42,946 nucleotides of DNA, from positions 1 through 42,946 of the forward strand of contig NZ_CALFBQ010000051.1 of the NCBI RefSeq assembly GCF_937951745.1, in the 5' to 3' direction. How positions within the stretch are numbered: the first letter of the stretch is position 1; the number at the start of each line of letters is the position of its first letter. A program made the translations under genes and the position numbers. Positions 1 to 42,946 of the stretch are shown here, piece by piece. This DNA is from an uncultured Chloroflexus sp. GTDB taxonomy: Bacteria; Chloroflexota; Chloroflexia; Chloroflexales; Chloroflexaceae. Below the pieces are notes generated by a model. That model was not told where the DNA came from. It worked only from the letters and a program-made list of their open reading frames with translations, and did not search any database.

Positions 1-546
1 ACCGGCCTTCATCAACACCACCGTAGCAAACTCGGCGAGCAGACGTTGCAAGGCGGCAGCATCAGTCTCGTAGCTGGCCGGCAGCACAATCAGCCGCTCA
101 TCGGCCATAGCGAGCGGCACGCCAGCGGCGGCGGCAGCGGCAGCAAATGAGGTGACGCCGGGAATAACTTTGACCAGCAGCGCAGGCGCGCGCACGCGCA
201 ACTCGCGCCACAGGTAGAAAAAGGTACCATAGAGCAGCGGATCGCCGAGCAAGAGGTAGACACCGCGCCGATCAGCGCCGAGAGTCGCGGCCATTACTTC
301 AGCGGCGGCTCGCCATGCAGGACGCAGTTGGCCAGAATCGCGTGTCATTGGCAGCGGCAACGTCACCACCGCTTGGCGGGATGGATCGATCCACGGCGTC
401 GCGATGCGGAGGGCAATACTCGCATCGCCGTCACGGCTTTGGGGCGCGAAGATGACATCAGCGGTCTGCAAGGCGCGCAGGCCTTTGAGCGTGATCAATT
501 CGGGGTCGCCGGGGCCAAGCCCGACCGCAGTGAGTTCAGCATTCAT
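1..546 (-). CDS. cbiL: Precorrin-2 / cobalt-factor II C20-methyltransferase, 3' end cut by window edge
   Basis: Reading the minus strand from an ATG at 546 gives 182 uninterrupted codons that run off the left edge. The N-terminus (MNAELTAVGLGPGDPELITL) is the classic tetrapyrrole-methylase glycine-rich loop. Later come a GDPLLYGTF segment and VIPGVTSFAAAAA, both typical of the CbiL/CobI C20-methyltransferase group that methylates (cobalt-)precorrin-2 with SAM. The visible part ends in ATVVLMKAG, so roughly the last quarter of a ~240 residue protein is missing. It is the last visible gene of the cobalamin operon, about 310 bases after cbiET. The ribosome binding site is weak. Because the operon contains CbiX and CbiD, the cobalt-containing substrate is more likely (inference). 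Confidence 0.9.
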   Translation of the reverse strand, partial: MNAELTAVGLGPGDPELITLKGLRALQTADVIFAPQSRDGDASIALRIATPWIDPSRQAVVTLPLPMTRDSGQLRPAWRAAAEVMAATLGADRRGVYLLLGDPLLYGTFFYLWRELRVRAPALLVKVIPGVTSFAAAAAAAGVPLAMADERLIVLPASYETDAAALQRLLAEFATVVLMKAG

Positions 547-855
547 ACCAATACCTAGCTGTAAGACGCGACGCAAGCAAAGGAGCAGAGTGTTTTAACG
601 CAAAGGTGCGCAGAGCGCGAAGGGCGCAAAGATATTTTTGATTTTGCAACAAAAGTCATGTGATAACCATGGTCATCTAAATCTTGGCTACTTAGCATTT
701 CTGTGTTTAGCAAATTATTCACAAAAACACGAATATGCACAACAAGTTCGAGATATGGTACAACCATACTGCGGCCAAACCACAAACAAATTTTGCGATC
801 TTTGCGCCTTTGCGTTTGAAATCTGAGCGTTTTTGCGTTTGAACCATTAGCGTTT
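547..855. repeat. Intergenic stretch with inverted CGCAAAG-type repeat arms
   Basis: No credible gene lies in this gap between cbiL and cbiET. The left arm (about 565-632) has repeated CGCAAAG / GCGCAGAGCGCGAAG units. The right arm (about 788-850) carries the reverse form (CTTTGCGCCTTTGCGTTT). The two arms face each other across about 155 AT-richer bases, so the unit looks like a decayed MITE-like inverted-repeat element. A short minus-strand open frame at 555-863 is made mostly of the repeats and is not accepted as a gene. Confidence 0.65.
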
Positions 856-2073
856 TTACTCACTTTGCGCCTTCAGCCATACCACGATAAACACCGGATT
901 CAGCGCGGCGAAGCGCAGATCAGATTGGATCGGCGTGCCGCGGTTAACCTGAACTTGTACCATCCGCGCTGGAGGTAACAAGGCGAGTGTTTCAGCGAGA
1001 TGGCCGGCAGTCACCAAATTAAGCACTAATCGACCACCGGGACGTAGTCGTTGCTGCGCTAGCATGATCAGCTCACGCAAATGACCACCGCTGCCACCGA
1101 CGAAGATTGCGTCTGGATCGGGCCAATCAGCGCACGCTGCCGGCGCTTCGCCGTGGATTACCCGGACATTGGGAGCGGGGAAGCGATGCAGATTCACGTG
1201 AATATGTTCGATAAATTCAGCTCGCCGTTCAACCGCATAGACTTGTGCCAAAGGACAAGCACGGGCCGCTTCGATCGCCACCGCGCCACTGCCGGCCCCG
1301 ATGTCCCACAACACTTCGCCGGGTTGCAAGGCTAGTTCGGCTAGACTGAGCAAGCGCACCTCGCGCTTGGTAATCTGTCCGGCCTCGGTGCTAAAGGCCT
1401 CGTCGGGCAAACCGGGAGGGATCGGACGCACAGGATGGTTGTTCCAGACCACCAGCACATTGAGCGGATCAAACGCGGCGGTGACGAGATCGGCAAGAGT
1501 CGCGCGTACTGTGCGCTGGCGTGGCCCGCCAAGCTGTTCACAGACCGCGCAACGGCTGGTGGGTTCCATACCGGCGGCGATTAACGTTTGCGCAATTATG
1601 GCTGGCGTCTGCTGGCGGTCGGTGAGAATAGCCACTTTGGATGCAGTCAACACTGCTGAAATGATAGCTGCTAATGGCCGGCCATGAGCACTGAGCAGCA
1701 CAGCATCGTGCCACGGTTCAGCTAGCGCGGCAAAGGCGAGTTGGGCTGAGGTTGGCGCCGGCACAATCTCAAGCGCCGCTGGCGGAAACACCCGGCGCAA
1801 ACTGGTGCCAATGCCGTACCAGAGCGGATCACCCGACGCCAGCACCACCGCCGTCTGGCCGGCTTCCCACGCCCGTTGCAACCGGGCCAACGCCGGCTCC
1901 ACACTCGCTTCGACCACCAACCGCTCGGCGACCACTTCAGGAAATGCGGCCAGATGGCGCTTCCCACCTACCAGCAGATCGGCGCGGGCAATGCGTTGCA
2001 GAAGATTAGCCGGCAAACCATCTGCACCGGCATCGGTCAAACCTACCACCAGAATTGGTGTTCGCCGGCTCAT
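856..2073 (-). CDS. cbiET: Precorrin-6Y C5,15-methyltransferase (decarboxylating), CbiE-CbiT fusion
   Basis: The 405-residue protein has two parts. Residues about 1-205 are a CbiE-type tetrapyrrole methylase (ILVVGLTDAGADGLP near the start, LASGDPLWYGIG in the middle). Residues about 215-405 are a CbiT-type Rossmann methyltransferase with the SAM loop LWDIGAGSGAVAIEAAR and a FVGGSGG motif. The fusion corresponds to CobL, which methylates C5 and C15 of the corrin ring and decarboxylates the C12 acetate. Its ATG shares four bases with the stop of cbiD, so the two are translationally coupled. A fused CbiET is common outside enterobacteria, and its length is normal. Specificity for cobalt versus metal-free substrate cannot be read from sequence. 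Confidence 0.94.
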   Translation of the reverse strand: MSRRTPILVVGLTDAGADGLPANLLQRIARADLLVGGKRHLAAFPEVVAERLVVEASVEPALARLQRAWEAGQTAVVLASGDPLWYGIGTSLRRVFPPAALEIVPAPTSAQLAFAALAEPWHDAVLLSAHGRPLAAIISAVLTASKVAILTDRQQTPAIIAQTLIAAGMEPTSRCAVCEQLGGPRQRTVRATLADLVTAAFDPLNVLVVWNNHPVRPIPPGLPDEAFSTEAGQITKREVRLLSLAELALQPGEVLWDIGAGSGAVAIEAARACPLAQVYAVERRAEFIEHIHVNLHRFPAPNVRVIHGEAPAACADWPDPDAIFVGGSGGHLRELIMLAQQRLRPGGRLVLNLVTAGHLAETLALLPPARMVQVQVNRGTPIQSDLRFAALNPVFIVVWLKAQSE

Positions 2074-3305
2074 AGTTCGTCCTCCACCGCTGTATCATCT
2101 TCAGGCAACGGATCAGTGGGTAGCCGCTCGATCAACGGCGGCGGCAGAGGCGATGGATGCAGGTGATCGGCAGCAACGGCGGCGGCGCGAGCTAGCACCG
2201 TGCCATCAAAATCGACCAGAATGGTCTCGAAATCCATCGTCCCGCCTTGGGCGGCAATGAAGCGCAGACACTGCTCAAGGGCTAAATCAACGATCCGCTG
2301 CAATGGCGCTTGCAGGCCATACTGCTGGCACAACTCGAGAAAATAGCGGCCAGTATGAGCCTGCTCCACCGCCTGCACCAACGCATCCGGCGCACCTACC
2401 TCACGGCAGACCTGCGCCAGAAAGGCGAAATCGACCTGATTACCAGCGACGTGAGTCTGCATATAGCCCTGCGCCGTCTTGATCATCTTGCCGATCATGC
2501 CCACAAACACGGCTGACGGCACCCCGTGCTCAACACACGTCTTCAACGCATCGCCGGTAAAAACGCTCAATTCAACAAAGGCGATCTCCGGCAGATCGGG
2601 AAAGATGCGCATCGCAAACTTCTCAGAACGGGCGCCGGTGCAAAGGATCATCTTCTGCACGCCATTGCGGGCTGCCATTTCGACCGCTTGGATCACGCTG
2701 GCCCGCCACGCGGCGGTGCTGTAGGGAAAGACCTTACCGGTAGTGCCGAGAATGCTGATCCCGCCAAGAATGCCAAGGCGCGGGTTGAGCGTCTTTTGCG
2801 CGATCTGCTCACCGCCGGGAACGCTGATGATCACCTCGATCCCGGCCTGTTCGAGAAACGTCTCGCCGCCGGGAGCGTATTCGCGTACCGCATCGATCAC
2901 GTTGGCGGTAATTTGCTGGCGCGGCACCGGATTGATCGCCGGCCCGCCGATCGGCAGGCCCAAACCGGGCAGCGTCACCCGCCCCACCCCCTCGCCACCT
3001 TCAAGATGGATGCCCGGCGTATCAATTATCCGCACCAATGCACAGATTAACGCACCGTGTGTTACATCGGGGTCATCACCGGCATCTTTACGCATACAAC
3101 AGTAGGCGCCTTCGGCATCGAGACGAGTAATGGTCGGTGTCATTGTGGCGGTTTCGCCAATCGGCAAGGTGATCGTCACCTGCGCCGGCCACTGCCCGCT
3201 GAAGAGAGCGATCGTCGCTGCCTTGGCCGCAGCCGCAGCGTTGCTGCCGGTGGTATAGCCGGTACGCGAACCGCGTTTGTTGCGAGGAGGAACCATATCA
3301 GCCAT
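2070..3305 (-). CDS. cbiD: Cobalt-precorrin-5B C1-methyltransferase CbiD
   Basis: The 411-residue protein has the CbiD hallmarks: an N-terminal SRTGYTTGSNAAAAAKAA segment, then a KDAGDDPDVTHGA motif and a GEGVGRVTLPGLGLPIG segment. CbiD methylates C1 of the corrin ring during ring contraction in the cobalt-early (anaerobic) pathway. Its presence argues that the organism inserts cobalt early. It overlaps cbiET by four bases and is separated from cbiC by about 210 bases of repeat DNA. Two in-frame ATGs (residues 1 and 4) are possible starts; neither has a strong ribosome binding site. The C-terminal 30 residues are proline and acid rich and look poorly conserved. Confidence 0.95.
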   Translation of the reverse strand: MADMVPPRNKRGSRTGYTTGSNAAAAAKAATIALFSGQWPAQVTITLPIGETATMTPTITRLDAEGAYCCMRKDAGDDPDVTHGALICALVRIIDTPGIHLEGGEGVGRVTLPGLGLPIGGPAINPVPRQQITANVIDAVREYAPGGETFLEQAGIEVIISVPGGEQIAQKTLNPRLGILGGISILGTTGKVFPYSTAAWRASVIQAVEMAARNGVQKMILCTGARSEKFAMRIFPDLPEIAFVELSVFTGDALKTCVEHGVPSAVFVGMIGKMIKTAQGYMQTHVAGNQVDFAFLAQVCREVGAPDALVQAVEQAHTGRYFLELCQQYGLQAPLQRIVDLALEQCLRFIAAQGGTMDFETILVDFDGTVLARAAAVAADHLHPSPLPPPLIERLPTDPLPEDDTAVEDEL

Positions 3306-3517
3306 AGGTTACTCTATTTCAACACCCTAGACGCAAAGCGAGCAAAGACGCAAGGGGTTCAAACGCAAAAGTGCGAAGACGCGAAGTTTTTTACGGGTGG
3401 CGATAACGCCGCTTGTACCCTTGAACCAAACAAACCCTTTGCGTACTCTGCGCCTTTGTGGTAGAACCCTTCGCTCCCTTTGCATACTCTGTGCCTTTGC
3501 CCCTGTGCGCCTCCAAG
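3306..3517. repeat. Intergenic CGCAAAG-type inverted repeat element
   Basis: The gap between cbiC and cbiD has direct units on the left (GACGCAAAGCGAGCAAAG and AACGCAAAAGTGCGAAGACG, about 3329-3390). Reverse-form units lie on the right (CCCTTTGCGTACTCTGCGCC and CCCTTTGCATACTCTGTGCC, about 3436-3502). The arms are inverted relative to each other across about 45 bases. This is the same family as at 565-850, 15343-15450 and 35822-35950. Confidence 0.65.
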
Positions 3518-4177
3518 CTACACTTCAGAGTTATCCTCGCCAGCCGCCAACCGCAGCAGCGCATTAACAATCGCCGCCGCCACCGGCGAACCGCCTTTGC
3601 GACCAACTGTCACGATCCACGGTACCTCAGAACGCGCCATCAGCGCCGCCTTACTCTCGACGGTGTTGACGAAGCCAACCGGCACGCCGATGATCAACGC
3701 CGGCTGCGCGCCATTATCGAGCAAATCAAGCAGCTCGAATAAAGCGGTCGGCGCATTGCCAACTGCGACAATCGCACCGGTAAGGTAGCCCTGATCGTGC
3801 GCCCACCGCAGTGCCGCAGCACTGCGAGTAAGCCCGGTCGCAACCGCGAGGTGGGTGACGTCCGGCAGGTCGTTGAAGCAATACACCGTGCCGCCGCAGC
3901 GGTGCAGCCGCCGCTGGTCAATGCCAACCCGTACCATCTGCACATCAGTAATGACCGCACAGCCGCGTTGCAGCGCAGCAACGCCGACTTCGATCGCACC
4001 GGAACTGGCTCTGGTAATCGTGGCGAACTCAAAGTCGGCGGTGGTGTGAATGATCCGCTCGATGACCGGCGCCAGCGGTTGCGGCAGTGTGATCCCGCCC
4101 TTGGTCAGCTCGGCACGAATAATCGCGAATGAGCGGGAGGCAATCTCGGCGCCAGCAACAGGCACGCGCTCATTCAT
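3518..4177 (-). CDS. cbiC: Precorrin-8X / cobalt-precorrin-8 methylmutase
   Basis: The 219-residue protein matches CbiC/CobH. It has RIIHTTADFEF, with the probable catalytic histidine at residue 44, then the segment ITDVQMVRVGI, and the C-terminal IIGVPVGFVNTVESKAAL. The enzyme moves the methyl group from C11 to C12 to give (cobalt-)hydrogenobyrinic acid. The start codon overlaps the stop of the preceding flavoprotein gene by four bases. Length is normal for the family. It is followed by repeat DNA and then cbiD on the same strand. Confidence 0.95.
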   Translation of the reverse strand: MNERVPVAGAEIASRSFAIIRAELTKGGITLPQPLAPVIERIIHTTADFEFATITRASSGAIEVGVAALQRGCAVITDVQMVRVGIDQRRLHRCGGTVYCFNDLPDVTHLAVATGLTRSAAALRWAHDQGYLTGAIVAVGNAPTALFELLDLLDNGAQPALIIGVPVGFVNTVESKAALMARSEVPWIVTVGRKGGSPVAAAIVNALLRLAAGEDNSEV

Positions 4178-4698
4178 AGGTTCGCTCCTCGGCGCAACTG
4201 TAAAGCGATCTGCGCCACCCGCCGGCCCAAAGCGCGCGCTTGCAGCAGATCGGCTTCGGTCAGGTCACCGACCGATGTCGCACCGTAATACGATCCTGCC
4301 TGCTCCATCAGCGGCGTCCACGGCAGCCCAACCACGATCATCCCGCTGCCAAGCATCCAGTGCAGCACTGAGAGCAGCGTAAACTCGGTGCCAGAATGGC
4401 GTCCGGCACTGCTAGTAAAGGCCGCGCCTACTTTGCCGGCTAAGCTTCCCTCTTCCCACAGATCGCCGGTGGTGTCGAGCCACCGCTTTAGCGTGCCCTT
4501 AATGCCCGTCCAGTTAGGCGTGCCGATAATGATCCCATCAGCTTCGAGCAGATCGGCTTTGGTGGCATGGTTGGGCTGACGCACCTTCACCTCGGCACCG
4601 GGAACGGTCGCTACACCGGCGGCGATGGCTTGGGCTAATTGGGCCACGTGATCACCCACATCGTGTAAGATAAAGATGCGGCACGTAACATCAGTCAT
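4174..4698 (-). CDS. Flavodoxin / NADPH-dependent FMN reductase-like protein in the cobalamin operon
   Basis: The 174-residue protein has a flavodoxin-like fold signature. An N-terminal strand (RIFILHDVGDHVAQLAQAI) leads into the phosphate-binding region; then come a GIIIGTPNWTGIKGTLKRW segment and a GKVGAAFTSSAGRHSG loop, as in WrbA or multimeric flavodoxin proteins. It overlaps both cbiX upstream and cbiC downstream by four bases, so it is embedded in the B12 operon. A plausible job is supplying electrons for reduction of Co(II) to Co(I) before adenosylation, or for another redox step of corrin synthesis (inference). The window has no other obvious cobalt reductase. A general quinone or FMN reductase carried along in the operon is the alternative. 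Confidence 0.8.
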   Translation of the reverse strand: MTDVTCRIFILHDVGDHVAQLAQAIAAGVATVPGAEVKVRQPNHATKADLLEADGIIIGTPNWTGIKGTLKRWLDTTGDLWEEGSLAGKVGAAFTSSAGRHSGTEFTLLSVLHWMLGSGMIVVGLPWTPLMEQAGSYYGATSVGDLTEADLLQARALGRRVAQIALQLRRGANL

Positions 4699-6092
4699 TG
4701 GCGAATATGCTCCTTCCAGTAGTGGTAGGTCTTGGCGACGGCGGTCACGACATTCTTGATCTCGGCTGCGAGCCGGAACTGCGGCCCCGCCGGCAGCAGC
4801 AAGACCCGATCTTCACGCCGCACACTGACATTTTCCACGATAATTGCCCGCAACAGCCAGATCGCCATCTCTTCACTTTCGCAGACGAGGCCGATCCAAC
4901 CGGGAGTAACATCGGTTTTAACCGGCAGATCGGTCACCATTGTCAACGCACGCGACAGTTCGGCGATCACGCGAGCGTAACCGGCAGGATCGGCCTGCAC
5001 CGTAACCGGATCGACCGGCTCGAGCAGGGTGCCGCGGTGAGGCGGGCCACCGGCCAGCGCCAATTCGCAGAAAGGGTTATTGGGATCATCGCCACCCCAC
5101 ACCCGATTCCACGCTACTTGCCCATGCTCGTCGAACACCAGCGGCGCAGCGGTCATTGGCGCTGCGCTCACCGGACGGCCACTGCGGTAGCGTGGCGGCA
5201 AGATCGCCTCAAGTCCACGCGCCGGTGTCTCGCCGCGTAAGCCGTGCTCGTGATCGCTGGTTTGCGGACGGCCAAAATCGGCGCTAAAGCCGGGGAAGAG
5301 GCGACGGTACTTGCACACGTCGCAGTTGACCGCGACTTGGCCTTGCACCGCTTCGTGAAATCGCTGCTCGATAGCCGCGATCACCCCCTCGTGCAGACCA
5401 AGATGTTCGGTAAGCAAGAGATCGCGATCCGCGTACTTTCGCCGAGCGGCGTCAACCTGCTCCACAATCCGCTGCAAAATCCGTCCGGTAAAGAGGAGGT
5501 ACGGAATAACTATCACGCGCCGCGCACCGAGTGCTATGCAGGCATCAATCGTTTCAGGCACACGCGGCGTTGTAATGCTGTAAAAGCCATACATGACACG
5601 TGCATAGCCACGCCCCTCCCACAGCAAGCGCGCCATCCGGGCTACGTCGGCATTGCTATCGGGATCACTACTACCACGACCGATGACGGCTAGTGCTGTC
5701 TCGGCGCGGGGTACCGGTGGGGCAGCCGCTTCAGCCGCGGCTAACCGGTCACCGAGGGCCTTGAGCAACGGATATTGGACGCCGAGCGGCGCACCATACT
5801 GGATGGTCAATTCTGACCAACGCGCACGCGCTTCACGCAGCGCAACCGGAATATCATTCTTCTGGTGGCCGGCAGCGCCAAGCAAGAGCGGCAAAGCGAC
5901 AATGCGCTGATAACCGGCGCGAGCGCAAGCATCTATCGCTTGACCAATCGGCGGATCGGCCAATTCGAGAAAGCAGGGTTGGACAAAGACATCAAGCCGT
6001 TGTTGCACCAACGCGGCTAGTTGGCGGTATTCCTCTAAACCAGCAGTATCATCGGTACCATGACCAATCAGCAACAGCGCAGTAGCAGTCAT
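4695..6092 (-). CDS. cbiX: Sirohydrochlorin cobaltochelatase CbiX, two-domain form with CxxC and extra C-terminal domain
   Basis: Residues about 1-120 form a CbiX unit with the catalytic histidines H11 (LLLIGHGTDD) and H76 (GAAGHQKND). Residues about 132-250 form a second, degenerate unit in which the first histidine is arginine (VIGRGSSDPDSN). A CDVCKYR motif (C257, C260) follows, like the iron-sulfur ligands known in long CbiX proteins, with HEH at 281-283. Residues about 295-465 form an additional domain I cannot assign. It contains conserved-looking GGPPHRGTLLEP, ESEEMAIWLLRAIIVENV and IKNVVTAVAKTYHYW segments. The enzyme inserts cobalt into sirohydrochlorin at the start of the cobalt-early pathway. 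The gene overlaps cbiB and the flavoprotein gene by four bases each. At 465 residues it is much longer than standard CbiX (about 130-310). Confidence 0.92.
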   Translation of the reverse strand: MTATALLLIGHGTDDTAGLEEYRQLAALVQQRLDVFVQPCFLELADPPIGQAIDACARAGYQRIVALPLLLGAAGHQKNDIPVALREARARWSELTIQYGAPLGVQYPLLKALGDRLAAAEAAAPPVPRAETALAVIGRGSSDPDSNADVARMARLLWEGRGYARVMYGFYSITTPRVPETIDACIALGARRVIVIPYLLFTGRILQRIVEQVDAARRKYADRDLLLTEHLGLHEGVIAAIEQRFHEAVQGQVAVNCDVCKYRRLFPGFSADFGRPQTSDHEHGLRGETPARGLEAILPPRYRSGRPVSAAPMTAAPLVFDEHGQVAWNRVWGGDDPNNPFCELALAGGPPHRGTLLEPVDPVTVQADPAGYARVIAELSRALTMVTDLPVKTDVTPGWIGLVCESEEMAIWLLRAIIVENVSVRREDRVLLLPAGPQFRLAAEIKNVVTAVAKTYHYWKEHIRQ

Positions 6093-7033
6093 TGTGGAGA
6101 CCTCGATTCAGCGAAACGCGCGAACACCAAAGCGCCCAACAAACCGGCTGTTATCAGCGCCATAACCAACTGTCCCAACCGGCGTGCTTCGCCGATCATC
6201 GCGGCATTGGGCAGGCACTGGCCAGCGCCGAGCGCATAGTGATCGCGCTTGGTCAGAACGGTATCTAACGCGCCAGCCATTGCCGCCATTGGCCAGCCGG
6301 CGTTCGGCGAAGCGGTGCGGCGCGCGTCACGCCACGCCACCGCGAGCGCCGCCCTGCCGCGCCGGTTGGCAAGCTGCGCGGCCAGCGCAATCAGCAGGGC
6401 CGTCAACCGAGCCGGCGCCAGATTGAACACATCATCGCAACGGGCCACAACTTTCCCCAGATGTTCAAAACGCTCGGTGCGATAGCCCCACATCGCGTCG
6501 GCAGTGTTGGTGAAACGATAGATGACCATCGCCGGCAAACCACCGCTCAAGAATGCTAGCAGTGGCGCCACCACACTATCACTCAGATTCTCGGCCAGCG
6601 ACTCGATCGCCGCACCGGCCACTTCAGGCGCGCTCAGATCATCGGTTGGCCGGCTCACTAAATGCCAACCGAGCAACCGGCGCGCTTCGGCTAGATCGCC
6701 AGCGGCTAAAGCCGCCTCCACCTCTGCCACTGCTCGATCAAGCCCGCGATAGGCCAACAATAACGACATTAGTACCCCTTGCGCCAGCCAATGACGCGGC
6801 GCAAGTGCACCAACGCCACCGAACGCCACCCAACCACCGGCTAGCCAAACCGCGCCCCATACCAATCGCGCCCCCGGCGAGGACGGCGCGAACTGTTCAC
6901 CCCAGCGCAACCAGCGCCCCATTACCCCGACCGGATGCAGATGGTTGGGCGGATCGCCGAGGGCGGCATCTATGGCCAAGGCAGCTAACGCCGCTGCGGC
7001 GCGTTGTTGGATGAGGTTGGGTATAGGTGGCAT
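6089..7033 (-). CDS. cbiB: Adenosylcobinamide-phosphate synthase CbiB
   Basis: The 314-residue membrane protein has the family signature DAALGDPPNHLHPVGVMGRW near the N-terminus. It also carries SRPTDDLSAPEVAGAAIESLAENLSD-like features (residues about 127-152) and YRFTNTADAMWGYR. CbiB/CobD attaches aminopropanol (phosphate) to adenosylcobyric acid at the membrane. The stop overlaps the start of cbiX by four bases. Upstream is about 285 bases of repeat-containing DNA before cbiO, so this may begin a second translation block of the same operon. Confidence 0.95.
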   Translation of the reverse strand: MPPIPNLIQQRAAAALAALAIDAALGDPPNHLHPVGVMGRWLRWGEQFAPSSPGARLVWGAVWLAGGWVAFGGVGALAPRHWLAQGVLMSLLLAYRGLDRAVAEVEAALAAGDLAEARRLLGWHLVSRPTDDLSAPEVAGAAIESLAENLSDSVVAPLLAFLSGGLPAMVIYRFTNTADAMWGYRTERFEHLGKVVARCDDVFNLAPARLTALLIALAAQLANRRGRAALAVAWRDARRTASPNAGWPMAAMAGALDTVLTKRDHYALGAGQCLPNAAMIGEARRLGQLVMALITAGLLGALVFARFAESRSPQ

Positions 7034-7317
7034 AGATGATGTATCTATAGAATGCGTCAGTCAAACTGCCGCACTCCATCATATAGTTGCGACCAATTTC
7101 AAGAGATTCTCTGCGTCTTTGCGTTAACAACCCGTCCCTCCCCCAGCGGGAGAGGGGCAGAGGTGGGGGCCACCCCGCCAATTGCACCGATCCCTGACCG
7201 GCGACCCGCCACACCCTGATGCCCTACCATAACAAACTCCTACGCCCTTCACGCTCCTCTGCGTCTTCGCGTTAATCGCCCTCTGCGCCCTTAGCAGAGC
7301 CGGAGAGCCGTCTGGCG
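7034..7317. repeat. Intergenic repeats between cbiO and cbiB
   Basis: There is no gene here. The stretch holds two CTCTGCGTCTTTGCGTTA-type units, at about 7110-7127 and 7256-7275. It also holds a G/C-run unit at about 7131-7180 (CCCTCCCCCAGCGGGAGAGG ... GGTGGGGGCCACCCC) that recurs at 32185-32225. Both are short dispersed intergenic repeat types. Confidence 0.6.
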
Positions 7318-8061
7318 TTACGGCTCTTCCCACGCTTCCGGTGGCGCAATCAGTGCGCGCAACGCCGGATCGGCCCACACCTCCGCCGGTGGCGCAACCG
7401 CGACGATCCGGCCCTCGTGCAACACCACTACCAGATCGGCCCAGCGGCGAGCCAATACCAGATCATGGGTGGCCAGCACGACCGTTCCCCCTGCCACTAC
7501 TAGTCGGTCAAACACGCGCACCACCTGTTGCCGCGCCCACAGATCGAGACCCGCCGTCACCTCATCAACCAGCAGGCACTGTGGACGCATCGCCAAGACG
7601 CCGGCCAGCGCCACCCGTGCCTTTTGCCCGCCGCTCAAGGCATGGGTGGGACGGTCGAGAAGATCGGTTACGTCACACAGCACTGCCGCTTCCTGCACCG
7701 CCTGCCGCGCTTCCTCGGCGCTCAGACCAAGATTGAGCGGGCCAAAGCTCATGTCTTGCCAAACGCTCGCGCTAAACAGTTGATCGTCTGGCGACTGCAT
7801 CACCAACCCGACATGCTGGCGCAACCGACGGAGACCAGACCGCGAATAATCAACCGGCGCGCCATGTAGCCAGACCCGGCCCTGCTGTGGGCGAACGATA
7901 CCGCTCGCCACGAGGAGCAGCGTGCTCTTCCCGGCACCGTTACGACCCAGTACAACGATACGCCGACCGGCAGAGATCGACAACGACACTGACTGCAAAG
8001 CTGGGGTTGGATGGCCCGGAAAGTGGTATGAAACTGCTTCCAGTGTGAGCACTGCGGTCAT
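7318..8061 (-). CDS. cbiO: Cobalt ECF transporter ATPase CbiO
   Basis: This is an ABC ATPase of 247 residues from the preferred start. It has Walker A GRNGAGKST (residues 39-47), a Q-loop region MQSPDDQLFS, signature LSGGQKARVALAG, Walker B CLLVDEVTAGLD and a switch histidine in LATHDL. The DDQLFS segment is typical of ECF/CbiO ATPases. The chosen ATG at 8061 overlaps the cbiQ stop by four bases. An in-frame alternative three codons upstream (8070) is less likely. With CbiM, N and Q it forms an energy-coupling cobalt importer. Confidence 0.95.
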   Translation of the reverse strand: MTAVLTLEAVSYHFPGHPTPALQSVSLSISAGRRIVVLGRNGAGKSTLLLVASGIVRPQQGRVWLHGAPVDYSRSGLRRLRQHVGLVMQSPDDQLFSASVWQDMSFGPLNLGLSAEEARQAVQEAAVLCDVTDLLDRPTHALSGGQKARVALAGVLAMRPQCLLVDEVTAGLDLWARQQVVRVFDRLVVAGGTVVLATHDLVLARRWADLVVVLHEGRIVAVAPPAEVWADPALRALIAPPEAWEEP

Positions 8062-8831
8062 GTCCACCACCCCGCCACCACGAGACTGCCCCCGATCATC
8101 ACGCCGATCAGCCAGAGCTGCCGGTCAACGGTATAGCTGAGCGGCAACACCCGCAGGTCGCCGGCAAAGCCGCGCGCCGTCAACGCCATCTCCAGCGCTT
8201 GGCTCCGCTGGTAGGCAACGATAAACAACCGGCTGCCCAGCAGCGCCGAGCTTCGCATCGTTGCGCGCCACGAAGCGTAACCTAACCGTGCCGTCTGCGC
8301 CGTGACCATCTGATCAAGCGTATCGAGCAAGACAAAGAGCGCGCGGTAGCTGAGCGCCATCAATTCGATCAACAACACCGGCGCGCGCAACCGGCGCAAC
8401 AGCTCGATCAGATCAATCAGCGGCGTGGTCAGAATCAGACCATTGAGCGCCGCTGCCGAACCGAGCGCGCGGCCGAGCACGTGCAATGCCGTTTGCACCG
8501 ATGCCCCGGTCGCACTCAGCCAGAGCGGCCCGAACGGGATCGCCAGCAGCGCCGCAGGCGGTGGTTCGCTCCCCACACTGACTGCGATTCCGATCACCGA
8601 CAGCGCAAGAAAGACGCTTTCAGCCCCAATCACGGCGCCGACCACGCGCAGCGGTACCCGCGCATACCACACCATCACCGTCACCATCCATGCCAACGCC
8701 AACCACCCCACCAACGGTCGATCGAGGATCAGACAGAGCAGGATCGTCATACCGGCCAACGCAGCCTTGTGCAGCGGATCGACCGCGCGCAACCGATTGG
8801 CAAAGGCATACTGGTCAATGATGCGTAGCAT
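8058..8831 (-). CDS. cbiQ: Cobalt ECF transporter transmembrane protein CbiQ
   Basis: This 257-residue integral membrane protein has several hydrophobic segments, an N-terminal IDQYAFANRLRAVDPLHK motif and a C-terminal cytoplasmic coupling region with RGFAGDLRVLPL. These are features of CbiQ/EcfT proteins, which link the ATPase to the substrate-binding CbiM. It begins three bases after cbiN and ends in an ATGA overlap with cbiO. Confidence 0.93.
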   Translation of the reverse strand: MLRIIDQYAFANRLRAVDPLHKAALAGMTILLCLILDRPLVGWLALAWMVTVMVWYARVPLRVVGAVIGAESVFLALSVIGIAVSVGSEPPPAALLAIPFGPLWLSATGASVQTALHVLGRALGSAAALNGLILTTPLIDLIELLRRLRAPVLLIELMALSYRALFVLLDTLDQMVTAQTARLGYASWRATMRSSALLGSRLFIVAYQRSQALEMALTARGFAGDLRVLPLSYTVDRQLWLIGVMIGGSLVVAGWWT

Positions 8832-8834
8832 GCC

Positions 8835-9134
8835 TCACCGATCACGTCGTTGCCGGCGACCATGCTGCCAGCCGAAGAAGTAGCCGATCATTCCCGCCCC
8901 TAACCCGGCTTGCACGGCAAACAACAGACTCTCGGTCTCGCTACCCGGTGGCTCAAATAACGGCGCAAACCACGGCTCGTAGTCAGGCGCAATCTCGCCA
9001 ATGGCAACTTCAGCGGCGGCATCAGCCCCGCCAAACTCGCTGTCCCGGATGAGCAAGATGGGTGCAATCGCCAGCCCGATCACCACCAGCCACAACGCTA
9101 CTACCACTGGCCAACGTAACGGTTTGGTTGTCAT
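8835..9134 (-). CDS. cbiN: Cobalt transport protein CbiN
   Basis: This is a 99-residue protein with two membrane segments (about residues 9-29 and 67-87). Between them lies an acidic periplasmic loop including [11 protein letters not shown] and [21 protein letters not shown]. That is the usual layout of CbiN, which assists CbiM in cobalt uptake. It overlaps cbiM by four bases and precedes cbiQ by three, which fixes the call more than sequence alone does. Confidence 0.92.
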
Positions 9135-9871
9135 GATCGCACCCCCTTGATTGCAAGCGCCTGCAACTCGGCGGCAGCGTTGGTTTGCAACGCATGCATG
9201 ATCAACACGGTCAGAATCCCTTCACTGATGGCGAGTGGAATCTGAGTCACGGCAAAGATCGCGCCAAACTTGGCGAAGGCAGCGAGGATGCCACCCGCCG
9301 GATCGGGAAAGGCCAGCGCCAGTTGCAACGAAGTGACGACGTAGGTTGAGAGATCGGCCAGCGCCGCCGCCAAAAAGACCACCAACCAGAACGGCGCCCG
9401 CCCAACCAACCCGCGCCAAATCAGCCACGCTACCCATGGCCCGACCACCGCCATACTAAACGCATTCGCGCCAAGCGTAGTCAAGCCGCCGTGGGCAATC
9501 AGCAGGGCTTGAAAGAGCAAGACTATCGAACCGAGCACACTCATCACCCACGGCCCAAACAGGATTGCACCCAGACCGGTGCCGGTCGGGTGGCTACTCG
9601 AACCGGTAACGCTCGGAAGTTTCAACGCGCTCAGCACAAAGGTAAAGGCGGCGGCGAAACCGAGCAGCAACCGTACCTCGGGTTTTTCGCGCACCATGCG
9701 CTGAAGCTGGCGAAACCCGATCACCCAAAACGGGATGGTGACCGCAAACCAAATTAATGCCCACAGCGGCGGCAAGAAGCCTTCCATAATATGCATCGCA
9801 TACGCTGGCCGCGCTTCACCTACGATGAGCAGCGCTGCTCCAATGACGATCATGACCCAACGGTGCTTCAT
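9131..9871 (-). CDS. cbiM: Cobalt ECF transporter substrate-binding membrane protein CbiM
   Basis: From the ATG at 9871 the protein is 246 residues. It has a cleavable signal ending ...RPAYA followed by [10 protein letters not shown]. In CbiM the Met-His after cleavage forms the cobalt site (H27 here). [19 protein letters not shown] is a second family motif. A good ribosome binding site (GGGGAGAA) precedes 9871, so the longer reading frame back to 9931 is rejected. It is the first gene of the cbiMNQO block and lies about 70 bases after cobT. The cobalamin riboswitch upstream would tie cobalt import to B12 level. Confidence 0.96.
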
Positions 9872-9943
9872 GCGTGGTTTCTCCCCATCATAGCAGTAGA
9901 ATGACCATGCGCCGGTTGCCACGGGGCGCACCGCCCTGCGCCG

Positions 9944-10999
9944 CTACTGTTTTTCTGACACACCTGCCTCGGCAAATGTCGCCATCTCGTCGAGCACCTT
10001 GCACGCCGCCTGACAGATCGACATGGCTAACACTGCACCGGTGCCTTCACCGAGGCGCATATTGAGATCAAGTAACGGTTGTAAATCAAGATGCGAAAAG
10101 ACAGCCGCGTGGCCTCGCTCCACCGAGCGGTGACCGGCGATCATATACGACGTAGCCGCGGGAGCTATCGTCGCCGCGATGAGTGCTGCCGAGCCGGCAA
10201 TGAACCCATCGATCACCACCGGCACCCGCCGTGCCGCTGCGCCGAGGATCACACCCGCCAAGCCGCCGATCTCCAACCCGCCTACTTTTGCTAGCACGTC
10301 AAGTCCGTCGCGTGGATTGGGCCGGTGCAACGCCAGCGCCTGCTCGATCACGGCAATCTTGCGCGCCAAAGCAGTATCATCAATGCCGGTGCCGCGGCCA
10401 GTCACTTCTGCGGCGGGCCGCTCGGTGATCGCCGCTACTACCGCACTTGCCGCCGTTGTGTTGGCAATACCCATCTCACCGGTTGCAAGCAGGTCAACTC
10501 CATTGTCAATCGCCTCGTTGGCGCAGGTAATCCCGACTTCAATCGCTTGCCGGGCTAGCTCAAGACTCATTGCCGGCTCTTGACTGAAGTCGGCAGTGCC
10601 ATAGGCCAGCTTGCGACTGACGAGTTCAGGATGCGACGGCAGATCGGCGGCAACGCCAATATCGACGACGATCACCTGCGCCCCTACGTGACGGGCAAGC
10701 ACGTTAATCGCCGCACCACCCCGCAAAAAGTTAAGCACCATCTGCGGTGTCACTTCAGTAGGGAAGGCGCTGACCCCTTGACGGGCCACGCCATGATCGG
10801 CGGCCATGACGATAACCGCCGGCTTGGTGAGCCGTGGTCGCTCGCGCCCGGTTATGCCGGCAATCCGGATCGAGAGTTCTTCTAGCCGCCCCAATGAACC
10901 AGCCGGTTTGGTGAGGGTGTCTTGCCGACGACGTGCTGCCGCTGCTGCTTGATCATCGAGCGGGCCGATGTGGTTGATGGTGTCGGTCAAAAGGGTCAT
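9944..10999 (-). CDS. cobT: Nicotinate-nucleotide:dimethylbenzimidazole phosphoribosyltransferase
   Basis: The 351-residue protein has the CobT motifs TKPAGSLGRLEELSIRIAGI, VMAADHGVARQGVSAFP, GEMGIANTTAASA, and RLGEGTGAVLA with the probable catalytic glutamate near residue 318. The enzyme makes alpha-ribazole phosphate, the lower-ligand precursor of B12. A clear ribosome binding site (AGGAGA) lies 6 bases before the ATG. The gene sits between cobN and cbiM in the operon. This is the bacterial cobT of the nucleotide loop pathway, not the cobaltochelatase CobT subunit. Confidence 0.96.
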   Translation of the reverse strand: MTLLTDTINHIGPLDDQAAAAARRRQDTLTKPAGSLGRLEELSIRIAGITGRERPRLTKPAVIVMAADHGVARQGVSAFPTEVTPQMVLNFLRGGAAINVLARHVGAQVIVVDIGVAADLPSHPELVSRKLAYGTADFSQEPAMSLELARQAIEVGITCANEAIDNGVDLLATGEMGIANTTAASAVVAAITERPAAEVTGRGTGIDDTALARKIAVIEQALALHRPNPRDGLDVLAKVGGLEIGGLAGVILGAAARRVPVVIDGFIAGSAALIAATIAPAATSYMIAGHRSVERGHAAVFSHLDLQPLLDLNMRLGEGTGAVLAMSICQAACKVLDEMATFAEAGVSEKQ

Positions 11000-11083
11000 A
11001 GGTGTCTCCTGATACTATGAAAGTCGGATGCCCGATAGCTTTACGGATTGTTCGCCGAATACCTCATCAATAAGAGCTATCCA

Positions 11084-14000
11084 CTAAAGGGAACGTAATC
11101 CTTCGCGCTGTTCTTCACCGTAAACCAACACTGCTGCGATAGCGGCTTGCGCCTCGGCGGATGGTTCACGCCACATACCGCGTCCGATTGCTTCGTTCAA
11201 CCGTTCGGCAATTGCTTGCAACGCCCACGGATTAACCGCTTGCAGCCATTGTTGCACCTCAGGATCACGCACGTAATGTTCGGTTACTTGTTCGTACATC
11301 CAATCGGCCAACACCTGCGCGGTCGCATCGTAGCCGAAGAGATAATCAACAGTTGCGGCCAGTTCAAGGCCGCCTTTATAGCCGTGCCGGCGCATACTGG
11401 CAATCCATTTCGGATTAATTACTCGCGCTCGAAAAACGCGCCGCGCCTCTTCGCGCAGATCGCGAGTGCGGGGCCGCGCCGGATCGCTGCTGTCGCCGAA
11501 GTAACGAGCCGGGTTACGGCCGCTCAGTGCGCGAATGGCTGCGATCATGCCGCCGTGGAATTGGAAATAGTCGTCGCTGTCGAAGATGTCGTGTTCACGG
11601 GTGTCTTGATTTTTGGTGGCGACCTGCACCGTACTGAGCGCAGCGGCAAAGGCGGTCTCTGCCGGTACGCCTTGCTCGGTTGCGGTGTAGGCATACCCGC
11701 CCCACTTCAAGTACACCCGCGCCAGATCGGTTTCATCGCTCCAGTTTTGGCCGTCAATCAACTGGAGCATACCGGCGCCGTAGCTTCCCGGCGGACTGCC
11801 GAAGATGCGGTAGCGCGCCTCTCGCTGGGCAGACTCAGCATCTGTGCCGCTCTCGACCAACGCCTGTTCGGTCATCAAGACGTGTTTGCGCGGGAAGTTC
11901 ATCGTCAGCGGTTCGTCAAGCGCAATCACTGCCTGTACCGCTTGATCGATCAACTCGATAAGATGGGGAAAGGCGTCGCGGAAGAAACCGCTAATCCGGC
12001 AGACGACATCGATCCGCGGGCGACCAAGTTCAGCGAGCGGGATAATATCGAAGCCGATCACGCGCCGATTCTCACGTTGCCAGCGCGGGCGCACGCCAAG
12101 CAGGGCTAATACCTGCGCCACGTCGTCACCGGCAGTGCGGATGAGGCTGGTGCCCCAGATGCTGATGCCGACACTTTCAGGGATGGCGCCGTATTCGCGC
12201 TGGTAGCGCTGGATCAGGTCGCGCGCCAGCCCTTGGCCGGTCTCCCACGCGGCGAGGCTTGGCACGCTGCGCGGATCAAGGCTGTAGAAGTTGCGTCCGG
12301 TCGGCAGAACGTGGGCCATGCCCCGCGTCGGCGCGCCGCTCGGCCCCGGCGGTACGAACCGACCACCAAGCGCGGCCAGCAGATGTACGATTTCGTCAGT
12401 TGCGCTCTGGCGTAAGCGCGGTACGATCCATTCGCAGGCGTAGCGCAGCGCCGCAGCAACCGGCTCGTGATCTCTATGTGCCGGCAAAGCATCTGTCAGC
12501 ACACCAGCAACTGCCGCTGTCTCCCAACCAGCATCATTGAGCCGGCTCAATATTTGCCGGCAAAGATTCTCAAGAGCCGCGATGCAATCGGCATTGGTTG
12601 CCCACTGCTCGTCACCGAACCGCCGTCGGCCCGGCTGTTCCTGCAAGGTGCGCCAGTCTTCTCCCAACGCCGCCGCGACCGTTGCCGGCAAGCTCGGCGC
12701 GTGCAGGTTGGGCAAACGCAGCAGGTGGTACACCAGATCGACCAACTGCGCGCCAACGGGTACCGTGCCGAGAATGTGCAGACCATCGCGGATCTGCGCG
12801 CCGGTCAGTTCGCACAAATAGCCTTCGATGTCTTCGAGTAGGTGAGCAACCTCACGCCCTTCTAACTCGGCCAACACGGTGGGCGTACCGTCTTCAAGCA
12901 CACTCCCATCCCACTCGTGCTTGTGATCGCCGTGATCGGCCTGTAACACATAGCGCAGATCGTCAGCCAACTGGCTGCGTTGCAGCACCTCCCAAATCTG
13001 GCGCTGCAAGAGCGGCAGCTTGCTCGGATCGAGCCGTTCCATACGGTAGTATTCATCGACCAATTGGGCCAATTCGGCCAAATCGCCATATGCGCCTGCG
13101 TTGGTCATCGGCGGAGTGAGGTGATCGATGATTACCGCATGGGCGCGCCGCTTGGCTTGGGTACCTTCACCGGGATCGTTGATGATGAAGGGGTAGATCA
13201 AGGGCAGATCGGCAAGAAATGGATCGGGAAAGCAGGTAGCGCTCAACCCAACCCCTTTGCCGGGCAGCCATTCGAGCGTGCCGTGCTTACCGAGATGGAT
13301 GATCGCATCGGCGCGCCATTCGTCGCGTAGCCAGCGATAGAGCGCGTAGTAGTTGTGCGGCGGCGGCAGGTCGGGCCGGTGGTAGATGGCATCGGGATCC
13401 ATATCGTAACCGCGCGGCGGTTGCAGCGCTACAAACACGTTGCCGAATTCTAACCCGGCCAGCGCCAGCGCGCCGTTATGCACATACGCGCTTCCCGGCG
13501 GCGGCCCCCATTGGCGGGTCATAGCCGCTTGCACCTCCGCCGGCAGCTCGGCAAACCAGCGTTGGTAGGTAGCCACCGGAATCCGGTACGATTGGGCCAA
13601 CTGCTCGGTAGTCAACCACGTCTCGTCATACGAGCAGCGTGCAATCAGATCGGCGATCAGCCGGTCGCCGTTTTCCGGCAAATCGCCGACCATATAGCCA
13701 GACTCGCGCAAGGCGGCAAACAGGCGCATCAGCGAGGCCGGTGCATCAAGGCCGACCGCATTGCCGATCCGCTGCGCTTTGGCGTTACTGTTAGTCAAGA
13801 TGACCGCGATCCGCTTCTGCGCATTCGGGATGCACCGCAATTGCGTCAACCGCCAGACCATGCCGGCCAGCCGTTCGATCCGCTCTTGATCGGGCAATGA
13901 GCGCGCCGCCGACTCGCCCGCTTGGGCTTTAAACGCCACCGGTATGCCAATGATTCGGCCATCAAGTTCAGGCAAGGCCACATTCATCGCCGTATCGAGC

Positions 14001-15316
14001 GGCCCCAACCCGCGCCCGTCGCGCTGCCATACCTCGCGACTGGTACTGCTGATCAACGCCTGCACGACCGGCACATCGAGTTGCGCAAATGGATGCGGAT
14101 CACTATCGCCAAGCGCAAAGCTGAGCGTCGAGACGATCACATCAACCGGCCCGGCTTGGCGCAACAGATCGAGCGCCACCGGCAGGCCCGCCGTATTCAC
14201 CTCTTTGAGCGAATGGGTGTAGACTGCGCGCACGCGCAAGCCGTGCGCTTGCAAGCCAGCGATCAGCGCATCGACAAAGGCGGTATTGCCGCTGAGCAAA
14301 TGGGCGCGGTAGAAGAGTAGGCCGGCTACCGGCGCGTCATCAGCCGCCAGCGCCGGTTGGGCCACCTTGCCGCGCCGACGTAGTTTGGGTGGGGTGTAGA
14401 TACCGTGGAGCGGCAATTCGACCGGCGGATCGTAGCCCCACCCGCTCGCCAACAGGTAATCGCTCAGACACTGCAAGCCGTTGGCAAGATTGGCCGCGCC
14501 GCCAGCCTGAAAATAGGCGCTCGCCAGCATCGCCAACGGCACGCCAACTGTCGAACGTGCCATCAGATCAGGGTCAACCTGCTCGACTGCCGGCACACAG
14601 AGTAGGAAGCCGCCCGTCGCCGCCGCCCATTGTTGCAGCCGTTCGAGACCATAGGCGAATGCTGCCGGACTGTGCAGGCGCGCTACCACGATCGCAGCCG
14701 CAGGCAGATACTGTTCGAGCAAGCGGTCAATCGCCGCCGGTTCGGCCAACCGGCCCACGTGCGCCATCCGCACCGGCGCAAAGCCGTCGGGCAACAGGTC
14801 GAGCGCCTGCTCGAGCGCGAGCAAGTCAGTATCGGCTTGGCTCAGCACGAGAATGCCATCACCAACCACTGCCGGTAGTCGTTCGGCGATCGTGGTCGGC
14901 GCACTCACGCCATCCCAGCTAAAGCCGTTGAACAGGTGCGGCGCCAATGCCGACGGTGGCGGCAGCGGATGATCGGCTGCCAGTAGCTCCTCAATAAAAT
15001 CGTACAGAATCGGGATAAGCGCCGGATCGTTCAGCGAATGAAACCAGTAGGGCCGCCCATCCATCAGCAAAAGGGCCACATTCGCCAGTGGGCATGGCCC
15101 AAGACAACCGCCTTGGCTCAGATGCACCCGATTGCGCAGCCGCCGCCGCTCCCATTCGCGATGGTACAGATCAGTAGGTACCGGCGCAAAGCCGCGCTCG
15201 GTGTGGCCACAGCAGCAGCCGGTCGCACAGATGATCAGCATCCCGCGCCGGGCACCGGCATTGACCATCCGCCCATCGAGGCGCTGCACCATATTGCGTT
15301 TGAGCGATTCGACCAT
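11084..15316 (-). CDS. cobN: CobN-type cobaltochelatase large subunit with N-terminal CbiW-like [2Fe-2S] domain
   Basis: The 1410-residue protein has two parts. Residues about 26-115 resemble thioredoxin-like ferredoxins of the CbiW type. They carry CATGCCCGHTERG (C30, C34-C36) and GGCLGPCPLAN (C71, C75). The rest is a CobN/BchH large chelatase subunit with the signature HLGKHGTLEWLPGKGVGLSA near residue 672 and a C-terminal WMYEQVTEHYV segment. CobN inserts cobalt into hydrogenobyrinic acid a,c-diamide with an AAA+ partner pair. No CobS/CobT or BchI/BchD partner lies in the window, so it may borrow Mg-chelatase I/D subunits (inference). It is a paralogue of bchH at 23,671. The start has a nearby GAGGA; a later start at residue 26 is possible. 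Confidence 0.92.
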   Translation of the reverse strand: MVESLKRNMVQRLDGRMVNAGARRGMLIICATGCCCGHTERGFAPVPTDLYHREWERRRLRNRVHLSQGGCLGPCPLANVALLLMDGRPYWFHSLNDPALIPILYDFIEELLAADHPLPPPSALAPHLFNGFSWDGVSAPTTIAERLPAVVGDGILVLSQADTDLLALEQALDLLPDGFAPVRMAHVGRLAEPAAIDRLLEQYLPAAAIVVARLHSPAAFAYGLERLQQWAAATGGFLLCVPAVEQVDPDLMARSTVGVPLAMLASAYFQAGGAANLANGLQCLSDYLLASGWGYDPPVELPLHGIYTPPKLRRRGKVAQPALAADDAPVAGLLFYRAHLLSGNTAFVDALIAGLQAHGLRVRAVYTHSLKEVNTAGLPVALDLLRQAGPVDVIVSTLSFALGDSDPHPFAQLDVPVVQALISSTSREVWQRDGRGLGPLDTAMNVALPELDGRIIGIPVAFKAQAGESAARSLPDQERIERLAGMVWRLTQLRCIPNAQKRIAVILTNSNAKAQRIGNAVGLDAPASLMRLFAALRESGYMVGDLPENGDRLIADLIARCSYDETWLTTEQLAQSYRIPVATYQRWFAELPAEVQAAMTRQWGPPPGSAYVHNGALALAGLEFGNVFVALQPPRGYDMDPDAIYHRPDLPPPHNYYALYRWLRDEWRADAIIHLGKHGTLEWLPGKGVGLSATCFPDPFLADLPLIYPFIINDPGEGTQAKRRAHAVIIDHLTPPMTNAGAYGDLAELAQLVDEYYRMERLDPSKLPLLQRQIWEVLQRSQLADDLRYVLQADHGDHKHEWDGSVLEDGTPTVLAELEGREVAHLLEDIEGYLCELTGAQIRDGLHILGTVPVGAQLVDLVYHLLRLPNLHAPSLPATVAAALGEDWRTLQEQPGRRRFGDEQWATNADCIAALENLCRQILSRLNDAGWETAAVAGVLTDALPAHRDHEPVAAALRYACEWIVPRLRQSATDEIVHLLAALGGRFVPPGPSGAPTRGMAHVLPTGRNFYSLDPRSVPSLAAWETGQGLARDLIQRYQREYGAIPESVGISIWGTSLIRTAGDDVAQVLALLGVRPRWQRENRRVIGFDIIPLAELGRPRIDVVCRISGFFRDAFPHLIELIDQAVQAVIALDEPLTMNFPRKHVLMTEQALVESGTDAESAQREARYRIFGSPPGSYGAGMLQLIDGQNWSDETDLARVYLKWGGYAYTATEQGVPAETAFAAALSTVQVATKNQDTREHDIFDSDDYFQFHGGMIAAIRALSGRNPARYFGDSSDPARPRTRDLREEARRVFRARVINPKWIASMRRHGYKGGLELAATVDYLFGYDATAQVLADWMYEQVTEHYVRDPEVQQWLQAVNPWALQAIAERLNEAIGRGMWREPSAEAQAAIAAVLVYGEEQREGLRSL

Positions 15317-15485
15317 GGTTCCTCGCTGCTAGTGCCAAATTTACCGCCAAGAACGCAAAGGACGCGGAGGGGCGCTTCATTGGTCACACGCACAACCGAA
15401 CTTGCTATTCAACTTCATCAACCTCTGCGCTCTCCGCTTCCCCCTGCGGTAAAAAACTACCTCAGCAGTCAATGCTCGCAAACCC
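15317..15485. repeat. Intergenic inverted repeat between cobO and cobN
   Basis: The gap contains a direct arm (CCGCCAAGAACGCAAAGGAC, from about 15342) and a reverse arm (CCTCTGCGCTCTCCGCTTCC, from about 15421, ending CTGCGGTAAA). The arms are inverted relative to each other across about 50 bases. It belongs to the CGCAAAG intergenic family seen elsewhere in the window. No gene or terminator is evident. Confidence 0.55.
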
Positions 15486-16094
15486 TCAATACTCAATCCC
15501 CGGCTGAGCGCGAATACCCTGATCACGGAACGGATGCTTTATTTCCTGCATTTCGGTGACCAGATCGGCATACTCAATCAACTCCGGCGGCGCATAGCGG
15601 CCAGTAATGATCAGATGAAGCATCGGCGGCTTATGCACCTTCAGCCACTCCACCACCTCAGTGGCCGGCACCCAGCCGTAGTGCATCACATAGGTAAACT
15701 CATCGAGCAAAAAGACATCGAAGTCGCCGCTGGCAATCTGCTGCTTGGCCAACTCCCAACCGTGCAACGCCCGCGCCTGCGTCTCATCGAGATTGCGGCT
15801 CGTCCACGTAAAGCCATCACCGAGCGGCGTCAGGGTAATCCCCATGCGCTCAAGCGCGCGCAACTCACCAAACTTAGCCTGTTCGTGTTTGATAAACTGC
15901 ACACCACCGACACGCATATTGCGCCCCCACGCACGCAGCAGAATACCGAGGGCAGCAGTAGTTTTGCCTTTTCCATTGCCCGTATTGACGATCACCAACC
16001 CTTTAGGCTGATGACTAGCCCGCACTGCCTTGCGGCGCGCTTCAGCTTCAGGCGATGAACCCGGCTCAGTTGGTGTTGTGGGTGTATCTTCCAT
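15486..16094 (-). CDS. cobO: Cob(I)yrinic acid a,c-diamide adenosyltransferase (CobO/BtuR type)
   Basis: From the ATG at 16094 the protein has 202 residues with the P-loop [12 protein letters not shown] (residues 39-50), an [11 protein letters not shown] segment, and [14 protein letters not shown], the CobA/CobO/BtuR family pattern. The enzyme transfers adenosyl from ATP to Co(I) corrinoids. A TAAAGG ribosome binding site sits 8 bases before 16094. A longer frame reaching 16139 would start inside the terminator hairpin and is rejected. As first gene behind the riboswitch it is directly controlled by cobalamin. The C-terminal [17 protein letters not shown] matches the family end. Confidence 0.95.
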
Positions 16095-16121
16095 ACGTTG
16101 CGCCTTTACAACTAAAACAAG

Positions 16122-16150
16122 AACCCCAGCCACTTGCACTGGCCGGGGTT
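16122..16150 (-). terminator. Probable riboswitch-controlled intrinsic terminator
   Basis: On the minus strand AACCCCGGCCA pairs with TGGCTGGGGTT: 11 base pairs including one G-U, with a 7-base loop. It is followed at once by CTTGTTTTAG. The hairpin lies between the B12 box and the cobO ribosome binding site, where an expression platform is expected. The U-run is interrupted, so termination strength is uncertain. Confidence 0.7.
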
Positions 16151-16223
16151 ATGAAACGATGACGCGCAGGTATGCGCCTCCCGTTCATCCTCCTTGGCAC
16201 GAGAAGGGCTGAACGAACCATTA

Positions 16224-16345
16224 CATCGCGGCAGGCGTCCTGGCTTCCGACCGATAACGGCCGGTTACAGTTGCGGCACAGCGCTGGACTTGCACCAGCT
16301 TCCACCTTTACGCCCTAGCATCCGGGCTAGCGGGACACCGCGATG
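16224..16345 (-). promoter_or_regulatory. Cobalamin (AdoCbl) riboswitch aptamer
   Basis: Read on the minus strand, the stretch has the conserved cobalamin-aptamer core: GGTGCAAGTCCAGCGC, then TGCCGCAACTGTAA, then the B12 box GAAGCCAGGACGCCTGCCG. The closing P1 stem is visible as CATCGCGG (plus coordinates 16338-16345) pairing perfectly with CCGCGATG (16224-16231). It precedes cobO and the whole cobalamin and cobalt-uptake operon. High adenosylcobalamin should fold the aptamer and favour the terminator at 16122-16150. Confidence 0.96.
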
Positions 16346-16378
16346 GGTATGGAATTGCGTATGTGCAATAATGCGTCA

Positions 16379-16410
16379 ATTATAACACAGAATCGCTGAT
16401 GCACTATCAA
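16379..16410 (-). promoter_or_regulatory. Likely promoter of the cobalamin operon
   Basis: A perfect minus-strand TATAAT lies at 16379-16384, about 34 bases before the riboswitch P1 stem. A TTGATA at 16405-16410 resembles a -35 box, but the 20-base spacer is longer than the usual 17, so only the -10 element is convincing. The downstream end of ilvA (stop at 16434) is just upstream. Confidence 0.5.
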
Positions 16411-16433
16411 TCGCAATGCTGCGCAAGCTAGTC

Positions 16434-17951
16434 TCACTTCAAAAACAGATGGTACGCCGGATTATCGCTCTGCTCTTGGTACGGATAGCCTAACCGACTC
16501 AGCGAAGCGTAAAACCGGTCGAGGTCAGCATCAGGCACCTGAATCCCCGCCAGCACCCGGCCATGGGCGCTGCCGTGATTGCGGTAGTGGAACAGACTAA
16601 TATTCCACGACGCATCGAGTGACTCGAGAAACTGGAGCAACGCCCCCGGACGTTCAGGAAACTCGAACGAAAAGAGCCGTTCATCGGTCGCTTCTGGCGC
16701 GCGCCCACCAACCATGTGGCGCAGATGAATAATTGCCAGCTCATCATTGGTCAGATCGAGCACTGTGTAGCCGGCATTCCGCAACCGCTCGGCCAACTCG
16801 TGACGCTGACGCGCATCGGTCAGTTGCACACCAACAAACACGTTCGCATCGGGACGAGGTGCATAACGATAGTTGAACTCGGTAATGTTGTGCGGCCCAA
16901 TGGTACGACAAAACTGCTTAAACGAACCGGGGCGTTCGGGGATAGTGACGGCAAAGAGGGCTTCGCGTCGTTCGCCAATCTCGGCCCGCTCAGCGACATG
17001 GCGCAGGCGGTCGAAATTCATATTTGCGCCACAGGTCAACGCCACTGCCGGCAGATCGGTGCCGTACTCGGCAATGTACCGCTTCAGACCGGCGACTGCC
17101 AACGCCCCCGCCGGTTCCATAATCGCGCGCGTATCTTCAAACACATCCTTAATCGCGGCGCAGACCTCATCGGTCGTCACGCGGACAAAATCATCAACGT
17201 AGCGTTGCACAATCGCAAAGGTATGCTCGCCGACGCGCCGCACCGCCACGCCATCGACAAAGATGCCGACCTGATCGAGCGTCACCCGATAGCCAGCCCG
17301 CACGCTCTGATACATCGCATCGGAGTCGTCCGGCTCAACGGCAATAATTTCGATATTGGGGTTAATACTCTTGAGAAAGATCGCAATACCGGCGATCAAG
17401 CCGCCGCCCCCCACCGGCACAAAGACCCGGTAGCGTTCGGACCGCATCTGCTGCGAAATCTCAAGCCCAATCGTTCCCTGCCCGGCGATCACCAGCGGAT
17501 CGTCATAGGGATGGATGAACGTCAGACCTAATTCCTTCTGCAAACGATAGGCATGGGCCTCGGCGTCACTGTAACTATCGCCGTAGAGCACCACCTCGGC
17601 GTTGCGGCGGCGGCACGCCGCAACCTTTATTTCAGGCGTGGTCACTGGCATCACGATGAGGGTGCGAATGCCCAGTTGCTGACCAGAATAGGCCACGCCT
17701 TGGGCATGATTCCCGGCAGAAGCGGTAATCACACCGCGCGCCTTCTCGTCGGGACTCAGATGCGCCATCCGATTATAAGCACCGCGCAGCTTAAACGAAA
17801 AGATTGGCAACAGATCTTCGCGCTTAAAGAAAATCTGCGCCCCCAGCCGCGCGCTGAGCAGCGGCGCCGGTTGCAGAGGCGTTTCTTGCACCACATCGTA
17901 GACCCGGCTGGTCAGAATCCGTTGCACATAGGTAAAATCAGGGTTCGGCAT
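16434..17951 (-). CDS. ilvA: Threonine ammonia-lyase (threonine deaminase), biosynthetic type
   Basis: The 505-residue protein has a PLP-binding catalytic domain (about 1-320) with the lysine K54 in FSFKLRGAYNR and the glycine loop VGGGGLIAGIA. A C-terminal regulatory part follows with two ACT-like repeats (about 330-415 and 425-505; VTIPERPGSFKQFCR and FEFPERPGALLQFLE). It converts threonine to 2-oxobutanoate for isoleucine synthesis, and the double ACT region implies isoleucine/valine control. The start at 17951 (MPNPDF) has an AGGAG 8 bases upstream, within the end of the GGDEF gene, and overlaps that gene by 14 bases. A longer open frame to 18080 is rejected. Confidence 0.95.
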   Translation of the reverse strand: MPNPDFTYVQRILTSRVYDVVQETPLQPAPLLSARLGAQIFFKREDLLPIFSFKLRGAYNRMAHLSPDEKARGVITASAGNHAQGVAYSGQQLGIRTLIVMPVTTPEIKVAACRRRNAEVVLYGDSYSDAEAHAYRLQKELGLTFIHPYDDPLVIAGQGTIGLEISQQMRSERYRVFVPVGGGGLIAGIAIFLKSINPNIEIIAVEPDDSDAMYQSVRAGYRVTLDQVGIFVDGVAVRRVGEHTFAIVQRYVDDFVRVTTDEVCAAIKDVFEDTRAIMEPAGALAVAGLKRYIAEYGTDLPAVALTCGANMNFDRLRHVAERAEIGERREALFAVTIPERPGSFKQFCRTIGPHNITEFNYRYAPRPDANVFVGVQLTDARQRHELAERLRNAGYTVLDLTNDELAIIHLRHMVGGRAPEATDERLFSFEFPERPGALLQFLESLDASWNISLFHYRNHGSAHGRVLAGIQVPDADLDRFYASLSRLGYPYQEQSDNPAYHLFLK

Positions 17952-19713
17952 ATGTAGAAAGCTCCTGTGCGCCGCAGACACGGTTGCGCCCTCGCTGCTT
18001 GGCCAGATAGAGCGCCCGATCGGCATCAGCAATGAGGGAAGACGGATCAGGATGAGAAACGGCTTGAAAGGTCGCAACACCGATGCTGAGCGTTAGCGTA
18101 ATCTGTTGCTCATCAACTAGAAACGGCGTAGCCATCACCGTCTGGCACAAGCGTTCAGCCGCTAACAACGCCGCATGATACGGTGTTTCCGGTAAGATCA
18201 AACCAAACTCTTCGCCGCCATAACGCGCTAGGATATCGGTATCACGCAGTTGTTGCCGGCACCGGCGCGCCAATTCGCGCAAAATATGATCACCGGCCAG
18301 ATGGCCGTAGGTATCGTTCACCTGCTTAAAATGATCAATATCAATCATCGCAATACTGACCGGGGTATGATACCGGCGCGAACGATCGATTTCGTGTTGT
18401 AAATGTTGCAGAAAATGGCGCCGGTTCACCAACTCGGTAAGCGTATCGGTCATCGCCAGCGTCTGCATATGGGCAAAGCGCAGAGCATTGTACAGCGCAA
18501 CCGCCACCGTCGCCGCTAGCATCTCGAGTGCGCTCAAATCAGACATGGTATAGGCATCGAGGTGATCGTGCCACGCCAGCAATGCGCCAATAATCCGATC
18601 ACCAACCACGAGCGGCGTCGCCAAGAGTGATTGATGATCCAGATCGCCTTCGATCTCAAGCGCGGGTTGCATCGCCGGTTCAGGCAGCGCGTGCGCCCCT
18701 GACAGCCGCAGCGAGACGCCGAAACGAAGCACGTAGCCAGCAATACCTTGCGTAAGCGGCAGTTGCAACCTTGGTTGGCGGCCAGCCGTCGTTACCAGAT
18801 AGACATACTCGACCATCTGCTGGTCATTCAACAGCGCAATGGTAAAACCAGCATGGGAGATTAACCGGTTGACAGCGCGATGGATTGCCTGATAGAGTTG
18901 TTCGAGATCCAGCGTAGCACCAATCTCAATACTGGCTTGATAGAGGGTGTAGCGTTCATCGGCATTGCGAATGGCGCGCTGGTATAGGCGGGCGCTTTGC
19001 AAGGCAATCGCAGTCTGGTGGGCGATAGCTTGCAAGAGATCGCGATCGCTCTCGTGAAAGGGCTTGTTACGGAAACGATACACCGCCAAGATACCCAACG
19101 GCGTCTTGCCATGGATAATCGGTGTCGCCAGCAGCGAAGAAACCCCAATACGCACTAATTCCGGCAATGCCATTGGATGATTGGCGTAGTCTGGAATGAG
19201 GATCGACTTCCCATTCTCGATCATCTGCCACATCAACCCGCGCCGCGGCTCTTTAAAGGGCGTCACCAGATCAACCGGCAGATTCACGAGATGGCCGGAC
19301 AACAACCGATCGTGATCCGGATCGTACACCGGCAGCGCGCCAGCATCAGCATCGAGGAGATCCATTGCAAAACGCACCACATGTTCCAGCACATGGTTCA
19401 TCTCAAGTTTGCTGGACAGGGTGAGCGCCATTTCACCGAGCCGGTGATCAACCAGCGGCTCTGGCGCCGGTTGCCGGAACGTGATCAGCAGACCGAACGG
19501 TACTCCCGGCGCTTGCCACAAAAACTGGCGTTGTAGCGCATATTGCAACCCGTTTAGAAAGACATCCGCGCCATCGGCAGCCTGAACAAGATCAGGCAGC
19601 AACGGCTCAACATACGAAAGGAGTGGCAGCATCGCCTCACTTACAGCGAGCATCTGGCAGTTGGGCGACAAAAGGATAAATAGTTCAGATGTACCAGACA
19701 GATCAACCTTCAT
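17938..19713 (-). CDS. Diguanylate cyclase with two GAF domains
   Basis: The 591-residue protein has an N-terminal segment of about 90 residues I cannot assign. A first GAF domain (about 95-250, ending LLATPIIHGKTPLGILAVYR), a second GAF domain (about 255-415, LLATPLVVGDRIIGALLAW) and a C-terminal GGDEF domain (about 420-585) follow. The active motif is GGEEF (499-503). The RDTD at 490-493, five residues before it, is a canonical inhibitory I-site. It should make c-di-GMP under control of small ligands or redox sensed by the GAF domains and be feedback-inhibited. There is no membrane segment. It starts 21 bases after threonine aldolase and overlaps ilvA, so it is likely co-transcribed with both. 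Confidence 0.93.
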   Translation of the reverse strand: MKVDLSGTSELFILLSPNCQMLAVSEAMLPLLSYVEPLLPDLVQAADGADVFLNGLQYALQRQFLWQAPGVPFGLLITFRQPAPEPLVDHRLGEMALTLSSKLEMNHVLEHVVRFAMDLLDADAGALPVYDPDHDRLLSGHLVNLPVDLVTPFKEPRRGLMWQMIENGKSILIPDYANHPMALPELVRIGVSSLLATPIIHGKTPLGILAVYRFRNKPFHESDRDLLQAIAHQTAIALQSARLYQRAIRNADERYTLYQASIEIGATLDLEQLYQAIHRAVNRLISHAGFTIALLNDQQMVEYVYLVTTAGRQPRLQLPLTQGIAGYVLRFGVSLRLSGAHALPEPAMQPALEIEGDLDHQSLLATPLVVGDRIIGALLAWHDHLDAYTMSDLSALEMLAATVAVALYNALRFAHMQTLAMTDTLTELVNRRHFLQHLQHEIDRSRRYHTPVSIAMIDIDHFKQVNDTYGHLAGDHILRELARRCRQQLRDTDILARYGGEEFGLILPETPYHAALLAAERLCQTVMATPFLVDEQQITLTLSIGVATFQAVSHPDPSSLIADADRALYLAKQRGRNRVCGAQELSTYAEP

Positions 19714-19734
19714 ACCCGCCCACCGGCAGCGAGA

Positions 19735-20808
19735 CTACGCCAAGATATCAGTCGCGACGCTGATCACGCGCTCAATGTGCGCCCGTTCGATACCATAGTG
19801 AGTGACAGCGCGGATGCTCGTATTGCTCATGCTTCCCATCAAGATGCCGTATGCACGCAGCGCCGCCAAAAATGCGTCTACGCTCAGGCGTGGATGAAAA
19901 AAGGTGAAGCGCACAATGTTGGTTTGCACTTTGCTGAGATCAATCTGGACTCCCGGCAACTCGGCCAGACCAGCGGCGAGCAACCGCGCATTGGCATGAT
20001 CTTCTGCCAACCGATCTACCATCTCGGTGAGGGCCACGATGCCCGCCGCAGCAATCACACCCGCCTGCCGCATTCCGCCGCCGAGCATCTTGCGCACGCG
20101 GCGCACGCGGGCAATCACATCGGCTGGGCCGGCCACCAGCGAGCCAACTGGCGCGGCCAACCCTTTCGAAAGGCAAAACATCACTGTATCGACATGCGCC
20201 GTCAGCTCGGTGACCGGTACGCCCAACGCCACCGCCGCATTAAAGATACGCGCACCATCGAGATGCACCGGCAGGCCATGCGCGCGGGCCAGCGTATGCA
20301 CCTGCGCCAGATACTCCGGCGCCAGCACCACGCCGCCACGGCGGTTATTGGTGTTTTCTAAACAGATGACGCCGGGCGGGGCAAAGTGATTATCGTCAAT
20401 CGTAGTAGCCGCCTCATCCAACACTGCTAAATCGATCGTGCCATCATCCGCGGTCGGAAGCGGATGGTACACCAACCCGCCCAAGGCGCTGGCGCCGCCG
20501 GCTTCATAATGGTAGATATGGCTCTCGTTGCCAAGGATCACCCGCTGGCCGCGTTGGCAATAGGCCAACAGCGCCGCCAGATTGCCCATCGTCCCGCTGG
20601 TAACCAGCACTGCCGCCTCTTTGCCAACCCGCTCAGCAGCTAAACGCTCTAGCGCATTGACTGTCGGATCCTCGCCGTACACATCGTCACCCAGTGCTGC
20701 ATTGGCCATCGCTGACCGCATCGCTGGGCTAGGCAGCGTCACCGTATCGCTGCGCAGATCGATCCGATCATCCGGCGCATCGGCAACAGGCAAAACATAG
20801 CCTTGCAT
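19735..20808 (-). CDS. Low-specificity L-threonine aldolase
   Basis: From the ATG at 20808 the protein has 357 residues. It starts [20 protein letters not shown], where [14 protein letters not shown] is the family start motif. It has [27 protein letters not shown] and the PLP lysine K215 in [13 protein letters not shown]. It cleaves threonine or allo-threonine to glycine and acetaldehyde. A GGAGG lies 12 bases upstream of the ATG, rather far; the longer frame to 20964 has no support. It heads a three-gene block with the diguanylate cyclase and threonine deaminase, both enzymes acting on threonine. Confidence 0.92.
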
Positions 20809-21131
20809 ATAAGAAGGTATCCTCCATGGCACATCATTTACATAGCATTGCCTCATTATATCACGCGGCTCGCCGATAATTTCGTAAAACAACACCGGTC
20901 GCACTGCACTGTACGCAATGGAATTGATAGGCTGAATCGTGCCGCGCACCGCCTTGGCCGACACAGCCGTGTGCGGCTAGGTAGTGGTGATTTCACAACT
21001 CATGTAAAAAATTGCCCCGGATATGCACCGTGACATGTTATTTCCTAGCGAATAATACCGCATTATAACGCTCAATTCGCCATTTTTAACCAAACGCAAA
21101 GATTTTGCACAAAGATTGTCTATATTCCATG
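20809..21131. other. Divergent intergenic region between threonine aldolase and bchM
   Basis: No gene is seen here. Two minus-strand TATAAT boxes (20855-20860 and 21062-21067) could serve the threonine aldolase block. The farther one has a TTAAAA 16 bases upstream; neither has a strong -35. The plus-strand promoter and operator elements for bchM begin at 21132. The base composition is clearly more AT-rich than the genes. Confidence 0.45.
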
Positions 21132-21153
21132 TTGTTGACTCTCATGCTACAAT
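21132..21153 (+). promoter_or_regulatory. Putative bchM promoter block (TTGTTG-N6-ATGCTACAAT)
   Basis: TGC-TACAAT at 21145-21153 reads as an extended -10 element. With the preceding TTGTTG at 21132 it forms a 22-base block that matches the one before bchN (37018-37039) at 18 of 22 positions. In both places a GTAGT-N11-ACTAC dyad begins 13-14 bases downstream. The matching position of both parts supports a shared promoter; the transcription start is inferred, not shown. Confidence 0.6.
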
Positions 21154-21167
21154 TTGCTTGAACGTTC

Positions 21168-21188
21168 GTAGTTTTGATTCCGTACTAC
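21168..21188. promoter_or_regulatory. Dyad operator candidate A: GTAGT-N11-ACTAC
   Basis: A perfect inverted repeat of 5-base arms with an 11-base spacer, 14 bases downstream of the putative -10 box of bchM. One of four such sites, all at bch genes; in all four the base after the left arm is T. Confidence 0.6.
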
Positions 21189-21249
21189 AATTCTCGTCTG
21201 ATATTGCGTTCACCTTTATTCATTCGGCACGCGGTCATTCTTTGTGAAC

Positions 21250-21270
21250 GTAGTTCCAAGTTTGGACTAC
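21250..21270. promoter_or_regulatory. Dyad operator candidate B: GTAGT-N11-ACTAC
   Basis: Second copy before bchM, starting 82 bases after site A (about eight helical turns), 22 bases before the GTG start and just upstream of the GAGGAG ribosome binding site. Followed by CTGCGAG, which also follows the bchN copy (site D). Confidence 0.6.
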
Positions 21271-21292
21271 CTGCGAGCTAGAGGAGAACGAC

Positions 21293-21973
21293 GTGCTAGA
21301 GATCTCACAGCACAAAGCTCAACTGCGCGACTACTTCAACGGTTTGGGCTTTGAACGCTGGTCAGCCATCTACGGCAACGCTCCGCTGTCCCTCGTCCGG
21401 CAAAGTATTCGCGAAGGCCACAACCGCATGCTGGCGGTTGCCGATGCGTGGCTTGCCGATCAACCGCCCCCAACCACGGCGCTTGATGTCGGTTGCGGCG
21501 TTGGTCTGTTCAGTCTCATGTTAGCCCGCCGTGGCTACCGAGTGCGCGCCGCCGATATTGCGCCGCAAATGGTTGCTGCTACCCAGCAGGCCGCCGCCGA
21601 AGCCGGCTTGGCAGATCGCATTGAGTGCATCGAAGCCGATATCGAGTCACTACGCGAACCGGCGCAGGTGGTGGCTTGTTTCGATGTCTTGATTCATTAC
21701 CCACAACCGGCCTTCGGCCAACTCTGCACCCATCTCGCTAACCTCACCGAGCAGACTTTGCTGCTAACATACGCACCATACAGCTCGTTGCTCGCTACCC
21801 TGCACCGGATCGGCGGCTGGTTCCCGCACAGCCAACGCCGCACTGAGATTCAGATGATTCGCGACCAAGAGGTCGTTAGCATTCTGACCCGCGCCGGATT
21901 GCGCGTGCGCCGCGTCCATCCGATCCGCAGCCGGTTCTATCACGTTACGTTGATCGAGGCCAATCGGGTCTAG
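21293..21973 (+). CDS. bchM: Mg-protoporphyrin IX O-methyltransferase BchM
   Basis: The 226-residue SAM methyltransferase has an N-terminal HKAQLRDYFNGLGFERWSAIYG segment typical of BchM/ChlM. A SAM loop ALDVGCGVGLFSLMLARRG, an acidic AADIAPQM strand end and a FDVLIHYPQPAF motif follow. It methylates the C13 propionate of Mg-protoporphyrin, the step between Mg-chelatase (bchH downstream) and the cyclase (acsF downstream). The start is a GTG with GAGGAG six bases upstream. Two dyad operator candidates and an extended -10 box lie before it. Length is normal for the family. Confidence 0.95.
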   Translation: MLEISQHKAQLRDYFNGLGFERWSAIYGNAPLSLVRQSIREGHNRMLAVADAWLADQPPPTTALDVGCGVGLFSLMLARRGYRVRAADIAPQMVAATQQAAAEAGLADRIECIEADIESLREPAQVVACFDVLIHYPQPAFGQLCTHLANLTEQTLLLTYAPYSSLLATLHRIGGWFPHSQRRTEIQMIRDQEVVSILTRAGLRVRRVHPIRSRFYHVTLIEANRV

Positions 21974-21985
21974 TTTCATAAGGTT

Positions 21986-22006
21986 GTAGTTCAGAAACGC
22001 GACTAC
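21986..22006. promoter_or_regulatory. Dyad operator candidate C: GTAGT-N11-ACTAC
   Basis: Third copy of the 21-base dyad, in the 44-base gap between bchM and the small unknown gene. It abuts the AGGAG ribosome binding site and ends 11 bases before the ATG. Confidence 0.6.
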
Positions 22007-22017
22007 AGGAGCGAGAC

Positions 22018-22353
22018 ATGCGACGATTGCTAGCATTGGTGGCCCTTGGCGCAGCGGCGTTCGCGCTGCACAAGTGGTATAACCGCGAGGTGTTGCTCGA
22101 GGGGGAGGGGTTTGTTCGCTTGCAGAGCGAGCACGAGCATTTCCATTTCCACGTCGATCTGCCGCCCGGTATGGAGATTCAGCCCGGCGATACGCTCGAA
22201 ATTATGCATTTGCCGCCGACTGAAGATGGTCGCACCAACGGTGAGATCTGCTACCGCAGCCCGATCCGGCTGTATAAGGCAAGCTGGCTGCGCCGCTTTC
22301 TGACCAAGAAGAGTAGCCTCGTCGAGATCAACGAGCTGGTCGAGCATCCGTAA
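22018..22353 (+). CDS. Small membrane-anchored protein of unknown function between bchM and acsF
   Basis: This 111-residue protein is one I do not recognise. It opens with a membrane anchor (RRLLALVALGAAAFALHKWY, residues 2-21). A His/Glu-rich segment SEHEHFHFHVDLPPG (about 37-51) follows, then a beta-rich body (GDTLEIMHLPP; EICYRSPIRLYKASWLRRFL) with a basic patch. It has a good ribosome binding site (AGGAGCG) and its own dyad site C. Its position between the methyltransferase and the oxygen-dependent cyclase suggests an accessory role for AcsF, a substrate hand-over function, or metal or redox supply (inference). It does not obviously resemble Ycf54 as I know it. Coding nature is supported by spacing, ribosome binding site and operon context. 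Confidence 0.85.
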   Translation: MRRLLALVALGAAAFALHKWYNREVLLEGEGFVRLQSEHEHFHFHVDLPPGMEIQPGDTLEIMHLPPTEDGRTNGEICYRSPIRLYKASWLRRFLTKKSSLVEINELVEHP

Positions 22354-22415
22354 GGTTGGGGTTGGGCGCAACGCCCGTAGTAAGGAAATTTCGACAGATC
22401 GCAAAGGAGCGGAGC

Positions 22416-23543
22416 ATGTTTTGGATCAATCCGTTGATGATGGAAATGCCCGGTGAGTTTAGCCGTACCACTCGCCACGCCCTCAAAGAAGCTATTCTCT
22501 CGCCTCGCTTTTACACCACCGATTTTAAGGCTATTGATAAGCTAGAAATCGACCGTAATGGCATGCGCGACGAGTTCGATTGGATTCGCGACGAGTTTGC
22601 CTACGACTACAACCGTACCCACTTCCGCCGCACCGATGAGTTTTTGCAGAACTTTGATGATATGCCCGAGCGCGATGCGTTTATTGACTTTCTCGAGCGC
22701 TCATGCACCGCCGAGTTCAGCGGTTGTCTGCTCTATGCCGAGATGGTCAAGCATCTGCACGATCCGACCATGCGGGCAATTTTCAAGTATATGAGCCGCG
22801 ATGAGGGTCGCCACGCCGGCTTCCTCAACCGCACGATGGCCGACTTGAATGTCGCTCTCGATCTGACCGTCTTGCAGAAGCGCAAGAAGTATACCTACTT
22901 CCAGCCGAAGTTTATCTTCTACTCGGTGTACCTCTCGGAGAAGATCGGCTATTCGCGCTATATCACTATCTATCGCCATCTGGAAAAGAATCCGCAATAC
23001 TGCATTCACCCGATCTTCAAGTGGTTTGAGCAGTGGTGTAACGATGAGTATCGCCACGGCGAGTTCTTCGCTATGCTGATGCGCTCGCAGCCTGAGATGC
23101 TCGAAGGGGCGAACCGGCGCTGGATCCGCTTCTTCTTGCTCGCGGTCTATGCGACGATGTACCTCAACGATGCCCGCCGGGCTAATTTCTACGCCGCGCT
23201 GGGTCTGAATTGGCGCGACTACGACCAGAAGGTGATCCGGCTGTGTAATGATATTTCGACCCAAGTCTATCCTGAGACGATGAATCTTGATGATCCGCGC
23301 TTCTTTGGCTACATGGATAAGCTGGTCGAGTATGACCGCAAGCTGCGCGAACTGGAGGGACGCAACGATCCGGTGGCATTGGCTCAGTCGGCTCGCCTCA
23401 AGGCGGCGATTGCGCTGCGCCTGCTGGCGATTTATCGCCTGCCCACCCGCAAGACGACCGAGGCGATTCGCTGGAAGGGGTTGCCCGGCTTCCCCAATTA
23501 CCCCGGCCCCAATCGGCCGCAGCGGGTGATGGCAGCCGATTAG
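22416..23543 (+). CDS. acsF: Mg-protoporphyrin IX monomethyl ester (oxidative) cyclase AcsF
   Basis: The 375-residue di-iron protein has two E-x-x-H motifs, DEGRHAGF (E130, H133) and DEYRHGEFF (E211, H214). An N-terminal MFWINPLMMEMPGEFSRTTR and a FLERSCTAEFSGCLLYAEM helix with another iron-ligand glutamate are also present. AcsF forms the isocyclic E ring using O2. The start at 22416 has AAGGAG seven bases upstream; a 20-codon in-frame extension back to 22356 is rejected. It lies between the small unknown gene and bchH. An oxygen-dependent cyclase in a facultatively anaerobic phototroph implies an anaerobic BchE elsewhere (inference). Confidence 0.96.
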   Translation: MFWINPLMMEMPGEFSRTTRHALKEAILSPRFYTTDFKAIDKLEIDRNGMRDEFDWIRDEFAYDYNRTHFRRTDEFLQNFDDMPERDAFIDFLERSCTAEFSGCLLYAEMVKHLHDPTMRAIFKYMSRDEGRHAGFLNRTMADLNVALDLTVLQKRKKYTYFQPKFIFYSVYLSEKIGYSRYITIYRHLEKNPQYCIHPIFKWFEQWCNDEYRHGEFFAMLMRSQPEMLEGANRRWIRFFLLAVYATMYLNDARRANFYAALGLNWRDYDQKVIRLCNDISTQVYPETMNLDDPRFFGYMDKLVEYDRKLRELEGRNDPVALAQSARLKAAIALRLLAIYRLPTRKTTEAIRWKGLPGFPNYPGPNRPQRVMAAD

Positions 23544-23585
23544 GGTTACAGAGCGCCTCGGTCCGAACGAACTATTTCCAAGCTC

Positions 23586-23612
23586 CGGCGGCAGGAGCAA
23601 TTCCTGCCGCTG
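23586..23612 (+). other. Stem-loop between acsF and bchH
   Basis: CGGCAGGA (23589-23596) pairs with TCCTGCCG (23602-23609) across a 5-base loop. Three more outer pairs, one of them G-U, bring the stem to 11. A CTTTTG follows 9 bases later. It could attenuate transcription into the 3.7-kb bchH or protect mRNA ends; a full intrinsic terminator is unlikely because the U-run is short and distant. Confidence 0.55.
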
Positions 23613-23670
23613 TGGGTTCGCTTTTGCTGAGAACACTGGTTTCGCCCGGTACGAGTGGTGAGGAACGCCA

Positions 23671-26600
23671 ATGCATTTCGTGGTTCTAACCATCGACGGC
23701 AACCATCGTCCGGCGCTGCTGGCAGCCGCCGACCGCCTGCGCCGCGAGCATAAGGTCGCGTTGACGCTGGCGGTGTACGATGCGGCTACGTTACGCGACG
23801 CCGCCGGATGGGCCCAGCTCGATCGCGATCTAGCCAAAGCGGATTTTGTTTTCGGCGCGCGCCTGTTTAGCGAGGATTTGGTGCGCCCGCTGGCCGACCG
23901 GCTGGCTCACCTCGATAAGCCGACTTTGATCATTACCTCTAACCCGGCACTGATCCGCTGTACCCACATCGGTGGATTTTCGCTGCGCCGCGAGCACGAT
24001 AACGAGCCGGGGCCGATCCGGCGCTGGGTGCAGAAGCTGCGCCCGCAAGGCGGGGCTGGTGAGGCCCGCCGCCAGTTGGCGATCTTGCGCAACCTGAGCA
24101 AGGTGCTAAAGGTGATCCCCGGCACCTCGCGCGATCTCTATACCTATATCACCAGCCACCAGTATTGGCTCAATGCTTCGCCGGAAAATCTCTACCGCTT
24201 GCTCTGCGTGCTGATTGCACGCTATGGCCCGCAGCCGCGGCCTAAACTACCCCAGCTCGACCCGCTGAGCTATCCCGATACAGCGCTCTACCATCCCGAT
24301 GCGCCCAACCTATTCGCATCGCTCAACGATTACCGACGCTGGCGCGGCAAACGGATTCCCAATGGCGGCAGCGTTGGCATCCTCACCTTGCGCACGGTGG
24401 TACTGAGCGGGAATACGCCCCATATTGACGCACTGGCCCGCGCCATTGAGGCCCGCGGTCTCGAAGCGCGCGTCGCGTATGCTTCTGGTCTTGATATGCG
24501 CCCGCTGCTTGAGAAGGAACTGGCTGATGTTGATGTGCTGGTGAACGCAACTGGCTTCGCGCTGGTCGGTGGACCCGCCGAGAGCCAGCCCCAGCAAGCT
24601 GCCGAGGCGCTGACCCGGTTTGACCGGCCGTATTTCGGGCTAGTTCCGCTCGCCTTTCAGCGGATCGATGATTGGCGCACCGATGATAACGGTCTGGTGC
24701 CGGTGCAGCAGGCGTTGAGCGTGGCTATTCCCGAACTGGAAGGCGCTGCCGAGCCGATCATCTTTGGCGGGCCGGCTGCCGATGGCCAGCGCTTTGCCCC
24801 CGCTCAAGCCGAGATCGAACAGATTGCCGACCGAGTCGCGCGCCGGGTGGCGCTGCGCCGGATACCTAACGCGCAGAAACGCTTGGCAGTGGTGATCTAC
24901 AACTTCCCGCCCTCGTTGGGGACGGTTGGCACCGCTGCGTATCTCGATGTGTTTGCTAGCCTCTTTAACGTGTTGCAGGCGCTGGCTGCTGATGGCTACC
25001 GGGTTGAGGTTCCTGCCAGCGTTGATGAGTTGCGCCGCCTGTTGTTGGCCGATGGTCCGGCCTACGGGGCCGACGCCCATATCGCCGATTGGCTCAGCCC
25101 CGATGAGTATCGCCGCCTCTTCCCGGCTTACACCGAGATCGAACCGTATTGGGGGCCGGCGCCGGGTGAATTGTGGCGCGATAACCGCGGCATCCGCATC
25201 CTTGGCCGCCAGTTTGGCAATGTCTTTATCGGCGTGCAGCCCAGCTTTGGCTACGAGCGCGATCCGATGCGGTTGCTGCTCGCGAAAGATGCTGCGCCGA
25301 ATCATGCCTTCGCCGCGTTTTATACGTGGCTGACGCATAAGTTCCGTGCCGATGCGGTCATACACCTCGGCACCCACGGCGCGATGGAGTTTATGCCGGG
25401 TAAGCAGGTTGGCCTGAGCGCACGCTGTTGGCCCCTGCGCCTGATCGGGCCGCTGCCCAACTTTTATGTGTACAGTGTCAATAATCCAAGCGAAGCGGCG
25501 ATCGCTAAACGACGCGGCGCGGCGACACTGGTGAGCTACCTTGTGCCGCCGGTGCAGCAGGCTGGTCTCTACAAAGGGCTGCGCGCGCTGCGCGATGCAA
25601 TCGAGCAATACGAGCGCAACCCCGATCCGGCGCTGGTGGCCGATCTGCGCGATCGGGCGGCACAACTGGGCATTCCGATGGAGGCCAGCGGCGATGATTA
25701 TGCTGATGTCGCTGGTTTGGCCCACGAGTTGCTACGCATCGAGCAGCGCATGATCCCGCTCGGTTTGCACGTGCTCGGCCAACCGCCCGCCCCTGCCGAG
25801 CTGGCCGACTTCTTGCTGCTGTACGCCAGTTTGCAGCCCGATGGCGGCTTGCCGGCCCTGATTGCGCGCGGGATGGGGATCGACTACCAGCAGCTTTGTC
25901 GCCGGCTGAGCAGCGATCTCGCCGCCCAGAATCAGATGCGCGAGATTGAAAGCCGGGGTCGCGCGGCGATGTTGGCCTACGCTGAAGCGCCTGATCCCGA
26001 TACGGGCGCCCGTGCAGCCGCTGCCCAATTGACCGATCTGGTTCCTGCCTCGGCACTACGCCCACTTTGGCCAAAGTTGGCCGAACTGCGCAACGGCCTG
26101 CTCGCCAACCACGAGCTGCGCAACTTGTTGCACGGCCTACGCGGCGGTTTCATTCCACCCTCACCTAGCAACGACGCGGTACGCAACCCGGCGGTGTTGC
26201 CCACCGGCCGTAATCTGTTTGCACTCGATCCCTACCGGGTTCCAACACCGGCAGCTATGCAGCGCGGCGAGGCTTTGGCAAACGAGCTATTGGACCGGCT
26301 GCGCGCCGAGCAGGGGGCATGGCCGCAGAGCATCGCCATCGTGCTGTGGGGCACCGACAACCTCAAGAGTGATTGCGAAGGGGTAGCGCAAGTGTTGGCG
26401 CTGATCGGCGCCCGCCCAGTGATCGATGAATTGGGCAACGTGGCCGATATTGCCCTCCGGCCATTAGCTGAGCTGGGCCGCCCGCGCATTGATGTGGTGG
26501 TGACAGTGAGCGGCATCTTCCGCGATCTGCTCGGCAACCAGATGCGCTTGATTGACCGCGCCGCCTATCTCGCGGCAGCGGCTGATGAACCGCCGGAATG

Positions 26601-27408
26601 GAATTTCGTGCGCGCCCACGCGCAAGCACAAATGGCTGAGAGCAGCGTCACACTGGAAGAAGCGGCTATCCGCGTCTTCGCTAACGCTCCCGGCAGCTAT
26701 GGCGCGAACGTCAACTTCCTCGTCGAGAGCGGCACGTGGGAAAGCGAGGATCAACTGAGCGACGCCTTCCTCGCACGCAAGAGCTTTGTCCGCACCGCCA
26801 ACGGCCAATGGCGCGAAGCGCGCGGTTTGCTCGAAGGGGCGTTGCGCCACGTACAGGCCACCTTCCAGAATATTGATAGTTTTGAGGTGGGCTTGACCGA
26901 CATCGACAACTATTACGAGAACCTTGGCGGCATGGCCAAGAGCGTCGAACGAATCCGCGGTGAAGCGCCACCCATACTGGTCGCTGATGCAATCAGCGCC
27001 CCGGGGTCTAGCCGTGTGGCCTCCATCGAGACCATGCTGCGGCTGGAAACCCGCGCCAAGCTGCTCAACCCGAAATGGCATGAGGCGATGCTGGCCCACG
27101 GCTTCGCCGGCGTGCGCGAAATCGAGGCCCGCGTTGGACACACCTACGGCTGGAGTGCCACCGCCAACGCGGTCGAAGATTGGGTCTACGACGAGATCGC
27201 TGCCACCTACGCGCTCGATGATGCGATGCGCGAGCGTATGGCTGCGCTGAACCCAGCCGCTGCCGCCGGCGTCGTGCGCCGGCTGCTCGAAGCCGCCGGA
27301 CGCGGCTTCTGGGCCGCCGACGAAGCCACCCTCAATCGTCTGCAAGAGATTTACCACGATCTTGAAGATCGGCTCGAAGGCATTACCGAAGAGAGGAGTG
27401 TGGGATGA
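23671..27408 (+). CDS. bchH: Magnesium chelatase subunit H
   Basis: The 1245-residue protein is a large chelatase subunit of the BchH/CobN family. The Mg-chelatase form is shown by HLGTHGAMEFMPGKQVGLSA near residue 565, AIVLWGTDNLKSDCEG, and the RRGAATLVSYLVPPVQQAG segment. The start is unremarkable (HFVVLTIDGNHRPALL) with GAGGAA upstream. BchH binds protoporphyrin IX and with BchI/BchD inserts Mg2+. Those partners are not in the window. It ends in a four-base overlap with the PucC-like gene. It is bchH rather than cobN because it lacks the ferredoxin domain and lies among bch genes. Confidence 0.96.
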   Translation: MHFVVLTIDGNHRPALLAAADRLRREHKVALTLAVYDAATLRDAAGWAQLDRDLAKADFVFGARLFSEDLVRPLADRLAHLDKPTLIITSNPALIRCTHIGGFSLRREHDNEPGPIRRWVQKLRPQGGAGEARRQLAILRNLSKVLKVIPGTSRDLYTYITSHQYWLNASPENLYRLLCVLIARYGPQPRPKLPQLDPLSYPDTALYHPDAPNLFASLNDYRRWRGKRIPNGGSVGILTLRTVVLSGNTPHIDALARAIEARGLEARVAYASGLDMRPLLEKELADVDVLVNATGFALVGGPAESQPQQAAEALTRFDRPYFGLVPLAFQRIDDWRTDDNGLVPVQQALSVAIPELEGAAEPIIFGGPAADGQRFAPAQAEIEQIADRVARRVALRRIPNAQKRLAVVIYNFPPSLGTVGTAAYLDVFASLFNVLQALAADGYRVEVPASVDELRRLLLADGPAYGADAHIADWLSPDEYRRLFPAYTEIEPYWGPAPGELWRDNRGIRILGRQFGNVFIGVQPSFGYERDPMRLLLAKDAAPNHAFAAFYTWLTHKFRADAVIHLGTHGAMEFMPGKQVGLSARCWPLRLIGPLPNFYVYSVNNPSEAAIAKRRGAATLVSYLVPPVQQAGLYKGLRALRDAIEQYERNPDPALVADLRDRAAQLGIPMEASGDDYADVAGLAHELLRIEQRMIPLGLHVLGQPPAPAELADFLLLYASLQPDGGLPALIARGMGIDYQQLCRRLSSDLAAQNQMREIESRGRAAMLAYAEAPDPDTGARAAAAQLTDLVPASALRPLWPKLAELRNGLLANHELRNLLHGLRGGFIPPSPSNDAVRNPAVLPTGRNLFALDPYRVPTPAAMQRGEALANELLDRLRAEQGAWPQSIAIVLWGTDNLKSDCEGVAQVLALIGARPVIDELGNVADIALRPLAELGRPRIDVVVTVSGIFRDLLGNQMRLIDRAAYLAAAADEPPEWNFVRAHAQAQMAESSVTLEEAAIRVFANAPGSYGANVNFLVESGTWESEDQLSDAFLARKSFVRTANGQWREARGLLEGALRHVQATFQNIDSFEVGLTDIDNYYENLGGMAKSVERIRGEAPPILVADAISAPGSSRVASIETMLRLETRAKLLNPKWHEAMLAHGFAGVREIEARVGHTYGWSATANAVEDWVYDEIAATYALDDAMRERMAALNPAAAAGVVRRLLEAAGRGFWAADEATLNRLQEIYHDLEDRLEGITEERSVG

Positions 27409-28703
27409 GCTGGTTCAAAATGATACGTCTTGGCATGCTACATGTAGCCGTTGCTATCAGTCTGGTACCGATCACTGGCGTGCTCAACCGGATTATGATC
27501 TACGAGCTGGGCATCATGGCCAGCGTCGTCGCGGCGCTGATCATCCTGCCACACCTCTTCTCACCGATACAGGTCATCATTGGCCAGTTCTCTGACCGGC
27601 ATCCAATCTGGGGCTATCGCCGCACACCTTATATCGCACTCGGCATTTTGCTCTGCGTTGTTGGGGCAGCGTTGACCCCGTTTGCCGCCTTCGCGATGGA
27701 CGCCAATTTCTGGCCGGGGTTGATGCTGGCACTGCTCATCTTTGGTATGTGGGGCATTGGCTTCAACACCGCTGTCGTCTCATACCTCTCGCTGGCGAGC
27801 GATATGTCGCCCTCGCACCTGCGCTCGCGCACGATTGCCATCATGTGGTTCATGATGATCACCGCCGTGATCGGCACCGCGATCGGGGCCGGACGGGCGC
27901 TGGAGCACTACACCCCCGAACGGCTGATTGAGGTGTTCGCGATCGCTGCTGGGATTGCGCTCACGATCGGCACCCTTGGCTTGATCGGCCTTGAACCGCG
28001 CAACGCCACCCCGGTCAGCCACGAAGAGCGCCATAGCGCTGCCGACTCGGTGCGCACAGTGCTCGGCGATCCGCTGGCACGCCGGTTCTTTATCTATCTG
28101 ATGTTCATGCTGGCTGCTATTCTCGGTCAAGATGTGCTACTCGAGCCGTATGGCGCACAGGCGTTCGGTCTCAGCGTGCGCGAGACCACCCAGTTGACCG
28201 CGATATGGGGCGGCGCGACGCTACTGGCACTGCTTTTGCACGGTATCTTCTTTAGCCGCTGGCTGACCAACAAGCGCGGGGCGATGTTGGGCGGGGTCAT
28301 TGCCGCTACCGGCTTGACCCTGATTGCGCTTAGCGGCATCCTGCACATCCAACCACTGTTTGTACCGGCAATCGCGCTCCTCGGCTTCGGCACCGGCATT
28401 GCCACGGCGACCAACCTTGCCCTCATGCTCGATATGACCACGCCGCAGCAAGTTGGCCTCTTCATCGGCGCGTGGGGCGTCGCTGATGCGGCGGCGCGCG
28501 GCTTAGGCAACTTGCTGGCCGGCATCATTCGCGATCTCGCCGCCCTTGTCGTTGGCCCCACTGGTGCCTACGCCACGGTCTTCTTAATCGAAGCACTTAT
28601 CCTATGCACCGCGTTGGTCATGCTACGCGCGATTGATGTCAGCGCCTTCCGCAGCCAGCGTCGCGAGCTGGGCCAATTGGTAGCGGTGATCGGCGATGCA
28701 TAG
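27405..28703 (+). CDS. PucC/LhaA/Bch2-family membrane carrier
   Basis: The 432-residue protein has about 12 hydrophobic segments. Family features include GQFSDRHPIWGYRRTPYIALG after the second helix and ATNLALMLDMTTPQQVGLFIGAWGVADAAARGLG near the C-terminus. The Bch2/PUCC family of MFS-like proteins is linked to delivery of bacteriochlorophyll or assembly of light-harvesting complexes. It overlaps bchH by four bases, so it is translationally coupled to pigment synthesis. The exact substrate cannot be read from sequence. Confidence 0.92.
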   Translation: MSWFKMIRLGMLHVAVAISLVPITGVLNRIMIYELGIMASVVAALIILPHLFSPIQVIIGQFSDRHPIWGYRRTPYIALGILLCVVGAALTPFAAFAMDANFWPGLMLALLIFGMWGIGFNTAVVSYLSLASDMSPSHLRSRTIAIMWFMMITAVIGTAIGAGRALEHYTPERLIEVFAIAAGIALTIGTLGLIGLEPRNATPVSHEERHSAADSVRTVLGDPLARRFFIYLMFMLAAILGQDVLLEPYGAQAFGLSVRETTQLTAIWGGATLLALLLHGIFFSRWLTNKRGAMLGGVIAATGLTLIALSGILHIQPLFVPAIALLGFGTGIATATNLALMLDMTTPQQVGLFIGAWGVADAAARGLGNLLAGIIRDLAALVVGPTGAYATVFLIEALILCTALVMLRAIDVSAFRSQRRELGQLVAVIGDA

Positions 28704-28743
28704 AAAAGTATAGAAATACACAGATTTTGAAACGAAATAGGAG

Positions 28744-28788
28744 TATAATAAGACAGCCCGCGCCATTGCAACGGCGCACCGGCGCGGG
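28744..28788 (+). promoter_or_regulatory. Possible hemA promoter with 5' stem-loop
   Basis: A TATAAT at 28744-28749 is followed by CCCGCGCC (28757-28764) pairing perfectly with GGCGCGGG (28781-28788). The stem would begin about at the transcript start. No good -35 element is visible 16-18 bases upstream of the TATAAT, so the promoter call is tentative. Confidence 0.4.
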
Positions 28789-28880
28789 TGTACTGGGCCA
28801 TTTGCTGCCACAGCCCGGTTGGATGGAGGAGATCGTCACACTGTTACCGTAAAAGCCTTGCAGAGCAAAGGATCAGGCGT

Positions 28881-30230
28881 ATGAATCTGTTCCTTGCCGG
28901 TCTCGATCACACAACCGCGCCGGTCGAGATTCGCGAACAGCTTGCTTTCAGTCAAACTGATTTGCCATCAGCATTGATGCAACTGACCAATCCCGACAAC
29001 GGCGCTGCGCCACTCTTTACCGAGGCCGTCATTCTCTCGACGTGTAACCGCGTTGAGATCTACGGGGTTGCTAGTCCGGGCACTACTGCCCAACACGTGG
29101 TTGATTTTCTAGCCACGTTTCACCGGCGACCTGCCGATGCGTTCGTCCACACGCTTTACTTCTATCAGGGAGAAGCGGTTGCTCGCCATCTGTGCGCCAC
29201 GGCAGCCGGTCTCCGCTCGCTGGTGCTCGGCGAAGCCCAGATTCAGGGTCAGGTGCGTACCGCTTACGAAGCAGCGCAACGGATCGGTAGTGTTGGCTCG
29301 ATCTTGCATCGCTTGTTTCAGATTGCCTTGGTCGCCGGCAAGCGGGTGCGCCACGAAACGACCATCGGCAAAGGTGCGGCAAGTGTATCGCAGGCCGGGG
29401 TTGAATTAGCTAGGCGCCGGCTCGGCGATCTGCGCGGGCGCGAAGTGTTGCTGATCGGCGGCGGCGAAGTGAGCGAACTGGCGGCGCAGAATTTGATCGC
29501 TAACGGCGCTGACCGGTTGACGATCGTCAATCGCACGTCGTCCCGCGCCGCGGCGCTGGCCGAGCGCTACGGTGCCGAGATGCTCGATTTCGGCGCGTTG
29601 CCCGAAGCCCTTGCTCGCGCTGATATTGTCATTAGCTCGACTGCGGCGCCGGTGCCAATCATCTATCGCCACCATGTGATCGAGGCGCTTGACCACAAGC
29701 TGCGCGTTCGCGCTTGTGGCGATTGCGATCCGCCAGCGATGTTGTTGATCGATCTGGCCGTGCCGCGCGATATTGCCGCCGACGTCGCCACCGTGCCCGG
29801 CGTCCATCTCTTTACGGTCGATGATCTGCGCGAGGTGGTCAGCCATACGATCGAGCTGCGCAGCGCAGTGATTGAGATTGCCCAGAAGATTGTCGAAGAG
29901 CAGGTGCAGGAGTTCCTCGACTGGATGCGCACCCAAGAGGCGTTGCCGGTGTTGACGATGTTGCGCCAGCGCGCCGAGGAGGTGCGCAACGAGGAATTGG
30001 CGCGCGCACTGCGCCGGCTGAACAATCTTTCCCCCGAACAGCAGGCCGTCATCGAGGGCTTGTCACGCAGTATCGTCAATAAGCTGCTGCACCCACCCAC
30101 CCGCTGCTTGCGCGAAGCTGCCGCGCACGGTCAGGGCAAGCGCTATGCAACCATTCTCGCCGAATTGTTTAACCTCGAACATGTAGGTGAACGAACCGCG
30201 AGCATGGTAGGAAATACGGAACCATCGTAA
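28881..30230 (+). CDS. hemA: Glutamyl-tRNA reductase
   Basis: From the ATG at 28881 (AAAGGA eight bases upstream) the protein has 449 residues. It has [17 protein letters not shown] at the start, the catalytic cysteine C55 in [27 protein letters not shown], and a Rossmann loop [17 protein letters not shown], then a C-terminal dimerisation helix. It reduces Glu-tRNA to glutamate-1-semialdehyde, the first committed step of C5 tetrapyrrole synthesis. It leads a hem series that feeds bacteriochlorophyll, haem and B12. An upstream extension to 28788 is rejected. Confidence 0.96.
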
Positions 30231-30262
30231 CCAAGAATCCGGTATTGGCCATTGATACGTAT

Positions 30263-30385
30263 GTCATTGCGAGCCGAGCGTAGCGAGGCGCAGCAATCTC
30301 TCGTCCACCGGCCTGTCCGATTTATGTAGTCGCGAGAGTTTGTTTGCAGAGGTGTAGCGTCGCTATGCCCTCCTGCGCAACGACA
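30263..30385. repeat. MITE-like imperfect inverted repeat (GTCATTGCGAG type)
   Basis: The left end GTCATTGCGAGCCGAGCGTA continues to GCGAGGCGCAGCAATCTCTCG. The right end, read on the other strand, is GTCGTTGCGCAGGAGGGC followed by ATAGCGACGCT. The ends are thus imperfect inverted copies enclosing about 45 bases, between hemA and hemC. GTCATTGCGAG...GCAATCTC repeats occur between genes in many bacteria. Confidence 0.65.
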
Positions 30386-30438
30386 CGACGGCGTACAGCA
30401 TATGTTGGTGACGTTACCTTAGCACTTTGCGAGGAAGT

Positions 30439-31413
30439 ATGGCACGCTTGCTTCTTGGCACCCGCGGCTCGGCGCTGGCCCGCACCCAATCAGAGTGGGT
30501 GGCGCATGCGCTCCGCGCTGCCTTCCCCGACCTTGTGGTGGAACTGCGAATTATTTCAACGACCGGCGACCGGGTGCTTGATGTGGCTTTAGCGGCAGTC
30601 GGCGACAAAGGGCTGTTTGTGAAGGAGTTGGAGCAGGCGCTGTTGGCTGGCGAGGTTGATCTGTGCGTGCATAGCGCCAAAGATATGCCGACCGAGACGC
30701 CAGAAGGTTTGGTGCTGGCGGCGTTTCCAGTGCGGGAAGACCCGCGTGACGCGCTGGTGCTGCGTCACGCGGGTATGGGTTCCGATCTGCATACGCTGCC
30801 TCAAGGCGCGCGAGTTGGCACATCGAGCCTGCGCCGCGCCAGCCAGTTGCGCTATCACCGGCCCGATCTGCAACTGGCCGATGTGCGCGGCAATGTCGAT
30901 ACCCGCCTGCGCAAACTGGCTGAAGGCCAATACGACGCGCTGATTCTGGCTACCGCCGGTCTGCGCCGGTTGGGGTTGTGGGATGGTACGCCCGGCGCAA
31001 CAATCGGTGAAGCTGTGGTGTATCCACTCGATCCGTTGGTGATGCTGCCGGCAGTGTCGCAAGGCATTTTGGCAATCGAGACCCGCACTGCTGATTCTGC
31101 TACCCGCGCCTTCGTTGCGGCCCTCGACGATCCGGCAGCACGTGCAGCGGCGCTGGCCGAACGCGCCTTGCTGCGCCGGCTTGAAGGTGGTTGCCAAGTG
31201 CCGGTAGCGGCCCACGCGGCTGTCACCGAGAGCGGTCTGCGCTTGCGCGGCATGATCGGCGCGCTCGACGGGAGCGCGTTGGTCTTCGCCGAACAGACCG
31301 GCGCTACCGAGCAAGCCGAAGCGCTAGGCATTGCCGTGGCAGAAGCGTTGCTGGCCCAAGGCGGCGAAGCCATTCTGGCCGTGATCCGCAGCCAGTTGGA
31401 GGCGCGGCGATGA
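30439..31413 (+). CDS. hemC: Hydroxymethylbilane synthase (porphobilinogen deaminase)
   Basis: The 324-residue protein begins MARLLLGTRGSALARTQSEW. It has LDVALAAVGDKGLFVKELEQ, HSAKDMPTETPEGL, RVGTSSLRRASQLRY, and the dipyrromethane-cofactor cysteine C252 in LEGGCQVPVAAHA. It joins four porphobilinogens into hydroxymethylbilane. The ATG at 30439 has a close GAGGA upstream. The gene overlaps hemD by four bases. It lies about 200 bases after hemA, the gap being filled largely by a repeat element. Confidence 0.97.
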   Translation: MARLLLGTRGSALARTQSEWVAHALRAAFPDLVVELRIISTTGDRVLDVALAAVGDKGLFVKELEQALLAGEVDLCVHSAKDMPTETPEGLVLAAFPVREDPRDALVLRHAGMGSDLHTLPQGARVGTSSLRRASQLRYHRPDLQLADVRGNVDTRLRKLAEGQYDALILATAGLRRLGLWDGTPGATIGEAVVYPLDPLVMLPAVSQGILAIETRTADSATRAFVAALDDPAARAAALAERALLRRLEGGCQVPVAAHAAVTESGLRLRGMIGALDGSALVFAEQTGATEQAEALGIAVAEALLAQGGEAILAVIRSQLEARR

Positions 31414-32165
31414 GCGCCCTCGCTGGTCGCCGGATTGCCATCACTCGCCCGGCTGGGCGCGGCGATACGTTAGCCGAGCGGTTGCGCGCGCTGGGTGCGA
31501 TCCCGTTGCTGATGCCGTTGATTGCATACGCGCCGCCCACTGATCCGGCCCCGCTGCAACAGGCGCTGAGCCGGTTGGCCGCCGGCCAGTACGATTGGCT
31601 GGTCGTGACCAGTCGCCAAGCTGTACAAGCGTTGGCTGACGCAGTTGTGCCCGCTACCACCGCAATCGCCGCCGTCGGCAAGGGCACGGCTGCTGATTGC
31701 CGGCGGGTCTGGGGGCGTGAGCCGACCAGCGTGCCTGATGAGGAACTCGGCGCGGCCTTGCCCCAAGCGATGGGCAATCTTGCCGGGATGCGCGTGTTGC
31801 TGCCTTGCGCCGACATCGCGCCTCCCAGCTTGACCGAAGCCTTGCAAGCGGCGGGGGCGAGCGTTGATCGCGTCACTGCGTACCACACCATCGCCGGCCC
31901 CGGCGCTACCAATCTTGCCGCCGCCCTCGACCGCGGCGAAGTCGATGCAATTGTCTTGGCCAGTGGCTCGGCAGTACGCCAGTTGCGCGCGCTGATCCCG
32001 CCGCACACCCAGCCGCCGGCGTTGGTTTGCATCGGCCCTAGTACGGCGGCGGTCTGCGCTGCTATCGACCTGCCAGTAGCTGCTGTTGCCGAGCGGCCTA
32101 ACGATGATGCGCTCATCACTGCGCTGGAGCAGGCATTGATTGGGCAAGGATTCGCCCGGCCCTGA
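31410..32165 (+). CDS. hemD: Uroporphyrinogen-III synthase
   Basis: The 251-residue protein begins MSALAGRRIAITRPAGRGDT and contains WLVVTSRQAVQALADA, VDRVTAYHTIAGPGATNL and AIVLASGSAVRQLRALIP, the loosely conserved HemD pattern. It closes and inverts ring D to make uroporphyrinogen III, the branch point for haem and bacteriochlorophyll on one side and B12 on the other. Its ATG overlaps the hemC stop. The family is poorly conserved, and the operon position makes the call firm. It is not fused to a uroporphyrinogen methyltransferase. Confidence 0.94.
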   Translation: MSALAGRRIAITRPAGRGDTLAERLRALGAIPLLMPLIAYAPPTDPAPLQQALSRLAAGQYDWLVVTSRQAVQALADAVVPATTAIAAVGKGTAADCRRVWGREPTSVPDEELGAALPQAMGNLAGMRVLLPCADIAPPSLTEALQAAGASVDRVTAYHTIAGPGATNLAAALDRGEVDAIVLASGSAVRQLRALIPPHTQPPALVCIGPSTAAVCAAIDLPVAAVAERPNDDALITALEQALIGQGFARP

Positions 32166-32184
32166 AAGGCCGGGATCGTGAATG

Positions 32185-32225
32185 CAACCCCCGCTGGGGG
32201 AGGGGCTAGGGGTGGGGGTCACCCC
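32185..32225. repeat. G-run intergenic repeat, second copy
   Basis: ACCCCCGCTGGGGGAGGGG followed by GGGGTGGGGGTCACCCC closely matches the unit at 7131-7180 in the cobalamin operon. It lies between hemD and hemB. The two copies share spacing and the TGGGGG(C/T)CACCCC end. Confidence 0.55.
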
Positions 32226-32303
32226 AAGCGGGCTGGCGGCAAATGAGCAGAAAGCTTCTACAGATTGTACGACTACGGTTCTCTAAAATCACGGAGTGAA
32301 CCC

Positions 32304-33362
32304 ATGGAAACGCTCTCGTCACGAACGCCGTTAACGAACGGCACCGCCAACCATCTGCCAACGCCGGTGCAACGTCCGCGCCGGTTGCGCATCAGTCCCG
32401 CGCTACGCGATCTGGTGCGTGAAACCCGGCTGACGCCCTCGCAACTGATCGCGCCAATCTTTGTCCGTCACGGGCACGATCTGCGGGTTACCATTCGCTC
32501 GATGCCCGGCCAGTACCAGATGTCGCCCGACCAAGCCGCACGCGAGGCGCTTGAGCTAGCTGCTCGCGGTATTCGCGCCATCTTACTGTTTGGTATTCCG
32601 GCACGTAAAGATTCCTGTGGCAGTGAGAACCTTGATCCCGATGGGATTGTTCCCCAAGCGATTCGGGCAATCAAAGACGCTGTACCGGGCATGGTCGTGA
32701 TCAGCGATATGTGCTTCTGCGAATACACCCATCACGGTCACTGCGGTGTGCTCAATTCGCCTGACCGCAGCGATTTCCAACCGCAGCTCGGCGAAGGTTA
32801 TTTGCTCAACGATGCCACCCTCACCCTCCTCGCCGAAGCATCGGTTGTCCATGCCCGCGCCGGCGCCGACATCATTGCACCGTCCGGCATGATCGACGGG
32901 ATGGTCGCCACGATTCGTACTGCACTTGATACGGCTGGGCTTAGCCACGTCTCGATTATGAGCTACGCCGCCAAATATGCCAGCGGGTTCTACGGCCCCT
33001 TCCGCGATGCCGCCGAAAGCCCGCCCCAATTCGGCGACCGCAGCCAGTACCAGATGGATCCGGCTAATGCTCGCGAGGCGCTACGCGAAGTCGATCTCGA
33101 TGTGGCCGAAGGCGCCGATATTCTCATGGTCAAGCCGGCGCTAGCTTACCTCGACATTATTCGCCAAGTGCGCGACCGCCATACCTTGCCACTGGCCGCC
33201 TACCAAGTCAGCGGTGAGTACAGTATGGTCAAGGCGGCTGCCTTGCAAGGCTGGCTCGATGAACAGCGCATCGCGCTTGAGACGTTGACTGCCATTCGCC
33301 GCGCCGGGGCCGATATGATTATCACCTATTGGGCCAAAGAGGCGGCAGAGTGGCTGGGTTAG
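32304..33362 (+). CDS. hemB: Delta-aminolevulinic acid dehydratase (porphobilinogen synthase)
   Basis: From the ATG at 32304 (GGAG upstream) the protein has 352 residues. It has the cysteine-type zinc motif MCFCEYTHHGHCG. The two active-site lysines are K224 in MSYAAKYASGFYGPFRDA and K277 in MVKPALAYLDII. It condenses two aminolevulinate molecules to porphobilinogen. The zinc ligands point to a zinc enzyme rather than the Mg-only type of many phototrophs. It follows hemD after a 138-base gap containing a repeat. Confidence 0.97.
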   Translation: METLSSRTPLTNGTANHLPTPVQRPRRLRISPALRDLVRETRLTPSQLIAPIFVRHGHDLRVTIRSMPGQYQMSPDQAAREALELAARGIRAILLFGIPARKDSCGSENLDPDGIVPQAIRAIKDAVPGMVVISDMCFCEYTHHGHCGVLNSPDRSDFQPQLGEGYLLNDATLTLLAEASVVHARAGADIIAPSGMIDGMVATIRTALDTAGLSHVSIMSYAAKYASGFYGPFRDAAESPPQFGDRSQYQMDPANAREALREVDLDVAEGADILMVKPALAYLDIIRQVRDRHTLPLAAYQVSGEYSMVKAAALQGWLDEQRIALETLTAIRRAGADMIITYWAKEAAEWLG

Positions 33363-33423
33363 ATAGATGCTGCTGAGCGAGGACAAGCGTTCGCTGCGGT
33401 CATTCTGAAACAGTGAGGAGTCT

Positions 33424-34494
33424 ATGCGAGATCGTTTCCTGCGCGCATGCCGCCGCCAACCGGTTGATCGCACCCCGATTTGGCTGATGCGCCAAGCGGG
33501 CCGCTATATGCCCGAATACCGCGCCGTGCGCGAGCGCTACGGCTTTTTGCAGATGGTGAAGACACCGGAAGTAGCCGCCGAGGTGACACTGCAACCGATA
33601 CGGGCCTTTGGGGTTGACGCAGCGATCATCTTCGCCGATATTTTGCCGCCGCTCGAAGGGTTGGGCTTTCGGCTTACGTATGAAAAGGGTGAGGGGCCGG
33701 TGATCCATAACCCGATCCGCCAGCCACGTGATGTCGCTGGCCTCCATAGCAGCGATCCGCGCGAGACGGTTGCCTACACGCTCACCGCTCTGCGGCTGGT
33801 GAAGCGCGAATTGAACGGCTTGCCGCTGATCGGCTTTAGCGGTGCACCCTTTACGTTGGCGAGCTACGCCATCGAAGGCGGCGGCTCGAAAGAGTATCGC
33901 TTGACCAAGCGCTTTATGTACGAGCAACCGGCGGCGTGGCACGACTTGATGGAACGGCTGAGCCAACTGGTGGCCGAATACTTGATCGCGCAGGTCGAGG
34001 CCGGCGCCGACGCGGTGCAGATCTTTGATAGCTGGGCCGGCGCACTCGCGCCGGCCGACTACCGGGCCTTTGTGCTGCGCCATACCCAGAACGTGGTCGC
34101 GACTATTCGCGCCCGCCTCGGCGAAGCCGCGCCACCGATCATCTACTTCGGCACCGATATGGCCGGCCTCGCCGGCGAATTGCGCCAGATCGGGGCCGAT
34201 GTGCTCGGCGTTGATTGGCGAATCGATCTCGATGTGGCGTGGGCGCAGTACGGGTACGAGCATGCGGTGCAGGGCAATCTCGACCCCATGACCCTCTTTG
34301 CGCCACGCGAATTGATTGCGGCCCGCGCCCGCGAGATTTTGCAACGTGCCGCCGGTCGCCCCGGCCACATCTTCAACCTCGGTCATGGCATTTTGACCGA
34401 AACGCCGGTCGATCACGTGCGCTATCTGGTCGAGTTCGTCCAGTCGTTCCCCTTGCCCACCGAAGCACCTGCGTTAGAGGAGGTTATGGAATGA
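33424..34494 (+). CDS. hemE: Uroporphyrinogen decarboxylase
   Basis: The 356-residue protein has the signature [20 protein letters not shown] near the start, a [12 protein letters not shown] segment, [19 protein letters not shown], and the C-terminal [16 protein letters not shown]. It decarboxylates the four acetates of uroporphyrinogen III to give coproporphyrinogen III, committing to the haem/bacteriochlorophyll branch. The start has GTGAGGAG upstream, and the stop overlaps hemL by four bases. Confidence 0.97.
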
Positions 34495-35807
34495 GCGTCA
34501 CCACCGAGCGCTACGCTCGCTCGCAAGCCAATTTTGCCGCTGCCCAAGCCGTTATTCCCGGCGGGGTCAATTCGCCAGTGCGCGCCTTCCGTGGCGTCGG
34601 CGGCACGCCGATCTTTTTCGATCGCGGGCAGGGGGCGTATGTTTGGGATGTCGATGGTAATCGCTACATCGACTATGTGCTCTCGTGGGGGCCGCTGCTG
34701 CTCGGTCATGCTGACCCAGCAGTGGCACAGGCGATTGCCGAACAAGCCCAGCGCGGCACCAGTTTCGGCGCACCAACCGAACTCGAAACCGAGCTAGCCC
34801 GGCTGGTAATCGAGCTGGTGCCGTCAATCGAACAGATCCGCTTTGTCAATAGCGGTACCGAAGCCACGATGAGCGCCTTGCGGCTGGCCCGTGCCGCCAC
34901 CGGTCGCCGCCTGATCGTCAAGTTTACCGGCTGCTACCACGGTCATGCCGATATGCTGCTAGTGCAAGCCGGCAGCGGTGTCGCCACCCTTGGCCTGCCT
35001 GACAGCCCCGGCGTGCCGCCTGCCGTCGCCGCTGAGACGATCACCGTCGAGTACAACGATCTCGACGCAGTAGCAACCCTCTTCGCCAATCGCGGCCACG
35101 AGATTGCTGCTGTTATCGTCGAGCCTATCGCCGCCAATATGGGGTTCGTTCTCCCCAAACCCGGCTTCCTCAGCGGCTTGCGCGAAATCACGCAGCGCCA
35201 CGGTGCCATCTTTATTCTCGACGAGGTGATGACCGGCTTTCGCGTTGCCCCCGGCGGCGCGCAGGCATTGTGGGGGCTTGACCCCGATCTGACCTGTTTG
35301 GGGAAAGTGATCGGCGGCGGCCTACCGGTCGGCGCGTATGCCGGCAAACGTCAATACATGCAACTGGTCGCACCGGCAGGGCCGATGTACCAAGCTGGCA
35401 CCCTCAGCGGCAATCCACTGGCGATGATCGCCGGTTTGACCACACTGCGCACGGCATTCGCCAATGATGGTACTGCGTTCGAACGGGCTGTCACGCTGAC
35501 TACCAATCTCGCCAACGGCCTGCGCGAACTGGGAACCCGCTACCGCATCCCGTTGCAAGTCGGTAGCGTCGGCACCATGTTCGGCTGCTACTTCCTGCGC
35601 CATCCCGACGCCCAGATCACCAACTACGCCGAAGCTAAGGCCAACGCCGACACCCAACGCTACGCCCGCTTCTTCTGGGCAATGGCGGAACGCGGCGTCT
35701 ACTTGGCACCGTCGCAGTTTGAAGCCGGCTTCGTTAGTACTGCGCATACCAGCGCTGACATCGACCAGACACTGGCGGCAGTGGAAGAGGCCTTCGCGCA
35801 GATGTGA
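34491..35807 (+). CDS. hemL: Glutamate-1-semialdehyde 2,1-aminomutase
   Basis: The 438-residue PLP enzyme has [19 protein letters not shown] at the start, [41 protein letters not shown], and the PLP lysine K272 in [17 protein letters not shown]. It turns glutamate-1-semialdehyde into aminolevulinate and with hemA completes the C5 route. The ATG at 34491 overlaps the hemE stop and has GAGGAGG upstream. A longer frame within hemE is rejected. Confidence 0.97.
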
Positions 35808-35814
35808 AAGGCAA

Positions 35815-35955
35815 CAAAAGATTACGCAAAGGCGCAGAGAGCGCGAAGAAAGGGAAGGTTTTGTGGTAATCACCCAATTGAGGCGGGCAGCAGATTGTGG
35901 AGCCACGGTAGGGCTACGGGGTGAAACACCTTCCCACCTTTGCGTTTACAGCATG
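35815..35955. repeat. Intergenic CGCAAAG inverted repeat between hemL and hemF
   Basis: The left arm TTACGCAAAGGCGCAGAGAG with GCGAAGAAAGG (about 35822-35851) faces a shorter right arm CACCTTTGCGTTTAC (about 35934-35948). It is the same family and arrangement as in the cobalamin operon gaps. The hemF ribosome binding site follows directly. Confidence 0.55.
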
Positions 35956-35973
35956 CCTTAAAGGAGAAGAGAA

Positions 35974-36882
35974 ATGACCGTAACCGACACTCGGATAATC
36001 GTGCATGACTTAATGCGCGATGGTCAACAACGGCTCTGCACTGCGTTTGAAGCGACCGATGGTCAACAACGCTTTATTGCCCAAACTTGGGAACGGCCCG
36101 GCGGCGGCGGTGGTACGGCCCGTGTTATGACTGAAGGTGCCGTCTTCGAGCGCGCCGGCGTCAATGTTTCGGCAGTCTACGGCGAAGAGGTACCGCCGAG
36201 CATCTGGCAGCACCGCCCATCAACTCGCGGCCAGCCCTACTTCGCCACCGGCATCTCGATGGTGTTACACCCGCGTAATCCCTACGTACCGGCGTTTCAT
36301 GCCAACTTCCGCTACTTCGAGGCCGGCGACGATTGGTGGTTCGGCGGCGGCATGGATCTGACACCGAGCTACGGCTTTGAAGAAGACGCCCGCCACTTTC
36401 ACGTCACGCTGCGCGACTACTGCACCCGCCACCCAATCGCCGACTATCAAACGATGAAAGAGACCTGTGATCGCTATTTCTACCTCAAGCATCGTAATGA
36501 AATGCGCGGCATCGGCGGCATCTTCTTCGACGATCTCCACCCGGAAGGGCCAGACGGCTTCGAGCGCGCGTTTGCGTTCGTCAGCGACGGGATCACCACT
36601 ATTCTCGACGCCTACCTGCCAATTGTACGCCGGCGGATGCACACCCCTTACGGCGAGCGCGAACGCTCGTGGCAGCTCTATCGGCGCGGCAGGTACGTCG
36701 AATTTAACCTGATCTACGACCGCGGCACGCTGTTTGGCTTGCAAACCAGCGGCAACATTGAGGCCATCTTGATGTCGCTGCCGCCGCTGGCCCGCTGGGA
36801 ATTCAATTTTCAGCCTGAACCCGGATCGCCTGAGGCAGCGATGGCCGAATTCCTTAAACCACGCGATTGGGCGGTCCTGTAG
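35974..36882 (+). CDS. hemF: Oxygen-dependent coproporphyrinogen III oxidase
   Basis: The 302-residue protein has the HemF signature [18 protein letters not shown], then [20 protein letters not shown], and [22 protein letters not shown] near the C-terminus. It oxidatively decarboxylates coproporphyrinogen III to protoporphyrinogen IX with O2. AAGGAGAAGAG precedes the ATG. The enzyme needs oxygen, as AcsF does; an anaerobic HemN/CgdH must exist elsewhere if the cell makes pigment without O2 (inference). Protoporphyrinogen oxidase is not in the window. Confidence 0.97.
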
Positions 36883-36909
36883 GGCCACACGGCGACGCGG
36901 CTCGATCAA

Positions 36910-36959
36910 GCCACACTGCGGTACCTCTTGGTGGAGCCGCACCGCAGTGTGGCTCCACC
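36910..36959 (+). other. Two overlapping, competing stem-loops between hemF and bchN
   Basis: GCCACACTGCGGT (36910-36922) pairs perfectly with ACCGCAGTGTGGC (36941-36953). GGTGGAGCC (36930-36938) pairs perfectly with GGCTCCACC (36951-36959). The right arms share GGC, so the two stems compete or form a pseudoknot. There is no U-tract. It may be a transcription boundary, an attenuator-like switch, or a fragment of an intergenic repeat. Confidence 0.6.
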
Positions 36960-37017
36960 ATCAATCGCTATTACCTCCTATGCACCAATTTTGCACTGGA
37001 TTTGTTTATACTTCACC

Positions 37018-37039
37018 TTGTTGCTTTTTATGCTACAAT
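37018..37039 (+). promoter_or_regulatory. Putative bchN promoter block (TTGTTG-N6-ATGCTACAAT)
   Basis: TGC-TACAAT ending at 37039 reads as an extended -10 box. The 22-base block matches the one before bchM (21132-21153) at 18 of 22 positions. It lies in a notably T-rich island after hemF, 13 bases before dyad D. Confidence 0.6.
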
Positions 37040-37052
37040 GTTATTAAAGTCA

Positions 37053-37073
37053 GTAGTTCCAAATCGGCACTAC
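37053..37073. promoter_or_regulatory. Dyad operator candidate D: GTAGT-N11-ACTAC
   Basis: Fourth copy of the dyad, between the putative bchN -10 box and the GAGGAGG ribosome binding site, ending 18 bases before the ATG. Its first ten bases (GTAGTTCCAA) are identical to site B. Confidence 0.6.
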
Positions 37074-37091
37074 ACCCTGCGAGGAGGCGCT

Positions 37092-38369
37092 ATGCACAAG
37101 GCGAGCACCATCCGCGAGGATGGCCTCTACCACTCGTTCTGCGGCTTAGTTAGCGTCGGCTGGCTCTACCAGAAGATCAAGGATAGCTTCTTCCTCATCC
37201 TTGGCACCCACACCTGCGCCCACCTGCTCCAAAATACGCTCGGCGTAATGATCTTCGCCCGCCCGCGCTTTGCCGTCTCATTGCTCGAAGAAGCCGATCT
37301 CAGTTCGTCGCAGCCTAATATTTCGGCCCAAATCGAAGAGATCAAGCGCGAGCACCATCCTTCGGTAATCTTTTTGCTCTCGTCATGCACACCCGAAGTG
37401 ATGAAGGTGGAGTTTGAAGGGTTAGCGGCCTCGGTCAGCACTCCCGAAGTGCCGGTGCTGTTCGTACCCGCCTCCGGCCTCGACTATACCTTCTCGCAGA
37501 GCGAGGATTCGGTCTTGCAGGCCCTCATCCCGTTCTGCCCGCCGGCCCCGCCCGAAGATAAGCGCGTCGTTTTCCTCGGCTCGGTCAACGACGCGATTGC
37601 CGATGACTTTTCGCTCGAAGCGGCCCGGCTGGGCATTCCGGTGGCCGGTTTCTTGCCCGCGAGCCATTTTACCGAGCTGCCGCCGATCGGGCCGGGCACC
37701 GTCATCGCTCCACTCCAACCCTACTTGCACAAAACCGCGACCCAACTGCGCAACGAGCGCGGTTGCACAGTGCTTTCCTCGCTCTTTCCATTCGGCCCCG
37801 ACGGTACCCGCCGCTTCTGGGAAGATTTGGCCGCCCAGTTTGGTATGAAGGTCGATCTGAGCGATCGCGAGGCGGCGGCGTGGGAGCGTATCAAGCGCCA
37901 TACCGATCTGTTGCGCGGCAAGAAGATTTTCTTCGCCAGCGATACCCTGATGGAGCTGCCGCTGGCGCGCTTCCTCAAGGCGTGCGGCGCCGAGGTGGTC
38001 GAGTGCTCGACTCCCTATATTAACCGCCGCTTCCACGCTGCCGAGCTGGCTGCGCTGGAAGGCGTGCGGCTGGTCGAACAGGCCAATTTCCATCGCCAGT
38101 TGCGCACCATCGCCGAAACCAAACCCGATCTGATTATCTCGAATATCATCACCACCAACCCGCTGGTTGGTCAAGGCGTGGTCGCCAAGTGGGGCACCGA
38201 GTACTGCTTCTTGCCGATCCACGGCTGGGCCGGCGTCAATGCGCTAGTGACGTCGTTCACCCGTGCGCTCGAACGCCACGCCAAGCTCGATCCGCTCGGC
38301 GCTGACCCGATCTGGTTAACCGGTATGATGCCTAGCTCCCCCGGTGGCGTCATCTCGTTGCAGTCCTAA
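37092..38369 (+). CDS. bchN: Dark-operative protochlorophyllide reductase subunit N
   Basis: The 425-residue protein starts at the ATG 37092 with GAGGAGG upstream. The three cysteine ligands of the NB cluster are C17 (SFCGL), C42 (HTCAHLL) and C99 (LSSCTPEVM). Homology to nitrogenase NifD/K is apparent in the [12 protein letters not shown] region. With BchB it forms the catalytic component that reduces ring D of protochlorophyllide without light. A long upstream frame from 36867 overlaps hemF and is rejected. bchB follows after 12 bases. Confidence 0.97.
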
Positions 38370-38381
38370 AGGAGACAATCC

Positions 38382-40019
38382 ATGCGGCTAGCCTATTGGA
38401 TGTACGAGGGCACGGCCCATCACGGCGTTGGCCGGATTGCCAATAGCATGCGTAATGTCCACGCCGTCTTTCACGCTCCACAGGGCGACGATTATGTCAA
38501 TGCGATTTTCGCGATGCTTGATCGCACGCCCAACTTTCCGGCGATGACGACCAGCGTGGTTAGCGGCACCGATCTGGCCCGCGGCACGATCCGCTTGCCC
38601 GAAACGCTCAAGCAAGTGGAAGAGCGCGTCCGCCCCGATTTGATCGTGGTGGTGGCCTCATGCTCGACGATCTTGCTGCAAGAGAATCTAGAGATTGCCG
38701 CTAAGCATGCTGGCTTGCAGTGCGAGGTCATGGTCTACGACGCCAACCCGTACCGCATGCAAGAGATTGTCGCCGCCGAGAGCCTGTTTACCGATCTGGT
38801 TAAGCGGTTTGCCCAACCCCAACCTCGCACCGAGCACCCGACCGTCAATATTCTTGGCCCGGCTTCGCTCGGCTTCCACGCCCGCCACGATCTGATTAGC
38901 CTGCGCCGCATGCTCAAGACGCTCGGCATCGAGGTGAATGTGGTTGCGCCGTGGGGGGCCACGATTGATGATCTGCGCCGGTTGCCCGCAGCGTGGCTGA
39001 CGATCGCTCCCTACCGCGAGCTTGGCCTGCGCGCTGCAACCTATCTCGAAGAGCAGTTTGGCGTGCCGGCTCTGCTCGATGCACCGATCGGCGTCCAACC
39101 TACCTTGCGCTGGATCGAGCGTCTGCGCGAGTTGTTGGCCCAAGCCGGCGTCACTATTCCCATGCCGCCGTTGACTGCCTTCTCGCTCGATGGCATGTCG
39201 GCTCCCTCCGCTGTGCCATGGCTGGCCCGCACCGCCGATATGGATAGCTTCTCGGGTAAACCAGCGTTCGTGTTCGGCGACGCAACCCACGTAGTTGGGA
39301 TTACCCGCTTCCTCAGCGACGAGCTAGGTATGCCGATTGCCGGCGCCGGTACGTATGTCAAGCATCAGGCCGATTGGGTGCGCGAGCAGTTGGCCGGCTA
39401 TGTCGATGATCTGCTCGTGACCGATGAGTTTCAGACGGTGGCAAACCGCATTGCCGAGCTGCGCCCTGAATTGGTCTGCGGCACTCAGATGGAGCGCCAT
39501 ACCTCGCGCCGCTACAATCTGAACTGTATGGTAATTTCGCCGCCGACCCACATCGAGAACCATTTGCTTGCCTATCGCCCCTTCCTCGGTTTCGATGGCG
39601 CCGATGTGATCGCCGATGAGGTCTACACGACCTGTACGCTCGGTATGGAGAAGCACCTGATTGATCTGTTTGGAGACGCCGGCCTTGATCTCCCCGAGCA
39701 GGCCAAAACCGCTGCACCGCCTGAACCGGCACCGGTGGCAGTTACTGTTGAGAGTCCGAAACCGGTCACTGAGCCGGTTGTCGCGACAGTGGCTGCACCA
39801 GCGACGGTTGCCGCTCCGGCCAGCGTCGCTCCGCCACCTGCCCCTGCCGCACCGGTCGATCCGGTTTGGGCCGCTGACGCGGAAGCAATGCTCAAGAAGG
39901 TACCATTCTTTGTGCGCGGACGGGTACGGGGGAATGTCGAGAAGTATGCGCGCCAGCACGGCCATGCCGTCATTACCGCCCAAGTGCTGCTGGCCGCCAA
40001 AGAGGAGCTTGGTGCATGA
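38382..40019 (+). CDS. bchB: Dark-operative protochlorophyllide reductase subunit B
   Basis: The 545-residue protein begins [15 protein letters not shown]. It has the unusual aspartate cluster ligand D36 (APQGDDYVN) and C94 ([11 protein letters not shown]). The catalytic body spans about 1-440. A Pro/Ala/Val-rich linker (about 445-492) leads to a small C-terminal PCP_red-type domain (about 493-545) with [27 protein letters not shown] precedes the ATG, and the stop overlaps bciB by four bases. The disordered-looking linker seems longer than usual (my impression, not measured). Confidence 0.96.
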
Positions 40020-41302
40020 GCACTGCCCTTTCACCTAGAGCGCCGCGCCGACCCCAACCGCCGCGCCAGTTGGCCGAGATTGCGCTGCTGGCTCGCGACG
40101 AGCGGCTGGCTGGCCGGCCCAAGCTGTGCAGCGATTGCGGCATCTGCACCGGTGAGTTGCGCCCATTTATGGCGCAGAGCTGCGTCTTCGTTAACAACCG
40201 CGCTGAGGAGATCGAGCGCCGCTTGCACGGGCGTAACCGGCACGACGGCGACGAGTTGCTCTTCGGGATTTACCGCGAGCTGCGCGTCTTTCGTATGAAT
40301 CCGCCGGTGCCTGATGCGCAATGGAGCGGTGCCGTTACTAGCCTCGGCGCGCTCTTGCTCGAACGCGGACTGGTGGAAGGAGTCGTTACCACCGCTGCCG
40401 CTCCCGGCACCCGCTTCGCGCCGTTGCCGATCCTTGCCCGCACCCCCGATGAGGTCCGGGCCACGCGCGGCAATAAGCCATGCCTTGCTCCTACGCTCGA
40501 CATACTCACGCAGGTACGTCAGGCCGGTTTACGCCGGATCGCCTACATCGGCACCGGCTGCCAAGTCCATGCCTTGCGCGCGATCGAGGATCAGCTTGGC
40601 CTCGAGCGGCTCTACGTGATCGGGATTCCCTGCACCGACAACACGACCTATCCTGATTTACAACGCTTTTTACAGGTAGTCTCGCGCTCGCCAGAAACAG
40701 TCGTTCACCACGAGTTTATGCAGGATTTCCGCATCTGGCTTAAGCACGAAGACGGATCGATCGAGAAGGTTAACTTTGTCGATCTCGATGTTAGCAAACT
40801 CGGCGGCGAAATAGGGGTGTTTCCACCAGCCTGTTTGAGCTGCTTCGATTATCAGAACGGGCTGTCAGACTTGACTATCGGCTATATGGGGGCGCCGCTG
40901 CCGCCAACCGAACGTTGGCAATGGACACTCATCCGCACTGAGCGCGGGGCCGAATTGTATAACCTCTTGCGGCCCTACGTTGAAGAGCGCGCACCGATTA
41001 GTGGCGGCGACCGCACCCGCGGGATGCCGGTCTACATCCAGATGTTGCGCAAACCACCGCGACGGGCGCCGTGGATTATTCGACAGTTGGTTGCGTTCAT
41101 CCAGCGCCGCAGCGGGCCAAAGGGCCTCGAATTCGCCCGCTCGGTGATTGAGATGAAGTTGCTGCGCAATCTGCAATTCGTGCGCGAACGGCATGGCCGG
41201 CTCGAACGTCGGATTGTGCCCGGTTACGTCTACCGTGCCTTGGCTCGCTACGCCGATGTCTATCGGCGCGAGTTTGGTCGTGAGTTAGAACCATCGGCTT
41301 AG
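40016..41302 (+). CDS. bciB: F420H2-dehydrogenase beta-like divinyl chlorophyllide 8-vinyl reductase (BciB)
   Basis: The 428-residue protein has an iron-sulfur motif [19 protein letters not shown] (C38, C41, C44, C56). [15 protein letters not shown] segment, [15 protein letters not shown], and [21 protein letters not shown] follow, the pattern of the FrhB-like family that includes BciB and 7-hydroxymethyl-chlorophyll reductase. BciB reduces the C8 vinyl group using reduced ferredoxin and FAD. It overlaps bchB by four bases and precedes bchL, fitting an 8-vinyl reductase working beside the protochlorophyllide reductase. A hydroxymethyl-chlorophyll reductase role is the main alternative. Confidence 0.88.
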
Positions 41303-41466
41303 GTGATTAGATAAGGCAGACGCAAAGTTGTCGCGCGACGGTCCAAGCATAGCATCAGAGCACTGATGATGCACCAAACAGCTATCTGCGCAGCTTTGCG
41401 TTATTACCCTTGGTTAGCGTTCGGTATTCGATGCCGGCATTGCCGGCCTACGAGAAGGAGTTGTTC
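41303..41466. repeat. Intergenic inverted repeat before bchL
   Basis: GACGCAAAGTTGTCGCG (about 41310-41326) faces GCGCAGCTTTGCGTTATT (about 41388-41405) as imperfect inverted arms. Inside is a perfect small stem, CATCAG-AGCA-CTGATG (41353-41368). It fits the CGCAAAG family. No GTAGT-N11-ACTAC dyad is present here. Confidence 0.5.
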
Positions 41467-42285
41467 ATGTCCCTCATCCTCGCAATTTACGGCAAGGGTG
41501 GGATCGGCAAGTCGACCACCTCGGCCAACCTGTCGGCGGCTATGGCGCTCAAAGGCGCCAAAGTGCTCCAGATCGGTTGTGATCCAAAGCACGATAGCAC
41601 TTTTCCACTTACCGGCCACCTCCAGCCGACCGTGATCGACGTGCTGGACAGCGTGAACTTCCATCTTGAAGATGTCAGCAAAGAGGACGTAATCCACACC
41701 GGCTTTGCCGGCGTTGATACACTCGAATCGGGCGGCCCTCCTGCCGGCAGCGGCTGCGGCGGCTATGTCGTCGGCGAGACGGTGAAGCTGCTGAAGGAGT
41801 TCGGCCTCTACGACAAGTACGATGTGATCGTCTTCGACGTGCTCGGCGACGTGGTGTGCGGCGGCTTCTCTGCTCCGCTCAACTACGCCGACTACGGCCT
41901 GATCATCGCCTGCAACGACTTCGACAGCATCTTTGCCGCTAACCGGCTCTGCCTCGCCATCGCGCAGAAGTCGCAGCGCCATAAAGTCAAGCTGGCCGGT
42001 ATCGTTGCTAACCGGGTCGATTACGAATTCGGTGGCACTACCCTGCTCGACCAGTTCGCTGAGAAAGTCGGCACCAAGGTGATTGGGCGTGTGCCCTATC
42101 ACGACCTCATCCGCCGCTCGCGCCTCGCCGGCAAGACGTTGTTCGAGATGGAGGGGCCGGGCAAAGAGGAATGCACCCGCCCCTTCGAGGAGATGGCCGA
42201 GTATCTGCTCGCTCAACCGCAGGCTACTGTCCCCAACCCTTACCACGACCGCGCCATCTTCGAGGCAATCGGCGGCTGGCGTTAG
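41467..42285 (+). CDS. bchL: Dark-operative protochlorophyllide reductase ATP-binding subunit L
   Basis: The 272-residue NifH-like ATPase has the P-loop [10 protein letters not shown] (residues 8-17). The [4Fe-4S] cysteines bridging the dimer are C97 (GSGCGGYVV) and C131 ([11 protein letters not shown]), and switch II includes [10 protein letters not shown]. It hydrolyses ATP to pass electrons to BchN-BchB. The ATG at 41467 has GAAGGAG upstream; an in-frame extension from 41410 is rejected. With bchN and bchB it completes the enzyme in one gene block, though bciB and a 164-base gap separate it from bchB. Confidence 0.98.
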
Positions 42286-42317
42286 GAGCATTTGGCCCAT
42301 TCGGAAAACAAAAAAGG

Positions 42318-42396
42318 CCACGGATGAGCACAGATGGTGACGGCTGCTCGCGGATCACTAGCCGTGCTAATCCGTCACATCCGTGCCAATCCGTGG
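42318..42396. repeat. Inverted repeat of CCACGGAT type downstream of bchL
   Basis: CCACGGATGAGCACAGATGG at the left and CATCCGTGCCAATCCGTGG at the right are inverted arms across about 40 bases. ATCCGTG units recur inside. This type of CCACGGAT...ATCCGTGG sequence is a common intergenic repeat in bacteria. No clear terminator for the bch block is visible in this 177-base gap. Confidence 0.6.
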
Positions 42397-42462
42397 TCTA
42401 TTCAGAATATTGGCCACAGATTACAACCACTCACCATCCGAGGCGTGTTCGGGAATGAACTC

Positions 42463-42946
42463 TCATAAATCCCCAACTCGTTCCCCGGCTGCCTGATCGA
42501 GCAGCCAAGCCACTTGTCCGTTCACCGGCTGGATCAAGCGGGTTGGTTGTTCGAGTGGGTCGCTCGTCTCCGCCAACGCTGCTGCCACTGCTGCCGCTTT
42601 GTCGCTCCCACTAACGACAAACAACACTGTGCGGGCAGTGTTTAATGCCGCCGGCGTGAGACTCAGCCGCAACGGTGGCGGCTTTGGTGCATCGGGTACC
42701 ACCACCACCAATCGGTCGGCCAACGCAGCTAATGTCGGATGGCGCGGAAAGAGCGAGGCGGTGTGACCATCTGGCCCCATCCCCAATACCACCAGATCAA
42801 ATTGACCACCGTGCGCAGTCAGCAGTGCCGCCGTTTGTTGTTGGTAGATCGCCGCTGCCTGCTCAGGGTCGCGATAGTAGGTTGGCACCGGAAAAACCTG
42901 CTCGGCCTGCACCGGCACGTGATCGAGCAGCGTTTGGCGAGTGGCG
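42463..42946 (-). CDS. pgl: 6-phosphogluconolactonase, 5' end cut by window edge
   Basis: The frame is open from its stop at 42463 to the right edge, beyond an internal GTG at 42918. The visible 160 residues include RQTLLDHVPVQAEQVFPVPT, a DPEQAAAIYQ segment, LVVLGMGPDGHTASLFPRHP (the pgl/SOL signature) and a C-terminal SGSDKAAAVAAAL motif. The enzyme hydrolyses 6-phosphogluconolactone in the oxidative pentose phosphate pathway. About 80-90 N-terminal residues are missing. It converges on bchL and has no evident link to tetrapyrroles. Confidence 0.9.
   Translation of the reverse strand, partial: ATRQTLLDHVPVQAEQVFPVPTYYRDPEQAAAIYQQQTAALLTAHGGQFDLVVLGMGPDGHTASLFPRHPTLAALADRLVVVVPDAPKPPPLRLSLTPAALNTARTVLFVVSGSDKAAAVAAALAETSDPLEQPTRLIQPVNGQVAWLLDQAAGERVGDL

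Follow-up and report, generated by a model that had tools for sequence, protein, structure and literature searches.

How AcsF forms the fifth ring of (bacterio)chlorophyll is an old puzzle that has been settled through the recognition of helper classes, the cyclase falling into three classes according to whether it works with no helper, with Ycf54 or with BciE (PMC7319587). Ycf54 is described as a small protein that assists the AcsF cyclase of cyanobacteria and plants (PMC13297055), and BciE as being required for AcsF activity in Alphaproteobacteria (PMC13297055; PMC7319587). Anoxygenic AcsF proteins from outside the Alphaproteobacteria have been assigned to the helper-free class (PMC7319587), and a 2026 review likewise places the Chloroflexi in the AcsF-only class (PMC13297055). 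Regarding the expression of the enzyme in these bacteria, acsF of Chloroflexus aurantiacus is described as unchanged with oxygen, other roles have been proposed and the role of AcsF is debated (PMC4944227); in mats containing C. aggregans, acsF transcription was about fourfold higher by day (PMC8004040). Among the matches listed from the open-licence literature, we saw none that describes a relative of BciE in Chloroflexota. Moreover, querying the literature for the locus tags Caur_2588 to Caur_2590 returned the genome paper alone, which names Caur_2588 (bchM) and Caur_2590 (acsF) and not Caur_2589.

Here we describe a small gene located between bchM and acsF in a window of 42,946 nucleotides from an uncultured Chloroflexus sp. 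(contig NZ_CALFBQ010000051.1). We consider it probable that its product assists the oxygen-dependent cyclase as an auxiliary subunit of the BciE type, an added N-terminal helix tethering it to the membrane. What would be new, as judged from sequence, is a homologue of BciE that is anchored in the membrane and linked to acsF across the Chloroflexales, and whose function we infer.

The small gene, its product and an operator-like dyad

The small gene extends on the forward strand from the ATG at 22018 to the stop codon at 22351-22353 (22018-22353) and encodes a 111-residue, membrane-anchored BciE-like protein (P0001), a reading founded on selection, orthologues and homology. The gene order is bchM, small gene, acsF and then bchH, all features given below with a strand being on the forward (+) strand unless stated otherwise. 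Curated equivalog models identify both bchM, encoding Mg-protoporphyrin IX methyltransferase (21293-21973, +; TIGR02021, 203.5 bits for a cut-off of 158.9), and acsF (22416-23543, +; TIGR02029, 436.7 bits for a cut-off of 192.5). The small open reading frame is a real coding sequence under purifying selection. Indeed, between genomes G000 and G126, the differing sites number 8, 7 and 51 at codon positions 1, 2 and 3, respectively, and 48 of the 111 codons differ synonymously and 8 non-synonymously.

The N-terminal membrane helix, which serves as the anchor, spans codons 2-21 (22021-22080, +). It appears as a helix in the AF2 model, with pLDDT values of 83 over the first ten residues and 85 over the next ten, and every one of the 34 Chloroflexota orthologues reaches a 15-residue hydropathy maximum of 1.52 or more. 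The BciE-like core covers codons 31-109 (22108-22344, +), as delimited by hhalign (columns 31-108 against columns 13-89 of the alphaproteobacterial protein), and it includes the segment EHEHFHFHVD at codons 38-47 (22129-22158, +), defined from the alignments and containing H39, H41, H43 and H45. These four histidines, together with H110, are invariant in the 34 aligned Chloroflexota orthologues, and H41, H43 and H45 are located on one predicted strand of the AF2 model, which was computed from a four-sequence alignment (pLDDT 72.2, pTM 0.57). The C-terminal tail SSLVEINELVEHP (codons 99-111; 22312-22350, +) is strongly conserved in the alignment and nevertheless has a pLDDT below 50 in this monomer model, a feature which could reflect an ordering of the tail upon AcsF binding or merely the thin four-sequence alignment.

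The original prediction, made from the letters of the window, had proposed a 111-residue frame at these coordinates between bchM and acsF, with a single N-terminal membrane helix, a HEHFHFHVD segment (residues 39-47) and a dyad site of its own, and all of these features are confirmed. It had also described a compact basic C-terminal part, a description that is correct for residues 87-98, which are basic, but not for the conserved end VEINELVEHP, which is acidic.

The dyad has the form GTAGT-N11-ACTAC, an exact copy of which (21986-22006) precedes the start codon of the small gene by 11 nt. Two other exact copies precede bchM (21168-21188 and 21250-21270) and a fourth one, also exact, is found 18 nt upstream of the likely bchN ATG (37053-37073). 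Allowing up to one mismatch, the window thus contains four matches, all of them exact, for 0.25 expected, a number reached in none of 100 shuffles. In 29 of 37 genomes, the 120 nt preceding the small gene contain an exact dyad, which appeared in none of 7400 base-shuffled upstream regions; genome G432 is counted as a miss because its contig ends 34 nt upstream of the gene. Within 120 nt after the stop codon of the small gene, no exact dyad was found in any of the 37 genomes, the best candidate having three mismatches. With the dyad upstream and none downstream, the small gene is likely the first gene of the acsF unit. Elsewhere in G000, the dyad precedes hemN-like and protoporphyrinogen-oxidase-like genes forming a hemN-hemY-like pair (L066, 3465-3485). 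Genome-wide, the motif is barely enriched, with six sites in G000 versus four for a control pattern, and seven versus eight in G110. Judging from these positions, the dyad likely marks a tetrapyrrole regulon, which would include bchM, the small gene, bchN and the hemN-hemY-like pair.

Distribution of the gene pair in Chloroflexales

We searched 82 Chloroflexales genomes for AcsF (TIGR02029), BchM (TIGR02021), BchE (TIGR02026) and, using an 18-row profile, for the small protein. AcsF exceeded the curated cut-off in 37 of them; the full-length small gene occurs in the same 37 genomes and in no others, in each case directly upstream of acsF on the same contig and strand, and none of the 45 genomes without acsF over the cut-off contains a full-length copy. 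The constant association with acsF and the absence from relatives lacking it, which had been anticipated for an AcsF factor, are therefore both observed in this set of genomes. Within these limits, the small gene also shares with BciE the feature of occurring only with acsF.

Based on BchM, 52 genomes were counted as phototrophs, 50 being over the cut-off and two being added with a partial (G238) or a split (G406) gene. G430, which has BchE but no BchM over the cut-off and is 83% complete in 3840 contigs, was excluded, as was G419, and G409 was scored as acsF-bearing although its acsF is spread over three frames. Fifteen of the 52 phototrophs are devoid of an intact acsF and none of these has a full-length small gene; all 15 possess BchE, that of G408 being in two fragments, which score under the cut-off. 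One acsF-less genome, G347, has two BchE genes over the cut-off (contigs C31 and C28).

On a BchM tree of the 52 phototrophs, in which several rows have long end branches, the presence of acsF changes at least nine times, seven of these changes being forced by supported branches, versus a mean of 13.3 changes after label shuffling. The observed states of the small gene are identical to those of acsF, all 7 independent pairs agreeing in direction (sign test, p 0.0156), and BchE does not follow the acsF changes. We examined the gap between bchM and bchH in 12 of the 15 acsF-less phototrophs (G260, G406 and G416 were left out). Nine of the 12 gaps keep the exact operator and four clearly keep the end of acsF: G024 retains nothing but fragments of the two genes, in G335, the small protein passes into the acsF end after approximately 35 residues, and in G288 and G415, the acsF end alone has been kept. 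In G401 and G402, only the last five or six acsF codons are recognisable, possibly by chance. Such varying remnants indicate that the pair has been excised with varying ends while bchM and bchH stayed in place. As adjacency eases joint deletion, this co-loss is weaker as proof of a common function.

The pair is also found away from bchM in three genomes. In G206 (on a contig of 157 kb) and G410, the small gene and acsF remain together, and the surroundings that were fetched contain neither bchM nor bchH; the G206 pair follows an LPG_synthase_TM gene, and the pair of G407 has similar neighbours. This relocation without bchM or bchH designates acsF, and not bchM, as the partner of the small gene. 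The small gene as a partner of bchM was hence rejected, as bchM outlasts the loss of the gene and the pair can be located elsewhere. In G432, one contig (C8; L056) contains an intact pair, and another (C554; L057) breaks off within the small gene, past approximately residue 36, near the start of the G335 deletion; this assembly possibly mixes strains with and without acsF.

All 15 acsF-less phototrophs are also devoid of hemF, and the losses thus fit a general move away from oxygen, so that part of the co-occurrence pattern may reflect oxygen use. From this, and from the adjacency of the two genes, one could argue that the small protein serves general aerobic membrane physiology, being lost with acsF since both genes are useless in anaerobes and sit side by side. 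However, hemF is also missing from 14 of the 37 genomes with the pair, which means that the small gene follows acsF and not hemF; the two genes are found together away from bchM in G206, G410 and G407, and a homologue adjoins acsF in another phylum. We regard this explanation as quite improbable and retain a role tied to the cyclase itself.

Outside the Chloroflexales, genome G281 contains a divergent acsF (45% identity to that of the window; L053, 7315-8421, minus strand). A search for the small protein in G281 gave only a 27-column match at E 1.03, and no BciE-like protein was found in this genome even with a joint Chloroflexota-alphaproteobacterial profile. Not every Chloroflexota AcsF thus has the small protein, which counts against a phylum-wide rule. 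None of the window's bch genes is present within the 16 kb fetched around the G281 acsF.

Relationship to the alphaproteobacterial bciE-slot protein

Eleven plasmid records contain acsF, and in the nine alphaproteobacterial ones that were opened, a "hypothetical protein" of 96-98 residues is encoded directly before acsF. When one of these proteins was used as a query, matches appeared in 10 of the 11 records; only that of the cyanobacterium Kovacikia gave none. These alphaproteobacterial slot proteins are putatively BciE. This assignment is founded on the operon order puhA-puhBC-bciE-acsF-puhE described in one paper (PMC10576062), and not on the sequence of R. sphaeroides BciE; no NCBIfam model matched the four slot proteins searched.

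By profile comparison, residues 31-109 of the small protein are homologous to the alphaproteobacterial bciE-slot protein, as represented by the nine proteins compared, among which R. sphaeroides BciE does not figure. Indeed, hhalign aligned the 34 Chloroflexota proteins with four slot proteins with a probability of 95.2% and an E value of 2.5e-8 over 75 columns of 98. With nine slot proteins, the score was 45.8, versus a mean of 10.9 (SD 2.2, maximum 18.0) for 200 column shuffles and 12.4 for a reversed-profile control. Searching with an HMM of the nine slot proteins ranked all 34 Chloroflexota proteins (E 2.4e-6 to 0.025) above 20,000 shuffled decoys (best 0.26), and in the reverse direction, the Chloroflexota HMM placed all nine slot proteins ahead of the decoys, with E 0.21 for the weakest protein and 0.81 for the best decoy. 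Nine residues (H45, V46, P56, G57, D58, G75, A88, E106 and L107) are invariant across 18 Chloroflexota and the nine alphaproteobacterial sequences.

The likeness could in principle have arisen by convergence, with an AcsF partner emerging independently in Chloroflexota. The identity of the slot proteins to P0001 is low (22-27%), the membrane helix is an addition, and a 39-column N-terminal stretch (IPP...VEPGDT) in common with acetamidase/formamidase (PF03069; hhalign 91%, using one sequence) illustrates that the PGD hairpin occurs elsewhere. Nonetheless, the match with the slot proteins is collinear over its 75 columns, far above shuffles and above decoys in both search directions, and the gene position is the same in both groups, making such an independent origin most improbable. 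The PF03069 likeness itself covers a third of the small protein, with no match listed for P0001 and a best E value of 0.032 in 4 of 34 orthologues. Of the weak matches seen in other Chloroflexota (E 5e-5 and worse, and E 0.001 and worse), one was examined and proved to be the formamidase of G385. This G385 acetamidase/formamidase (L033, 1447-2583) contains a PGDT hairpin, and it is its N-terminus that has the 39-column stretch in common with the small protein.

Both the slot protein and the Chloroflexota small protein are encoded directly upstream of acsF, the Chloroflexota gene being usually located between bchM and acsF whereas the alphaproteobacterial one follows puhC. Compared with the slot protein, the Chloroflexota form is distinguished by a membrane helix at the N-terminus and by three additional invariant histidines in the strand region, and it ends at HP without the alphaproteobacterial C-terminal extension. 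In the nine alphaproteobacterial relatives, no comparable hydrophobic helix was found (hydropathy maximum of at most 1.09), and the membrane anchor is thus peculiar to the Chloroflexota form.

The conserved histidines raise the question of whether the protein donates a metal or a pigment instead of acting as a structural subunit, H110 and the strand-region histidines loading iron into the AcsF diiron site or carrying Mg-porphyrin from BchM to AcsF. Such a function would be in line with the invariance of H39, H41, H43, H45 and H110 in the Chloroflexota orthologues, with the common strand predicted for three of them and with the location of the gene within the AcsF unit. However, of these five histidines, H45 alone is invariant across both phyla, three of the nine alphaproteobacterial relatives have no counterpart of H43, and no metal-binding family matched P0001 over a cut-off, the best being a zinc-binding chemoreceptor domain at E 0.29. 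We therefore consider a donor function unlikely and favor an auxiliary subunit of the BciE type.

Concerning other families, P0001 had no match over the cut-off in Pfam (the best, at the E value just given, being CZB), NCBIfam or PHROGs, and accordingly no clear match to an unrelated family. With the 34 orthologues, the best Pfam matches were DUF7314 (E 0.0023, in one) and FmdA_AmdA (E 0.032, in four). Ycf54 (PF10674), a small AcsF-cyclase auxiliary as the small protein is proposed to be, differs from it in having no sequence match: none was listed for P0001 or the 34 orthologues. In addition, Ycf54 was over the cut-off in none of 13 genomes (best E 0.176), one being over it in the control set. 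Searches of the PDB by sequence gave no match with the 18-row profile, one at E 1.3 with the 34-row alignment and, with the nine alphaproteobacterial proteins, ten matches all at E 0.38 or worse. Using the AF2 model of the small protein, Foldseek found no match at E 0.001 and VIA-align reached Z values of at most 4.3, the tailspike and ferredoxin-reductase/NOX FAD barrel rows being too weak. Such model-based fold searches indicate neither a known nor a new fold. No relatives were found in viral contigs, and plasmids yielded a single chance-level match to P0001 (E 6).

Possible role in the oxygen-dependent cyclase

The homology to the slot protein and the linkage to acsF, namely co-occurrence, joint loss, joint relocation and the operator, together argue for a BciE-type cyclase subunit. 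The auxiliary cyclase factor of the Ycf54 or BciE kind put forward by the original prediction is thereby supported, by the co-occurrence with acsF and by the bciE-slot homology, as a likely function. The small protein would bind AcsF, the conserved C-terminal tail and the strand region being its probable contact sites, and would hold the enzyme at the membrane, where the Mg-protoporphyrin monomethyl ester derived from BchM is available. By analogy with BciE in Alphaproteobacteria, it might be needed for a stable or active cyclase.

The AcsF of Chloroflexales has a C-terminal tail (codons 353-375; 23472-23540, +), as defined from the alignment of 37 Chloroflexales AcsFs and 11 others. W353, L356, F359 and Y362 are invariant in the 37 sequences, typically as WxGLxGFPNYPGP, and no such tail was seen in the AcsFs of G281 and Kovacikia or in the nine alphaproteobacterial ones, which make up the 11 others. 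In the small protein, the conserved tail is a candidate docking segment, and we would guess that it contacts the AcsF tail. A read-through fusion of the small gene and acsF from L006 was also modelled; it has a pLDDT of 43.9 with AcsF mostly unfolded and says nothing on docking.

With the AcsF-only class, the Chloroflexales have AcsF as the core enzyme in common, but their acsF comes with a BciE-like gene in 37 of 37 genomes, which contradicts in a testable manner the AcsF-only assignment made in the review (PMC13297055). A BciE-like gene tied to acsF would shift the Chloroflexales between cyclase classes and BciE would extend beyond Proteobacteria and Myxococcota. On a broader and doubtful reading, a cyclase of AcsF and a BciE-type protein would be old and common to Chloroflexota and Proteobacteria, the AcsF-only form would derive from it by loss, and the Chloroflexales would represent a fourth class, in which a membrane-fixed BciE binds the AcsF tail and its histidines handle iron or Mg-porphyrin. 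If the small protein is a cyclase subunit as we propose, the Chloroflexus AcsF may fail on its own, and an established complementation assay is available in Rvi. gelatinosus devoid of both cyclases (PMC7319587).

Finally, three genomes (G414, G420 and G428) contain acsF and the small gene with no BchE over the cut-off (best E 2.6e-34, 2.2e-8 and 1.1e-36, respectively), and AcsF is thus presumably their working cyclase. These phototrophic Chloroflexales are possible oxygen-dependent pigment makers.
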